This document shows, piece after piece, positions 1 to 56,112 of a DNA stretch of 56,112 nt (positions are counted from its first letter, which is position 1; each line of letters starts with the position of its first letter). The stretch spans positions 38,428 to 94,539 of the forward strand of contig JARGNO010000009.1 in assembly GCA_029213165.1 (NCBI GenBank). The letters run 5' to 3'. The position numbers were made by a program, and so were the translations under genes. The DNA comes from Minwuia sp. (lineage in GTDB: Bacteria > Pseudomonadota > Alphaproteobacteria > Minwuiales > Minwuiaceae). The notes beneath the pieces were generated by a model, which saw only the letters and a program-made list of their open reading frames with translations, made no database searches and had not been told where the DNA came from.

Positions 1-1
1 G

Positions 2-757
2 GAACCGGCACCCGTACCGCCACCCCTGCCTGAACCGGAAGCAGTAGCTCCCCCGCCGCCTGCGCCACGTCAGACAGTGGAGCTTGATCCGGACGGAACC
101 CTGACGCCACGCAAGGAGATCGAGGAGAAGGTGGAGAAGCTGGCGAAACTGGAACCGTTGCCGGTTCCCGAACCGAAGCCGGTCGAGAAGGCGCCGCCCA
201 AGCCTCTGCCTGAAATTCCGAAACCACGCCCCGAACAGGTCGCCAAGGCAACCACGCCGGTTCCCGAGGCACGACCGAAGAAGGAACCTGAGAAGCAGGA
301 GGCCCTGTTCGACAGGCTGTCGGCAAAGCTGGATCGGTTGAACAAGGAAAAGCCGACACCGCCCGTGGAAAAGAAACAGACGCGCATTTCCGACATCCGG
401 ATCGGGGAAGGGGGGACCGCGCGCAACCGCATCGATGCGGTCCTGACCGTCTCGGAGCGGGACCTGCTGCGCAGCCACATGGCACGGAACTGGAGCCCGA
501 ACCACGGCGCACCGGGCATTCACGAGATGCGTGTGGATGTGCACCTTTTCCTGAACAAGGACGGCACTCTGGCGCGGGAACCCGAATTGGTCGACGTGGA
601 CGATGCCGGCCAGGCCAGTCGTGTCGTGCGCGCCTTTACCGACAGTGCGGTGCGCGCGGTCTACAAGGCCCAGCCGCTGCCCATGCCGCCGGACAAGTTC
701 GAACAGTGGCGCGAGATGGTCTTCACCTTCTCGCTCAGGGAGGTCTACGGGCAGTGA
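2..757 (+). CDS. tolA: TolA, C-terminal part (5' end outside window)
   Basis: TolA is the inner-membrane-anchored, periplasm-spanning arm of the Tol-Pal machine. It couples the proton-driven TolQR motor to TolB and Pal during outer-membrane constriction. The frame is open from base 2, so the gene starts upstream; a GTG at 77 opens inside the linker and is not a credible start. Visible are a Pro-rich stretch, then a Lys/Glu/Pro-rich linker (domain II), then a C-terminal TolA/TonB-like domain of about 100 residues beginning near DLLRSHMARNW and containing VDVHLFLNKDG and PLPMPPDKFEQW. It is followed after 17 bases by a second copy of that domain and then tolB, the normal Tol order. Identification is firm from domain plus context; the missing part should hold the membrane helix. 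Confidence 0.9.
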   Translation, partial: EPAPVPPPLPEPEAVAPPPPAPRQTVELDPDGTLTPRKEIEEKVEKLAKLEPLPVPEPKPVEKAPPKPLPEIPKPRPEQVAKATTPVPEARPKKEPEKQEALFDRLSAKLDRLNKEKPTPPVEKKQTRISDIRIGEGGTARNRIDAVLTVSERDLLRSHMARNWSPNHGAPGIHEMRVDVHLFLNKDGTLAREPELVDVDDAGQASRVVRAFTDSAVRAVYKAQPLPMPPDKFEQWREMVFTFSLREVYGQ

Positions 758-774
758 GAAGGGAGAAGGGAACC

Positions 775-1158
775 ATGAACAGGTTGGCTGCATTTCTTGC
801 AGTTTCGGCACTGGCTGTCTTCACATCCACTGCGGCACTGGCTGAACCGTCCGAGCTTGGTGCGACGCTGAAACGGCACCTGATCGACAACTGGGCAATC
901 GACGACCTGTTCGGCAATGCGGAACTGATCCATGTCACTGCCGTATTGCAGATGAATCCGGATGGCACGGTGAATGGCCCGGTGGAAGTGAACGTGACGG
1001 ATGACGGCGGTCAAACTGACGCCACAGTTCAGTCCTATGTCGAGAGCGTGCGCGCAGCCATTGCCAGGAGCCAGCCTTTTCCGCTGCCTGCAGACCAGTA
1101 TGACGTCTGGCGCACCATCGAGATCAGTTTCAACCTGAAGGAAGAATCCGGGAAATGA
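775..1158 (+). CDS. Secreted TolA-domain-III-like protein (tolA paralogue)
   Basis: 127 residues. The start ATG at 775 follows GAGAAGGGA and gives a clear Sec signal peptide ([19 protein letters not shown]). The mature part aligns by eye with the C-terminal domain of the TolA just upstream: [11 protein letters not shown] against [20 protein letters not shown] against LFLNKDGTL, and [14 protein letters not shown] against AQPLPMPPDKFEQW, with the same ending (FNLKE / FSLRE). It is therefore a free periplasmic copy of TolA domain III without membrane anchor or linker. Its stop overlaps the tolB start (ATGA), so it is translationally coupled in the tol operon. The role is not known; it could bind TolB or Pal, or tune TolA. 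Homology is seen, function is inferred. Confidence 0.85.
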
Positions 1159-2498
1159 AGCTTCTGAATGCGGCAACCCTCGTGATGCTGTGCATTGGCG
1201 CCCTTGGCGCCACACTCAATCCAGCGGCAGCGCAGTTGCGGATCGACATCACCAGTGCGTCCGTTGATCCACTGCCGGTCGCGGTCACCGACCTGCATGG
1301 TGAGACAGCAACGACACGGGAGCTTGGCCGCGAGATCGCTGAGGTCGTTCGGGGCAATCTCTCGCGCACCAGCATCTTTCGTCTGATCAATCCGGCGGCC
1401 TATCTGGAAACGCCGGAGGACGTGCTGGTTCGCCCGAACTTCACAAACTGGCGTCCGCTGGATGCACAGGCACTGGCCACCGGCAGCGTGCGGATTGAAA
1501 GTGATGGGCAGTTGCGGACGGAATTCCGCCTCTGGGATGTGTTCGGGGCCAGTCAACTCACCGGCCTTGTCTTCCGCACCACGCCCGAGAACGCCCGGCG
1601 CATTGGTCACATCATCTCGGATGCCATCTACAAGCGTCTGACAGGGGAAGAAGGCTACTTCGATACGCGCATTGTCTACGTTGCTGAATCCGGACCGCCT
1701 GACCGGCGGGTGAAGCGTCTGGCGATCATGGACCAGGATTCCGCGAACCACAGGTATCTGACCGATGGGGCGAACCTTGTCCTGACACCGCGTTTCTCGC
1801 CAACGCAGCAGGTCGTCACCTACATGTCCTATGTCGGCAACCAGCCAAGGGTCTACCTGTACGACATCGATACGGGGCAGCAGGAGATCCTGGGTGAGTT
1901 TCCGGGCATGACCTATGCGCCGCGCTTCTCGCCCGACGGGGAGAAGGTGGTGATCTCCATGGCCCGCAGCGGCAATTCCGATATCTACGTCATGGATCTG
2001 CGGACCCGCGTCACGGCGCGGCTGACCCGGCACCTGGCCATCGATACCTCGCCCAGCTTTGCCCCTGATGGCGACCGGCTGACATTCAACTCCGACCGGT
2101 CAGGCACGCAGCAGATCTATGTCATGAACACCGACGGATCCGATGTGCAGCGCATCAGCTTTGGCGAGGGGCGCTACGCCACACCGGTCTGGTCACCACG
2201 CGGCGACCTGATTGCCTTCACCAAGCTGCTCAACCGTCGCTTCTATATCGGTGTGATCCGCCCCGATGGCACCGGCGAACGCATTCTGACCGAGAGCTTT
2301 CTGGATGAGGGACCGACCTGGTCACCCAATGGTCGCGTGCTGATGTTCTTCCGACAGGAGCCGGGGGACGACAGCGGACGCGGTGGCAGTGTCCGGCTCT
2401 GGTCCGTCGATCTGACCGGGCAGAACCTGCGGGAGGTGGCGACACCGATTGATGCTTCCGATCCCGCCTGGTCGCCCCTGACCCCGCTGGAGGAATGA
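1155..2498 (+). CDS. tolB: Tol-Pal system beta-propeller protein TolB
   Basis: 447 residues, the usual TolB length. TolB is the periplasmic propeller that binds Pal and is pulled off it by TolA. A signal peptide ([26 protein letters not shown]) is followed by RIDITSA, an N-terminal D1 domain (residues about 30-170) and WD40-like/TolB repeats with the typical phrases [53 protein letters not shown] and PAWSP. The start overlaps the stop of the upstream TolA-III-like gene by ATGA, indicating coupling. pal lies 208 bases downstream, beyond a hairpin, so pal may have its own promoter or be attenuated relative to tolB. Confidence 0.97.
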
Positions 2499-2560
2499 GA
2501 GCACCGGATTTTGATGCTCACCTGTTGACAATCAAGTCAACTGGTCACGCCGATGACACA

Positions 2561-2586
2561 AAGTCCGGTTCCGATTCACCGGACTT
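2561..2586 (+). terminator. Hairpin after tolB
   Basis: A perfect 9-bp inverted repeat (AAGTCCGGT / ACCGGACTT) with an 8-base loop lies 62 bases after the tolB stop. No T-run follows, so it is not a textbook intrinsic terminator; it may be a processing or attenuation hairpin between tolB and pal. Confidence 0.45.
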
Positions 2587-2706
2587 GGTGGTAATACCGG
2601 GATCAATGGTTGTCGGGGGGCGCCTGCATGTGCCATCCGTGTACGCCGTGATTTGAACATTGTCCGGGCCGCAACGGTCGTGACGCAGCAGGGAGCTGAA
2701 TTCATC

Positions 2707-3255
2707 ATGCCTCATGGTTTTCTGATCAAGGCTGGCAGCATGGTTGCCGCACTGGTTATTCTCGCCGCCTGTGCGGATGAACCGCCGGCAACGGATGCAT
2801 CTGATGCGGGTTCGGGCGGCGCGACGCAGACCGCAGCACCCGCACCGGCACCTGCGCCCGCACCGAAGGTCGTGACCCAGCCGTCTGGCCCGAAGGAAGG
2901 TTCGCAGGAACATTTCGTGCTGAACGTCGGCGACCGCGTGTTCTTCGCGTTCGACAGCCATGAACTGAACCGCGATGCACAGGATGTGCTGCGCCGCCAG
3001 GCGGCCTATCTGGCCCGCTTCCCGGCCAAGCGCATCGTTCTGGAAGGCCATGCCGATGAGCGCGGCACCCGTGAGTACAACCTCGGTCTGGGCGAGCGTC
3101 GTGCAAATGCGGCGAAGGAATACCTGGCCAGCCTGGGTATCGCGCCGTCCCGCGTGACCACGATTTCCTACGGCAAGGAGCGTCCGGTGGCGCTGGGCCA
3201 TAACGAGAGCGCCTGGGCCCAGAACCGCCGCTCGGTCACGGTCATCTCCAACTGA
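2707..3255 (+). CDS. pal: Peptidoglycan-associated lipoprotein Pal
   Basis: 182 residues from the ATG at 2707, which has AGGGAG about ten bases upstream; the frame also opens at a TTG at 2653, but that would bury the signal peptide. The lipoprotein signal MPHGFLIKAGSMVAALVILAAC puts the lipidated Cys at residue 22. An Ala/Pro linker follows, then an OmpA-like peptidoglycan-binding domain with VFFAFDSHELN, LEGHADERGTREYN, LGERRANAAKEYL and AQNRRSV, where the Asp and Arg that bind diaminopimelate sit. Pal anchors the outer membrane to peptidoglycan and is the cargo of TolB. Order and length are normal. Confidence 0.97.
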   Translation: MPHGFLIKAGSMVAALVILAACADEPPATDASDAGSGGATQTAAPAPAPAPAPKVVTQPSGPKEGSQEHFVLNVGDRVFFAFDSHELNRDAQDVLRRQAAYLARFPAKRIVLEGHADERGTREYNLGLGERRANAAKEYLASLGIAPSRVTTISYGKERPVALGHNESAWAQNRRSVTVISN

Positions 3256-3265
3256 TGCTGTAAGG

Positions 3266-3283
3266 TGCCACCTTCGGGTGGCA
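3266..3283 (+). terminator. TTCG-tetraloop hairpin after pal
   Basis: Perfect 7-bp stem (TGCCACC / GGTGGCA) closed by a TTCG tetraloop, starting 10 bases after the pal stop. No T-tract; probably stabilises the 3' end or acts with the next hairpin. Confidence 0.5.
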
Positions 3284-3295
3284 GTCGGTGCTTCT

Positions 3296-3330
3296 CGCCC
3301 GCCGTTGCCGCGCGCAACGGCGGGCGATTT
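3296..3330 (+). terminator. Strong GC-rich hairpin, probable terminator between pal and cpoB
   Basis: A perfect 12-bp inverted repeat (CGCCCGCCGTTG / CAACGGCGGGCG) around a 7-base loop, followed by ATTT. With the TTCG hairpin just before it, it likely ends or attenuates the tol-pal transcript ahead of cpoB. Confidence 0.6.
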
Positions 3331-3432
3331 GCGTCTCGGGACCGCGCTTCGCAATTTCGTCGCAATTCTGCGCCAATGAAGATGCATTCACGCCGATGAC
3401 GGGTCATTCTTGTCCGTGAAGAGGAGAATCCG

Positions 3433-4451
3433 ATGATGAAAGTGTCTGGTCGTGGACGGCTTGCGTCCCTTGTTGTCGCGTTTGGCCTGGCGGCATCCCT
3501 GACGACAACTGCGGTTGCGCAGGACCTTGCCCCGCTGAATGACCGCGTTCAGCGGCTGGAACGCTCTGTCACGGACCTGAAGGCGCACCTGCTGGGGGGG
3601 CGAAACCTGCCCGTATCGCCAACTGCGGAGAGCGGCGGCGGGGCACCCTCCACGGTCTCTGAACGGGCCGATGCTGCGGGACTGACCCTGAAGCTCAATG
3701 CCCTGGAAGAGGAAATGCAGAACCTCACCAACCGCATCGAGGAAGTCGATTTCAAGCTGCGGCGGATCGACAGTCGCATGACGAAGCTGGTCGAGGACGT
3801 GGACTTCCGCCTGACCGCAATCGAACGGAACATGGCCGCAGCACCCGCCCCCGCCCCATCAGCGAACCTGGCCGCAGGCAGCAATGCGGAGCCTGTCGCC
3901 GGCGCGGCGCAGGGCACGCAGGTTCTGGGACAGGTGACGCCGGAGGAAGTGGCCAGGCTGCCCCAGGGCAATGCCCCGGCCGGCACCGGCGTTCAGGTTG
4001 ACACAGCACACGACGCGGGCGAGCAGTCGAACCGGGAAAGCCGATCAACCAGGCCCTGCCGGAGGGCGAGCCGAAGGATCAGTACATCCACGCCTTTGGC
4101 CTGTTGCAGGCCAAGCGGTTCGCGGAGTCCGAAGAGGCCTTCAGGGCGTTCCTGGAACTGCACCCGGAGCACGAACTGGCCGGCAATGCCCAGTACTGGC
4201 TGGGGGAAAGCCACTACGTGCGCCAGGACTATGAGGCCGCAGCATCGGCCTTCCTGACCGGTTACCAGAAATACCGCACCAGCACCAAGGCACCGGACAA
4301 TCTGCTGAAGCTTGGCATCACACTGGTCGTGCTGGAGCAGAAGCAGGACGCCTGCGCCGTCTTCAACGAACTCTCCGACCGCTATCCCACCGCGTCGAGC
4401 AGCATCAAGCGCAGGATGCAGCGGGAGAAGCAGAAGGCCGGATGCGCCTGA
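3433..4451 (+). pseudogene. cpoB: Tol-Pal protein CpoB (YbgF), apparent -1 frameshift
   Basis: CpoB is a periplasmic trimer that links Tol-Pal action to peptidoglycan synthesis. The N-terminal half reads from ATG 3433 (GAGGAG upstream): signal peptide ending TTTAVAQ, then the trimerising coiled coil LNDRVQRLERSVTDL and further heptads. The TPR half (QYIHAFGLLQAKRFAESEEAF.. YQKYRTSTKAPDNLLKLG.. ) is one frame back and ends at 4451. The first frame runs on as nonsense to a stop at 4257; the second has a stop at 3999-4001, so the change of frame lies between about 4002 and 4080, probably 4015-4040. This is what a one-base loss would give. No canonical slippery heptamer sits in the right phase. 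It is either a real lesion or a sequencing error. tilS begins 4 bases after the stop. Confidence 0.85.
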
Positions 4452-4455
4452 TCCG

Positions 4456-5667
4456 ATGACCGGGGTGGAACAGCGTTTTCGGACTGCGATGGCGGAGCTG
4501 CCTGATCCCGGTCGTTCAATCGCCGTTGCCGTTTCCGGCGGCCCTGACAGCCTGGCGCTTGCCGTTCTTCTGCGTGACTGGGCGCGATCGGAGGGGCGGA
4601 AGCTTGTTGCGCTGATTGTCGATCATGGCCTCAGGCCCGGGTCGGATGTCGAGGCTGATCTGGTCTCCGCGCGACTTTCCGATGCATCGATCACGAACAG
4701 GATTCTGCGCTGGGATGGCACGAAACCTTCCGCAGGGCTGCAGGCCCGGGCGCGGGAGGCACGGTACGGGCTGATGCTCGACTGGTGCCGGGGGCAGGGT
4801 GTCGGCAGCCTGTTCGTCGGGCATCACGCTGATGACCAGGCGGCGACAGTCGCCATGCGGATCGCGCGCGGCAGCGGTATCGACGGAATTGGTGCCATGC
4901 GGCCTGTCGTGGACCTTGGCGGCGTGCGCATCTGCCGCCCACTGCTTTCGGTGGCAAAGTCCGAACTCGTTGCAATGCTTCGTGATCAGGACCTGACATG
5001 GGTCGAGGATCCGACCAACGACGACCCGCGGCATGAACGCAACCGGATCGACCGGGAACTGGCTGAGCATCCGGGGGGCGGGCAGCATCGGGCACGGCTC
5101 AACCGGTTGGCAACCCGCGCGGCACGAGCATCCGACGCCCTGCAGCTCTGGACCGACCGGATCTGGGCGGATGCGGCCGTTTCAGGGGTCGCAGGCGATG
5201 TTTCGCTGGACCTCGCCGTGTTTCGGTCCGTTCCTGAAGAGATCAGGCTGCGGCTGCTGCTGAGGGCCGCAACCCAGGCCGGAGGTATCCTGCCGGGGCT
5301 GGAGAAGGTGGAACGGGCTGTCGCGCGCCTGGATCGGCAGGATGTCCCTCGGACCTTGACCCTTGGACATGCCATCGTGCGCCTGTCCCGCAGGCATCTG
5401 CGGGTGCAGCGCGAACAACGGAACCTGCCCCTTGATGACTGGCTGCCCGGCGCGGCCCCAAGCCTGCTCTGGGATGGCCGGTTTCGCCTGGACGCTTCGG
5501 CACCGCTGACCGGTCCGGTCACGGTCGGGCCCGGCGTTTCGGATGCTTCGCTGTTGCCCTGCATCTACCGGCAGCGCGAAGCCCTTGGCTGCCCGCTCAC
5601 GGAAGCTGTCAGGCTACCCGGTGATGTGCTGGTGCGCGCCACGCCCCTGTTCATGACTGCGCCCTGA
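4456..5667 (+). CDS. tilS: tRNA(Ile)-lysidine synthase TilS
   Basis: 403 residues from ATG 4456, four bases after the cpoB stop. TilS uses ATP and lysine to convert C34 of the tRNA-Ile CAU anticodon to lysidine, which switches it to read AUA codons, so it is normally essential. The PP-loop motif SGGPDS is at residues 27-32, followed by VDHGLRPGS, VGHHADDQAAT and the conserved R-NRIDREL region. Upstream in-frame codons overlap cpoB and are unlikely to be used. The ribosome site is weak, suggesting coupling to cpoB translation, which makes the cpoB frameshift relevant to its expression. The order tol-pal-cpoB-tilS-ftsH is a common alphaproteobacterial arrangement. Confidence 0.95.
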   Translation: MTGVEQRFRTAMAELPDPGRSIAVAVSGGPDSLALAVLLRDWARSEGRKLVALIVDHGLRPGSDVEADLVSARLSDASITNRILRWDGTKPSAGLQARAREARYGLMLDWCRGQGVGSLFVGHHADDQAATVAMRIARGSGIDGIGAMRPVVDLGGVRICRPLLSVAKSELVAMLRDQDLTWVEDPTNDDPRHERNRIDRELAEHPGGGQHRARLNRLATRAARASDALQLWTDRIWADAAVSGVAGDVSLDLAVFRSVPEEIRLRLLLRAATQAGGILPGLEKVERAVARLDRQDVPRTLTLGHAIVRLSRRHLRVQREQRNLPLDDWLPGAAPSLLWDGRFRLDASAPLTGPVTVGPGVSDASLLPCIYRQREALGCPLTEAVRLPGDVLVRATPLFMTAP

Positions 5668-5678
5668 AACATGTTTCA
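5665..5678. promoter_or_regulatory. 14-bp palindrome at the tilS stop
   Basis: TGAAACATGTTTCA is a perfect palindrome that begins at the tilS stop codon, 152 bases before ftsH. It has the size of a dimer-binding operator, but no known regulator is recognised. The rest of the tilS-ftsH gap shows no clear promoter to the eye. Confidence 0.3.
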
Positions 5679-5829
5679 AGGCTCCGGCTTGTGTGCTGCG
5701 CAAACGGAACTATCTGAAACAGGTACGAAGTCCTGATTGCAGTGGAGTCCACCTGCCGCTAGGGGTATCGTATTCGCATGTTTCGTATCTGCTAAAGCAG
5801 GTCACCCTGAGTTCAAGGACATCTGACAG

Positions 5830-7767
<1,938 letters not shown>

Positions 7768-7834
7768 CACAACCCAGCAAACCGTGTCCGGCCGGCCTTC
7801 GGGCTGCCGGACAGGAGGATGGACCGAAGGTTCC

Positions 7835-10668
<2,834 letters not shown>

Positions 10669-10720
10669 TTGCCTCTGCTGGCCGTCTTCGACGGTCGAAC
10701 CAGACAGGAAAGTACCGCAC

Positions 10721-11581
10721 ATGGCCGATACCGTGAGAGGCGCTGCGCCGGGCGTCATGACCGTCGGCGACATTCGCATCGGCAACGATCTGCCACTTGT
10801 GCTGATTGCCGGGCCTTGCCAGATGGAAAGCCGTGAACACGCGCTGGAGATGGCACACTCGATCCGGGAGATCGCTGACCGCGTCGGTATCCGTGCGATC
10901 TACAAGTCCAGCTTTGACAAGGCCAACCGCACGAGTGTCGGCGGCAAGCGGGGACTTGGGCTGGAGAAGTCCCTGTCCGTCTTTGCCGAGGTGCGGGAGA
11001 AGACCGGACTGCCCGTGCTGACGGACGTCCATACGGCGGAACAGTGCCCCACCGTCGCCGAGGCGGTGGACGTGATGCAGATTCCGGCGTTCCTTTGTCG
11101 GCAGACCGATCTGCTGCTGGCTGCGGGTCAGACAGGCTGCGCCATCAACGTCAAGAAGGGCCAGTTCCTCGCCCCCTGGGACATGAAGAACGTTGTCGAC
11201 AAGTTGCGCAGCACCGGGAACAACAACATTTCGGTCTGCGAGCGCGGTGCCAGCTTTGGCTACAACACCCTGGTGACCGATTTCCGGGGCCTGCCGATCA
11301 TGGCGGAACAGACCGGCTGTCCGGTGGTCTTCGATGCCACCCACTCGGTGCAGCAGCCGGGTGGACAGGGGGGCAGTTCCGGTGGTCAGCGCGAGTTCGT
11401 GCCGGTGCTGGCGCGTGCCGCGGTGGCCGTTGGTGTTGCCGCTGTCTTCATGGAAACCCACGAAGATCCGGACACCGCCCCCTCGGATGGCCCCAACATG
11501 GTACCCGTTAACGAACTTGAGGCGCTGCTGCGTCGCCTGATGGCCTTCGACGCCGTCGCCAAGGACACTTCCGGGGCCTGA
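10721..11581 (+). CDS. kdsA: 3-deoxy-8-phosphooctulonate (KDO-8-P) synthase
   Basis: 286 residues. It condenses phosphoenolpyruvate and arabinose-5-phosphate to KDO-8-P for the lipopolysaccharide inner core, so the organism should make KDO-containing LPS. Motifs: IAGPCQMES near residues 29-36, [53 protein letters not shown] and [11 protein letters not shown]. Cys33 in IAGPC is the metal-ligand position that marks the metal-dependent class (Aquifex-type); the E. coli enzyme has Asn there. Starts 52 bases after pyrG. Confidence 0.97.
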
Positions 11582-12970
<1,389 letters not shown>

Positions 12971-13005
12971 CGCAGTCCTGCGCTGGGCAGGAATGTCCAC
13001 GTGCC

Positions 13006-13054
13006 GGAATACCCCCGCCCGCTTCTGTTTCCGGAGACGCGGCGGGGATATTCC
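13006..13054. terminator. Bidirectional terminator-like hairpin between eno and crotonase gene
   Basis: Arms GGAATACCCCCGCC (13006-13019) and GGCGGGGATATTCC (13041-13054) pair over 14 positions with a single mismatch around a 21-base loop. It sits between convergent genes, 35 bases from the eno stop and 11 from the stop of the opposing gene, so it can serve both transcripts. Confidence 0.65.
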
Positions 13055-13065
13055 CAGTTCAGTGT

Positions 13066-13737
13066 TCAGGTGATCACTGTTGCCAGAATTCGTTCAGCCG
13101 CGGCACCACGCAGGCGCCGCTTGACGTCCGCCACACCGTACGGATCCAGGCTTTTCATGCTTTCTGCAGCGGTAGCGAGCGCATCCTCGAAGTTGCCGGG
13201 AACCGCGACCTGATCCAGGTAACCGACCTCCACCGCCTTTTCGGGCGAATAGAGCTGTGCGCCGATGGTCGCCATGGTCAGCGCCCGTCGGTCCAGGCGT
13301 GCCTCCGTCAGCGCGATGGCAAAGTCGGGCAGGCTGAGACCGATCGCGGTTTCGTTCAGACCAATGCGGAAGTCGCCGTCGATCCCGATGCGATAGTCTG
13401 CCGTCAGCACCAGCAATGCCCCCGCGGCCACAGCATGACCGGTAACCCCGATCAGCAATGGCTGCGGATGCAGCCACGCCTTCATCAGCAGTTCCTGACC
13501 TGCCGTGACCAGGGCCGGGACATCGGCGGGGTCGCCGCGGATGACCTTCAGGTCAAAACCACCGCAAAGCACACCATCGCGGCCCCGGATGACGGTGATG
13601 CTGGCCTCCCCGGCCGCACGGTCGAGTGCTGCCGAGAGAGCCTGCATCATCGAATGGCTGAACGCATTCGCCTTGCCGTCGTCCATGCGCAAGGTCGCAA
13701 TGCCGTCCTGCAGACTGTAGTGAACCAGATCACCCAC
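13066..13737 (-). CDS. Crotonase-family (enoyl-CoA hydratase/isomerase-like) protein
   Basis: 223 residues, a little short for the family (about 260). Starts at GTG 13737, overlapping the end of the lyase gene by 8 bases, so it is the last gene of the operon headed by the IclR regulator. Crotonase features: MDDGKANAFSHSMMQAL (the usual NALS-type stretch), the first oxyanion-hole region GGVLCGGFDLK-like, and GHAVAAGALLVLTADYRIG with LNETAIGLSLPDFA. The fold is clear. The reaction is not: hydration, isomerisation or hydrolysis of the CoA ester made by the neighbouring enzymes are all possible. Confidence 0.85.
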   Translation of the reverse strand: MGDLVHYSLQDGIATLRMDDGKANAFSHSMMQALSAALDRAAGEASITVIRGRDGVLCGGFDLKVIRGDPADVPALVTAGQELLMKAWLHPQPLLIGVTGHAVAAGALLVLTADYRIGIDGDFRIGLNETAIGLSLPDFAIALTEARLDRRALTMATIGAQLYSPEKAVEVGYLDQVAVPGNFEDALATAAESMKSLDPYGVADVKRRLRGAAAERILATVIT

Positions 13738-14620
13738 TGAACTGTTCCACCAGCGCCATCAGGTTCCGCGCCTGCTTCAGATGCGGCATGTCCAGCATCT
13801 TGCCGTCCAGACCGACGGTGCCGAGTCCGGGATTGTCCTCGAACACCGCAATGACCCGTTTCGCGTGAGCCACCTCGTCATCGGTCGGCGTGAAGGCGCG
13901 ATTGATGACCTCCGACTGCGCGGGATGGATGGCAATCTTGCCGATGAAGCCGGAATGGCGGTCGCGCTGGCACTCCTTCTCCAGTCCTTCCAGATCGCGG
14001 AAGTCGACAAAGACCACACCGACAGGCTGCGCATCTATGGCGCGGGCTGTGGTCAGGCAGAGGGTCTTCGCCAGTTGGAACGGCGTGTCGTAGTCACCGG
14101 TGTCGGGGTGACGGTTGGTGCTGGCCCCCAGGGCAGCCGCCAGATCCTCCCCGCCCCAGGTCAGGGCCGTCAGCCGCGATGAGACGTTGTCCAGATAGGT
14201 ATGGAACGTCAGCAATGACTGCGCCGTTTCCGTGGCCACACACAGGATACGGGTCGAACCGAGTTCCAGACCCTCCCGCGTTTCCAGTGCCGAGAGCATG
14301 GTGGCGAGGCTGTTCACATCGGCAGCGGAATAGACCTTCGGCAACACGATACCATCGGGCGCGCCCGGCATGACCGCAACCAGATCGGGCAGGGACAGTG
14401 GCGTATCGAGCGGGTTTATGCGCACCCAAAGTTCCTGCCGCGAACGGTCGGGATGGGCCTTCAGGAAGTCGCGCGTCATCTCCCGCGCGATCTCCTGCCT
14501 GTCATCCGATACGGCATCCTCCAGATCGAGGATCAGCGCATCGGCAGGGTTGTCCGGCCCCTTGGCGAGCTTGCGCTCGCTGTCACCGGGGACGAACAGC
14601 CAGGAACGGTTCAGCCTCAT
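13730..14620 (-). CDS. HpcH/HpaI-CitE family CoA-ester lyase (citramalyl-CoA lyase-like)
   Basis: 296 residues from ATG 14620, whose ATGA overlaps the MaoC stop; a longer reading into maoC is unlikely. The N-terminus [35 protein letters not shown] is the CitE/HpcH signature; magnesium ligands are expected in the Glu of [10 protein letters not shown] and the Asp of [30 protein letters not shown] is the conserved end. Such enzymes cleave malyl-, citramalyl- or citryl-CoA to an acyl-CoA plus an oxoacid. With CaiB and MaoC upstream, cleavage of citramalyl-CoA to acetyl-CoA and pyruvate is the best guess; malyl- or methylmalyl-CoA are alternatives. Confidence 0.88.
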
Positions 14621-15069
14621 GCGGCGCGCTTCTTCATGAAGGCGGTGCGGACGCAATAGGCCACTTCCTCATCGCGCTGGTTGTAGCCGAAGTGCTCGAA
14701 CACGACCATGCCGGCATTGGGGCGCGACTTGCTCTCCCTCATGCTCTTCACCTTCGTGACCGCGCGCACGGTGTCGCCGTGAAACACCGGCTTGGCGAAG
14801 CGTACATCCGTCATCCCCAGATTGGCGATGGTGGTGCCGAGTGTCGTGTCGCCCACGGTCACGCCGATCACCAGGCCCAGCGTGAACAGGCTGTTGACGA
14901 TGCGCTGTCCGAACTCCGTGCCCTTGGAGAATTCCTCGTCCAGGTGCAGCGGCTGCGGATTGTGGGTCATGGCGCAGAACATGACGTTGTCCATCTCGGT
15001 GATGGTCCGGGTCAGGGAATGCTTGAACTCCATCCCGACTTCGAATTCCTCGTAGTACAAACCAGACAT
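14617..15069 (-). CDS. MaoC-family (R)-specific enoyl-CoA hydratase (itaconyl/mesaconyl-CoA hydratase-like)
   Basis: 150 residues, single hot-dog domain. The hydratase region reads [33 protein letters not shown], followed by [15 protein letters not shown] and [15 protein letters not shown]. His42 and Asp44 are kept; the Asp of the textbook G-D-x-N-P motif is not in its usual place (T-H-N-P here), which I believe is a trait of the branched C5 dicarboxyl-CoA hydratase branch rather than loss of activity. Lies 54 bases after the CaiB gene and overlaps the lyase by ATGA, so its product probably feeds that lyase. Confidence 0.87.
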
Positions 15070-15123
15070 TGCTTGATCCTCCCCATTGCATGTTGGTCAA
15101 CCGTCATCATTCGACGGATCGGC

Positions 15124-16335
15124 TCAGTTTTCCAGCGCTGCCTTGATGTGCGCGGCGTCATACCCCTGTTCGCCGAGTATCTCCGCCCCGTGCTGGCCAA
15201 GTCGCGGGGCCGGGCTGGACGATACGGGCTGGGTTTCGGACCAGGTGGCCGGGTATGCCATCTGCCGAATCAATCCTTCACTCGGATGTTCGACCTCCCG
15301 GAAGAATCCGACGTCCGCCAGGTGCGGGTCCGCGATCAGATCATCCAGATCGTTCAGTGGACCGGCTGGAACGTCGAGACGCTCGAAGGTTTCCAGCCAC
15401 TCGGCGGTGGTGCGTGTCAGCAGCAGCTCGGCCAGTTCGCCGTAGAGGCTGCCGATGTTCTCGGTCCTGCTGGTCATGGAGCGATAGCGCGGATCATTGT
15501 TGAATGCGTCCTCCTGACCCATATCGCGCATGAAGTCGCGCCAGTGCCTGTCGGTATAGAGCATGACGCAGACATGGCCGTCCTTCGTCGGGAAGGGGCG
15601 GCGATCCGGAACCAGCAGCCGGGGATAGCCGCTCGGCCCCAGATCGGGACTGAAGGTCGCGCCACCCATGTGATCGCCCAGGACGAAGCTGGCCATCATC
15701 TCGAACATGGGCATGTCGATGCGCTGGCCCTTTCCGGTGCGAAGCTGGTGCACCAGTGCCGCGTTGATCTGGCCCACGGCCCAGAGTGCCACCCCGCGAT
15801 CCACAAGCGGCGTCGGGGCGTAGGCGGGCGGGTGCCCGCTGGCCCGATGGGACAGGGCAGGGATCGCCACGCCGCCCTGGATCAGGTCGTCGAAGGCGGG
15901 CTTGGCCGCATTGCGTCCGTCCTGGCCATAGCCGAACAGACCGGCGTAGATCAGGCGCGCATTCATTTCATGAACCCGCTCCCAGCCCAGTCCCAGCCGC
16001 GCCATCACCTGCGGACGGCGGTTGTAGATCAGCACATCCGCATCGCGCAGCAGGTCGAGCATGGCTGCATGGGCAGCAGGTCGTTTCAGGTCGAGAACGA
16101 TGCTGCGCTTGCTGCGGTTCACGTTCAGGAAGATCGAGCCCATGCCGGGATTGCGCATCGGGCCGATGCCACGTACCGGATCGCCCCCCGGCGCCTCCAC
16201 CTTGATCACATCCGCGCCCATGTCGCCGAGGATCTGGCTGGTGTAGGGGGCCATGAGCATGTTCGTCAGATCGATCACCCGGATGCCAGCCAGCGGTCGC
16301 AGGCCTGTCTCCGGCAGCTTCGAGCTTGCTGTCAT
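15124..16335 (-). CDS. CaiB/BaiF (family III) CoA-transferase
   Basis: About 403 residues from ATG 16335, two bases after the dehydrogenase stop; a TTG at 16341 is the alternative. Family III enzymes move CoA between carboxylic acids through an aspartyl intermediate. Signatures: LRPLAGIRVIDLTNMLMAPYTSQILGDMGADVIKVE, NRSKRSIVLDLKRP, DVLIYNRRP and GLFGYGQDGRNAAKPAFDDLIQ, and the C-terminal DDLIADPHLADVGFF. Within this operon it should activate the free acid that the dehydrogenase, hydratase and lyase then process, with succinyl-CoA or acetyl-CoA as likely donor. Confidence 0.93.
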   Translation of the reverse strand: MTASSKLPETGLRPLAGIRVIDLTNMLMAPYTSQILGDMGADVIKVEAPGGDPVRGIGPMRNPGMGSIFLNVNRSKRSIVLDLKRPAAHAAMLDLLRDADVLIYNRRPQVMARLGLGWERVHEMNARLIYAGLFGYGQDGRNAAKPAFDDLIQGGVAIPALSHRASGHPPAYAPTPLVDRGVALWAVGQINAALVHQLRTGKGQRIDMPMFEMMASFVLGDHMGGATFSPDLGPSGYPRLLVPDRRPFPTKDGHVCVMLYTDRHWRDFMRDMGQEDAFNNDPRYRSMTSRTENIGSLYGELAELLLTRTTAEWLETFERLDVPAGPLNDLDDLIADPHLADVGFFREVEHPSEGLIRQMAYPATWSETQPVSSSPAPRLGQHGAEILGEQGYDAAHIKAALEN

Positions 16336-16337
16336 GG

Positions 16338-17504
16338 TCAATAGGACTTCGGCAGGCCCAGCACCCGCTCCGCCACGTAGCAGAGGATCAGGTGCGGAGT
16401 GATCGGGGCAATGCGATGGATCAGCGCCTCCCTCAGATAGCGTTCCACGTGATATTCCTTCGCGTAGCCCATGCCGCCATGGGTCAGGATGGCGGCGTTG
16501 CAGGCCTTGAAGGTGGCTTCGCCCGCCAGGTACTTCGCGGCATTGGCGAAGGAGCCGCTGTCCTCCCCCCTGTCGTAGAGCTGCGCGGCCCGGAAGACCA
16601 TCAGGTTTGCGGCCTCGAGTTCCATCCAGTTCTCCGCCAGCGGATGCTGGATGGCCTGGTTCATGCCGATGGGACGGCCGAAGACCTCGCGTTCCTTGGC
16701 ATAGTTCGTGGCGCGTCGCAGGGCGGCACGGCCCAGTCCCACCAGTCCGGCGGCAATCAGGATCCGCTCCGGGTTGATGCCATGCAGCAGATAGCGGAAT
16801 CCCTTGCCCTCATCCACGATCCGATTCTCTACCGGACTTTCCAGTCCATCAATGAAAACCTGATTGGAATCAACGCACTTCCTGCCCATCTTGTCGATCT
16901 GCCTGATCTCCACCTTCGACCTGTCCAGATCGGTGAAGAACAGGCTGAGTCCATCTATCGGCTTCTCCGTATCCGCTTCGTCAGTCGTGCGGGCTATCAG
17001 CATGATCTTGTTGGCAACCTGCGCGGTGCTGATCCATGTCTTCTGGCCATGCACGATGTAGCGGTCGCCCTTCCGCACCGCCCGCGTCTTCAGCCGTGTA
17101 GTGTCGAGGCCGGTATTCGGTTCCGTGACGCCGAAGCAGGCAATGTCGTCGCGTTTGATGACCGGCGGCAGCATCCGCCGCTTCTGCTCTTCAGTACCGT
17201 AGCGGACGACCGGATTCAGACCGAAGATGCCGAGGCTGACGGAGGATACGCCGCCGTTGCCTGCGCCGGACTGGGAGATGGCCTGCATCAGGATCGCCGC
17301 CTCCGTGATGCCGAGGCCCGATCCGCCATATTCCTCCGGCATTGCGATGCCCATGAAGCCCTGATCCGCGATGGCGCGGCAGAAGTCTTCCGGGAACTGT
17401 CCGTCCGTGTCCCGCGCCAGCCAGTAGTCATCATCGAAGTTGCTGCACAGGCGTTCCACGCTGTCGCGGATCTGCAGTTGCTCCGGTGTGAAGTCGATGC
17501 TCAT
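16338..17504 (-). CDS. Acyl-CoA dehydrogenase
   Basis: 388 residues; FAD enzyme that makes a 2,3-enoyl-CoA and passes electrons to ETF. MSIDFTPEQLQIRDSVERL opens the N-terminal helical domain; CFGVTEPNTGLDTTRLKTRA and KTWISTAQVANKIMLIAR form the middle beta domain; AILTHGGMGYAKEYHVERYLREALIHRIAPIT closes the C-terminal domain. The usual catalytic Glu of a YEGT motif is absent (RIAPIT instead). A Glu in GINPERILIAAG matches the helix-G position used by isovaleryl- and long-chain-type enzymes, so activity is likely. The start overlaps the IclR stop by ATGA, a direct coupling of regulator and enzyme. Confidence 0.93.
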   Translation of the reverse strand: MSIDFTPEQLQIRDSVERLCSNFDDDYWLARDTDGQFPEDFCRAIADQGFMGIAMPEEYGGSGLGITEAAILMQAISQSGAGNGGVSSVSLGIFGLNPVVRYGTEEQKRRMLPPVIKRDDIACFGVTEPNTGLDTTRLKTRAVRKGDRYIVHGQKTWISTAQVANKIMLIARTTDEADTEKPIDGLSLFFTDLDRSKVEIRQIDKMGRKCVDSNQVFIDGLESPVENRIVDEGKGFRYLLHGINPERILIAAGLVGLGRAALRRATNYAKEREVFGRPIGMNQAIQHPLAENWMELEAANLMVFRAAQLYDRGEDSGSFANAAKYLAGEATFKACNAAILTHGGMGYAKEYHVERYLREALIHRIAPITPHLILCYVAERVLGLPKSY

Positions 17505-18358
17505 GAATTCTCCCTCCCCAGGGCTGTCTCACGTACGTCTGTCTGACCCGGCACGAATCCGAAAGCCTCGCAGCGCCCGGCGGCTCGGCGCATCGCCGCT
17601 TCATGCTGTACCGCAGACAGCCTCATGCGTTCGCTCGGTCCAGCGATCAGGACGGTTGCCGCCACATCTCCGTCAGGGCCGAACACGGGGACCGCGAGTC
17701 CGCTGGCACCGGCGATACGCTCATCCGAGGTGCGCGACAGTCCGTCCTCGCGGATCCGATTCAGTTCCGTCAGCAGCTTTCGCCGGTCTGTGATGGTGGT
17801 CGGCGTAAAGCGCGTGCGATGGACACTGTCCAGGTACCTGTCCAGGTGTGATGGTTCCATGTAGGCCAGCAGCAACTTGCCGCCTGCAGTGCAGTGCAAC
17901 TCTCGCTGATCGCCGGGGCCGACCGTATAGCGAATGGGATTCAGGCACTCCACCCGGTCGAGATAGGTAATCATCTGCTGGTCTGCGGAAAGTATGCCCA
18001 GTACGGCGGTCTCGCCTGTTTCGGTCATCAGTTCGGAAAGCACGGGGCGCAGGATGTCCACCATCTGCTCCCCGAACACAGCATGTGTCGCCAGACGCAG
18101 GAACCGAAGGCCAAGGGAATAGGTCCCGTCGGGTTCCCGATGCACGCATCCCTCATCCAGCAGCCCCTGCAGCAATCCCAGCAGGCTGGACTTGGGGGCG
18201 CCTGTCGCGTCGGCAATGTCATTCAGGCTGACACTGCCCCTGTCACCGCCGCGCGCAGCGACCAGCCGTTCCAGGATCAGCAACATGCGCCCGATGGACT
18301 GCGGGGCAGGGCGTCTGGCGGGGATGTCGCTTGGTTCAGGATCAGCATTTGTGCGCAT
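17501..18358 (-). CDS. IclR-family transcriptional regulator
   Basis: 285 residues: N-terminal winged helix-turn-helix (about residues 20-90, with SVSLNDIADATGAPKSSLLGLLQGL as the recognition region) and a C-terminal effector-binding GAF-like domain (MVDILRPVLSELMTETGETAVLGIL.. IRYTVGPGDQRELHCTAGGKLLLAY.. ASGLAVPVFGPDGDVAATVLIAG). It is the first gene of the acd-caiB-maoC-lyase-crotonase operon, overlapping acd by 4 bases. A nested palindrome covers its own start codon, so it likely controls itself and the operon. The ligand is probably a CoA-pathway acid of that operon, which is inferred. Confidence 0.93.
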   Translation of the reverse strand: MRTNADPEPSDIPARRPAPQSIGRMLLILERLVAARGGDRGSVSLNDIADATGAPKSSLLGLLQGLLDEGCVHREPDGTYSLGLRFLRLATHAVFGEQMVDILRPVLSELMTETGETAVLGILSADQQMITYLDRVECLNPIRYTVGPGDQRELHCTAGGKLLLAYMEPSHLDRYLDSVHRTRFTPTTITDRRKLLTELNRIREDGLSRTSDERIAGASGLAVPVFGPDGDVAATVLIAGPSERMRLSAVQHEAAMRRAAGRCEAFGFVPGQTDVRETALGRENS

Positions 18359-18382
18359 AAACGAATGTTATGCGCATATGCG
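18352..18382. promoter_or_regulatory. Nested inverted repeats over the iclR start: candidate operator
   Basis: TGCGCATAA (18352-18360) and TTATGCGCA (18368-18376) form a perfect 9-bp inverted repeat with a 7-base spacer. A second perfect palindrome CGCATATGCG (18373-18382) overlaps its right arm, so the octamer TGCGCATA or its complement appears three times in 31 bases. The iclR start codon lies inside the left arm. IclR proteins usually bind short palindromes at their own promoters, so autoregulation is a reasonable reading. Confidence 0.6.
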
Positions 18383-18390
18383 AACACAAT

Positions 18391-19284
18391 TCAAGGCCTG
18401 CTGCGTGGTGCCATTCCGACAGCGGCCTTCTTCCGTGCCAGCTGGGCCTCCCGCCGTGTCGTGTAGACCGTGGCGATGAAGATGATCGCTGCGCCAGCCC
18501 ACATCCATGGATCGGGAACCTCGGCGAAAGCCCACCAGGCCAGTCCGACGGACAGTGGCAGACGCACGAAATCAAAGACCTGCGCCAGACTGGCATCGCC
18601 AGCAGAGATCGCGCGCTGGATGCCGTACATGTTCATGTTCGCCGCGATGCCGAGGCCGATGATCCACAGCCATTCCTCACCCTGCGGCACCTGCCAGAAG
18701 ATCACGGCGGGGACGAAGGAAATCGGCAGGTTGAAGATCGAAAGCATCAGGATGACGAGTTCCGGCCCCTCCGAGGCGGAGAGGCGCTTGCCGAAGATCA
18801 CGACAAAGCCGAACAGGATCGACGAGGCGATGGCCAGGATCGCGCCCAGGCTGATGGCTTCCTGACCTGGTCGCAACATGACCAGTACACCCAGAAAGCC
18901 GACGGCCAGTGCGGCAACCCGTCTGGGTCCGACCTTTTCCTTCAGCATCACCGCTGCCAGCAGGGTGGTGAAGAGTGGCGCGGTGAAGGTGATGGCTGTC
19001 GCCTCACCTATCGGGATCAGTACCGCCGACCAGAGCAGCATGAGTGACGAGGCCACCATCACCACCGACCGCAATGCGAACAGCGGCAGCCGCTTCGTGC
19101 GCATCGCACCGAAGCCGACGCGCATGATCCACGGCGCGAACATCAGGATGGAGAAGATGCTGCGCCAGAAGTTCAGCACGAACGGATCAAGGCTGGCCGA
19201 CAGGTGCCGGACAATGACCATGATCAGGGCAAAGCCGACCGCCCCGAAGAGCATCCAGGCGGCAACGATCAGGGGACGTGGCAT
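18391..19284 (-). CDS. EamA/DMT-family transporter
   Basis: 297 residues with about ten predicted hydrophobic helices in two EamA repeats: LIVAAWMLFGAVGFALIMVIVRHLS and later LAIASSILFGFVVIFGKRLS, plus the characteristic PLFTTLLAAVMLKEKVGPRRVAALAVGFLGVLVMLRPG and VGLAWWAFAEVPDPWMWAGAAIIFIATVY. Drug/metabolite transporters of this type export amino acids or small metabolites. It lies 32 bases before iclR and 18 after gshA on the same strand, so it could be cotranscribed with either. The substrate cannot be told. Confidence 0.9.
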   Translation of the reverse strand: MPRPLIVAAWMLFGAVGFALIMVIVRHLSASLDPFVLNFWRSIFSILMFAPWIMRVGFGAMRTKRLPLFALRSVVMVASSLMLLWSAVLIPIGEATAITFTAPLFTTLLAAVMLKEKVGPRRVAALAVGFLGVLVMLRPGQEAISLGAILAIASSILFGFVVIFGKRLSASEGPELVILMLSIFNLPISFVPAVIFWQVPQGEEWLWIIGLGIAANMNMYGIQRAISAGDASLAQVFDFVRLPLSVGLAWWAFAEVPDPWMWAGAAIIFIATVYTTRREAQLARKKAAVGMAPRSRP

Positions 19285-19302
19285 GATCTGGCGGTCAGTC
19301 GG

Positions 19303-20688
19303 TCAGTAGGCGTTTTCGTGGAACACGCGACGCAGGTCGCCATTCCATTCGCCGTTGAACTTCGCCAGCAGATCCTCTGCCGGGGTCATGCCGGTTTCGA
19401 CGATGCGTTTCAGGGTGCCGATGAAGTGGCGTTCATCCTGCCCCATGCCATCCTCACGATGGCGATTGATCAGTCCGCGTTCGGCGATTGCCACCGATTC
19501 CCGTGCCACATCCAGTACGGTCCGCCCGCCGGGGGCAGGGGCCTTCAGCCCATGTGTCGGTACGGCATTGCGCATGGCATCGACGTCGTCGGCCGTCCAG
19601 TTGCGGATCAGTGCGGCAGCTTCGCCGCGTGAGGTGTCATCGTACAGCAACCCGACCCAGAAGGCGGGCAAGGCGCAAATGCTGCGCCACGGGCCGCCGT
19701 CGGCACCGCGCATTTCCAGAAACCGCTTCATGCGGACTTCGGGAAACAGTGTGGTCAGATGGTTGTCCCAGTCCTTGATCGTCGGCTTCTCCCCCGGCAG
19801 GGCGGGCAGCTTGCCAGCCAGGAAATCCCGGAAAGATTGGCCCGCAGCCTCGACGTACTTGCCATCACGGAAGACGAAGTACATCGGCACATCAAGGGCG
19901 TAGTCGGCATACTGCTCGAACCCGAAGCCGTCATCGAAGATGAAGGGCAGGTTGCCGCTGCGGTCCGGGTCAGTGTCCGTCCAGACGTGACTGCGGCTGC
20001 TGAGCATGCCCGTCGGCTGTCCCTCCCTGAACGGGGAGTTGGCGAACAGCGCGGTCGCGATCGGCTGCAAGGCCATGCCGATGCGGAATTTCTCCACCAT
20101 GTCGGCTTCGGATGCGAAGTCGAGGTTCACCTGGATGGTGCAGGTCCGGTACATCATGTCGAGGCCGAGGTTGCCCTTGGTCTGCATGTAGCGGGTCATG
20201 ATGTCGTAGCGGGCTTTCGGCATCATGGATATCTCGTCCCGGCGCGCCAGCGGATGATGCCCAAGCCCGATGAAACCGATCCCGAGTTCGCTGGAGACGG
20301 CTTTCACCTGATCCAGGTGTGTGTTCACCTCACCACAGGTCTGGTGCAGCGTGGAAAGCGGCGCCCCTGAAAGTTCGAGTTGTCCACCCGGTTCCAGGCT
20401 GATGGCCTGACCGTCCATGGACATGGCGATGGCGTAACCACCCTCGATGACAGGTTCCCAGCCGAAACGCTCCAGCCCCTTGAACAGCGCCTTGATACCG
20501 GCGGGACCGTCATAGGGAATGGGTTTCAGGGTCTCCAGATCGAAGCCGAACTTCTCGTGCTCAGTCCCGATGACCCAGCGGTCAGCCGGCTTGCAGCCGG
20601 AGGCGAGGAAGTCGATCAGCTGCGTGCGATTCTCGACAATCGTTGACGAGTGCGCGCGGGCTTCCTCGCTATCCAGCATGGTCGACAT
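19303..20688 (-). CDS. gshA: Glutamate-cysteine ligase (plant-type GCS2 family)
   Basis: 461 residues. First step of glutathione synthesis: ATP-dependent joining of Glu and Cys. It shows the alphaproteobacterial/plant form: WVIGTEHEKFGFD near the N-terminus (catalytic acidic residues), MDGQAISLEPGGQLELSGAPLSTLHQT, GLGHHPLARRDEI, MYRTCTIQVNLDF and PFREGQPTGMLSSRSHVW. Start ATG 20688. rsmE lies 94 bases upstream on the same strand, a common alphaproteobacterial pairing. Confidence 0.95.
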   Translation of the reverse strand: MSTMLDSEEARAHSSTIVENRTQLIDFLASGCKPADRWVIGTEHEKFGFDLETLKPIPYDGPAGIKALFKGLERFGWEPVIEGGYAIAMSMDGQAISLEPGGQLELSGAPLSTLHQTCGEVNTHLDQVKAVSSELGIGFIGLGHHPLARRDEISMMPKARYDIMTRYMQTKGNLGLDMMYRTCTIQVNLDFASEADMVEKFRIGMALQPIATALFANSPFREGQPTGMLSSRSHVWTDTDPDRSGNLPFIFDDGFGFEQYADYALDVPMYFVFRDGKYVEAAGQSFRDFLAGKLPALPGEKPTIKDWDNHLTTLFPEVRMKRFLEMRGADGGPWRSICALPAFWVGLLYDDTSRGEAAALIRNWTADDVDAMRNAVPTHGLKAPAPGGRTVLDVARESVAIAERGLINRHREDGMGQDERHFIGTLKRIVETGMTPAEDLLAKFNGEWNGDLRRVFHENAY

Positions 20689-20782
20689 GGGCGATTCACT
20701 CCGAAGCGTTTTCTTGTTCCGGGAACTTAGGGCGCGGGGCAGACGGATGGAAGGGCAAGCGGTCAGTTAGTGGCCATGCGCC

Positions 20783-21565
20783 TCAATCCCGCCAGCCTGC
20801 GTCGCCGCCGCGCCAGTCACCCAGATGCGCCTGCCACATCGTCAGCATCGCAAAGACTGCCGTGTCCGCGCGCAGCAGGCGTGGCCCCAGACTGACGGGC
20901 ACGCAGTCGGCCAGGGCACGCGCCCTGACCTTCTCCGCCTCCTCGAAGCCGCCCTCCGGTCCGATCAGAACTGCCGCAGGCCGACCCCTGTCCACCTGCT
21001 TCGCCTCCTTCGCCAGTGCCTCTGCTATCGGTGTGGCGTCGGCGCGTTCGTCGGCGAGATAGAGGCGGCGACCCGTCGGCCATTCATCCAGCACGGCGGC
21101 AAGGTCGCGGGGTTCGGCGACTTCCGGCACGGTCAGCCGTTCACATTGTTCAGCGGCCTCCATGGCGTTGGCCTGCAGACGCTCCGTATTGACACGGCTG
21201 ACAACGGTACGGCGGGTGATGACAGGCAGGACGCGGGAGACACCGAGTTCCCCCGCCTTCTCCGCAATGGCATCGACACGCTTGCCCTTGATGGGCGCGA
21301 ACAGCAGCCAGAGGTCAGGTTCTGCCACCTGCGTTCGCAATTGCTCCGTCAGCGCGATCTCGGCGCCCTGGCGGCTCATGTGATCGATCACGCCCCGCCA
21401 CTCGCCATCGCAGCCATTGAACAGCTTCACCGTCGCGCCGGCCCCCAGCCGCAGCACCTTGCCCAGGTAGTGATGCTGATTGCCGGTCAGGGTCAGGGCC
21501 TGATCCGGTTTCAGGTCTGCATCGATGAACAGTCGCGGTTCGGTCACGTCACGCATCCCCTGCAT
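20783..21565 (-). CDS. rsmE: 16S rRNA (uracil-1498-N3)-methyltransferase RsmE
   Basis: 260 residues, SPOUT-class methyltransferase acting on the small ribosomal subunit. RLFIDADLKPDQALTLTGNQHHYLGKVLRLGAGATVKLFNG is the N-terminal PUA-like domain; PIKGKRVDAIAEKAGELGVSRVLPVITRRT and ERLTVPEV follow; the SAM knot is AAVLIGPEGGFEEAEKVRA with SLGPRLLRADTAVFAML. Met1 at 21565 or Met4 at 21556 are both possible starts. Confidence 0.95.
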   Translation of the reverse strand: MQGMRDVTEPRLFIDADLKPDQALTLTGNQHHYLGKVLRLGAGATVKLFNGCDGEWRGVIDHMSRQGAEIALTEQLRTQVAEPDLWLLFAPIKGKRVDAIAEKAGELGVSRVLPVITRRTVVSRVNTERLQANAMEAAEQCERLTVPEVAEPRDLAAVLDEWPTGRRLYLADERADATPIAEALAKEAKQVDRGRPAAVLIGPEGGFEEAEKVRARALADCVPVSLGPRLLRADTAVFAMLTMWQAHLGDWRGGDAGWRD

Positions 21566-21655
21566 GGGCAGTTTGATCGGACAGGCGGTTCAAGGCGCTG
21601 CCGCTTTGCTGATAGTATCCGACATACAGGTGACAGACAGGGTGGGGAGAGTGCA

Positions 21656-22828
21656 ATGCCATACGCGACAGGTCGACTGTTTCACGACGCGGACGCGCAT
21701 ATCATGGAGACGGCGGACTGGCTGCGCGACTATGCGGCGCCGAAGTTCCGTGACCAGTTGCCGGATATCTTCACGGGCGCCCTGGCGCCGGGAGAGCATG
21801 AGCGGGTCAGTGAGGACATCGCCCTGCACAGCGACGAGAGCTACCGCGCGCAGGATGAGGCCGAACTGATGAACCGCAAGAACTGGCGGGCCATCGGTGC
21901 GACGCTGAAGCAGGACCGCCCAAAGGCGCTGGACCTGCTTGGTTTCTCCTCCCAGCTTGTCTTCAACACCTTCACCAACAAGCCGATGCAGGAAGCGGAA
22001 CACGGCACCGACGCAGACTACGCCTATGCCATGGCTGACGCGCACAATCGTGGCATGTTCGATTTCTGCGGCGTGGACCGGCGCCTGCTGTCAACCGCCT
22101 ATGTACCGCTGATGGACCTGGAACGTGCGCCGCAGGTAGCGAAGTCCCTGATACGCGATGGCGCGAATTCCCTGATGGTTGCCGCCGCCTGTCCGAAGGA
22201 CCACAGCCCCAGCCACATCGCCCTGGATGCCGTCTGGGCGCAAGCGGAGGAGGCCGGGGTGCCCATTGTCTTTCATGTCGGGTCCGGCGGCGCCTTCTTC
22301 GACCGCACCTACTTCAGGAATGGCCTGCCGATGGAGAAGGATTTCCATGGTGGTGCCGAGAATTTCCGCTCCATCGACTACATGGCGATCCCCAATCCGG
22401 TGATGCAGACCCTGGCGACCATGATCCTGGATGGCGTCATGGAACGCTTTCCGCGACTGAAGTTCGGGGTGATCGAGATGGGGGCAAGCTGGGTGCCGAG
22501 CTGGATGCGCTATCTCGACAGCGCCTATGACGCTTTCCTGCGGCACGAGAACCGTCTGCAGAAGCTGTCGATGCGGCCTTCCGAATATGTGAAGCGCCAG
22601 ATCAGGGTCACGCCTTACCCGACGGAGGATGTCGGCTGGATCTCGTCGCAGGCGGGTGACGAGGTCTGCCTGTTCTCCTCCGACTATCCGCATGTAGAGG
22701 GTGGACGGAACCCGCTGGGCCGGTTCGAGGCGTCGCTTGCCAACGCCAGTGACACAACGCGGGACCATTTCTTTGCCGGCAACTTTGCTGACATGATGGG
22801 ACCATCGCTGCAACGGGCGCTGAACTGA
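21656..22828 (+). CDS. Amidohydrolase-family (COG2159-like) metal-dependent hydrolase
   Basis: 390 residues from ATG 21656 with GGGGAGA seven bases upstream; the frame is open far upstream through rsmE but that is antisense noise. FHDADAHIMETADWL carries the D-x-H metal pair of the amidohydrolase-2 branch; VPIVFHVGSG holds the strand-5 His; GVIEMGASWVPSWMRYLD and CLFSSDYPHVEGGRNPL hold the C-terminal His/Asp region. Members are hydrolases or nonoxidative decarboxylases of aromatic-like acids. Followed by a crotonase and a CoA-binding protein in the same direction. Substrate unknown. Confidence 0.85.
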   Translation: MPYATGRLFHDADAHIMETADWLRDYAAPKFRDQLPDIFTGALAPGEHERVSEDIALHSDESYRAQDEAELMNRKNWRAIGATLKQDRPKALDLLGFSSQLVFNTFTNKPMQEAEHGTDADYAYAMADAHNRGMFDFCGVDRRLLSTAYVPLMDLERAPQVAKSLIRDGANSLMVAAACPKDHSPSHIALDAVWAQAEEAGVPIVFHVGSGGAFFDRTYFRNGLPMEKDFHGGAENFRSIDYMAIPNPVMQTLATMILDGVMERFPRLKFGVIEMGASWVPSWMRYLDSAYDAFLRHENRLQKLSMRPSEYVKRQIRVTPYPTEDVGWISSQAGDEVCLFSSDYPHVEGGRNPLGRFEASLANASDTTRDHFFAGNFADMMGPSLQRALN

Positions 22829-22861
22829 CCGCTGTGAACCCGATTGCCTGGGGAGGTTGAC

Positions 22862-23683
22862 ATGACCGCTGAGAATGCTGCTTCGAGAGATGTGACCGCG
22901 AACGAGGACCTGTTGCTGCGGGACGACCGTGGCCCGGTCACATGGCTGACACTGAACCGGCCAGACGCCTTCAACAGTCTGTCGACGGGGCTGATGACAC
23001 GGATCCAGCAGGAACTGGATGCGCTGGCCGAGGATCCCGCGTGCCGGGTCATCGTCATTGCCGGGGCAGGGCGCGGTTTCTGTGCCGGGCATGACCTGCG
23101 GGAGGTCCGTGGCAACCAGCAGGATGGCCCATTCATCAAGGCGTTGCTGCAGCAGTGTTCGACGATGATGCAGACCATCGTCAATCATCCGAAGCCTGTC
23201 ATCGCACGTGTGCACGGGATCGCCACGGCCGCCGGCTGCCAGCTTGTCGCCAGTGCCGATCTGGCCATTGCTGCGGAAGACGCGAAGTTCGCGACGCCGG
23301 GGGTCAACATCGGGCTGTTCTGTCATACGCCGATGGTGGCTCTGGGACGCAACGTCAGCCGCAAGCACGCCATGGAGATGCTGCTGACCGGGGAGCTGAT
23401 GAGCGCCGGGGATGCGGTGCGCTTCGGCCTGATCAACCGGACGGCACCGGCTGGGGAACTGGATGAAGCGGTGACCGCGATGGCGGAGCGGATCGCGTCG
23501 AAATCGTCCTACACGCTGAAAGTCGGCAAGCAGGCGTTCTATCGCCAGTTGGAGGCACCGGACCTGAATGCCGCCTATGACTATGCCTCCGGCGTGATGA
23601 TGGAAAACATGGTTGCCCGCGACGCCAACGAAGGCATCCAGGCCTTCATCGACAAGCGCCCTCCGGTCTGGGAGGACCGCTGA
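22862..23683 (+). CDS. Enoyl-CoA hydratase
   Basis: 273 residues from ATG 22862, preceded by GGGGAGG; an in-frame TTG at 22844 would overlap that ribosome site. Complete crotonase fold: WLTLNRPDAFNSLSTGLM, IVIAGAGRGFCAGHDLREV (first oxyanion hole), RVHGIATAAGCQLVASADLAIAAEDAKFATPGVNIGLFCHTPMVALGRNV. The Gly of the second oxyanion hole (AAGCQL) is present; the Glu expected in GG-E or PE-L positions is not clear-cut, so it may be an isomerase or hydrolase. Three bases separate it from the next gene. Confidence 0.9.
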   Translation: MTAENAASRDVTANEDLLLRDDRGPVTWLTLNRPDAFNSLSTGLMTRIQQELDALAEDPACRVIVIAGAGRGFCAGHDLREVRGNQQDGPFIKALLQQCSTMMQTIVNHPKPVIARVHGIATAAGCQLVASADLAIAAEDAKFATPGVNIGLFCHTPMVALGRNVSRKHAMEMLLTGELMSAGDAVRFGLINRTAPAGELDEAVTAMAERIASKSSYTLKVGKQAFYRQLEAPDLNAAYDYASGVMMENMVARDANEGIQAFIDKRPPVWEDR

Positions 23684-23685
23684 CC

Positions 23686-24198
23686 ATGACCGCTGTGGGC
23701 GCGGCAGAGGTGGATCATGACAGCTACAGCGATGCCTATATCCGCGAAATCCTGCAGACCGTGAAGGTCGTGGCGATGGTCGGGGCCAGCGCAAACTGGA
23801 ACCGCCCCAGCTACTTCGCCATGAAGTACATGCAGGAAAAGGGCTATCGGGTGATCCCGGTGAACCCGAAGGAGGCCGCGGCTGGCACGGTCATTCTGGG
23901 CGAACCGGCGGTGGCGACGCTGGATGACATCGATGTTGCCGTGGACATGGTGGACTGCTTCCGCAACTCCGATGCCATACCACCCATTGCCGATGACGCG
24001 ATCCGCATCGGGGCGAAGGTGCTCTGGCTGCAGCTTGGGGTAAGAAATGATGCGGCGGCGGCAAAGGCGGAGGCCGCTGGCCTGAAGGTCGTCATGAACC
24101 GTTGCCCCAAGATCGAATACGGTCGCCTGTCAGGGGAAATCGGTTGGTTCGGCGTCAATACTGGCGTCATCTCGTCCCGTCGCAAGCGCGTGGTCTGA
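23686..24198 (+). CDS. CoA-binding-domain protein (YccU-like)
   Basis: 170 residues with a single Rossmann CoA-binding domain: VVAMVGASANWNRPSYFAMKYMQEKGYRVIPVNPKEA, DDIDVAVDMVDCFRNSDAIPPIADDAIRIGAKVLWLQLGV, NRCPKIEYGRL. These resemble the CoA-binding domain of succinyl-CoA synthetase alpha and of acyl-CoA synthetases but lack any catalytic partner domain. Often linked to CoA metabolism or protein acetylation; no specific activity can be stated. Likely cotranscribed with the crotonase gene. Confidence 0.88.
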   Translation: MTAVGAAEVDHDSYSDAYIREILQTVKVVAMVGASANWNRPSYFAMKYMQEKGYRVIPVNPKEAAAGTVILGEPAVATLDDIDVAVDMVDCFRNSDAIPPIADDAIRIGAKVLWLQLGVRNDAAAAKAEAAGLKVVMNRCPKIEYGRLSGEIGWFGVNTGVISSRRKRVV

Positions 24199-24253
24199 CA
24201 GGGCCGGTGCGACTCCATCATTCGATGGAACGACGCTTACATCATACTCTTCA

Positions 24254-24393
24254 GCGAGACGCTCGCCGGTCTCCCGATAACGGCAATGCCATTTGATGGC
24301 CGCCGAGATACCCAACCTGAAGCGCCACGCCGCCTCTCGCGCCGAAACATCTTCTTCCGCAAGGATTGAGGCCATTCTTGCATTTTCGGGCAT
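24254..24393 (-). pseudogene. IS630-type transposase N-terminal relic
   Basis: On the minus strand from ATG 24393 the frame reads ENARMASILAEEDVSAREAAWRFRLGISAAIKWHCRYRETGERLAEE. This matches the helix-turn-helix head of IS630-family transposases (the REAA-RF-VS--AI-W-R--RETG pattern). Nothing of the catalytic DDE domain follows; the frame wanders into unrelated sequence after about 45 codons. It is a decayed fragment and explains most of the 320-base gap before the TRIC gene. No terminal repeats are evident. Confidence 0.6.
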
Positions 24394-24519
24394 AGCCTGT
24401 TGCCCGCGCCAATCCGACGAGTCGAGCGTGATGCAGACGCTTGTGTTTCCTATGGCGTCTGCCTAAGCAAGCCGATGCCGGGGCCATCGATGCCCGGCAA
24501 TGCGAAGAGGATCTGCAGT

Positions 24520-25182
24520 TTGGAATTCGCCGGAAAGTTTCCGCTTCTGTTCGGTGCCGACATGCTGGCTGCCGTGGCATTTGCCGTCACCGGGGCACTT
24601 GTCGCCTCTCGCAAGGGCCTCGACATGATCGGCTTCATGTGGCTGGCGATCCTGACCGGCGTGGGCGGGGGCACATTGCGGGACCTCGTGCTTGATGTCC
24701 CGGTCTTCTGGGTTGTCGAACCGGCCCATATCGTGGCCTGCCTGTTGACAGCCGTTGTCATGTTCCAAGTCGCGCCCAAGGTCGAGTCGCGGTATCGGCT
24801 CGTGCTGTGGTTCGACGCCCTGGGGCTTGCGTTCGTGACCGTGGCCGGAACGATGAAGGGACTCGACCATGGTGCCGGACCGCTCATTGCCGTCGTCATG
24901 GGTGTTGTCACAGCTTCCTTCGGGGGGATCGTCCGCGATGTTGTCGGAAATGAGCAATCCGTCATCCTGCGCCGCGAAATCTACGTGCTGGCCGCGCTGC
25001 TGGGGGGATCGACCTATGTCATTCTGTCGTCCCTTGCCCTCGAACGATTCGAGGCAGCGATCTGCGCCTTTGTGGTCACCTTCGTCGTGCGTGGTCTGGC
25101 CATCGTGTTCGGCTGGTCGCTGCCGAGCTATTATCGGGAACCGCGCCCGATCGATGTTTCCACGCGTCGGGACAAGAAGTGA
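24520..25182 (+). CDS. TRIC-type (UPF0126/YicG) cation channel family protein
   Basis: About 220 residues from a TTG at 24520, which has GAAGAGG nine bases upstream; starting there gives the standard short N-terminus followed at once by the first helix. Seven hydrophobic helices are visible with the two UPF0126 repeats: GADMLAAVAFAVTGALVASRKGLDMIGF and LVLWFDALGLAFVTVAGTMKGLDHG, each followed by the signature GGGTLRDLVLDVPVFW or GGIVRDVVGNEQSVIL. Prokaryotic homologues form trimeric cation channels. It is flanked on both sides by transposase relics, so it may have arrived with them. Confidence 0.88.
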   Translation: MEFAGKFPLLFGADMLAAVAFAVTGALVASRKGLDMIGFMWLAILTGVGGGTLRDLVLDVPVFWVVEPAHIVACLLTAVVMFQVAPKVESRYRLVLWFDALGLAFVTVAGTMKGLDHGAGPLIAVVMGVVTASFGGIVRDVVGNEQSVILRREIYVLAALLGGSTYVILSSLALERFEAAICAFVVTFVVRGLAIVFGWSLPSYYREPRPIDVSTRRDKK

Positions 25183-25206
25183 GGCTTTCCACTCGGGAAG
25201 CGCGCC

Positions 25207-25500
25207 CTATTGATGTGACCCCAGCTTCCTACCAGCCGGGATTGGAACCCCAGCGAACTTGTTGCGCATGAGCGCGGTTGTGGCGATGGCCTTCGTAGCG
25301 GAGACCGCAGGGCACGGCGAAGCAGGCCATTGCCTATCCAGTCCGGCGGCGAATGCCGCCGGTGTTGCGTATCCAAGGGAAGAGTGCGGCCGTTACCGGT
25401 TGTAATCCTCCGCCCAGGCCGCGATCTCGACGCGGGCATGGTCAACGCTGCGGAAAAGCGTCTCGTAGAGCCGTTCGTCTCGCATGTGTCCGTTGAAGCT
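25207..25500 (-). pseudogene. IS3-family transposase (OrfB) C-terminal relic
   Basis: The minus strand from 25500 reads SFNGHMRDERLYETLF, then HARVEIAAWAEDYNR, an in-frame stop (25393-25395), RPHSSLGYATPAAFAAGLDRQ, and TTALMRNKFAG, ending at a stop at 25207. This is the well-known end of IS3-group DDE transposases (SFNGRMRDE..LGYxTPAAF). Only the last ~95 codons survive, carrying a nonsense mutation. The 5' side is cut exactly at the stop codon of the PAS gene, in the same frame. This fills the otherwise gene-free stretch 25183-25500. Confidence 0.8.
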
Positions 25501-26013
25501 CTAGTCGTCCAGGATCGTGATGAAGTCGATGGCCACCAGAACCTGATCAACACAGGTGCCCTCGGCAGACAGGGGCAGGGCAACGAGTTCGCAGCGCTTG
25601 AAGTCCTGATGCGGACCGACATAGGGCATCGGTCGTGTGCATGGCAGGCCCCGCTCGGCGACCTGGCGCAGCATTTCCCAATACTCTCCGGGACCCGCCT
25701 GATGCGGCAACTCACTGACCCGGCAGCCCTTCAGTGGTCCCTTCATGTTTTCGTCGATCAGCGTTCCGGTCAGCCGATAGACGAAATCAAGCGGGTCGCG
25801 CTCCACGCCCAGTATCATCACGTTCGGCAGATGCTCGACGATATCCATCGGATTGAGATCGCGTCTGAGCGGCCAGATTCGCTCCCCGCGAATGAACTCC
25901 CAATACCGGAGTGTCTCGAGTGTGACGGTGGAGGAAAGCTGTCCGCAGACTTCACTCACCGCGTCCCTGATCTCTGGCTCGCGTGCCTTGGTCAACATTT
26001 CTTGCCCGGTCAT
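25501..26013 (-). CDS. PAS-domain (PAS_5-like) protein, C-terminus possibly altered by IS3 junction
   Basis: 170 residues. TLETLRYWEFIRGERIWPLRRDLNPMDIVEHLPNVMILGVERDPLDFVYRLTGTLIDENMKGPLKGCRVSEL resembles the PAS_5 domain common in alphaproteobacterial stand-alone proteins. In these the phrases W-LRGDR-MP-R-D-DP-DI and Y-R--G- recur. No output domain follows. Its TAG stop at 25501-25503 directly abuts an IS3 transposase relic that continues in the same frame, so the natural C-terminus may be lost. Role unknown; these proteins are thought to sense or signal, but that is not shown here. Confidence 0.7.
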   Translation of the reverse strand: MTGQEMLTKAREPEIRDAVSEVCGQLSSTVTLETLRYWEFIRGERIWPLRRDLNPMDIVEHLPNVMILGVERDPLDFVYRLTGTLIDENMKGPLKGCRVSELPHQAGPGEYWEMLRQVAERGLPCTRPMPYVGPHQDFKRCELVALPLSAEGTCVDQVLVAIDFITILDD

Positions 26014-26236
26014 TGGTGGTCATTACCGGGGCCAAAACTTTCGGTCCCGGTATTGCAACACCCCTGCAAAGGGAATTATTCAAACAAATTGTGATGAGGG
26101 TCATGTTTTTCTGATGGCGAACCGGAATTGCCGATCAGATGGCAGGATATGCCGTCCATGTTGACGATTGATTAACACTCATCTGTTGCACTGCGATGAT
26201 GCAACCGAATCGTTTCGACACCAGAGGCCCGATTTC
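26014..26236. other. Divergent intergenic region
   Basis: Separates the PAS gene (-) and the SprA-related gene (+). AT-richer than its surroundings, with a run of A/T near 26075-26125, as expected for two divergent promoters. No clear -35/-10 pair or known operator is visible. Confidence 0.3.
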
Positions 26237-27190
26237 ATGATCGGCGCGCTGCAAGCAGGCCGCGCAGATGGTCTTGCCCTGGTATCGCGATCCCAGCCGT
26301 CGCCCGGACGCGGTGCAGAGACACGTGAAACCGGGCGGGATGCCGCGCAGCAGTCCCCGGGCTTTCGCGAAGCGCGTGGGTCAGTGGTTGCCGGGGGCAC
26401 CCTTATCGCGGCCCAGATTGCGGCAAGCGAGGAATCGCGGACATCCGAGAGGCCCGGCACTGATCCGAAACAATCCGCCACGACAGGCACGGAACTGACG
26501 GAGCAGGAGCGCGAGCAGGTCAAGGAACTGCAGGCACGCGACCGTGAGGTCCGGACCCACGAGCAGGCGCATGCGATTGCTGGTGGCCAGTACGCCGGAT
26601 CGCCCGAATACGAAATGGAGAAAGGCCCGGATGGCCGGAGCTACGCTGTTGGCGGACATGTTTCCATCAGTACCAGCCCCGTTGCCGGTGACCCGGAAGC
26701 GACCATCGCCAAGATGGAGGTCGTGAAGCGCGCCGCGCTGGCTCCGGCGGAACCATCAGGGGCCGACCGCAGTGTTGCCGCCGATGCGGAGAGCAAGCGC
26801 GCTGATGCCCGAAGCGAACTCAACAGTATCCGTGCCGAGGAGCGCAAGGCGGCGCTGGAGGAATCCCGCGACAAGTCTGATGCGGAGGATGAAGCCATCC
26901 GCGAAGACGACGGCGCCAGGGCAAATGAGCAGAAGCCGGTCGATGCTGCCGCAGTTCCCGGCTTCGGCCCAGCCCGGTCGGAGGACCGCGAAGCAGGTGA
27001 CCGCCAAACATTTGGTGACGGGAATGAACAGGCTATCTCCGACAGGTCAGCACGGACCGACCGGAGAGAGGACGATGCCACCGCCCGCGACTTCGCCGCA
27101 TTCCTGAGCCAGAGCGGTACGGACCGTACCCGCGCGGACCTGCAGCCCGGCCTGTCGGCCCAACGCCAGAGCATTGATATCCGGCTCTGA
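26237..27190 (+). CDS. SprA-related putative metalloprotease (HEQAH motif)
   Basis: 317 residues from ATG 26237 (GAGG nine bases upstream); a TTG at 26168 is in frame but lacks a ribosome site. A low-complexity N-terminal third precedes ELTEQEREQVKELQARDREVRTHEQAHAIAGGQYAGSPEYEMEKGPDGRSYAVGGHVSIS. There the HEQAH (HExxH) zinc-site motif and the GP-G--YAVGGEV-like phrase match the SprA-related family. The C-terminal half is highly charged and Ala/Asp/Glu/Arg-rich, likely disordered or coiled. No signal peptide. Family function is unproven. The next gene is convergent, 21 bases away. Confidence 0.75.
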   Translation: MIGALQAGRADGLALVSRSQPSPGRGAETRETGRDAAQQSPGFREARGSVVAGGTLIAAQIAASEESRTSERPGTDPKQSATTGTELTEQEREQVKELQARDREVRTHEQAHAIAGGQYAGSPEYEMEKGPDGRSYAVGGHVSISTSPVAGDPEATIAKMEVVKRAALAPAEPSGADRSVAADAESKRADARSELNSIRAEERKAALEESRDKSDAEDEAIREDDGARANEQKPVDAAAVPGFGPARSEDREAGDRQTFGDGNEQAISDRSARTDRREDDATARDFAAFLSQSGTDRTRADLQPGLSAQRQSIDIRL

Positions 27191-27211
27191 GAAGCTGATT
27201 CCTGACTGGCA

Positions 27212-28177
27212 CTATTGAATTGCTTCAACAGGTAACGAGAATTTCGCGAGAATTTGCTTCAACCTGGAAGCCAGCAGTTCACTGTCGCCCGCCGCATCCC
27301 GTGAGGCAATACAGACCATGCCAACGTCCGATCCTGGAGGCGCGGGCGTGACTTCAGCACGGCTGCCGACGATCTGAACGAGCATCAGGCCGGCGCGGAA
27401 ATCCTGCACGACCCCCTTGGCTCTCAGCAGTCCCAGATCCGGCGCAATCAGCCTGTCCGCAATGGCCTGTGCATCCACAGGCCCTTCCGGAACCGCCGAC
27501 GCCGAGACCAGTTGATGATGATCGCCGTGCAGCGGTCCCGGTTGCCCTGTCGCTGCTTCCCGGGCCTCGCGGAAGCCGAGCAGGATCTCTGGGGGAAGCT
27601 GACCTCTCTCCGTGCTGACCTGGCGGGCGGCGGGATATTCGCTGATCAGCCAGTCCCTGACTGCCTCCCGTTCCGAAGGCGGCACCAGGTCGGTCCGGTT
27701 CAACACGATGATGTCAGCCTGCGCGAACTGCTGCCGGACCGTGTCGCCGAGATACCGGTCACCTGCACGCTGCCGCGCGGTTTCCGCGTCAGCCATGACC
27801 ACAACACCGGCAAGTTCATAGTCGGGCAGAATACCGACGGTCGCGGCAATGGCACCGGGCAGGGCAACGCCGCTGGCTTCCAGCAGCACATGGTCCGGGC
27901 GGGGTATCATCTTCGTCAGGTCCAGCATGGCCAGGACCAGATCGTTGCCATAGCTGCAACAGACACAACCGCCGGCGATCGCGATCAGATTGTCGTCCTC
28001 CGCCTCGATCAGATCGGCATCGATCGGCAGGTCACCGAATTCATTGACCAGCACAGCCAGCCGACGGCCTGCCGCGTGGCGCAGCAGGTGGTTGACCAGC
28101 GTCGTCTTGCCCGCACCCAGGTAGCCGCCGATCACGGTGACCGGCAGGGGGGCGGTGCTGCTGTCCGTCGTGCTCAT
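27212..28177 (-). CDS. COG0523 (CobW/YeiR-like) GTPase, putative metal chaperone
   Basis: 321 residues. G3E GTPase: Walker A GGYLGAGKTTLVNHLL, the metal-binding CxCC motif in IAGGCVCCSYGNDL, VLLEASGVALPGA as the switch/Walker B part, and NRTD for guanine recognition. A short His cluster (HGDHH) sits near residue 220. COG0523 proteins load zinc, cobalt or similar metals into client enzymes. Its start overlaps the stop of the YtcJ-like amidohydrolase by ATGA and it is last in the ABC-importer operon, so that metal-dependent amidohydrolase is the obvious candidate client. Confidence 0.9.
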   Translation of the reverse strand: MSTTDSSTAPLPVTVIGGYLGAGKTTLVNHLLRHAAGRRLAVLVNEFGDLPIDADLIEAEDDNLIAIAGGCVCCSYGNDLVLAMLDLTKMIPRPDHVLLEASGVALPGAIAATVGILPDYELAGVVVMADAETARQRAGDRYLGDTVRQQFAQADIIVLNRTDLVPPSEREAVRDWLISEYPAARQVSTERGQLPPEILLGFREAREAATGQPGPLHGDHHQLVSASAVPEGPVDAQAIADRLIAPDLGLLRAKGVVQDFRAGLMLVQIVGSRAEVTPAPPGSDVGMVCIASRDAAGDSELLASRLKQILAKFSLPVEAIQ

Positions 28178-29814
28178 ATCCCGGCGGCTGGGAATATCCG
28201 TCCGCCGAGAACCGTGCCCCAGACACCGACGTCTTTCAGCTTCTCTGCCCCGATCTCCCTCGGGTCATCCTCCAGCACGGCGAAGTCCGCCCGCTTGCCG
28301 GTCTCGATGGAGCCGATCTCGCCATCCAGCTTCAGCGTATAGGCGGCGCCAAGCGTGATGGCGCGCAACGCCGTATCCACATCGATACGTTCGTTCTCGC
28401 CCAGCGTGCGGCCGGAGGCTGTCTGGCGGTTCACCGCACACCAGGCGGTGAACAGCGGTCCCAGTGGCGTTACCGGCGCATCGGAATGGATGGCCATGGG
28501 CACACCGGTTGCGACGGCGGTGGCGCAGGCGTTCATGCGTTCCGCCCGTTCCGGTCCCACCGTCATCGCAAAATGCTGGTCGCCCCAGTAGAAATGGTGG
28601 TTCGGAAAAAGGTTCACGCACATGCCCAGTGCCTTCATGCGACGGAACTGCGCCGCGTCGGCAAGCTGGCAGTGCTGCAGCGTGAAACGGTGGTCGGGGG
28701 CAGGGTGACGCCGCAGGGCTTCCTCCAGGCACTCCATCACAAGCTCGGTTGCTTCGTCTCCATTGGTGTGGGTGTGGACCTGTACACCCTTTTCCAGGGC
28801 CAGGGCGAACATCTCCCGCAATTGCTCCGGCGGAACATACCAGAGGCCGTTCGGGGCGCCGTTGTAATAGCCGGGCCAGCGCAGGCGTGCCGAAAAGCCC
28901 TGGATCGAGCCATCGGAGACCACCTTGATGATGCCGAGACGCAGCTTCTCGGTGCTCATGCCGCGCAGTTCCAGGGCACGATCAACGATTTCCGGCACCG
29001 TCATGTTCTGCAGCCGCCGAAGGGAGACGATGCGCGCCGGATAGTCGGCCTCCCCCGTCACCCGGAGCATCATCGAAACCGCATCGGGGGGCAGCAGGTT
29101 TGCCAGATCGGCCGCTGTGGTGACACCGGCGCGCACGCAGAGGCGGGCAAACTGGCGAAGTCCCGACTCATCGCAGGCCAGCAGGTCCCGGTCGAAGCCC
29201 ACATGGATGCCGACCGGAGTCATCGCGTCCGGTCCCTTCAGTTCGCCGGTTGGCAGGCCGTCGCTGCCCAGCGGAATGCCCGGATGATTGATGCCGGTCC
29301 GCAGCAATCCCGCCAGTTCCAATGCCCTGGTATTGACGTTCAGGATGTGGCCGGACGCATTCAGGACGCCGACCGGGCGGTCCGAAGCGACCTTGTCCAG
29401 ATCATGGCGATCAACCCGCCGGTCGCCGTAGTAGATCGCATCCAGCGACCAGCCGGCGAGGGGGGTGTCCGGCCCGTCCAGTTTCGCTGCAGCATCCTGC
29501 AGTCGCTCGACCACTGCCTCGATGGATCGCGCGCCCTCCCAGATGTGGCCATCAGGATCCATGCGATCGAAGTAACCGCAATAGATGTAGCGCCAGAAAG
29601 TGCCCTCCATCGTATGGCTGTGACCCTCCACCAGGCCCGGCATCAGGATCTTGTCGGCGAACCGCTCATCCAGTTCGTGTGCGCCCCAGCCCACCAGTTC
29701 TTCCAGGGTGCCTGCGCCCAGAATGCGACCGTCGCGGACTGCCACGTGAGTGGCTTCCGGACGGTTGGGGTTCATCGTGATGATCTTTCGGGCGCTGTAG
29801 ATCGTGAAACTCAT
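28174..29814 (-). CDS. YtcJ-like metal-dependent amidohydrolase
   Basis: 546 residues, the usual length for the YtcJ branch of amidohydrolase-3. [35 protein letters not shown], then the metal site GLVEGHSHTMEG (H-x-H), QVHTHTNGDEATELVMECLEEA, RFTLQHCQLADAAQFRRMKALGM, AIHSDAPVTPLGPL and the C-terminal EIGSIETGKRADFAVLEDDP. No signal peptide, so cytoplasmic. It is sandwiched and coupled (ATGA overlaps) between the DppF-like ATPase and the metal chaperone, so it probably hydrolyses a peptide- or amide-like compound brought in by that importer. Substrate unknown. Confidence 0.92.
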   Translation of the reverse strand: MSFTIYSARKIITMNPNRPEATHVAVRDGRILGAGTLEELVGWGAHELDERFADKILMPGLVEGHSHTMEGTFWRYIYCGYFDRMDPDGHIWEGARSIEAVVERLQDAAAKLDGPDTPLAGWSLDAIYYGDRRVDRHDLDKVASDRPVGVLNASGHILNVNTRALELAGLLRTGINHPGIPLGSDGLPTGELKGPDAMTPVGIHVGFDRDLLACDESGLRQFARLCVRAGVTTAADLANLLPPDAVSMMLRVTGEADYPARIVSLRRLQNMTVPEIVDRALELRGMSTEKLRLGIIKVVSDGSIQGFSARLRWPGYYNGAPNGLWYVPPEQLREMFALALEKGVQVHTHTNGDEATELVMECLEEALRRHPAPDHRFTLQHCQLADAAQFRRMKALGMCVNLFPNHHFYWGDQHFAMTVGPERAERMNACATAVATGVPMAIHSDAPVTPLGPLFTAWCAVNRQTASGRTLGENERIDVDTALRAITLGAAYTLKLDGEIGSIETGKRADFAVLEDDPREIGAEKLKDVGVWGTVLGGRIFPAAGI

Positions 29815-30827
29815 GCCTCGATGGCCTCCATGTGCGGTGCCTTTCCATCATCGCTGACAAGATGGCAGGCGACCAGATGACCGGGGCGGATCGCGCGCAA
29901 CGGCGGGTCGCTCTGCCGACAGCGATCCTCGGCAAAGGGGCAGCGACCGGCAAAGCGACAGCCGGGCGGCAGGTCGATGGGACTTGGCGGATCACCCTGC
30001 AGGCGGACACGGTTCTGACCGCCCTTCGCGGAAGGCGCAGCCGATGGCACGGCTGACAGCAGCGCCCAAGTGTAGGGGTGCAGGGGCTGGCGGAACAGCG
30101 AGATACGGTCCGCGCGCTCGACGATCTGACCGAGATACATGACCGCGATCTCGTCGCACATGTGCTGCACGACACCAAGGTCATGGCTGATGAACAGATA
30201 GGTCAGCCCCAGTTCCGACTGCAGTCTGCGCAGCAGGTTGAGAATCTGGGCCTGGATCGCGACATCGAGTGCTGAGACCGGTTCGTCACAGACGATGACT
30301 TCGGGGTTGGTTGCCAGGGCGCGCGCAATACCGATCCGCTGTCGCTGCCCACCGGAGAACTGGTGCGGAAACAGCGCCCGCTGCTCCGGCCTCAACCCGA
30401 CCAGCCGGAAGAGTTCCGCAACCCTTTCATCCCATTCGGCCGGACTGCCGACATCCAGCAGTTCCAGCGGTTCGCGCACGATGGCACCGGCGCGGACACG
30501 CGGGTTGAGTGATGAATAGGGGTCCTGAAAGATGATCTGCATCCGCCGCCGCGCCATGCGCAGCGCCTCGCCCTGCAATTGCAGCACATCCGTACCACCC
30601 AGCATGACCGAACCGCCCGTCGCCTCCACCAGGCGCATCACGGCCAGTGCGGAGGTGGTCTTGCCGGAGCCGGATTCGCCGACGATGCCGAATGTCGTGC
30701 CCGGTGCCACATCAAAGCTGACACCATCGACGGCATGGACGAAGGAGGGTTCGCCGAACAATCCCCGCTTGCCAAGCTTGAAGTGCACCTTCAGATCCCG
30801 GACCTGCAGCAGCGGCTCTTCCGTCAT
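29811..30827 (-). CDS. Peptide-type ABC importer ATPase (DppF/OppF-like)
   Basis: 338 residues. Walker [10 protein letters not shown]-loop in [12 protein letters not shown], signature [15 protein letters not shown], Walker [13 protein letters not shown], switch His in [10 protein letters not shown], then the oligopeptide/dipeptide C-terminal extension with conserved cysteines ([15 protein letters not shown]). The second ATPase of the heterodimer that powers the DppBC-like permease encoded downstream in coordinates (upstream in transcription). Overlaps both neighbours by 4 bases. Confidence 0.95.
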
Positions 30828-31816
30828 GACGCAGCCTCCGAGACGGCCCAGCAGGCAACGCTGTGATCGCCGGGACCGGCCTTTTCGACCGGCATCATGT
30901 TGCAGTCCGGACGGCTCTCACTGCACCGGGGCGAGAAAGGGCAGCCGACACCGCCAAGCTGGCTGAGGCCCGGCACGACCCCCGGAATTTCCATCAGTTC
31001 GCGGCGCTCCACTGGCGGATCAGCCTCCAGATGCGGCACGCAGCGGATCAGCCCCTTCGTGTAGGGGTGCAGCGGTTGGCCGAGGATTTCGCCCACGGGG
31101 CCATCCTCCACTTTCCTGCCCGCATACATGACGATGACGCGCTCCGCGAGTTCCGCAATGGCACCCATGTCATGTGTGATCAGGATGATTGCCGTACCGG
31201 TCTCGGCCTGCAGGTCCTGCAGCAGATCGAAGATCTGTGCCTGCACGGTGACGTCCAGCGCGGTTGTCGGTTCGTCGGCAATCAGCACCCGGGGCCGACA
31301 CGCCAGCGCCATCGCGATCATCACCCGTTGACGCATCCCACCGGAAAGCTGGTGCGGATATTCATGCACGCGTTTCTCCGGCGCGGGAATGCCGACGGCA
31401 CGCAGCATCTCGATGGCCCGGTTCACTGCCTCGCGACGGCTCAGGCCCTGATGCAGCCTGACGGTCTCGCCGATCTGGTCACCGACCGTGAACACGGGAT
31501 TGAGGGATGTCATGGGTTCCTGGAACACCATCGAGATCTCGTTGCCCCGCACCTGGCGCAGCCGTTGTTCACCGGCTGCAACCAGATCCTCGCCATCCAG
31601 ACGGATTGATCCACCGGCGATACGGCCCATTGGCCCGGGGACAAGCCCCATGACAGCAAGTGCCGTCATCGACTTGCCGCAGCCGGATTCTCCGACGATG
31701 CCCAGCGTCCCGCCCGCATGAAGATCGAAGCTGAGGTTCTGGATGACCGGTATGATGCCATCCCGGGTATCGAACTCGACCCGCAGGTCACGGACGGAAA
31801 GGAGAGGGGGCGCCAT
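30824..31816 (-). CDS. Peptide-type ABC importer ATPase (DppD/OppD-like)
   Basis: 330 residues. Walker [28 protein letters not shown], signature [16 protein letters not shown], Walker [35 protein letters not shown], and the C-terminal Cys motif [15 protein letters not shown]. Together with the adjacent DppF-like protein it forms the nucleotide-binding pair. Starts at 31816 on the last base of the DppC-like stop region. Confidence 0.95.
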
Positions 31817-32697
31817 CAGCGTCGCCTCAGTTTGGGATTGAGCGCGTCGTTCAGCCCGTCACCGATCAGGCTCACGGCCAGCACGGTCAGGAAGATCGCG
31901 ACCCCGGGGAAGGTCACCGGCCACCATGCGGCCAGGATGGCCGGGCGGTTATCGCCGATCAGCTTGCCCCAGCTCATCACATTTGCATCGGACAGGCCCA
32001 GGAAGCTCAGGCCCGCCTCGAACAGGATTGCGGTGCCGACGGAGAGTGCCGCCGAGACAATCAGCGGCGGCGCGGCATTGGGCAGGATCACGCGCCAGAT
32101 GATGCGGGCGTTGGAGGCGCTGATGGATCGCGCTGCCTTCACATACTCCAGCTCGCGGATGCGCATGAACTCCGCCCGGGTCAGCCGGGCGGCGCTGGTC
32201 CATGAGACAATGCCAATGGCAAAGGCGATGGTTGTCAGCGACGGTTCGAACAGCATGACCAGCACCATGGCCAGCAGCAGTGGTGGCAGAACCTGGAAGA
32301 ATTCGGTGACGCGCATCAGGGCCTCGTCCACCCAGCCGCGGTAATAGCCTGCCAGGGCACCGACGGTGATGCCGATCGTGATGGTGATGACCGCAGCCGC
32401 CGCGCCGACTGCCAGAGTCGACTGGCCGCCGATCAGCAGTCCTGCCACCAGATCGCGGCCCAGGTAATCGGTGCCCAGCAACCAGCCTTCCTCCCCCGGC
32501 GGGGTGAGGGGGGCCCAGACAAGCTCGAACGGATCGACGGTATAGACCAGCGGTCCGACGAATGTGGTCAGGATGATCAGGGTGAAGATCGCCAGTCCGA
32601 CAATGGCGGAATTGTTGGAGATGAACATCCGCCAGGCTTCGCGCGCCGGGCTTTCGACGCGCAGTTCCTGTTCGAATTCGCGGGCGGCGTCACTCAT
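31816..32697 (-). CDS. Peptide-type ABC importer permease (DppC/OppC-like)
   Basis: 293 residues with the N-terminal OppC region ([35 protein letters not shown]), then HPLGTD-like [30 protein letters not shown], six membrane helices, and the EAA loop [33 protein letters not shown] that docks the ATPases. Ends [22 protein letters not shown] as usual. Overlaps the DppB-like gene by ATGA. Confidence 0.95.
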
Positions 32698-33677
32698 CTG
32701 GCACCACTCCGGATCCGGGGGTCGATCAGCCGGTAGGCGATGTCGGTCAGCAGGTTCGCGATGATCACGACCATCGACGAGAAGAACAGGATGCCCAGCA
32801 GGGTCGGTGTGTCGCGGCGCAACAGGCTCTCGAACGCCAGCGTGCCGAGGCCGGGCCAGCTGTAGACCGCTTCCACCAGCACGGCACCGGACATGAGCTG
32901 CGCGAACTGCAGCCCGGCGAATGTGACAACCGGCAGCACCGCGTTGCGCAGGGCGTGCTTGTAGACCACCACGACCTCCGCCAGACCCTTGGCGCGGGCG
33001 GTGCGGATGTAGTCGGAGCCCAGCACATCCAGCATGCTTGCCCGTGCCAACCGGCTGTAGAAGGCCAGATAGATCGTCGACAGCGTGATCACAGGCAGCA
33101 CCATGTGGTGCGCGATGTCGAGGGCGCGGCTGATCGGATCATCCGGGCCGGTGATATCGTACATGCCACCCGACGCAGGAAAGATCGGAATGACGCTGGC
33201 AAACAGGATCAGCAGGATGATCGCGGTCCAGAAGACCGGTGCCGCATAGCCGAACAGGGCGAGCACGGTGACGAAGTGGCTGATCAGGCCGTTCGGATTG
33301 CGCGCCGCAACGACCCCGAGGAAGGTTCCCAGGAAGATCGCCAGCAGAAGCGCGGAAATCACCAGAAGCAGCGTGGCACCCAACCGTTCGACAATCAGGT
33401 CCGTGACCGGTTGGTTGAAATAGAAGGAATAGCCGAGGTCACCCTGCGCGACATTGCCGAGATAACTCAGCAACTGGACATGAAACGGCCGGTCGAGACC
33501 ATACAGCGCGCGGATTTCCGCCATCATCTCCTCGGTCGCGCCGCCCATCTCGCCCGCGATGACCTCAGCAGGGTCGCCCGGGGCGAGGTGGATCAGGGTG
33601 AAACAGAGGATAAGCACGGCGGCCAGCAAGCCAGCCGCGTTCAGAATGCGTCTGATCAGTACAGATGCGATGTGCAT
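32694..33677 (-). CDS. Peptide-type ABC importer permease (DppB/OppB-like)
   Basis: 327 residues. Starts MHIASVLIRRILNAAGLLAAVLILCFTLIHLAPGDPAEVIAGE, the standard DppB opening, followed by LYGLDRPFHVQLLSYLGNVAQGDLGYSF, the middle helices, and the EAA loop LGSDYIRTARAKGLAEVVVVYKHALRNAVLPVVTFAGLQFAQLMSGAVLVE. It is the first permease gene, 74 bases after the binding-protein gene; that gap is GC-rich and can form a short CGGCGGG/CCCGGCG-type hairpin that may lower permease expression relative to the binding protein. Confidence 0.95.
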   Translation of the reverse strand: MHIASVLIRRILNAAGLLAAVLILCFTLIHLAPGDPAEVIAGEMGGATEEMMAEIRALYGLDRPFHVQLLSYLGNVAQGDLGYSFYFNQPVTDLIVERLGATLLLVISALLLAIFLGTFLGVVAARNPNGLISHFVTVLALFGYAAPVFWTAIILLILFASVIPIFPASGGMYDITGPDDPISRALDIAHHMVLPVITLSTIYLAFYSRLARASMLDVLGSDYIRTARAKGLAEVVVVYKHALRNAVLPVVTFAGLQFAQLMSGAVLVEAVYSWPGLGTLAFESLLRRDTPTLLGILFFSSMVVIIANLLTDIAYRLIDPRIRSGAR

Positions 33678-33751
33678 GTGTCAGTCACCCAACCGGAAAC
33701 GGCGGGAAATCCCGGCGACCGAAAGGTGGCCGCCGGGGATGGAGACAGGCT

Positions 33752-35344
33752 TCACTCTGCGAAGCCGACCTTGTCGAGCGGATGCATGTCGGCCCAGATG
33801 CCAAGCGGCGGGTTCACCAGCTTCTTCGAGTGCACATTCGTGTAGGGCACGATGTCGAGCCAGTAGATCGGCAGGTCCTGCGCGACCGTCTTCTGGAACT
33901 CCGCATAGAGTGCCTTGCGCTTCGCCAGGTCCGGTTCCTTGCCAGCCATCGTCAACGTCTCGTCGACCTTCGGGTTGCAGTATTGCTGTGTGTTCGACCA
34001 GATCACGCCCTTGACGATGTTGTCACAGATATAGGTGCGGTGAACGCCGATGACCGGATCACCCCAGTTGAACACCAGATCCATGGTCATGTCGAAGTCA
34101 TGCCCTGAAACACGTTTCGCCCAGGTCGGGAAATCAGGTGCATTGCGCACCGTCACGTCGATGCCGATCTTCTTCAACTGCGGCTTCAGGTACTCGGCGA
34201 TGTTCTTCTGCTGCTCCGGCAGGGCAGGCAGATAGTCGATGCTGGCGGCAAACCGGATGCCGTCGCCGTCCGGCTTCAGACCGGCTTCGTCCAGCAGTGC
34301 CTTTGCCTTGTCCAGATCCAGGTCATAGGTCTCGACATCGGGTGTGTAGTAGGGGCTGGAAGGCGCGATCGGGCCGGTTGCGGCCTTCGAGACACCGCGC
34401 TGCAACGCCTTGATGATGAAGTTGCGGTCAACCGCATAGGCGATCGCCTGGCGCACCTTCGGATTGTCGAAGGGCGCACGTTTGGTATTGAAGGCCAGCC
34501 AGGTGATCGGGCCAATGGCCTCGCCACCATGATCGGAAACAACCAGGTTCTCGGCCTTCTGCAGGCGGCGGATGTTGATCGATTCGACCTCGGTATAGAA
34601 GTCGGCTTCACCCTGCTCCATCGTGATCACGCGCTGGCTGGAATCCCGCACGATCTTGTAGACGATGCGGTCCAGGTAGGGCAGGCCGGGCAGGAAGTAG
34701 TCGTCGTTGCGTTCCAGGACGATGTATTCGCCCTGCTTGTACTCGACGAACTTGAACGGACCGGAACCGACGGGTGTTGCGTTCATCGGGTGGTTCTTGG
34801 CGGTCTGGCCCTCTTCCAGCTTCGAATAGACATGCTCCGGAATGATCGGCAGCAACGCCGACGACATGGCCAGTTCCAGCGCAGGATGCGTCTGGCTCAG
34901 CTTGATCACGGCGGTCAGGTCGTCGGGGGTCTCCACCGATGCGACGGCGCCGAACATGGTCTTGAACGGATGGTTCGCCTTCACCGTCTCGATGGAGAAG
35001 CGCACGTCCTTCGACGTGATCGGGTGACCGTCATGGAACCGCGCACCCGCGCGCAGTTTCACGGTCATGGACAGATTGTCATCGGACCAAGACCAGCTTT
35101 CCGCCAGATAGGGCTGGGGTTCCCAACCTTCGTCAAAGCGAAGGAGTGTTGCGAAAATCTGCGTGCCGGGGCGCCCCGTTGCCGTGCCTGACTGCACTGC
35201 GGGATTGAAGTGCCTGGGTACCTGGCTGGTCAGAAGGGTCAGCGTACCACCCTTCTTCGGCTCGGCGGCTTGAGCCTGCCATGCCATCCCGAGTGCCAGC
35301 GCCGCAGCGGTCGTCGCCCTGGCGAACTTTATGAAAGATGTCAT
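33752..35344 (-). CDS. Peptide-type ABC importer substrate-binding protein
   Basis: 530 residues from ATG 35344 (the frame opens earlier, but this Met begins the signal peptide MTSFIKFARATTAAALALGMAWQAQA). Family SBP_bac_5: KKGGTLTLLTSQVPRHFNPAV, ATLLRFDEGWEPQPYLAESWSWSDDNLSMTVKLR, GARFHDGHPITSKDVRFSIE, GSGPFKFVEYKQGEYIVLERNDDYF, and RQAIAYAVDRNFIIKAL. Periplasmic receptor for peptides, opines or similar cargo; sequence alone does not give the ligand. Heads the importer operon. Confidence 0.95.
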   Translation of the reverse strand: MTSFIKFARATTAAALALGMAWQAQAAEPKKGGTLTLLTSQVPRHFNPAVQSGTATGRPGTQIFATLLRFDEGWEPQPYLAESWSWSDDNLSMTVKLRAGARFHDGHPITSKDVRFSIETVKANHPFKTMFGAVASVETPDDLTAVIKLSQTHPALELAMSSALLPIIPEHVYSKLEEGQTAKNHPMNATPVGSGPFKFVEYKQGEYIVLERNDDYFLPGLPYLDRIVYKIVRDSSQRVITMEQGEADFYTEVESINIRRLQKAENLVVSDHGGEAIGPITWLAFNTKRAPFDNPKVRQAIAYAVDRNFIIKALQRGVSKAATGPIAPSSPYYTPDVETYDLDLDKAKALLDEAGLKPDGDGIRFAASIDYLPALPEQQKNIAEYLKPQLKKIGIDVTVRNAPDFPTWAKRVSGHDFDMTMDLVFNWGDPVIGVHRTYICDNIVKGVIWSNTQQYCNPKVDETLTMAGKEPDLAKRKALYAEFQKTVAQDLPIYWLDIVPYTNVHSKKLVNPPLGIWADMHPLDKVGFAE

Positions 35345-35467
35345 GCGCAATCCCCTTCTGTATGGCCTCCGCCCGTTACGACCAGGCTGCATTGGTATGC
35401 TTGGGGGAATTAAGCCATACGATCCTGTTGCAGCGCAACAAGGGGTTTGCCGTGCGGGCGTTCCGGA

Positions 35468-36316
35468 TCAGGCTGCCCCGGCGAGGGCCGCGTCCCGCAC
35501 CTGGCAGCGCCACATCACCCTGCGGGCGCTGGCGTCAAAGGCCTCCCGCCGGTGAATCGTCGACCGGTTGTCCCAGACCAGCAGGTCATTCGGACGCCAT
35601 TCATGGGCATAGAGGAACTCGTCGCGGGTACACCAGGCCCAGAGGTCGTCGAGCAAAGCCTCGCTCTCGGCGACATCCATGCCCACAACCCAGCCGTTGG
35701 TTCGGCGGCCAAGGAAGAGTGCGTCTCGCGCAGTCACCGAATGCGGTCGGATGGCGGGGTGGCGCGCGCCCGGGGCGGCACTGACATCGGTTACCGCCTG
35801 CATCCCCTTTCGCAGGTCGCCCGCAGAGGTATAGCTGGAATCATGGTTGATGGTCCGGCCCTCCATCCGCTGCCGCAGCGCGGGCGGCATCGACTCGACG
35901 GCAGCCATCATGTTGCCGAACCAGGTGCGACCACCCTCAGTCACCACTTCGCGCCCGTAGAGCACGGAGGCCGAGGGCGGGGCAGGGATATAGGACATGT
36001 CCGTGTGCCATTCGGCCTCGCCGTTGCCCAGGGCACCGATGGCCTTGCCGTTCTCCACGACATTGGAGATCACCCACATCTCCGCTGCTTCCTCGTCGCG
36101 GCGGCGGGCCTCGCTGGCGGGCGGCGGTTCCAGTTCACCGAAACGGCGGCTGAAGGCGCACAGTTCCGCCGGGGTCAGATGCTGGTCGCGGATGACGATC
36201 AGGCAGCGCCGAAGCCAGAGATCCTCGATCTTCGCAAACGCCGCATCATCCAGCTCGCGAACATCGACACCGACGATCTCTGTCCCGGTGGTGGGTGTGA
36301 GGTCCCTGACTTTCAT
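35468..36316 (-). CDS. TauD/TfdA-family Fe(II)/2-oxoglutarate dioxygenase
   Basis: 282 residues from ATG 36316, with GGAGGGG just upstream; an earlier Met is in frame but lacks a site. KVRDLTPTTGTEIVGVDVREL begins the fold; the iron triad is H-x-D in AEWHTDMSY plus the distal His of NRSTIHRREAF, whose Arg binds 2-oxoglutarate. FFAHEWRPNDLLVWDN-like text is typical. Members hydroxylate taurine, alkylsulfates, aryloxyacids and others. It lies 123 bases before the ABC binding-protein gene on the same strand; a shared substrate is possible but unproved. Confidence 0.92.
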   Translation of the reverse strand: MKVRDLTPTTGTEIVGVDVRELDDAAFAKIEDLWLRRCLIVIRDQHLTPAELCAFSRRFGELEPPPASEARRRDEEAAEMWVISNVVENGKAIGALGNGEAEWHTDMSYIPAPPSASVLYGREVVTEGGRTWFGNMMAAVESMPPALRQRMEGRTINHDSSYTSAGDLRKGMQAVTDVSAAPGARHPAIRPHSVTARDALFLGRRTNGWVVGMDVAESEALLDDLWAWCTRDEFLYAHEWRPNDLLVWDNRSTIHRREAFDASARRVMWRCQVRDAALAGAA

Positions 36317-36420
36317 GTTCCCCTCCGCTCTCAGCCCGGTTCCGGTAACGGCGGGCCCTCTCCGGATCATAATCCGAAGCCGCGCACGGGTGTTAGCGGT
36401 GTCTCTCCTTCATTTCGCCC

Positions 36421-37728
36421 TCAGCCGACCAGCGACGGCAAGTAGAGGATGATGTCCGGCACGGCGATGAGTGCGATGATGATGAACAGGTCGGCGACCA
36501 GGAACCAGGCGATGCCACGGAAGATCACGCCCGTCGATGCCAGGTCTCCGACCACTCCCTTGATGACGAAGACATTCAGTCCGATGGGCGGCGTGATCAT
36601 CCCGATCTCCAGGAACTTGGTCAGCAGGACACCGAACCAGATCAGGCTGAACCCTGCGGTATCGATGATCGGCAGCAGGATCGGAAGCGTCAGAAGCATG
36701 GCCCCGATGGGTTCCAGGAACATGCCCAGCAGCAGGTAGATCAGCGATATGCCGATCAGCAGCAGCAGCGGATCTGCCCCCATTGCGGTAACCGCGTCCG
36801 ACAGGTAGTCACCCGCACCGCTGAATGCCAGGAACCGGGTCAGCATGCTGGCGCCGATGGCAATGATGAACAGCGAGGCTGAGGTCAGCAGCGTCTCCGA
36901 AAGCGCGTCCCGGAAACTGACCCAGGTGAGCGAACCCTTCAGCGCGGCAATGATGGTGGCGATGGCGGCACCAACCGCACCGGCCTCCGTCGGTGTGAAG
37001 GCCCCGGAGAACAGACCGCCGAAGACGCCCAGCATCAGCAGCAGCACCGGCCAGGTGTCCTTCAGCGCCGCCAGCTTGTCGGCCAGCGAGACATCCTCGT
37101 GCAGTTGCGGTGCAAGTTCGGGCTTCAGTTTCACCCGGATCATGACCACCGCGACATAGCTGAAAGTCGTGAGCAGTCCGGCACCGACGCCGCCCAGGAA
37201 CAGGGCGCTGATCGGTACTTCGGCAATGATGCCATAGAGGATCATCAGGATGGAGGGCGGGATCAGGGCGCCGATGGTGCCTGCCGCGGCCACGGTGCCC
37301 GTCGCCAGGGAGGCATCGTAGCGGTGGCGCATCATCTCCGGCACCGCGATGCGACCCATGGCGGCGGCACAGGCGACCGACGAACCGGTGACGGCAGCAA
37401 AGCCGGCGGCACCGAAGATCGTGGCAATGGCGAGGCCACCGGGCAGCCGCGACATCCACATGCGGGCAGCGTCGAACATGCCCTTCGTCAGTCCCGCGTG
37501 ATAGCAGAGAAAGCCCATCAGCAGGAACATGGGGACCGAACTGAGCTGCCATGTCGCCGCGAAGCTGTAAGGGATGACACCAATGGAACCCCAGGCGGCA
37601 CGTTCGCCGACCAGTGCCCAGATGCCGACGAATGAAACACCGATCAGACAAACGCCAATGGGCACACGCAACGCGATGAGGGCCAGCAGGATGCCGATCC
37701 CAGCAAAGCCTATCTGTACGTCGGACAG
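36421..37728 (-). CDS. TRAP transporter large permease (DctM-like), probable CTG start
   Basis: Large membrane subunit of a tripartite, sodium- or proton-driven carboxylate importer. About 12 helices with the DctM signatures VPMFLLMGFLCYHAGLTKGMFDAARMWMSRLPGGLAIATIFGAAGFAAVTGSS, GTIGALIPPSILMILYG and PIGLNVFVIKGV. ATG/GTG/TTG starts near the 5' end are poor: the first TTG (37671) would cut off half of helix 1. Reading upstream, the codons SDVQIGFAGIGILLALIALRVP are in frame, and a CTG at 37728 has a perfect AGGAGG five bases before it; the TAG of dctQ is just upstream in the same frame. With CTG the product is 435 residues, the normal family length. Confidence 0.88.
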   Translation of the reverse strand: MSDVQIGFAGIGILLALIALRVPIGVCLIGVSFVGIWALVGERAAWGSIGVIPYSFAATWQLSSVPMFLLMGFLCYHAGLTKGMFDAARMWMSRLPGGLAIATIFGAAGFAAVTGSSVACAAAMGRIAVPEMMRHRYDASLATGTVAAAGTIGALIPPSILMILYGIIAEVPISALFLGGVGAGLLTTFSYVAVVMIRVKLKPELAPQLHEDVSLADKLAALKDTWPVLLLMLGVFGGLFSGAFTPTEAGAVGAAIATIIAALKGSLTWVSFRDALSETLLTSASLFIIAIGASMLTRFLAFSGAGDYLSDAVTAMGADPLLLLIGISLIYLLLGMFLEPIGAMLLTLPILLPIIDTAGFSLIWFGVLLTKFLEIGMITPPIGLNVFVIKGVVGDLASTGVIFRGIAWFLVADLFIIIALIAVPDIILYLPSLVG

Positions 37729-37737
37729 GTCGGCCTC

Positions 37738-38259
37738 CTATTCAACGATATGGCCAGGCGTGCCCGGTTGGGGGCGCCCGGAGATGTAGGAAACGAATTT
37801 GAACAGCAGCACCAGCACCATCAGTGAGGCCCCGATCGGCAGCAGGTAATGCCCCGGCCAGATCAGCACCTTGGTGCTCTGTTCCATGATGAAGGAACCC
37901 ATGTCCTGCTTGTTGTAGGCGTCGCCGAAGCCCCGCCAGGCCAGCAGTCCGAAGACCGCGCCGGAAAGCAGGTAGGTCAGACCATTGATGTGATGCTGCA
38001 CGCGGCTCGGAAACAGCTCCGTCAGGACCTCGACCGAGATATGCGCGTTGCGCCGCTCTGCCAGAGCGAGCGGCAGGAAGGCAACCACGACCATGTAGTA
38101 GTTGGAGACCATGGTGATGGTCGCCGGCACAGGTGAGAAGAAGACGAACTTGCCTACGACGTCCGCGGTGATATGCACCATCATCAGGCCGACCGCGATC
38201 GAGCCGATGATACTGGTCAGGTTCACGGCCCGCCCGAGCCAGCGATCAAGAAAATCCAT
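37738..38259 (-). CDS. TRAP transporter small permease (DctQ-like)
   Basis: 173 residues, four helices. ITADVVGKFVFFSPVPATITMVSNYYMVVVAFLPLALAERRNAHISVEVLTELFPSRVQHHINGL is the DctQ core, followed by YNKQDMGSFIMEQSTKVLIWPGHYLLPIGASLMVLVLLFKFV. It pairs with the large permease; the dctM ribosome site AGGAGG overlaps the last bases of this gene's stop, so the two are translationally coupled. Confidence 0.93.
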   Translation of the reverse strand: MDFLDRWLGRAVNLTSIIGSIAVGLMMVHITADVVGKFVFFSPVPATITMVSNYYMVVVAFLPLALAERRNAHISVEVLTELFPSRVQHHINGLTYLLSGAVFGLLAWRGFGDAYNKQDMGSFIMEQSTKVLIWPGHYLLPIGASLMVLVLLFKFVSYISGRPQPGTPGHIVE

Positions 38260-38296
38260 GGAATCCTGCTTTGTCTGGTGAGATCGGACAAGCGTT

Positions 38297-38340
38297 GGAT
38301 GCGGCAGCCCGCGTGACTGGTCAGACGGACCGCCGCATCC
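38297..38340 (-). other. Hairpin between dctP and dctQ
   Basis: GGATGCGGC (38297-38305) pairs with GCCGCATCC (38332-38340), nine perfect base pairs around a 26-base loop. It lies 11 bases after the dctP stop and 37 before dctQ in the direction of transcription. Such hairpins often protect the binding-protein message and reduce permease expression. No T-run. Confidence 0.5.
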
Positions 38341-38351
38341 GGTTTGCCAGG

Positions 38352-39494
38352 TCAGTTCCGGCCGTAGGTCGACAGGTCAACCTTCGACATGATCTCGTCC
38401 CAATAGAGCTGGGCCAGCGCCTCGGCATCGTCTTCCATGCCGGCTGTCAGCGTCTTGTACTTCTCGATCAGCTCCGAGATCTTCGCGATCTTGGCGTCCA
38501 CGTTCGACAGGCCATAGTCCTTGGTGAACTGCTGCGAGATGACGGCGAGGTCGGACTTCACGAAATCTTCCGACATCTTCACCATCTCAGCCGTCGGCTC
38601 GATGATCTCGATGCCCTTGCCCGGCGCGTCGTCCAGGTTGCGCTTGGCGTCGGCATAGTACTTCCAGGTCACGTCAGCCGAGGACCGGGCGGAAGCCTTG
38701 AAGATCGCCTCCCGCTGCGCGTCGTTCAGGTCGGCCCACACATCACGATTGATGCTGTTGGTGGCAACACCGGCAAAGACACCGCCGGGGATCTTCGTGG
38801 TGATGTACTTGGTGACATCGAACAGCTGCAGGTTCGTCAGCTCGGTGGCGGAGAACATGCCGCAATCCACGACACCCTGTGCCATGGCCTCATAGATATC
38901 GTTGCCCGGCACGGACACCTTGGTGCCACCGACAGCCTCTGCCCAGCGCCCGAAGTTCGCGGCGCCCGAGCGGTACTTCTTGCCCTTCAGGTCGGCCATC
39001 GTGCGGATCGGCGTGGTGCAGTGCAGGATATAGGTCGGGCTCGTTCCGGTGCCGAGGTAGACTTGGTTCTGACGCTTCTGCTCCGTCAGGCATTCCGGAC
39101 AGTGCAGGAACACATACTCGGTCATGGCCGCACCCATAGCGGCGCCGGGGCTCTCGACCTGCTTCCCCGTGGTCGACAGCATCGAAAGGTTGGCCGCCAG
39201 ATTGATCTCGGCGAACTCCGCCGGATAGTACGGGGGCAGCACGAAGCCCATGTCGGCAATGCCGTCGCGGATGCCCGGCGGGGTTTCCTTCAGGTTCAGC
39301 AGTGACAGCGAGAAGACCTTCACCTTCAGGTCGCTTGTCGCCTCGACATTCTTCGCGAAATTTTCCAGGCCATAAACAGCAGCACTGCCCGTCGGAAAGC
39401 CGACGGCGACCTTCAGCGTTTCGGCCTGTGCGGCACCTGCCGTCGCAAGCATCGCGGCACCGGCTGCCGCAAAAACCATCTTCCTCGAAAACAT
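38352..39494 (-). CDS. TRAP transporter substrate-binding protein (DctP-like)
   Basis: 380 residues with signal peptide MFSRKMVFAAAGAAMLATAGAAQA, preceded by GGGAGGAG. Mature part: ETLKVAVGFPTGSAAVYGLENFAKNVEATSDLKVKVFSLSLLNLKETPPGIRDGIADMGFV, later PIRTMADLKGKKYRSGAANFGRWAEAVGGTKVSVPGNDIYEAMAQGVVDCGMF, where the Arg-x-Gly and the YEA-QGVVD motif mark the DctP fold. Cys residues near 108-111 (HCPECLTEQ) are less common. Binds a small carboxylate in the periplasm; exact ligand unknown. Confidence 0.93.
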   Translation of the reverse strand: MFSRKMVFAAAGAAMLATAGAAQAETLKVAVGFPTGSAAVYGLENFAKNVEATSDLKVKVFSLSLLNLKETPPGIRDGIADMGFVLPPYYPAEFAEINLAANLSMLSTTGKQVESPGAAMGAAMTEYVFLHCPECLTEQKRQNQVYLGTGTSPTYILHCTTPIRTMADLKGKKYRSGAANFGRWAEAVGGTKVSVPGNDIYEAMAQGVVDCGMFSATELTNLQLFDVTKYITTKIPGGVFAGVATNSINRDVWADLNDAQREAIFKASARSSADVTWKYYADAKRNLDDAPGKGIEIIEPTAEMVKMSEDFVKSDLAVISQQFTKDYGLSNVDAKIAKISELIEKYKTLTAGMEDDAEALAQLYWDEIMSKVDLSTYGRN

Positions 39495-39562
39495 GATGTC
39501 TCCTCCCTGTAGTGCCCGTTCGGGCGTTTGCCTGAATAGTGCTCAGGACGTGATGCTTCTCG

Positions 39563-40054
39563 TCAGTTCTTCAGAAATTCCATGAACTCGACGACCACGC
39601 CGTCAGGGTCCTTCGCGCAGAAGAATTTCTGGCGCGATCCCCCCATTTCGATCAGGACCGGCTCCGTGAAGGGTGCCGCCCCGGCGTCTGTCAGTTGCTG
39701 CCAGGCATCGGCCACATTGCCGACCCTGAAGCAGATGCGGGCGATACCCACATGGGCCAGATGGGGATAGGCAGCGCCCTCCGCCTTTGGTTCGATCCAT
39801 TCGATGAGGTCAAGTCGCGCGGAACGCGGGTTGTCACCCAGCATCAGCATTCGTGCCCGGGCCCGCGCGTTGCTCGGCATGCCGAGGGCAGGACCGAGAA
39901 CAGGATCACCCAGAACATCGGAAACTTCCGGGCCACCACCATCGGAATTGAAATTGATGACTTCACGAAACCCCAGCAGACGATAGAACGCCAGGGACCG
40001 GTCCAGGTCGGTGCAGTTGATATTGATGTGGAACACTTGCGAAGTGTCGAGCAC
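39563..40054 (-). CDS. VOC-superfamily (glyoxalase/dioxygenase-fold) protein
   Basis: 163 residues from GTG 40054, which has GGGGAGG eight bases upstream; a longer in-frame opening to 40177 has no site. Single VOC module pair: VFHININCTDLDRSLAFYRLLGFREVINF at the first half, AHVGIARICFRVGNVADAWQQLTDAGAAPF and KFFCAKDPDGVVVEFMEF at the second, with His and Glu at the standard metal positions. Such proteins act as lyases, epimerases or dioxygenases. It sits 68 bases before the TRAP binding-protein gene on the same strand, so may process the TRAP cargo. Confidence 0.85.
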   Translation of the reverse strand: MLDTSQVFHININCTDLDRSLAFYRLLGFREVINFNSDGGGPEVSDVLGDPVLGPALGMPSNARARARMLMLGDNPRSARLDLIEWIEPKAEGAAYPHLAHVGIARICFRVGNVADAWQQLTDAGAAPFTEPVLIEMGGSRQKFFCAKDPDGVVVEFMEFLKN

Positions 40055-40432
40055 GCCATTTTCCTCCCCAGGATGCGACCCGGCTTCAAGATACTCATGC
40101 GTAGGAAAATATGCAAAGCGGTAAGTTGACCGCAATTTCCGTAGGGTAACCCTGATTGCGCACCGTGTCACCCACACCTTTGTACGTCCGGCCAGCCGTC
40201 GATGACGCGATGACCGCCATGCGCAGCCTCGTCGTTGCGCCGTTGATGCGGCAAACGTTAGGTTGGACCGGAATTCGGCCCATCCAGACCTGATCCCGCG
40301 CCGCTGTGCGCAATGCCGACTTGCCCGTCCTGCTTGCTTGCATGACCGGTCGGGTCAGGGGTGATGGGTTACGTTTGCCCGGTGGCCGCTATGGCTTCCG
40401 GATTGGATCGAGTTGTGCGGGGAGGCATGGCT
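40055..40432. other. Divergent 378-base intergenic region
   Basis: Lies between the VOC gene (-) and the monooxygenase gene (+) and must hold both promoters. The 40090-40130 part is AT-richer. I see no recognised operator, terminator or small gene with good coding signs; one in-frame opening of the monooxygenase frame from 40361 lacks a ribosome site. Confidence 0.4.
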
Positions 40433-42043
40433 ATGACGAAGGTTGATTGCGATGTGGTCGTGGTGGGCGCCGGTTTCGCCGGCATCTACGCGTTGTGGAA
40501 AGCGGAGCAGCAGGGGCTGAGCGTTCGGGGTTTCGAGCGCGCATCGGATGTTGGCGGTACCTGGTACTGGAACGCCTACCCTGGCGCCCGCTGCGATGTC
40601 GCCAGCTACAACTACGCCTACTTCTTCAACAGCGATGTGGTGCGGGAATGGGACTGGTCGGATGTCTGCTCACGCCAGGGCGAGATTCAGCAGTATCTCA
40701 GCTTCGTCGCCGACGAGTGTGACGTCACCCGACTGATCACCTTCGATACCAGGGTTCTGACGACGACCTGGTCGGAGGAAGCCGGGGTGTGGACGGTGGA
40801 GACCTCCGGTGGCGAGACCGTGTCCTGCCGTTATCTGGTTCTGGCCGTGGGGGCCCTTTCGGAGCCGAAGGCCCCCGATATTCCCGGCGTCGGCAGCTTC
40901 GAGGGCGAAGCCTGGTTCACGTCGAGCTGGCCCCGGGATCGCGATGTGGATCTGCAGGGCAAGCGGGTCGGCATCATCGGAACCGGGTCGTCTGGCGTTC
41001 AATGCGTTCCGGAGGTCGCGAAGGTTGCGCGTGAGGTTGTCGTGTTTCAGCGCACGGCGAACTTCGTGACACCGACCCTGTCAGGGCCGATGGACCCGGA
41101 CCTTGTCGCGGAATTGAGGGCCGACCCGGAGGCTGTCCGGAACGGGCTGCGCAAGACCTACGGCGGCAACCAGCCACTGTATATCGGCCCCGACCGCTAC
41201 AGCGAACTCGACGAGGAAGGGCGCGAGAAGGCGCTCTGGCATGCCTGGGAACAGCGGGAAGTCGCGCTGGCGTTCTGGGATTCGCATCTGCCCGAAGCCA
41301 ATGCCGCCATTTCGGAGTTCATTCGCCAGCGGATGCATGAGGTGGTCGATGACCCGTGGACCGCTGATCACCTGGTGCCCTGGGATCACCCCTACGGCGG
41401 CAAGCGCCCGTGCAAGAGTGATGTCTATCTGCAGACCTTCAACCAGCCACACGTCAGGCTTGTCTCCCTGCGCGAAACGCCGATCGAGAAGATCGTTCCG
41501 GACGGAATCACGACGACTGATGAGAGCTTCGCACTGGATGTGATCATCTATGCGACAGGCTTTGACGCGCTGTCGGGTCCGGTCCGGGCACTGAACATCA
41601 CCGGTATCGACGGGGCGGCGATGAATGACCAATGGGCGGACGGTCCGGTCAATTACCTGGGCACCATGGTCCACGGGTTCCCGAATCTGTTCCTGCCCTC
41701 CAGCGCCATGTCGCCGTCCGTCCTGTCGAACATGGCGACACTGGCCGAACAGCAGATCGATTTCATCTTCGACACCATACGGTGGCTGGATGAGCACGAT
41801 GGGGCGCAGCTTCATCCCCGTGAGGAATCACAGGAATTCTGGCGCGACGAGACCCTGCGCTACGCGAAGCGCGTGCCCGGCGCCCTGACCACGGACAGTT
41901 GGTACAATGGCGCCAACGTGCCGGGCAAGCCGCGCCGCTACATGGTCTATCGCGGCGGCTTCAATCGTTACAACGACGTCTGTTACAGGGAATTGGAAGA
42001 TGGATTCCCGGGCTATGAAGTGCTGCCGGGCAAGGCTGTGTAG
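40433..42043 (+). CDS. Baeyer-Villiger-type flavin monooxygenase with altered fingerprint
   Basis: 536 residues from ATG 40433 (GGGGAGG seven bases upstream). Two Rossmann motifs are present: FAD site VVVVGAGFAG (residues 8-17) and NADPH site VGIIGTGSSG, as well as DVGGTWYWNAYPGARCDVASYNYAYFF typical of class I Baeyer-Villiger enzymes of the cyclohexanone-monooxygenase group. The fingerprint F-x-G-x-x-x-H-x-x-x-W-P reads FEGEAWFTSSWP (156-167), with Phe162 in the place of the conserved His. PYGGKRPCKSDVYLQTFNQPHV and IIYATGFDA are as expected. It could be a variant monooxygenase or an oxidase-like relative; substrate unknown. Confidence 0.9.
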   Translation: MTKVDCDVVVVGAGFAGIYALWKAEQQGLSVRGFERASDVGGTWYWNAYPGARCDVASYNYAYFFNSDVVREWDWSDVCSRQGEIQQYLSFVADECDVTRLITFDTRVLTTTWSEEAGVWTVETSGGETVSCRYLVLAVGALSEPKAPDIPGVGSFEGEAWFTSSWPRDRDVDLQGKRVGIIGTGSSGVQCVPEVAKVAREVVVFQRTANFVTPTLSGPMDPDLVAELRADPEAVRNGLRKTYGGNQPLYIGPDRYSELDEEGREKALWHAWEQREVALAFWDSHLPEANAAISEFIRQRMHEVVDDPWTADHLVPWDHPYGGKRPCKSDVYLQTFNQPHVRLVSLRETPIEKIVPDGITTTDESFALDVIIYATGFDALSGPVRALNITGIDGAAMNDQWADGPVNYLGTMVHGFPNLFLPSSAMSPSVLSNMATLAEQQIDFIFDTIRWLDEHDGAQLHPREESQEFWRDETLRYAKRVPGALTTDSWYNGANVPGKPRRYMVYRGGFNRYNDVCYRELEDGFPGYEVLPGKAV

Positions 42044-42048
42044 CCCGA

Positions 42049-42066
42049 AATCACCCATCGGTGATT
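42049..42066. terminator. Short hairpin after monooxygenase gene
   Basis: AATCACC / GGTGATT, a perfect 7-bp stem with a CATC loop, starts 6 bases after the monooxygenase stop and before the opposing tRNA. No T-run; may still mark the transcript end. Confidence 0.45.
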
Positions 42067-42112
42067 GCACCTTGGCGCTGTCCTGGATTTCCGCGAGGCG
42101 GTGAAGAAGAAA

Positions 42113-42189
42113 TGGTCGGGGAGAGAGGATTCGAACCTCCGGCCCCCGCCTCCCGAAGACGGTGCTCTACCAGGCTGAGCTACTCCCCG
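42113..42189 (-). tRNA. tRNA-Pro (anticodon CGG)
   Basis: Folded by eye on the minus strand: acceptor CGGGGAG/CTCCCCG, D-arm GCTC-AGCCTGGTA-GAGC, anticodon stem CCGTC/GGCGG with loop TTCGGGA giving anticodon CGG (reads CCG), T-arm with GGTTCGAATCC, discriminator A and an encoded CCA. 77 bases including CCA. CCG is a frequent Pro codon in this GC-rich window. Confidence 0.95.
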
Positions 42190-42258
42190 ACCGGACCTTC
42201 AGCCAAGTGACTGCAGGGGCGAGCGGTGTATAGCCGCTGGGTGCGGCATGGGCAAGGA

Positions 42259-43278
42259 TCAATATGCCCGTTCGATGGTGAATTCGACTGCGTCGATCAG
42301 GGCCGACTTCATGACCCCTTCGGGGAAGATGGCCAGCGCGTCCCGGGCCCGTGCGCCGTAGTGGCGCGCGCGCTCGATGGTGTCGGCCAGGGCATCGTGC
42401 TGCTGGATCAGTTCCTGCGCCCTTCCCAGGTCCGCTTCGGTCTGTTCCATCTCCTCCAGGCAGCGCCGCCAGAACTGGCGTTCCTCCGGCGTGCCACGGC
42501 GAAAGGCCAGAACGATGGGCAAGGTGATCTTGCCTTCGCGGAAGTCATCGCCGACCGTCTTGCCCAGCGTCGCCTGCCGCGCCGAATAATCCAGCGCGTC
42601 ATCGATCAGCTGGAACGCGATCCCAAGATTGCGACCGTATGAATCAAGCGCCTCGACCTCGGCCTTCGGTGCCTCTGCCACGATCGCGCCGACCCGGCAG
42701 GCGGCGGAGAACAGCGCCGCCGTCTTGGCGGAGATCACGTCGAGATAGGCGTCTTCCGTCGTCTCGGTGTCATTGGTGGTGATGAGCTGCAGCACCTCGC
42801 CCTCGGCAATGACAGCGGAGGCCTTGGAGAGAATTGCGAGCACTTCCAGTGAACCGTCGGCCACCATCAGCTGGAAGGCGCGACTGAACAGGAAATCCCC
42901 GACCAGAACGCTGGCCTGATTGCCGAAGACCGCATTTGCGGTGGCATTGCCACGGCGCAGGTCGCTCTCATCCACCACATCGTCGTGCAACAGCGTGGCG
43001 GTATGGATGAATTCGACACAGGCGGCGAGGCTGACCTGCCGGTCGCCCGTGTAGCCACACAGGTCTGCGGCCGCGAGTGTCAGCATGGGGCGCAGCCGCT
43101 TGCCGCCGGCGGCTACGATGTGGCTGGCGAGCTGGGGGATCAGCGCAACCTCGGACTGCATCTTGTCCATGATCACCAGATTGACCCGGTCAAGATCGCG
43201 TTCGACCAGCGACCGCAGCCGCGCCAGCCCGGCGGCCGGCTTGGCCGATTCGTCCTTCAGGGAAACCACGTTTGACAC
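42259..43278 (-). CDS. Polyprenyl (octa/decaprenyl) diphosphate synthase
   Basis: 339 residues from GTG 43278, which has GGAG eight bases upstream and gives MSNVVSLKDE, close to the normal start; a GTG at 43296 is an alternative. Trans-prenyl chain elongation enzyme for the ubiquinone side chain. First Asp-rich motif DDVVD in TATLLHDDVVDESDLRRG, second DDALD in IAFQLIDDALDYS, GGKRLRPML for isopentenyl-PP binding and KTAALFSAACRVGA. In alphaproteobacteria this is typically the decaprenyl (Q10) enzyme. It is divergent from the DUF2007 gene. Confidence 0.93.
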   Translation of the reverse strand: MSNVVSLKDESAKPAAGLARLRSLVERDLDRVNLVIMDKMQSEVALIPQLASHIVAAGGKRLRPMLTLAAADLCGYTGDRQVSLAACVEFIHTATLLHDDVVDESDLRRGNATANAVFGNQASVLVGDFLFSRAFQLMVADGSLEVLAILSKASAVIAEGEVLQLITTNDTETTEDAYLDVISAKTAALFSAACRVGAIVAEAPKAEVEALDSYGRNLGIAFQLIDDALDYSARQATLGKTVGDDFREGKITLPIVLAFRRGTPEERQFWRRCLEEMEQTEADLGRAQELIQQHDALADTIERARHYGARARDALAIFPEGVMKSALIDAVEFTIERAY

Positions 43279-43400
43279 GCTGGATGCTCCATACACGCTG
43301 CGACTGGCGGAATTGAGTGCCCGAGAATAGATTGGGACGAAGGTCCGTCAAGCGGCGGACGCGGGACGTGTTGTCGCCTCTGGCAGGAACGGACAGCGAT

Positions 43401-43607
43401 ATGGTCGAAGTCTTTCGAACCAACGATCTGGTTGCGCTTTCCTTTGCCGAGGCCTTGCTGAAGGGGGAGGGGATCGCGTCGCTGCGCTTCGACCAGAACA
43501 TCAGTGTCATGGAAGGCTCCATCGGTGTCTTTCCGCGCAGGCTGATGGTGGACGATGAGGATGAGGTCGCGGCGAAGGACCTGCTGCGCATCGTGGAGCT
43601 GATCTGA
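43401..43607 (+). CDS. DUF2007-family small protein
   Basis: 68 residues from ATG 43401. MVEVFRTNDLVALSFAEALLKGEGIASLRFDQNISVMEGSIGVFPRRLMVDDEDEVAAKDLLRIVEL is a complete DUF2007 domain (the small alpha/beta fold with the FPRRLMV-D-D--A--LL ending). Such proteins are annotated as putative signal-transducing but have no proved role. Six bases separate it from the methyltransferase start, and the pair next to a prenyl synthase is a recurrent alphaproteobacterial arrangement. Confidence 0.85.
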   Translation: MVEVFRTNDLVALSFAEALLKGEGIASLRFDQNISVMEGSIGVFPRRLMVDDEDEVAAKDLLRIVELI

Positions 43608-43613
43608 GCAGGA

Positions 43614-44345
43614 ATGACGGGCTTTACCGACGATCTGATCCTGGGTGGGCGCGTGGCCTTGCGGCAACCTGTCAGCGGTTTTCGCAGTGGTTCGGATGCC
43701 GTGATGCTGGCCGCCGCCTGCCATCCGCCACCGGGCGGGCGGGTACTGGAGCTGGGCTGCGGAACCGGCCTGCCGATGCTTTCGCTTGCTGCACGGCGGT
43801 CGGACTTCGCGTTCATCGGGCTGGAGGTGCAGCCCGACATTGCCGCCCTTGCCGCGATCAATATTGCGTCAAATGCTGTTGCTGATCGTGGTGCGGTCTG
43901 TGTCGGCGACGTCGGCATGGCACCCTTCGGTGACAGTTCCTTCGACTTGGTGCTGGCCAATCCGCCCTATTTCGATCCGGCGCGCTTCCGCCGTTCGCCT
44001 GACGCGGCGCGCGAAATGGCGCGATCCGAGGGGGCGGTGCCACTGGCGGGATGGATAGCCACTGTGCTGCGGCTGCTTGCGCCCGGTGGCCACGCGGTAC
44101 TGATCCTGCGCCGTGAGCGGCTGGCGGAGGTTCGGGAGGCTTTGCCTGGAACCTGTGCGCTGGACATCCGTCCCCTTGGCAGTCGGGCAGGACGCCCGGC
44201 GAAGCGGGTGCTGTTGCGGCTGAGACCCGGCGCGGGGGGCGCGGTCCGGGAACTGCAGGCGCTTGCGTTGCACGAAGCGGACGGGCGCGACACGCCGCTG
44301 GCGAACGGTATCATGCGGGACGCGCAGCCGATAATGTGGACCTGA
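43614..44345 (+). CDS. TrmN6-like (YfiC) N6-adenine methyltransferase
   Basis: 243 residues. SAM-binding GGRVLELGCGTGLPMLSLA and the N6-adenine signature NPPYFDP in FDLVLANPPYFDP. DLILGGRVALRQPVSGFRSGSDAVMLAAAC is the N-terminal signature of the tRNA1(Val) A37 methyltransferase family. The likely substrate is therefore tRNA; a release-factor-type methyltransferase is less likely because that family has a different N-terminal domain. Ends with the usual LHEADGRDTPLANGIMR. Confidence 0.85.
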   Translation: MTGFTDDLILGGRVALRQPVSGFRSGSDAVMLAAACHPPPGGRVLELGCGTGLPMLSLAARRSDFAFIGLEVQPDIAALAAINIASNAVADRGAVCVGDVGMAPFGDSSFDLVLANPPYFDPARFRRSPDAAREMARSEGAVPLAGWIATVLRLLAPGGHAVLILRRERLAEVREALPGTCALDIRPLGSRAGRPAKRVLLRLRPGAGGAVRELQALALHEADGRDTPLANGIMRDAQPIMWT

Positions 44346-44394
44346 GGCCGCGCATCCCCTTGCAAGCCGCTGCTTGCTGCCGCACATCAGGGAC

Positions 44395-45264
44395 ATGAGC
44401 AGGAAAACAGGACTTCTTCAGCGCCCCATTGCCCGTTTCCGGAAGTGGCGTGCGACCCCCATCGTCTCGGTTCTGCGGTTGCAGGGCGTGATCTCGCCCG
44501 GCGGCAGCGCACCCTTTCGCCCCGCCGCCCTCAACCTCGCGGCTCTGGAGAGCAGGATCGAGCAGGCATTCCGCCCGAAACGGCTGGCTGCCGTCGCACT
44601 GGTCATCAACAGCCCTGGCGGATCGCCGGTACAGTCAGCCCTGATTGCCAGCGCCATTCGCCGCAGGGCAGAGGAGAAGAATGTGCCCGTGCTGTCCTTC
44701 GCGGAAGATGTGGCGGCGTCCGGTGGCTACTGGCTGATGACCGCAGGCGACGAACTCTATGCCGACCGGGCATCCATCGTCGGCTCCATCGGTGTCATCT
44801 CCGCCGGGTTCGGTTTCAAGGGGCTGATCGAGCGGTTCGGGATCGAGCGGCGGATCCATTCGGCAGGGGAGAAGAAATCGTTCCTCGACCCGTTTTCCGC
44901 AGAGCAGGACGAGGATGTGGAACGGCTGAAGGAAATCCAGTCGCAGATCCACGATACCTTCATGGACCAGGTGAAGAGCCGTCGCGGTGACAAGCTGAAT
45001 CGCAGGCGGTACAAGGAGATATTCTCCGGTGATGTATTTTTGGGTGAAGAAGCGGAACGCCTCGGCCTGATCGATGGAATCGCGGAGATGACATCCTTTC
45101 TGAAGGGTCGTTTTGGCAAGGACGTGCGGCTGCGCCAGATCGGTGTCCGTCGCTCTCCGCTGCGGGGCCTGCTGCGCGGCGGTGGCAGCAGTGCAGGGCA
45201 GATGACCGGAGAAGTGCTGGCTGGAATCGAAGACAGGCTGCACTGGAACCGTTACGGTCTGTAG
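44395..45264 (+). CDS. S49-family serine peptidase (SppA/SohB-like), no membrane anchor
   Basis: 289 residues from ATG 44395. VSVLRLQGVISPGGS opens the core; VALVINSPGGSPVQSALI, SFAEDVAASGGYWLMTAGDELYADRASIVGSIGVI contains the nucleophile Ser of the SGGYW segment; the Lys partner lies in HSAGEKKSFLDPFSAEQ as in the SohB/SppA2 group. Unlike SppA or SohB it has no obvious signal peptide or transmembrane helix in the N-terminal 30 residues (basic MSRKTGLLQRPIARFRKWRATP), so it may be cytoplasmic or peripherally bound. Its target is unknown. Confidence 0.9.
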   Translation: MSRKTGLLQRPIARFRKWRATPIVSVLRLQGVISPGGSAPFRPAALNLAALESRIEQAFRPKRLAAVALVINSPGGSPVQSALIASAIRRRAEEKNVPVLSFAEDVAASGGYWLMTAGDELYADRASIVGSIGVISAGFGFKGLIERFGIERRIHSAGEKKSFLDPFSAEQDEDVERLKEIQSQIHDTFMDQVKSRRGDKLNRRRYKEIFSGDVFLGEEAERLGLIDGIAEMTSFLKGRFGKDVRLRQIGVRRSPLRGLLRGGGSSAGQMTGEVLAGIEDRLHWNRYGL

Positions 45265-45293
45265 ACCGGGAACGACGGATGGGGAGGGGGCTG

Positions 45294-45629
45294 ATGGACA
45301 TTCGCGCAACGCTGGAGGCCGCACGGAAGACGCCTCCCAGCCCAGGGCGCGCCTCAGCCTTGCTGATGCAGCACGGGACGATGACGCTGCGGTTCTACGC
45401 GCCGCGCGGAACCGACCCGCAGACGCCGCATGATCAGGACGAGCTCTACATCGTTTCCCGTGGCACGGGCATGTTCTTCATGAACGGGGCGCGTGTGCCG
45501 TTCGGGCCGGGCGATGTGCTGTTCGCACCTGCCCATGCCGAACACCGTTTCGAGGATTTCACTGACGATTTCGAGACCTGGGTCGTGTTCTACGGCGCAG
45601 AAGGTGGTGAGGGGAGAGCTGCAACATGA
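45294..45629 (+). CDS. Cupin-domain protein
   Basis: 111 residues from ATG 45294 with GGGGAGGGGG upstream. One conserved cupin barrel: TLRFYAPRGTDPQTPHDQDELYIVSRGTGMFFMNGARVPFGPGDVLFAPAHAEHRFEDF, with metal-ligand His/Glu in PHDQDELY and the second His in AEHRFEDF. Could be a dioxygenase, isomerase or binding protein. Overlaps the citryl-CoA lyase start by ATGA, so the two are coupled. Confidence 0.85.
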   Translation: MDIRATLEAARKTPPSPGRASALLMQHGTMTLRFYAPRGTDPQTPHDQDELYIVSRGTGMFFMNGARVPFGPGDVLFAPAHAEHRFEDFTDDFETWVVFYGAEGGEGRAAT

Positions 45630-46429
45630 TGGGTGACAAGGGCGCAGGCGCGTCAGCGATCGCGAAGGCGGATGCGGAGAGTGTGACGATCCGTGGCAAG
45701 GACCTTTGTGAGGATTTGATCGGGAAGGTTGATTTCACCGATTTCTTCTTCCTGCATCTGACCGGAAAGATTCCGACGGAGAATCAGTCGTTCTTCCTCA
45801 ATGCGGTGCTTGTGGCGCTGGCTGAACATGGCCTGACGCCATCGGCACAGGCGGCGCGGATGACCCTGCAGGCCGGGCCGGACGCCATGCAGGGCGCGGT
45901 TGCGGCCGGCATCCTGGGCTGTGGGTCGGTTATCCTCGGCTCTGCGGAAGTCGCAGGTCGATTCTATACGGAGGGTGTTGCACGGGTCCGTGCAGGCGAG
46001 AGTATCGACGCCGTCGCCCGTGCCATGGTGCAGGATCTGCGCGACCGGAAGGCGTTCCTGCCCGGTTTCGGCCACCCGGTTCACCGACCGGTCGATCCGC
46101 GTGCCGAGAAGCTGCTGGAACTGGCGGATGCGCGCGGTGCCTCCGGCGACCATGTTGCCTTCCTCCGTGCCGCTCGCGCCGTGGCCGAGGAGGTCTACGG
46201 TCGCAAGCTGGTGCTGAACGTCAATGGCCCGCTTCCGGCCATCCTGCTGGACCTCGACTTCCCGCCCGATGCGCTGAAGGGCATCTCTATCCTCTGCCGC
46301 ACGGCCGGTCTGATCGGCCACTGCCTCGAAGAACTGGAACGCCCCATCGGCTTCCGCCTCGCCCACCTGGGCGACCAGGGCACCGCCTATGACGGCGGCT
46401 GGCCGGAAGGGCATCCGAAGGCAGGATAA
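45626..46429 (+). CDS. Citryl-CoA lyase-like citrate synthase superfamily protein
   Basis: 267 residues, much shorter than citrate synthase (about 430). It keeps the C-terminal catalytic half: LPGFGHPVHRPVDPRAEKLLELA, LVLNVNGPLPAILLDLDFPPDALKGISILCRTAGLIGHCLEELERPIGFRL. SVTIRGKDLCEDLIGKVDFTDFFFLHLTGKIPTENQSFFLNAVLVALAEHGLTPSAQAARM is the usual start. Members of this short group are annotated as citryl-CoA lyase, cleaving or forming citryl-CoA-type thioesters; true activity in this clade is little tested. Start may be Met1 (45626) or Met2 (45629). Confidence 0.85.
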   Translation: MMGDKGAGASAIAKADAESVTIRGKDLCEDLIGKVDFTDFFFLHLTGKIPTENQSFFLNAVLVALAEHGLTPSAQAARMTLQAGPDAMQGAVAAGILGCGSVILGSAEVAGRFYTEGVARVRAGESIDAVARAMVQDLRDRKAFLPGFGHPVHRPVDPRAEKLLELADARGASGDHVAFLRAARAVAEEVYGRKLVLNVNGPLPAILLDLDFPPDALKGISILCRTAGLIGHCLEELERPIGFRLAHLGDQGTAYDGGWPEGHPKAG

Positions 46430-46594
46430 GCGCCCTCCTGGCGGCATTCAGGTGATCGGCGGAGAAAGATATTGCAAAGATCGGGAACTGACGGTTAATC
46501 GAAGGGCCTGTCGGGAACCGCTCCGGCGGTCTCGCCCGCGCGCGACGCGTGTTACGCCCATGCCTGCTCACCAATTTGAAGGTTTTGCAAGTTC
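46430..46594 (+). other. Leader of the Dlt-like operon
   Basis: 165 bases between the citryl-CoA lyase gene and the acylation cluster. The 46465-46500 part is AT-richer and may hold the promoter, but no clear boxes are seen. A GC-rich run follows at 46520-46550. Confidence 0.3.
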
Positions 46595-47695
46595 GTGTCC
46601 GGAATACGGGAATTTCTGGCAGGATTCGGACGTGGGCTGACCGAGAGCAGTCGACTTTCCCTGCTGATATGTCTTGTCGTGGCCTTGGCAACATTCGGAT
46701 TCTTCGGTCTTGCCAGTCCTGGTCTGCTTGCCGCCGGGTACAGGGTCATTCCAGGAATTGCCTACGCCGATGACGACCTGTTTGCATTCATGGAGGCGGT
46801 CAGGTCTTCGGCAGCCACCGATGAAGGCCGTGCGGCTGTCATCATTGGCTCCTCTTCAATGCGCGAGGCGCAACACAGTCAACGATACGCCGAACACCGA
46901 ATCCGCGAACTCGGCCTCGAATTCGAACTCGTGGACCTGACCACTTCCAGCCAACCGTTCTGGCATGGCCTGTCCCTTGCCGAGAAAGCCGTCTGCAAGC
47001 GCGGCGGCGTGGTTTTCCTTGGTGTGAACCTGGCGCGTTTCGTCAATGATCCCCGAACCTACCGCCGCGAAAGCACGATTGATCCGGAGTTGCAGACGCC
47101 GGCTCATGAGCGCAGCATTCTGATGCGTGCTGCACAGTTCCAGCAGGCCGTCTATCCTGGCGCGAGGGCCTGGTTGCTGCGATTGCCGACAGAGATCGCC
47201 AAAGTCAGAGGCACCGTCCCGAAGGACAGGAAATTCGCGAACCTGTTCGATCCTGACGATGGACGCCACCGCTACGAACATCTTCCACCGCCGGATGCGA
47301 CGACGGTCTCGAAGCAGGTTGGCGACTACATGACCATGCTTCGCGACGCTGAGAGACTGTATCGTGAAGAAGTCGCGCAGATGGTCGTCGCATTTGCTGA
47401 ACGGCTCGAACATTGTGCTGGAACGGCGATCATCCTGACCGAGCCACCGATAAATCCAAAGGTCATGCAGACCACTGAAATGCAGGCACTGCAAACGGAC
47501 CACGACCGCTTTCTGGACCAGCTCGCGATGCGCATCGGCGCTGACCGACTGGACATCAATGCCAGCGTGCCGCTGCAACCAGGCTGGTTTCACGATATTT
47601 CTCATCTGAGAGACCGTCAGGGTATGAAGACCGTCACGGACAGTCTGGTTCAGGCGCTCGCGGATGTTGCGGCCTCAAGGGGATGGCGGCAATGA
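46595..47695 (+). CDS. DltD-like membrane-anchored SGNH protein
   Basis: 366 residues from GTG 46595. One N-terminal membrane helix (about residues 21-45) then a periplasmic domain. AVIIGSSSMREAQ (residues 81-93) has the nucleophile-Ser G-S-S pattern, with Ser86 or Ser87 as nucleophile, and WFHDISHLRDRQGM near the C-terminus supplies the Asp334-x-x-His337 pair in the D-x-x-H-L form seen in DltD and AlgX-type SGNH acyltransferases. DltD is the periplasmic enzyme that places D-alanine onto teichoic acids. Here it is the first of five overlapping genes; the next is a small membrane protein overlapping it by ATGA. Family is reasonably sure, substrate is not. Confidence 0.8.
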   Translation: MSGIREFLAGFGRGLTESSRLSLLICLVVALATFGFFGLASPGLLAAGYRVIPGIAYADDDLFAFMEAVRSSAATDEGRAAVIIGSSSMREAQHSQRYAEHRIRELGLEFELVDLTTSSQPFWHGLSLAEKAVCKRGGVVFLGVNLARFVNDPRTYRRESTIDPELQTPAHERSILMRAAQFQQAVYPGARAWLLRLPTEIAKVRGTVPKDRKFANLFDPDDGRHRYEHLPPPDATTVSKQVGDYMTMLRDAERLYREEVAQMVVAFAERLEHCAGTAIILTEPPINPKVMQTTEMQALQTDHDRFLDQLAMRIGADRLDINASVPLQPGWFHDISHLRDRQGMKTVTDSLVQALADVAASRGWRQ

Positions 47696-47832
47696 ATGGC
47701 ATGGCGGAAAGGGGACGCATGGCCGGGCTTCTGGTTCGTGGCGTCATGCTCGGTCTCGCGTTGGCCTTCGCTGCAGTTCTTGCAATTGCGACGACCGTGG
47801 ATCGGGCTGTATTCATTTATGCGGGTTTCTGA
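47692..47832 (+). CDS. DltX-like small membrane protein with C-terminal FIYAGF
   Basis: 46 residues, ATG at 47692 overlapping the stop of the SGNH gene (ATGA) with AAGGGGA eight bases upstream. The N-terminus is basic (MNGMAERGRMAG), one helix follows (LLVRGVMLGLALAFAAVLAIA), then TTVDRAVFIYAGF ends the protein. The basic N-side-in rule puts the C-terminus outside. DltX, the small Dlt protein, has a conserved C-terminal F-[IV]-Y-x-x-F-type motif whose Tyr carries the acyl group between MBOAT and DltD; that is recalled knowledge. FIYAGF matches it. Length, topology, motif and position all agree. It is too short for many gene callers. Confidence 0.8.
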   Translation: MNGMAERGRMAGLLVRGVMLGLALAFAAVLAIATTVDRAVFIYAGF

Positions 47833-47848
47833 GGGGCGTGAGGGTTTC

Positions 47849-49708
47849 ATGAGTGCATCGGGCGACAGGCTTTCCGAAATCCTGAACAATGGTCTGCAAT
47901 TGGGCTCGGGACGGAAGGCGGCGATCTCGGGCACCAGCGAAATGCCCTATCGTGTGCTGGTGGAGAGGATCGAGCAGGGGCGGACCCTGCTTGACCAGCA
48001 TGGAATCGTTGAGGGCGACCAGGTTGTCATCCTCTCCGAGAAGGATACCGAAGTCACGTCGCTCTATCTCACCTGCCTTGCGCATGGCGCCGTGGCTGTC
48101 ATCCTGGATCCGCAGGCTTCTGTATCGGAGTTGCTGGTCCTCATCAGTCATTCCGATCCGGCAATGATCTTCGCGGATAGCGAGATCGTCGAGCGCACGC
48201 GGTCGTTGACGCAGACGGAAGAAGCCAGGGTCATCCAGGTGGGGGCAGAGGCGGCAAGCAAGCGCACCGGTTTTGGCCTGTTGCTGCGGCAGAAGGCCCA
48301 GCAGGCTGGGACCATGTATCCGGGCATCCTTGCAGGATGCGGTCGCACGGACCGACAGACCACGGCGACGGGATCCGGTCAGGCGCTGATCCTGTTCACA
48401 TCGGGCACGACCTCGACCCCCAAGGGGGTAAGCATTTCACGCGATGCACTCGCCACACAGATGGAATTGTTGCAACGCCGGTTCTCGGTGAATGCCGACA
48501 GCCGCATCGTCAACCATCTTCCGTTCCATCACAGCGACGGCCTCAATCAAGGGCCTCTGCTGTCATTCGTTTCCGGTGCGGAGGTCATCCGCCCGGAAGC
48601 CGTGAACATGCAGTCCGTGGGCGATATGCTGGATCTTGTCTATCAGCGCAAGGCGACGCACCTGATAACGGTGCCAACCGTGTTGTCGATGATTGATCGC
48701 CTGTCATCCGACTATGATGACAGCTTTTCCGACGATGCGTTCCAGTTCATTGAATCCACGGCCGGACCGCTGGAGCCCGGACTGTGGACCCGGATCGAGG
48801 CGCGTTTCGGAACCCGGGTCGTGAACTGCTACGGCCTGACTGAAACGGTTTGCGAGGCGATGTACTGTGGCCCGTCTGACGACAGTCACCGGATAGGTAC
48901 CATCGGGAAGCCTGACGGATTTGAGGTCCGACTGGTTGATGAAGCAGGGGATGACGTTGCGGCTGAAGAGGTCGGCGAGCTCTGGCTCCGGGGACCGGGC
49001 ATGTTCAGCGGCTACTTCGGGAACGAGGCGGCGACCGCGGAAGTCTTCGAAGGCGACTGGTTTCGAACCGGTGACCTGGCGACCTGTGACGCCGACGGCT
49101 TTTACAGGATTGCGGGGCGGCGCAAGAACCTGATCATCCGGGCCTCCACCAACATCTATCCCGATGACCTGAAGGATGTGGCGCTGACTTTCCCGGCGGT
49201 CACGGATGCGACAGTGGTCGGCATTCCGGACGAGATGCTGGGAGAGAGGGTGGAGATGGTCGTGACCCTGGACCACACGGATGCTGCGAAAGGCCGGCTG
49301 GACCTGTTCGAGCATCTGCGCGCGGGCCTGGCGGCCGAGAAGATGCCGAACGAAGTGACTGTCGTCGAGAGTCTTCCCTATGGGCCTTCTGGAAAGGTCG
49401 AACTGGCCAAGGTGCGGGAGATGATTTCCCGGCAGTCGACGCAGGGGGAAGGCAGCACCATCGATGACAAGGTGATTGCCGAGGCCGCAGCGGCATTTCG
49501 GAGTTCGGCGGCCAGTCTGTCGGCCAGCAGCACCGAAGCCTCTGTCGAAGGATGGGACTCCCTGGCATTCCTGGAGTTCGTCATGCGTCTGGAACGGCGT
49601 TTCGACTTCAGGATGGCCCCGAGAGATGTGATGAGGATTCGCAGTGTCGGGGACGCCATCGGCATTGTTTCGGGCCATGTCGGTGACCGGAACGGTCCGG
49701 TTTCATGA
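47849..49708 (+). CDS. Adenylation-carrier didomain protein (DltA-DltC fusion-like)
   Basis: 619 residues from ATG 47849; the frame opens earlier but inside the small-protein gene. Adenylation domain: ALILFTSGTTSTPKGVSIS (motif A3, from about residue 180), NCYGLTETVCEAMY, WFRTGDLATCDADGFYRIAGRRKNLIIRASTNIYPDDL, and the catalytic Lys516 of YGPSGKVELAK. A C-terminal carrier domain (about 530-610) has GWDSLAFLEFVMRLERRF with Ser571 as the 4'-phosphopantetheine site. It would activate a carboxylic acid and load it on its own carrier arm for the MBOAT protein. The substrate cannot be read by eye; D-alanine is only one option. Overlaps the sulfotransferase start by ATGA. Confidence 0.9.
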   Translation: MSASGDRLSEILNNGLQLGSGRKAAISGTSEMPYRVLVERIEQGRTLLDQHGIVEGDQVVILSEKDTEVTSLYLTCLAHGAVAVILDPQASVSELLVLISHSDPAMIFADSEIVERTRSLTQTEEARVIQVGAEAASKRTGFGLLLRQKAQQAGTMYPGILAGCGRTDRQTTATGSGQALILFTSGTTSTPKGVSISRDALATQMELLQRRFSVNADSRIVNHLPFHHSDGLNQGPLLSFVSGAEVIRPEAVNMQSVGDMLDLVYQRKATHLITVPTVLSMIDRLSSDYDDSFSDDAFQFIESTAGPLEPGLWTRIEARFGTRVVNCYGLTETVCEAMYCGPSDDSHRIGTIGKPDGFEVRLVDEAGDDVAAEEVGELWLRGPGMFSGYFGNEAATAEVFEGDWFRTGDLATCDADGFYRIAGRRKNLIIRASTNIYPDDLKDVALTFPAVTDATVVGIPDEMLGERVEMVVTLDHTDAAKGRLDLFEHLRAGLAAEKMPNEVTVVESLPYGPSGKVELAKVREMISRQSTQGEGSTIDDKVIAEAAAAFRSSAASLSASSTEASVEGWDSLAFLEFVMRLERRFDFRMAPRDVMRIRSVGDAIGIVSGHVGDRNGPVS

Positions 49709-50625
49709 CCGCCGAAACACCTCGAAAGGGCGTGATCGTGCTGGGCCACCCGCGCTCCGGTACCACACTGTTGCGCCGTCTGCTGGATGCCCATCCGGCT
49801 CTGGCCGCCCCTCCGGAAACCCATTTGTTCAGTGCCGCAGCCCGGTTCATCAAGGCGGACATGACGGCTCATGGCGTGGATATGGGAGTGCTGGCCGGGC
49901 TGGAGTTCGCTGGCTTCAGTGACGAAATCGTTCTGGATCGCTTGCGCAGCCTGGTATTCTCCTTCCTCGACGACTATGCGCGAGCGCAGGGAAAACAACG
50001 TTGGGTGGAGAAGACTGCCTTCGACATTCACCATGTGGATGCCATCCAGCGTATCTGCGGTGAGCGCGTCCATTATCTGGGGGTCATTCGGCATCCACTG
50101 GACGTGGCGGTGAGTTGCAAGGATTTCTGTGACGCGGCCGGAACCTACCCTGAAGGCTTGTATCAGTACATTCAAAAATATCCCCAACCAATTGAAGCAT
50201 TTGTTAATTCCTGGATAGATACCACAAGGTCGCTGATGCAGTTGGGGGAGAAATTCCCTGAAACCTGCATGATCTGCCGTTATGAAGACCTGGTGGTTGA
50301 TGTCGAAGGGGTGCTTGGGGAACTTCTCTCATTCATCGGTGAGGAACCTGGCCCGACACTTGGCCAACTCGGTGGCACCGACGTGCTCGGCTTTTCCGAT
50401 CACCGGGCCTACGAGACAGATCAGGTCGTCGATGATCGCGTCAGCAAGTGGCAGGGATTGCCCGGCGCTCAGATTGCCCGACTGGCACCGCAGTTGAATC
50501 CCTTGCTGGAGGCCTGCGGTTACGAACAGCTTGATGGCGACATGCAAGTCGATGCATCGGCGGCGCGCCGTTCCTATGTGCTCGGACAGGCTGCCGGGCT
50601 TTCGCGGGGCCGGAACGGGGTCTGA
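49705..50625 (+). CDS. PAPS-dependent sulfotransferase-family protein
   Basis: 306 residues. 5'-phosphosulfate loop VIVLGHPRSGTTLLRRLLDAHPAL (residues 10-33), ETHLFSAAARF, and the 3'-phosphate motif VIRHPLDVAVSCKDF; later CMICRYEDLVVDVEGVLGELLSFIGEEPG, typical of the Sulfotransfer_3 group. No signal peptide, so it acts on the cytoplasmic side. Such enzymes also occur as tailoring partners of adenylation and carrier domains, which suggests that it may sulfonate the carrier-bound acid or the acceptor. It is coupled on both sides (ATGA and TGATG overlaps), so it is part of the operon. Confidence 0.88.
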   Translation: MTAETPRKGVIVLGHPRSGTTLLRRLLDAHPALAAPPETHLFSAAARFIKADMTAHGVDMGVLAGLEFAGFSDEIVLDRLRSLVFSFLDDYARAQGKQRWVEKTAFDIHHVDAIQRICGERVHYLGVIRHPLDVAVSCKDFCDAAGTYPEGLYQYIQKYPQPIEAFVNSWIDTTRSLMQLGEKFPETCMICRYEDLVVDVEGVLGELLSFIGEEPGPTLGQLGGTDVLGFSDHRAYETDQVVDDRVSKWQGLPGAQIARLAPQLNPLLEACGYEQLDGDMQVDASAARRSYVLGQAAGLSRGRNGV

Positions 50626-51770
50626 TGAGTTTCCTTTCAGGATTCTGGCTCGCGACCATGGCTGCCGTCACCCTCATCTACTGGGTGCTGCCTGCGAGGT
50701 TCAGGTTTCTGTTCCTGATCGGGGCGAGCGCGCTGTTTCTGGGGTATGTGGACTGGCTGTCGCTGGTGACGCTTTCACTGATGACCGTCGCAACCATTCT
50801 GTTTACCCGCACGCCATCTGTCAGCGGGATACGGACCGTTGCGGCGATTTCCGTGATCGCGGCCTTCTTTCTCGGTTTCAAGATCATCAGTGGGCCGCTG
50901 GATTTCCTGAATGCGGGCGATGTCCTGATCCCGCTTGGTATCGGTTATTACACCCTGCGCTGTATCCATTTCGTACTGGAGCGCTACAAGGGCCAGATTG
51001 GACGTTTCGAACCGCAGAACGTCCTGTCCTACCTGTTCTTTGTTCCGACCCTGTTCATCGGTCCGATCCATCGCTATCCCGAATTTGCCCGGGACATGCG
51101 TCGGAACCGTTGGGACTCCGGCACCTTTCAGGAGGGGATCGAACGGATCATCTTCGGGTACATCAAGATCGCGCTGCTTGGCAACTTTCTGACCGTACTG
51201 TTTCAGGATGCCGGCACGACATTCTTTGCCACCCGATCAGCATCTGTGGTCGTCTATATCGAGATGGTGGCGATTGGTCTGAACCTCTACTTCCAGTTCT
51301 CCGGTCATTCCGACATTGCCATCGGGTTTGCCCGGTTGCTTGGCTTCAGGGTCATGGAGAATTTTTCCTGGCCGTACCTGAAACAGAATATCGGCGCATT
51401 CTGGCGTTCGTGGCACATCTCACTGACAAGCTGGTCGCGGGAATACGTCTTTGCCGGTGTTGTTGCGATTACGCGAAGCCCGTTTTTGGGCACCGTGAGC
51501 TCGCTGGTCGCCATTGGCTTCTGGCACGAGGTTTCGCTGCGCTATCTGCTGTGGGGTCTCTATCATGGCCTCGCAGTCGTTGTCTGGCAGCGGTTTCAGA
51601 CGGTGAAGCATCGCCTGCCGGAAATTCGCAGCCCATTGCTTCGTCGCTTCTACGCAGGGTTCTGCGTGGTTCTGACCGTGCATTTCGTCTGGCTCGGATT
51701 CCTGCTGGTGCGCCAGGAAGGCCCCATGCAGATGTGGCAGACGCTGCGCACATTGCTGACCGGAAGCTGA
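50625..51770 (+). CDS. MBOAT-family O-acyltransferase (DltB-like)
   Basis: 381 residues, about ten membrane helices. MBOAT signatures: PLGIGYYTLRCIHFVLERYKG, FVPTLFIGPIHRYPEF, LYFQFSGHSDIAIGFARLLGF, NIGAFWRSWHISLTSWSREYVF (His264), IGFWHEVSLRYLLWGLYHGLAVVVWQ, with His314 as the invariant catalytic His. DltB takes the acyl group from the carrier and delivers it through the membrane; here the donor would be the fused carrier domain and the acceptor the DltX-like Tyr. It is the last gene of the cluster; uvrB converges 14 bases downstream. Confidence 0.93.
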   Translation: MSFLSGFWLATMAAVTLIYWVLPARFRFLFLIGASALFLGYVDWLSLVTLSLMTVATILFTRTPSVSGIRTVAAISVIAAFFLGFKIISGPLDFLNAGDVLIPLGIGYYTLRCIHFVLERYKGQIGRFEPQNVLSYLFFVPTLFIGPIHRYPEFARDMRRNRWDSGTFQEGIERIIFGYIKIALLGNFLTVLFQDAGTTFFATRSASVVVYIEMVAIGLNLYFQFSGHSDIAIGFARLLGFRVMENFSWPYLKQNIGAFWRSWHISLTSWSREYVFAGVVAITRSPFLGTVSSLVAIGFWHEVSLRYLLWGLYHGLAVVVWQRFQTVKHRLPEIRSPLLRRFYAGFCVVLTVHFVWLGFLLVRQEGPMQMWQTLRTLLTGS

Positions 51771-51784
51771 ACAGCGCGAACCTG

Positions 51785-54058
<2,274 letters not shown>

Positions 54059-54181
54059 ATCAATCCCGTGCCAAGTATTCCGTGGTCAGGTCATGAGACC
54101 ACAACGTGAACATCCATGTCCAATATGCGTCATGCCCGTACGGAAGGAAAGGGGCAGGGATCGGATCAACACGTGTGTGGA

Positions 54182-56101
54182 TCAGGCGCGGGCAGGGGCC
54201 GTGGCATGCGCGTCGATACCCAGCGCGGAAACCACGGTGGTGACGATCTGCGGCGCGTTCAGGCCGGCCTGATCGTACATCTTCTCAGGCTTGTCCTGAT
54301 CAATGAAGCAGTCCGGCAGAACCATCGGACGGACCTTCAGTCCCTCCAGCAGGTCATTGGTCGCCAGGAACTGCAGCACATGGCTGCCGAAACCGCCGAC
54401 GGCGCCTTCCTCTATGGTGACAAGCAGCGGGTGCTCCCGCGCCAGCCGGGCGATCAGATCCTCGTCCAGTGGCTTGGCGAAGCGGGCGTCGGCGACGGTG
54501 GCGCTCAGACCCATCGCGGCCAGGTCGTCGGCGGCCTGCAGCACTTCGGCCAGTCGCGCGCCGAAGGAAAGGATCGCGACGGAGGTGCCTTCGCGCAGGA
54601 TGCGGCCCTTGCCGATCTCCAGCGGCACACCGGCTTGCGGCATGTCCACGCCAACGCCTTCGCCACGGGGAAAGCGGAAGGCGGAGGGGCGGTCGTCGAT
54701 CTCTGCCGCCGTGGCGACCATGTGGACCAGTTCCGCCTCGTCCCCCGCTGCCATGACCACGAAGCCGGGCAGGGTGGCGAGATAGGTGATGTCGAATGAT
54801 CCGGCATGGGTCGGGCCGTCCGCGCCCACCAGACCGGCCCGGTCTATGGCGAAACGCACCGGCAGGCTCTGGATCGCCACATCGTGCACGACCTGGTCAT
54901 AACCCCGTTGCAGGAAGGTCGAGTAGATCGCCGCGAAGGGTTTCAGGCCACCCGCCGCCATCCCGGCGCAGAAGGTCACGGCGTGCTGTTCCGCAATGCC
55001 GACGTCGAAGGTCCGCTCCGGGAAAGCCTTGCCGAAGATGTCCAGGCCGGTGCCGGAGGGCATGGCGGCGGTCACGGCGACGATCCTGCTGTCCTTCTCC
55101 GCTTCCTGCACCAGTGCGTTGGCGAAGACCTTCGTATAGGCGGGGGCGTTGGACTTGCCCTTCATCTGGGTGCCGGTGACGACGTCGAACTTCGCGACCC
55201 CGTGATACTTGTCTGCAGATTGTTCTGCGGGCAGGTATCCCTTGCCCTTCTCTGTGACCACATGCACCAGGATCGGTCCGTGCTTCGCGTCGCGCACGTT
55301 CTCCAGCACGGGCAGCAGATGGTCCATGTTGTGACCGTCGACCGGGCCGACATAGTAGAACCCCATCTCCTCGAACATCGTGCCGCCGGTCAGCATGCCG
55401 CGCGCGAATTCCTCCGCCCGCTCCGCCATCTTCTCGAAGGAGCGCGGGAACTTCTGCGCCAGTTGCTTGCCCACCTGACGCAGGCTGAGATAGGGCTTTC
55501 CGGAGATCAGGCGCGAGAGATAGGCGCTCATCGCGCCTACGGGCGGCGCGATCGACATGTCGTTGTCGTTCAGGATGACGATCATGCGGCTCTTCATGCC
55601 ACCGGCGTTGTTCATCGCCTCATAGGCCATGCCTGCGGACATGGAGCCATCACCGATCACGGAGACCACGCGGTGCGGCTGTCCCAGCATCTGATGCGCC
55701 ACATCGAAACCCAGTCCCGCTGAGATGGACGTCGAGGAATGGGCCGCGCCGAAGGGGTCGTAGGTGCTCTCGGCCCGTTTCGTGAAGCCGGAAAGGCCGC
55801 CTGCCGCGCGCAGCGTGCGGATGCGGTCGCGGCGTTCCGTCAGGATCTTGTGCGGGTAGCACTGGTGCCCGACATCGAAGATCAGCTTGTCGTCGGGTGT
55901 GTTGAAGACGTAGTGCAGGGCCGCTGTCAGCTCCACCACGCCCAACCCGGCACCCAGGTGCCCGCCGGTAACGGAGACCGCATCAATGGTCTCTGTCCGC
56001 AGTTCATCGGCAAGCTGGCGCAATTTCGACGGTTCGAGCCTGCGCAGGTCAGCAGGTGAGTTGATCGTGTCGAGCAGTGGCGTCTTGGATGTGTCGGCCA
56101 A
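54182..56101 (-). CDS. dxs: 1-deoxy-D-xylulose-5-phosphate synthase
   Basis: 639 residues. First step of the MEP isoprenoid pathway, thiamine-diphosphate dependent; its product supplies precursors to the prenyl diphosphate synthase in this window. Start is TTG 56101 with GGAGG six bases upstream (56108-56112); a nearby ATG is out of frame. [54 protein letters not shown] (TPP site), [20 protein letters not shown] and the transketolase C-terminal part [15 protein letters not shown] are all present. Complete within the window. Confidence 0.97.
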
Positions 56102-56112
56102 GCATGGCCTCC

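Follow-up and report, generated by a model that had tools for sequence, protein, structure and literature searches.

A Dlt-like operon with a separate shuttle microprotein and a sulfotransferase in a marine alphaproteobacterium: a putative carrier-fed acyl-transfer system

Which acyl group would a Dlt-like operon transfer, and to what, when it is found with a sulfotransferase gene in a marine alphaproteobacterium? The operon in question occupies 46595-51770 on the + strand of the window (i.e. the whole stretch of 56,112 nucleotides that was analyzed), and every one of its ORFs was found there. Its genes encode, in order, a putative SGNH-type acyltransferase with a GTG start (46595..47695; 366 aa), a DltX-like single-helix microprotein (47692..47832; 46 aa), an adenylation domain fused to a phosphopantetheine carrier domain (47849..49708), a PAPS-type sulfotransferase (50625 being its last base; 49705..50625; 306 aa), and a short DltB-like MBOAT acyltransferase without a C-terminal shuttle motif (50625..51770; 381 aa), all on the + strand. 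The SGNH stop overlaps the microprotein start in an ATGA (47692-47695), a 16-base gap follows the microprotein (47833-47848), the didomain and sulfotransferase genes overlap in a second ATGA (49705-49708), and the sulfotransferase and MBOAT genes meet in a TGATG around 50625. These junctions, along with the tight five-gene operon and its single-helix FIYAGF protein, agree in full with what the initial annotation had reported. For the didomain, the start was taken as the ATG at 47849; the program-made ORF list opens the frame earlier, at 47696. Compared with a relative from the same genus, dN/dS is 0.11 for the SGNH protein, 0.20 for the microprotein, 0.10 for the didomain, 0.11 for the sulfotransferase, and 0.04 for the MBOAT—i.e. 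all five genes are under purifying selection. Promoter and terminator scans gave no signal above shuffles. Genes for an APS kinase, which bears on PAPS supply, and for a phosphopantetheinyl transferase are likewise present in the genome.

The gene set recurs elsewhere. In the genus relative (G001), the five genes stand in identical order and are flanked by the same neighbors (95.5% and 99.1% identical), and the set is rare: of the 7 genomes in the genus, 2 have it. In a genome from another proteobacterial class (G495), the order is ACP, PLP decarboxylase, sulfotransferase, adenylation protein, SGNH protein, microprotein, and short MBOAT. This system differs from that of Minwuia in its separate carrier gene, its added decarboxylase, and a microprotein that ends in FRYAGF, and it shares the ATGA overlap between the SGNH and microprotein genes. 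Co-occurrence of the genes, a check that had been suggested along with the first description of the operon, is thus seen in both genomes.

The microprotein ends in FIYAGF (47812-47829), a form of the FxYxxF motif that one study describes as the acyl-shuttle motif of DltX and PatA (PMC12148441), and its Tyr43 (47818-47820) is the candidate acceptor. This motif is identical in the genus relative despite differences in 3 of its 6 codons. The protein resembles DltX in size class, single helix, and motif but has no Pfam match at E ≤ 1. Its motif is more than chance: among 9044 frames of 35–200 aa in the window and loci L001-L112, a strict terminal FxYxxF is found in 11, of which 10 are microproteins adjoining short MBOATs (5 distinct systems, some represented more than once) and 1 is a chance frame. 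A relaxed pattern ends 22 frames of the same set, i.e. 13 short-MBOAT microproteins and 9 chance frames.

The MBOAT itself (PF03062, E = 1e-21) lacks the shuttle motif, which sits on the microprotein. It carries His264 (51414-51416) and His301 (51525-51527), the latter invariant across 6 aligned MBOATs, and its nearest solved structures are those of DltB (6bug and 8jem); in a search of solved structures, its profile hit two DltB sequences at E ≤ 0.001 (best 1.7e-47) and nothing else. How common is such a split shuttle? Across 85 complete MBOAT frames, a count that excludes three frames truncated by locus ends, the terminal motif is fused to the MBOAT in 74 (once as NLYFQF), and these frames mostly measure about 440–620 aa from stop to stop. 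A further 8, including the one described here, are short MBOATs without the motif, and every one adjoins a microprotein whose motif is strict in 5 cases, near in 1, and loose in 2; the loose cases (G068 and G002) continue for four further residues. The MBOATs of L059 and L083 have no motif, and no microprotein was found downstream of them or in a scan for hydrophobic segments. At L073/L171, the frame after the MBOAT overlaps it and ends in EFLYFQF, which is either a split shuttle or a frameshift.

Loci with separate microproteins span three proteobacterial classes. A codirectional adenylation domain adjoins 6 of the 8 short MBOATs vs 0 of the 74 fused MBOATs, a comparison that is biased because three of the six positive loci themselves supplied the three query domains, that covers flanks of up to 1.5 kb (less at contig ends), and for which several short loci sat in the search profiles. 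In G003, an adenylation gene near a fused MBOAT lies on the opposite strand and was therefore not counted as part of the same system. According to a paper of 2025 (PMC12148441), MBOAT/SGNH systems outside the Dlt family have neither a carrier nor a DltX-like microprotein, and the separate microproteins at the gathered loci depart from this picture.

Is this then a true Dlt operon, acquired by the alphaproteobacterium to place D-Ala onto LPS, with the sulfotransferase as a passenger? We find this very unlikely, even though the architecture is like that of dltXABCD, i.e. an adenylation protein, a carrier, and an SGNH transferase in one operon with a DltB-type MBOAT without fused motif and a separate microprotein ending in FxYxxF. 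DltB is also the nearest relative of the MBOAT, and dlt operons have already been described in a few Gram-negatives (PMC5541007). By contrast, the MBOAT scores 157.9 bits against the DltB equivalog model (TIGR04091), below its cut-off of 375, and the genome has no Pfam match to DltD (PF04914; control search positive in 2 of 14 genomes). The sulfotransferase, which dltXABCD does not have, is conserved and found again in G495. Gene order differs as well, and teichoic acid is not expected in this organism.

The didomain also speaks against D-alanylation. Its Pfam matches are AMP-binding, AMP-binding_C, and PP-binding, with the adenylation matches covering residues 22–516 and the carrier domain (PP-binding, E = 9e-6) carrying a conserved DS motif with Ser571 at 49559-49561. 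In NCBIfam and the PDB, the adenylation domain best matches acyl-CoA ligases of the long-chain-fatty-acid, oxalyl-, and malonyl-CoA types, no DltA model is among the best 25 of 118 matching NCBIfam families, and the domain has Ser where the G495 adenylation protein has Asp. By its sequence, this is no DltA-type adenylation domain, and the "DltA-DltC fusion" of the initial annotation, correct as to an adenylation–carrier fusion, is therefore only an analogy. A scan of genome contigs with the didomain returned one close and five remote loci.

The SGNH protein begins with an N-terminal hydrophobic stretch, after which the domain is presumably extracytoplasmic. It has no Pfam match over the cut-off, and its probable assignment, including Ser-Asp-His, rests on profile alignment and conserved residues. 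Specifically, Gly85, the candidate nucleophile Ser87 (codon 46853-46855), Asp334, and His337 (both within 47594-47605) are invariant across six operon SGNH proteins, and those outside the genus are 14–23% identical to the Minwuia protein. The latter aligns with a profile of four SGNH proteins from other short-MBOAT operons (hhalign E = 2.6e-7, 257 columns), the first member of which has Pfam GDSL matches (E = 1.4e-6) that fall slightly short of the curated cut-off. The earlier label "DltD-like" thus applies at the level of the SGNH superfamily and not to DltD proper. In a search of the six-sequence profile against PDB sequences, DltD appeared at E = 0.86, ranked under two unrelated chains, and was discounted as support. 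An AlphaFold model from two sequences was discarded (mean pLDDT 44.4; 0 PDB matches at E ≤ 0.001), and an SGNH candidate from G457 (P0014) gave no alignment to the Minwuia protein.

We consider it probable that the five gene products form an acyl-transfer machine of the MBOAT-SGNH type, fed by a carrier and built on a split shuttle, with putative chemistry throughout; the gene set supports the Dlt-like route from activation and carrier through MBOAT and microprotein to SGNH protein that was first suggested for it. Going by its family, the adenylation domain would use ATP to activate a small carboxylic acid, which it would load as a thioester onto its own carrier. By analogy with Dlt and PatA chemistry, the MBOAT would then move the acyl group off the carrier arm and across the inner membrane onto the microprotein's Tyr43. 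From this Tyr, the SGNH protein may take it to Ser87 and on to an acceptor outside the cytoplasm, most likely a glycan or lipid of the envelope. A Gram-negative adenylation protein and carrier that decorate the envelope are also found in AlmEFG, which adds an amino acid to Vibrio LPS; unlike in Minwuia, its transferase is not known to be an MBOAT, and the system is not known to include a microprotein, SGNH protein, or sulfotransferase. PatA/PatB and AlgI-type envelope O-acetylation systems share the MBOAT-SGNH pair and the Tyr of a terminal FxYxxF, but there a longer MBOAT carries the motif itself, and the systems are described as using an acyl-CoA donor without a carrier or microprotein (PMC12148441).

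What would the sulfotransferase contribute? It matches Sulfotransfer_3 (E = 9.9e-24) and Sulfotransfer_1 in Pfam and carries a 5' PAPS loop (GHPRSGTTLLRR at 49744-49779), Glu38 (49816-49818), and Arg129 and Ser137 (within 50089-50115); PRSG(T/S)T, Arg129, and Ser137 are retained in 3 aligned sulfotransferases. Among 398 genomes of the phylum, the sole strong match outside the genus is in G495 (E = 1.6e-63; next E = 3.6e-16). Within the stretches searched, the gene was not found in 5 of the 8 short-MBOAT systems, and we therefore regard sulfation as an accessory step. Its matches to NoeE (sugar), carrier-acting, and tyrosyl-protein types are weak and do not indicate the substrate.

The enzyme would most likely sulfate the carrier-bound acyl group in the cytoplasm. 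Alternatively, it could modify a lipid-linked or glycan acceptor there, with the MBOAT and SGNH protein later adding a separate acyl group, which is possible, if somewhat doubtful. NoeE, the Nod-factor sulfotransferase, is its sole NCBIfam match, far below the cut-off (49.7 of 500 bits), and one sulfotransferase type is paired with adenylation domains of two kinds, which is what would be expected of a shared acceptor. However, the sulfotransferase gene adjoins the adenylation gene in both the Minwuia and G495 systems, and the best solved relative is the polyketide-synthase sulfotransferase domain 4gox (37.9 bits), slightly above tyrosyl-protein sulfotransferase (34.6 bits).

Returning to sulfation on the carrier, we tentatively propose a Dlt-type machine whose MBOAT-microprotein-SGNH relay would export the sulfated acyl group and join it as an ester to an outer-envelope acceptor, along with a previously unrecognized Gram-negative class of carrier-fed, split-shuttle MBOATs. 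The separate microproteins, the adenylation genes at 6 of 8 loci, and the sulfotransferase in one lineage pair lead us to predict a chemically new envelope decoration. If this is true, sulfated acyl groups would give the surface negative charge, the opposite of D-alanylation, and the split-shuttle class would have exchangeable loading modules, e.g. adenylation–carrier fusions, a separate ACP with a decarboxylase, and perhaps FkbH. As for the novelty that the initial annotation had claimed, the sulfotransferase and the repeated occurrence of split shuttles in Gram-negatives are new, while dlt operons in Gram-negatives had been published. Among the open-license literature matches listed, as far as their excerpts extend, none points to an MBOAT/SGNH or Dlt-type operon that includes a sulfotransferase. 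The compact operons make donor loading, membrane crossing, and transfer experimentally accessible.

The acceptor could also be an exported metabolite acylated by the MBOAT and SGNH protein and not a structural envelope component, a reading we hold to be improbable. Natural-product clusters often have adenylation, carrier, and sulfotransferase proteins, the distribution of the operon is scattered, and none of ten neighboring genes scanned is a polymer-biosynthesis gene. Aeruginosin-type clusters combine adenylation, carrier, and MBOAT proteins, and the excerpted text names a sulfotransferase in them only as a possible NRPS domain (PMC10143770). Against a small-molecule pathway, the operon is without additional biosynthetic genes, an EptA-type phosphoethanolamine transferase is encoded nearby in G495, and the combination of FxYxxF, MBOAT, and SGNH protein is documented in work on envelope polymers (PMC12148441).

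Plasmid searches gave no match with the sulfotransferase and 136 records with the MBOAT, of which the two inspected (Proteus; a Rhodobacteraceae plasmid) are both motif-bearing. On viral contigs, the MBOAT profile hit 55 loci, with identities of 24–40%.

The five genes that the initial annotation had placed in one operon are real, and all five open reading frames were confirmed on the forward strand of the window, which sits in contig C50 of the 4.1 Mb source genome (G000). They encode an SGNH protein (46595-47695), a microprotein (47692-47832), an adenylation-carrier didomain (47849-49708), a sulfotransferase (49705-50625), and an MBOAT (50625-51770). The flanks are ordinary: the upstream neighbour is a citrate-synthase-like gene and the downstream one is uvrB, on the opposite strand. 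Both lie at matching places beside the same operon (locus L031) in a genus relative, G001 (95.5 and 99.1% identity to those of the window, respectively). Between the two operons, protein identity and dN/dS are 75% and 0.11 for the SGNH protein, 77% (over 43 residues) and 0.20 for the microprotein, 84% and 0.10 for the didomain, 81% and 0.11 for the sulfotransferase, and 93% and 0.04 for the MBOAT. Given its dN/dS, the microprotein is a real gene; its final 17 residues, LAIATTVDRAVFIYAGF, are identical in L031 despite codon changes, three of them among the six codons for FIYAGF. Relative to G001, divergence is faster in the operon than around it, with 75–93% identity for its five proteins vs 99% for UvrB and 95% for the citrate-synthase-like protein.

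The operon logic had also been read correctly, and the operon appears to work like Dlt. However, it is not a Dlt member by the defining tests, which find no DltA and no DltD and an MBOAT that scores below the DltB cut-off. According to PMC12148441, the Tyr in a terminal FXYXXF is acylated by the MBOAT and passes the acyl group to the SGNH Ser; the motif lies on the microprotein DltX in Dlt and is fused to the MBOAT in other systems, and non-Dlt systems are stated there to have neither microprotein nor carrier.

Loci L001-L112 hold 88 distinct MBOAT frames, of which 3 are cut off and the 85 complete ones were counted. Pattern matching places the terminal motif in 73 of these, and 1 more ends in NLYFQF. 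Eight have no motif, are short (360–412 aa), and are each adjoined by a single-helix microprotein. The microprotein ends are strict in the window and G001 (FIYAGF), G495 (FRYAGF), G457 (FIYVSF), and G145 (FVYQNF), near in G446 (FIYWDN), and loose, with a four-residue tail, in G002 (ILYFDVGSSR) and G068 (NPYLDLHRTK). Among 9044 frames of 35–200 aa, 11 carry the strict terminal FxYxxF and 22 the relaxed pattern, and 10 and 13 of these, respectively, are microproteins beside short MBOATs. A hydrophobic-segment scan (638 kb) found motif microproteins beside short MBOATs only; it missed that of G495, which we attribute to lower hydropathy. Of the three complete frames left over, two are unexplained, as the MBOAT frames of L059 and L083 have no terminal shuttle motif and no microprotein visible downstream. 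The third is ambiguous: in L171 (G270:C15, ~9600-10472), a frame with the end EFLYFQF overlaps a motif-less MBOAT on its downstream side, and this could be either a frameshift or a split microprotein.

In flanks of up to 1.5 kb, 6/8 short MBOATs vs 0/74 fused ones are accompanied by a co-directional adenylation domain, in a non-random sample searched with three query domains taken from three of these positive loci. G145 has one of the two short-MBOAT loci without this domain, and a co-directional FkbH-like gene is found close by. FkbH proteins supply glyceryl-carrier, by which this split-shuttle system might be fed instead. The locus (L170, G145:C5, 5497-10692, reverse strand) comprises the short MBOAT, a 37-aa microprotein, an SGNH protein, and the FkbH-like protein. 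No adenylation match was found within the 19.5 kb stretch around the G457 short MBOAT, located in a glycan cluster, where the MBOAT accompanies an SGNH candidate and a 48-aa microprotein (L110, G457:C26, 7226-9835, reverse strand). Related operons in L032 (G068, 6501-11048) and L033 (G002, 8508-13005) combine a hexapeptide acyltransferase (NeuD-like in L032, the locus scanned), an adenylation-carrier protein, a small SGNH protein, a short MBOAT, and a microprotein, without a sulfotransferase. On a Rhodobacteraceae SC52 plasmid (L169, CP049029.1, 96-8383), an MBOAT-like frame with the end VIYENF is preceded by genes for a fatty acyl-AMP ligase, P450, acyl carrier protein, and carbamoyl transferase; this may be a carrier-fed system whose motif is fused.

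The window SGNH protein has no Pfam match above threshold, and its putative assignment draws on profile alignment and conserved residues. A profile of the window, G001, and G495 proteins can be aligned, across 257 columns (E=2.6e-7, probability 93), with a profile built from four SGNH proteins of other short-MBOAT operons. The first member of the latter profile, from G145, has hits to Pfam GDSL models that narrowly miss the curated cut-off (E=1.4e-6). Gly85, Ser87, Asp334, and His337 are common to six operon SGNH proteins.

The form that combines a sulfotransferase with a carrier-fed split shuttle is a new variant, and searches of an open-licence library, which omits most subscription papers, gave no pointer to its description. 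This form accounts for 3/8 short-MBOAT systems: the window, G001, and G495, a genome from another class of the phylum with the order ACP, PLP decarboxylase (TIGR03099-like), sulfotransferase, adenylation protein (TIGR03098-like; DltA models match it too, every score being below cut-off), SGNH protein, microprotein, and MBOAT. Across 398 phylum genomes, the window sulfotransferase matches G495 (E=1.6e-63), then only G466 (E=3.6e-16); at E<=1e-15 it has matches among 143 relatives in G000 and G001 only, and is thus missing from the five other genomes of the genus. The remote G466 relative lies inside a long open frame (L177, G466:C95, 1501-2307), and the other operon proteins have no match in this 3.3 kb locus. 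The three aligned sulfotransferases keep PRSG(T/S)T, Glu38 (presumably the catalytic residue), Arg129, and Ser137. Among solved structures, the window sulfotransferase comes nearest in sequence to a sulfotransferase domain of a polyketide synthase and to tyrosyl-protein sulfotransferases, with scores too close to decide the substrate.

The window adenylation domain best matches acyl-CoA ligases. In amino-acid-activating domains an Asp binds the amino group, and in the alignment only the domain of G495 (PWSFDFG) has Asp at this place; the site reads HSDG in the window and G001, and HGDG, HTDG, and HNDG in the three other fused proteins. The acid activated by the window enzyme is probably not an alpha-amino acid, whereas that activated by the G495 enzyme probably is an amino acid. 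In that case, one and the same sulfotransferase would be paired with two donors, which keeps alive the rival reading that it acts on the acceptor and not on the acyl group.

The system is rare and scattered. In 385 class genomes, MBOATs of this band are limited to G000, G002, and G068 (592–606 bits, next 172.6), all three being members of the search profile used, and the G145 short MBOAT falls in a lower score band. The phylum sample of 398 genomes adds the MBOATs of G446 and G495 at E<=1e-48.
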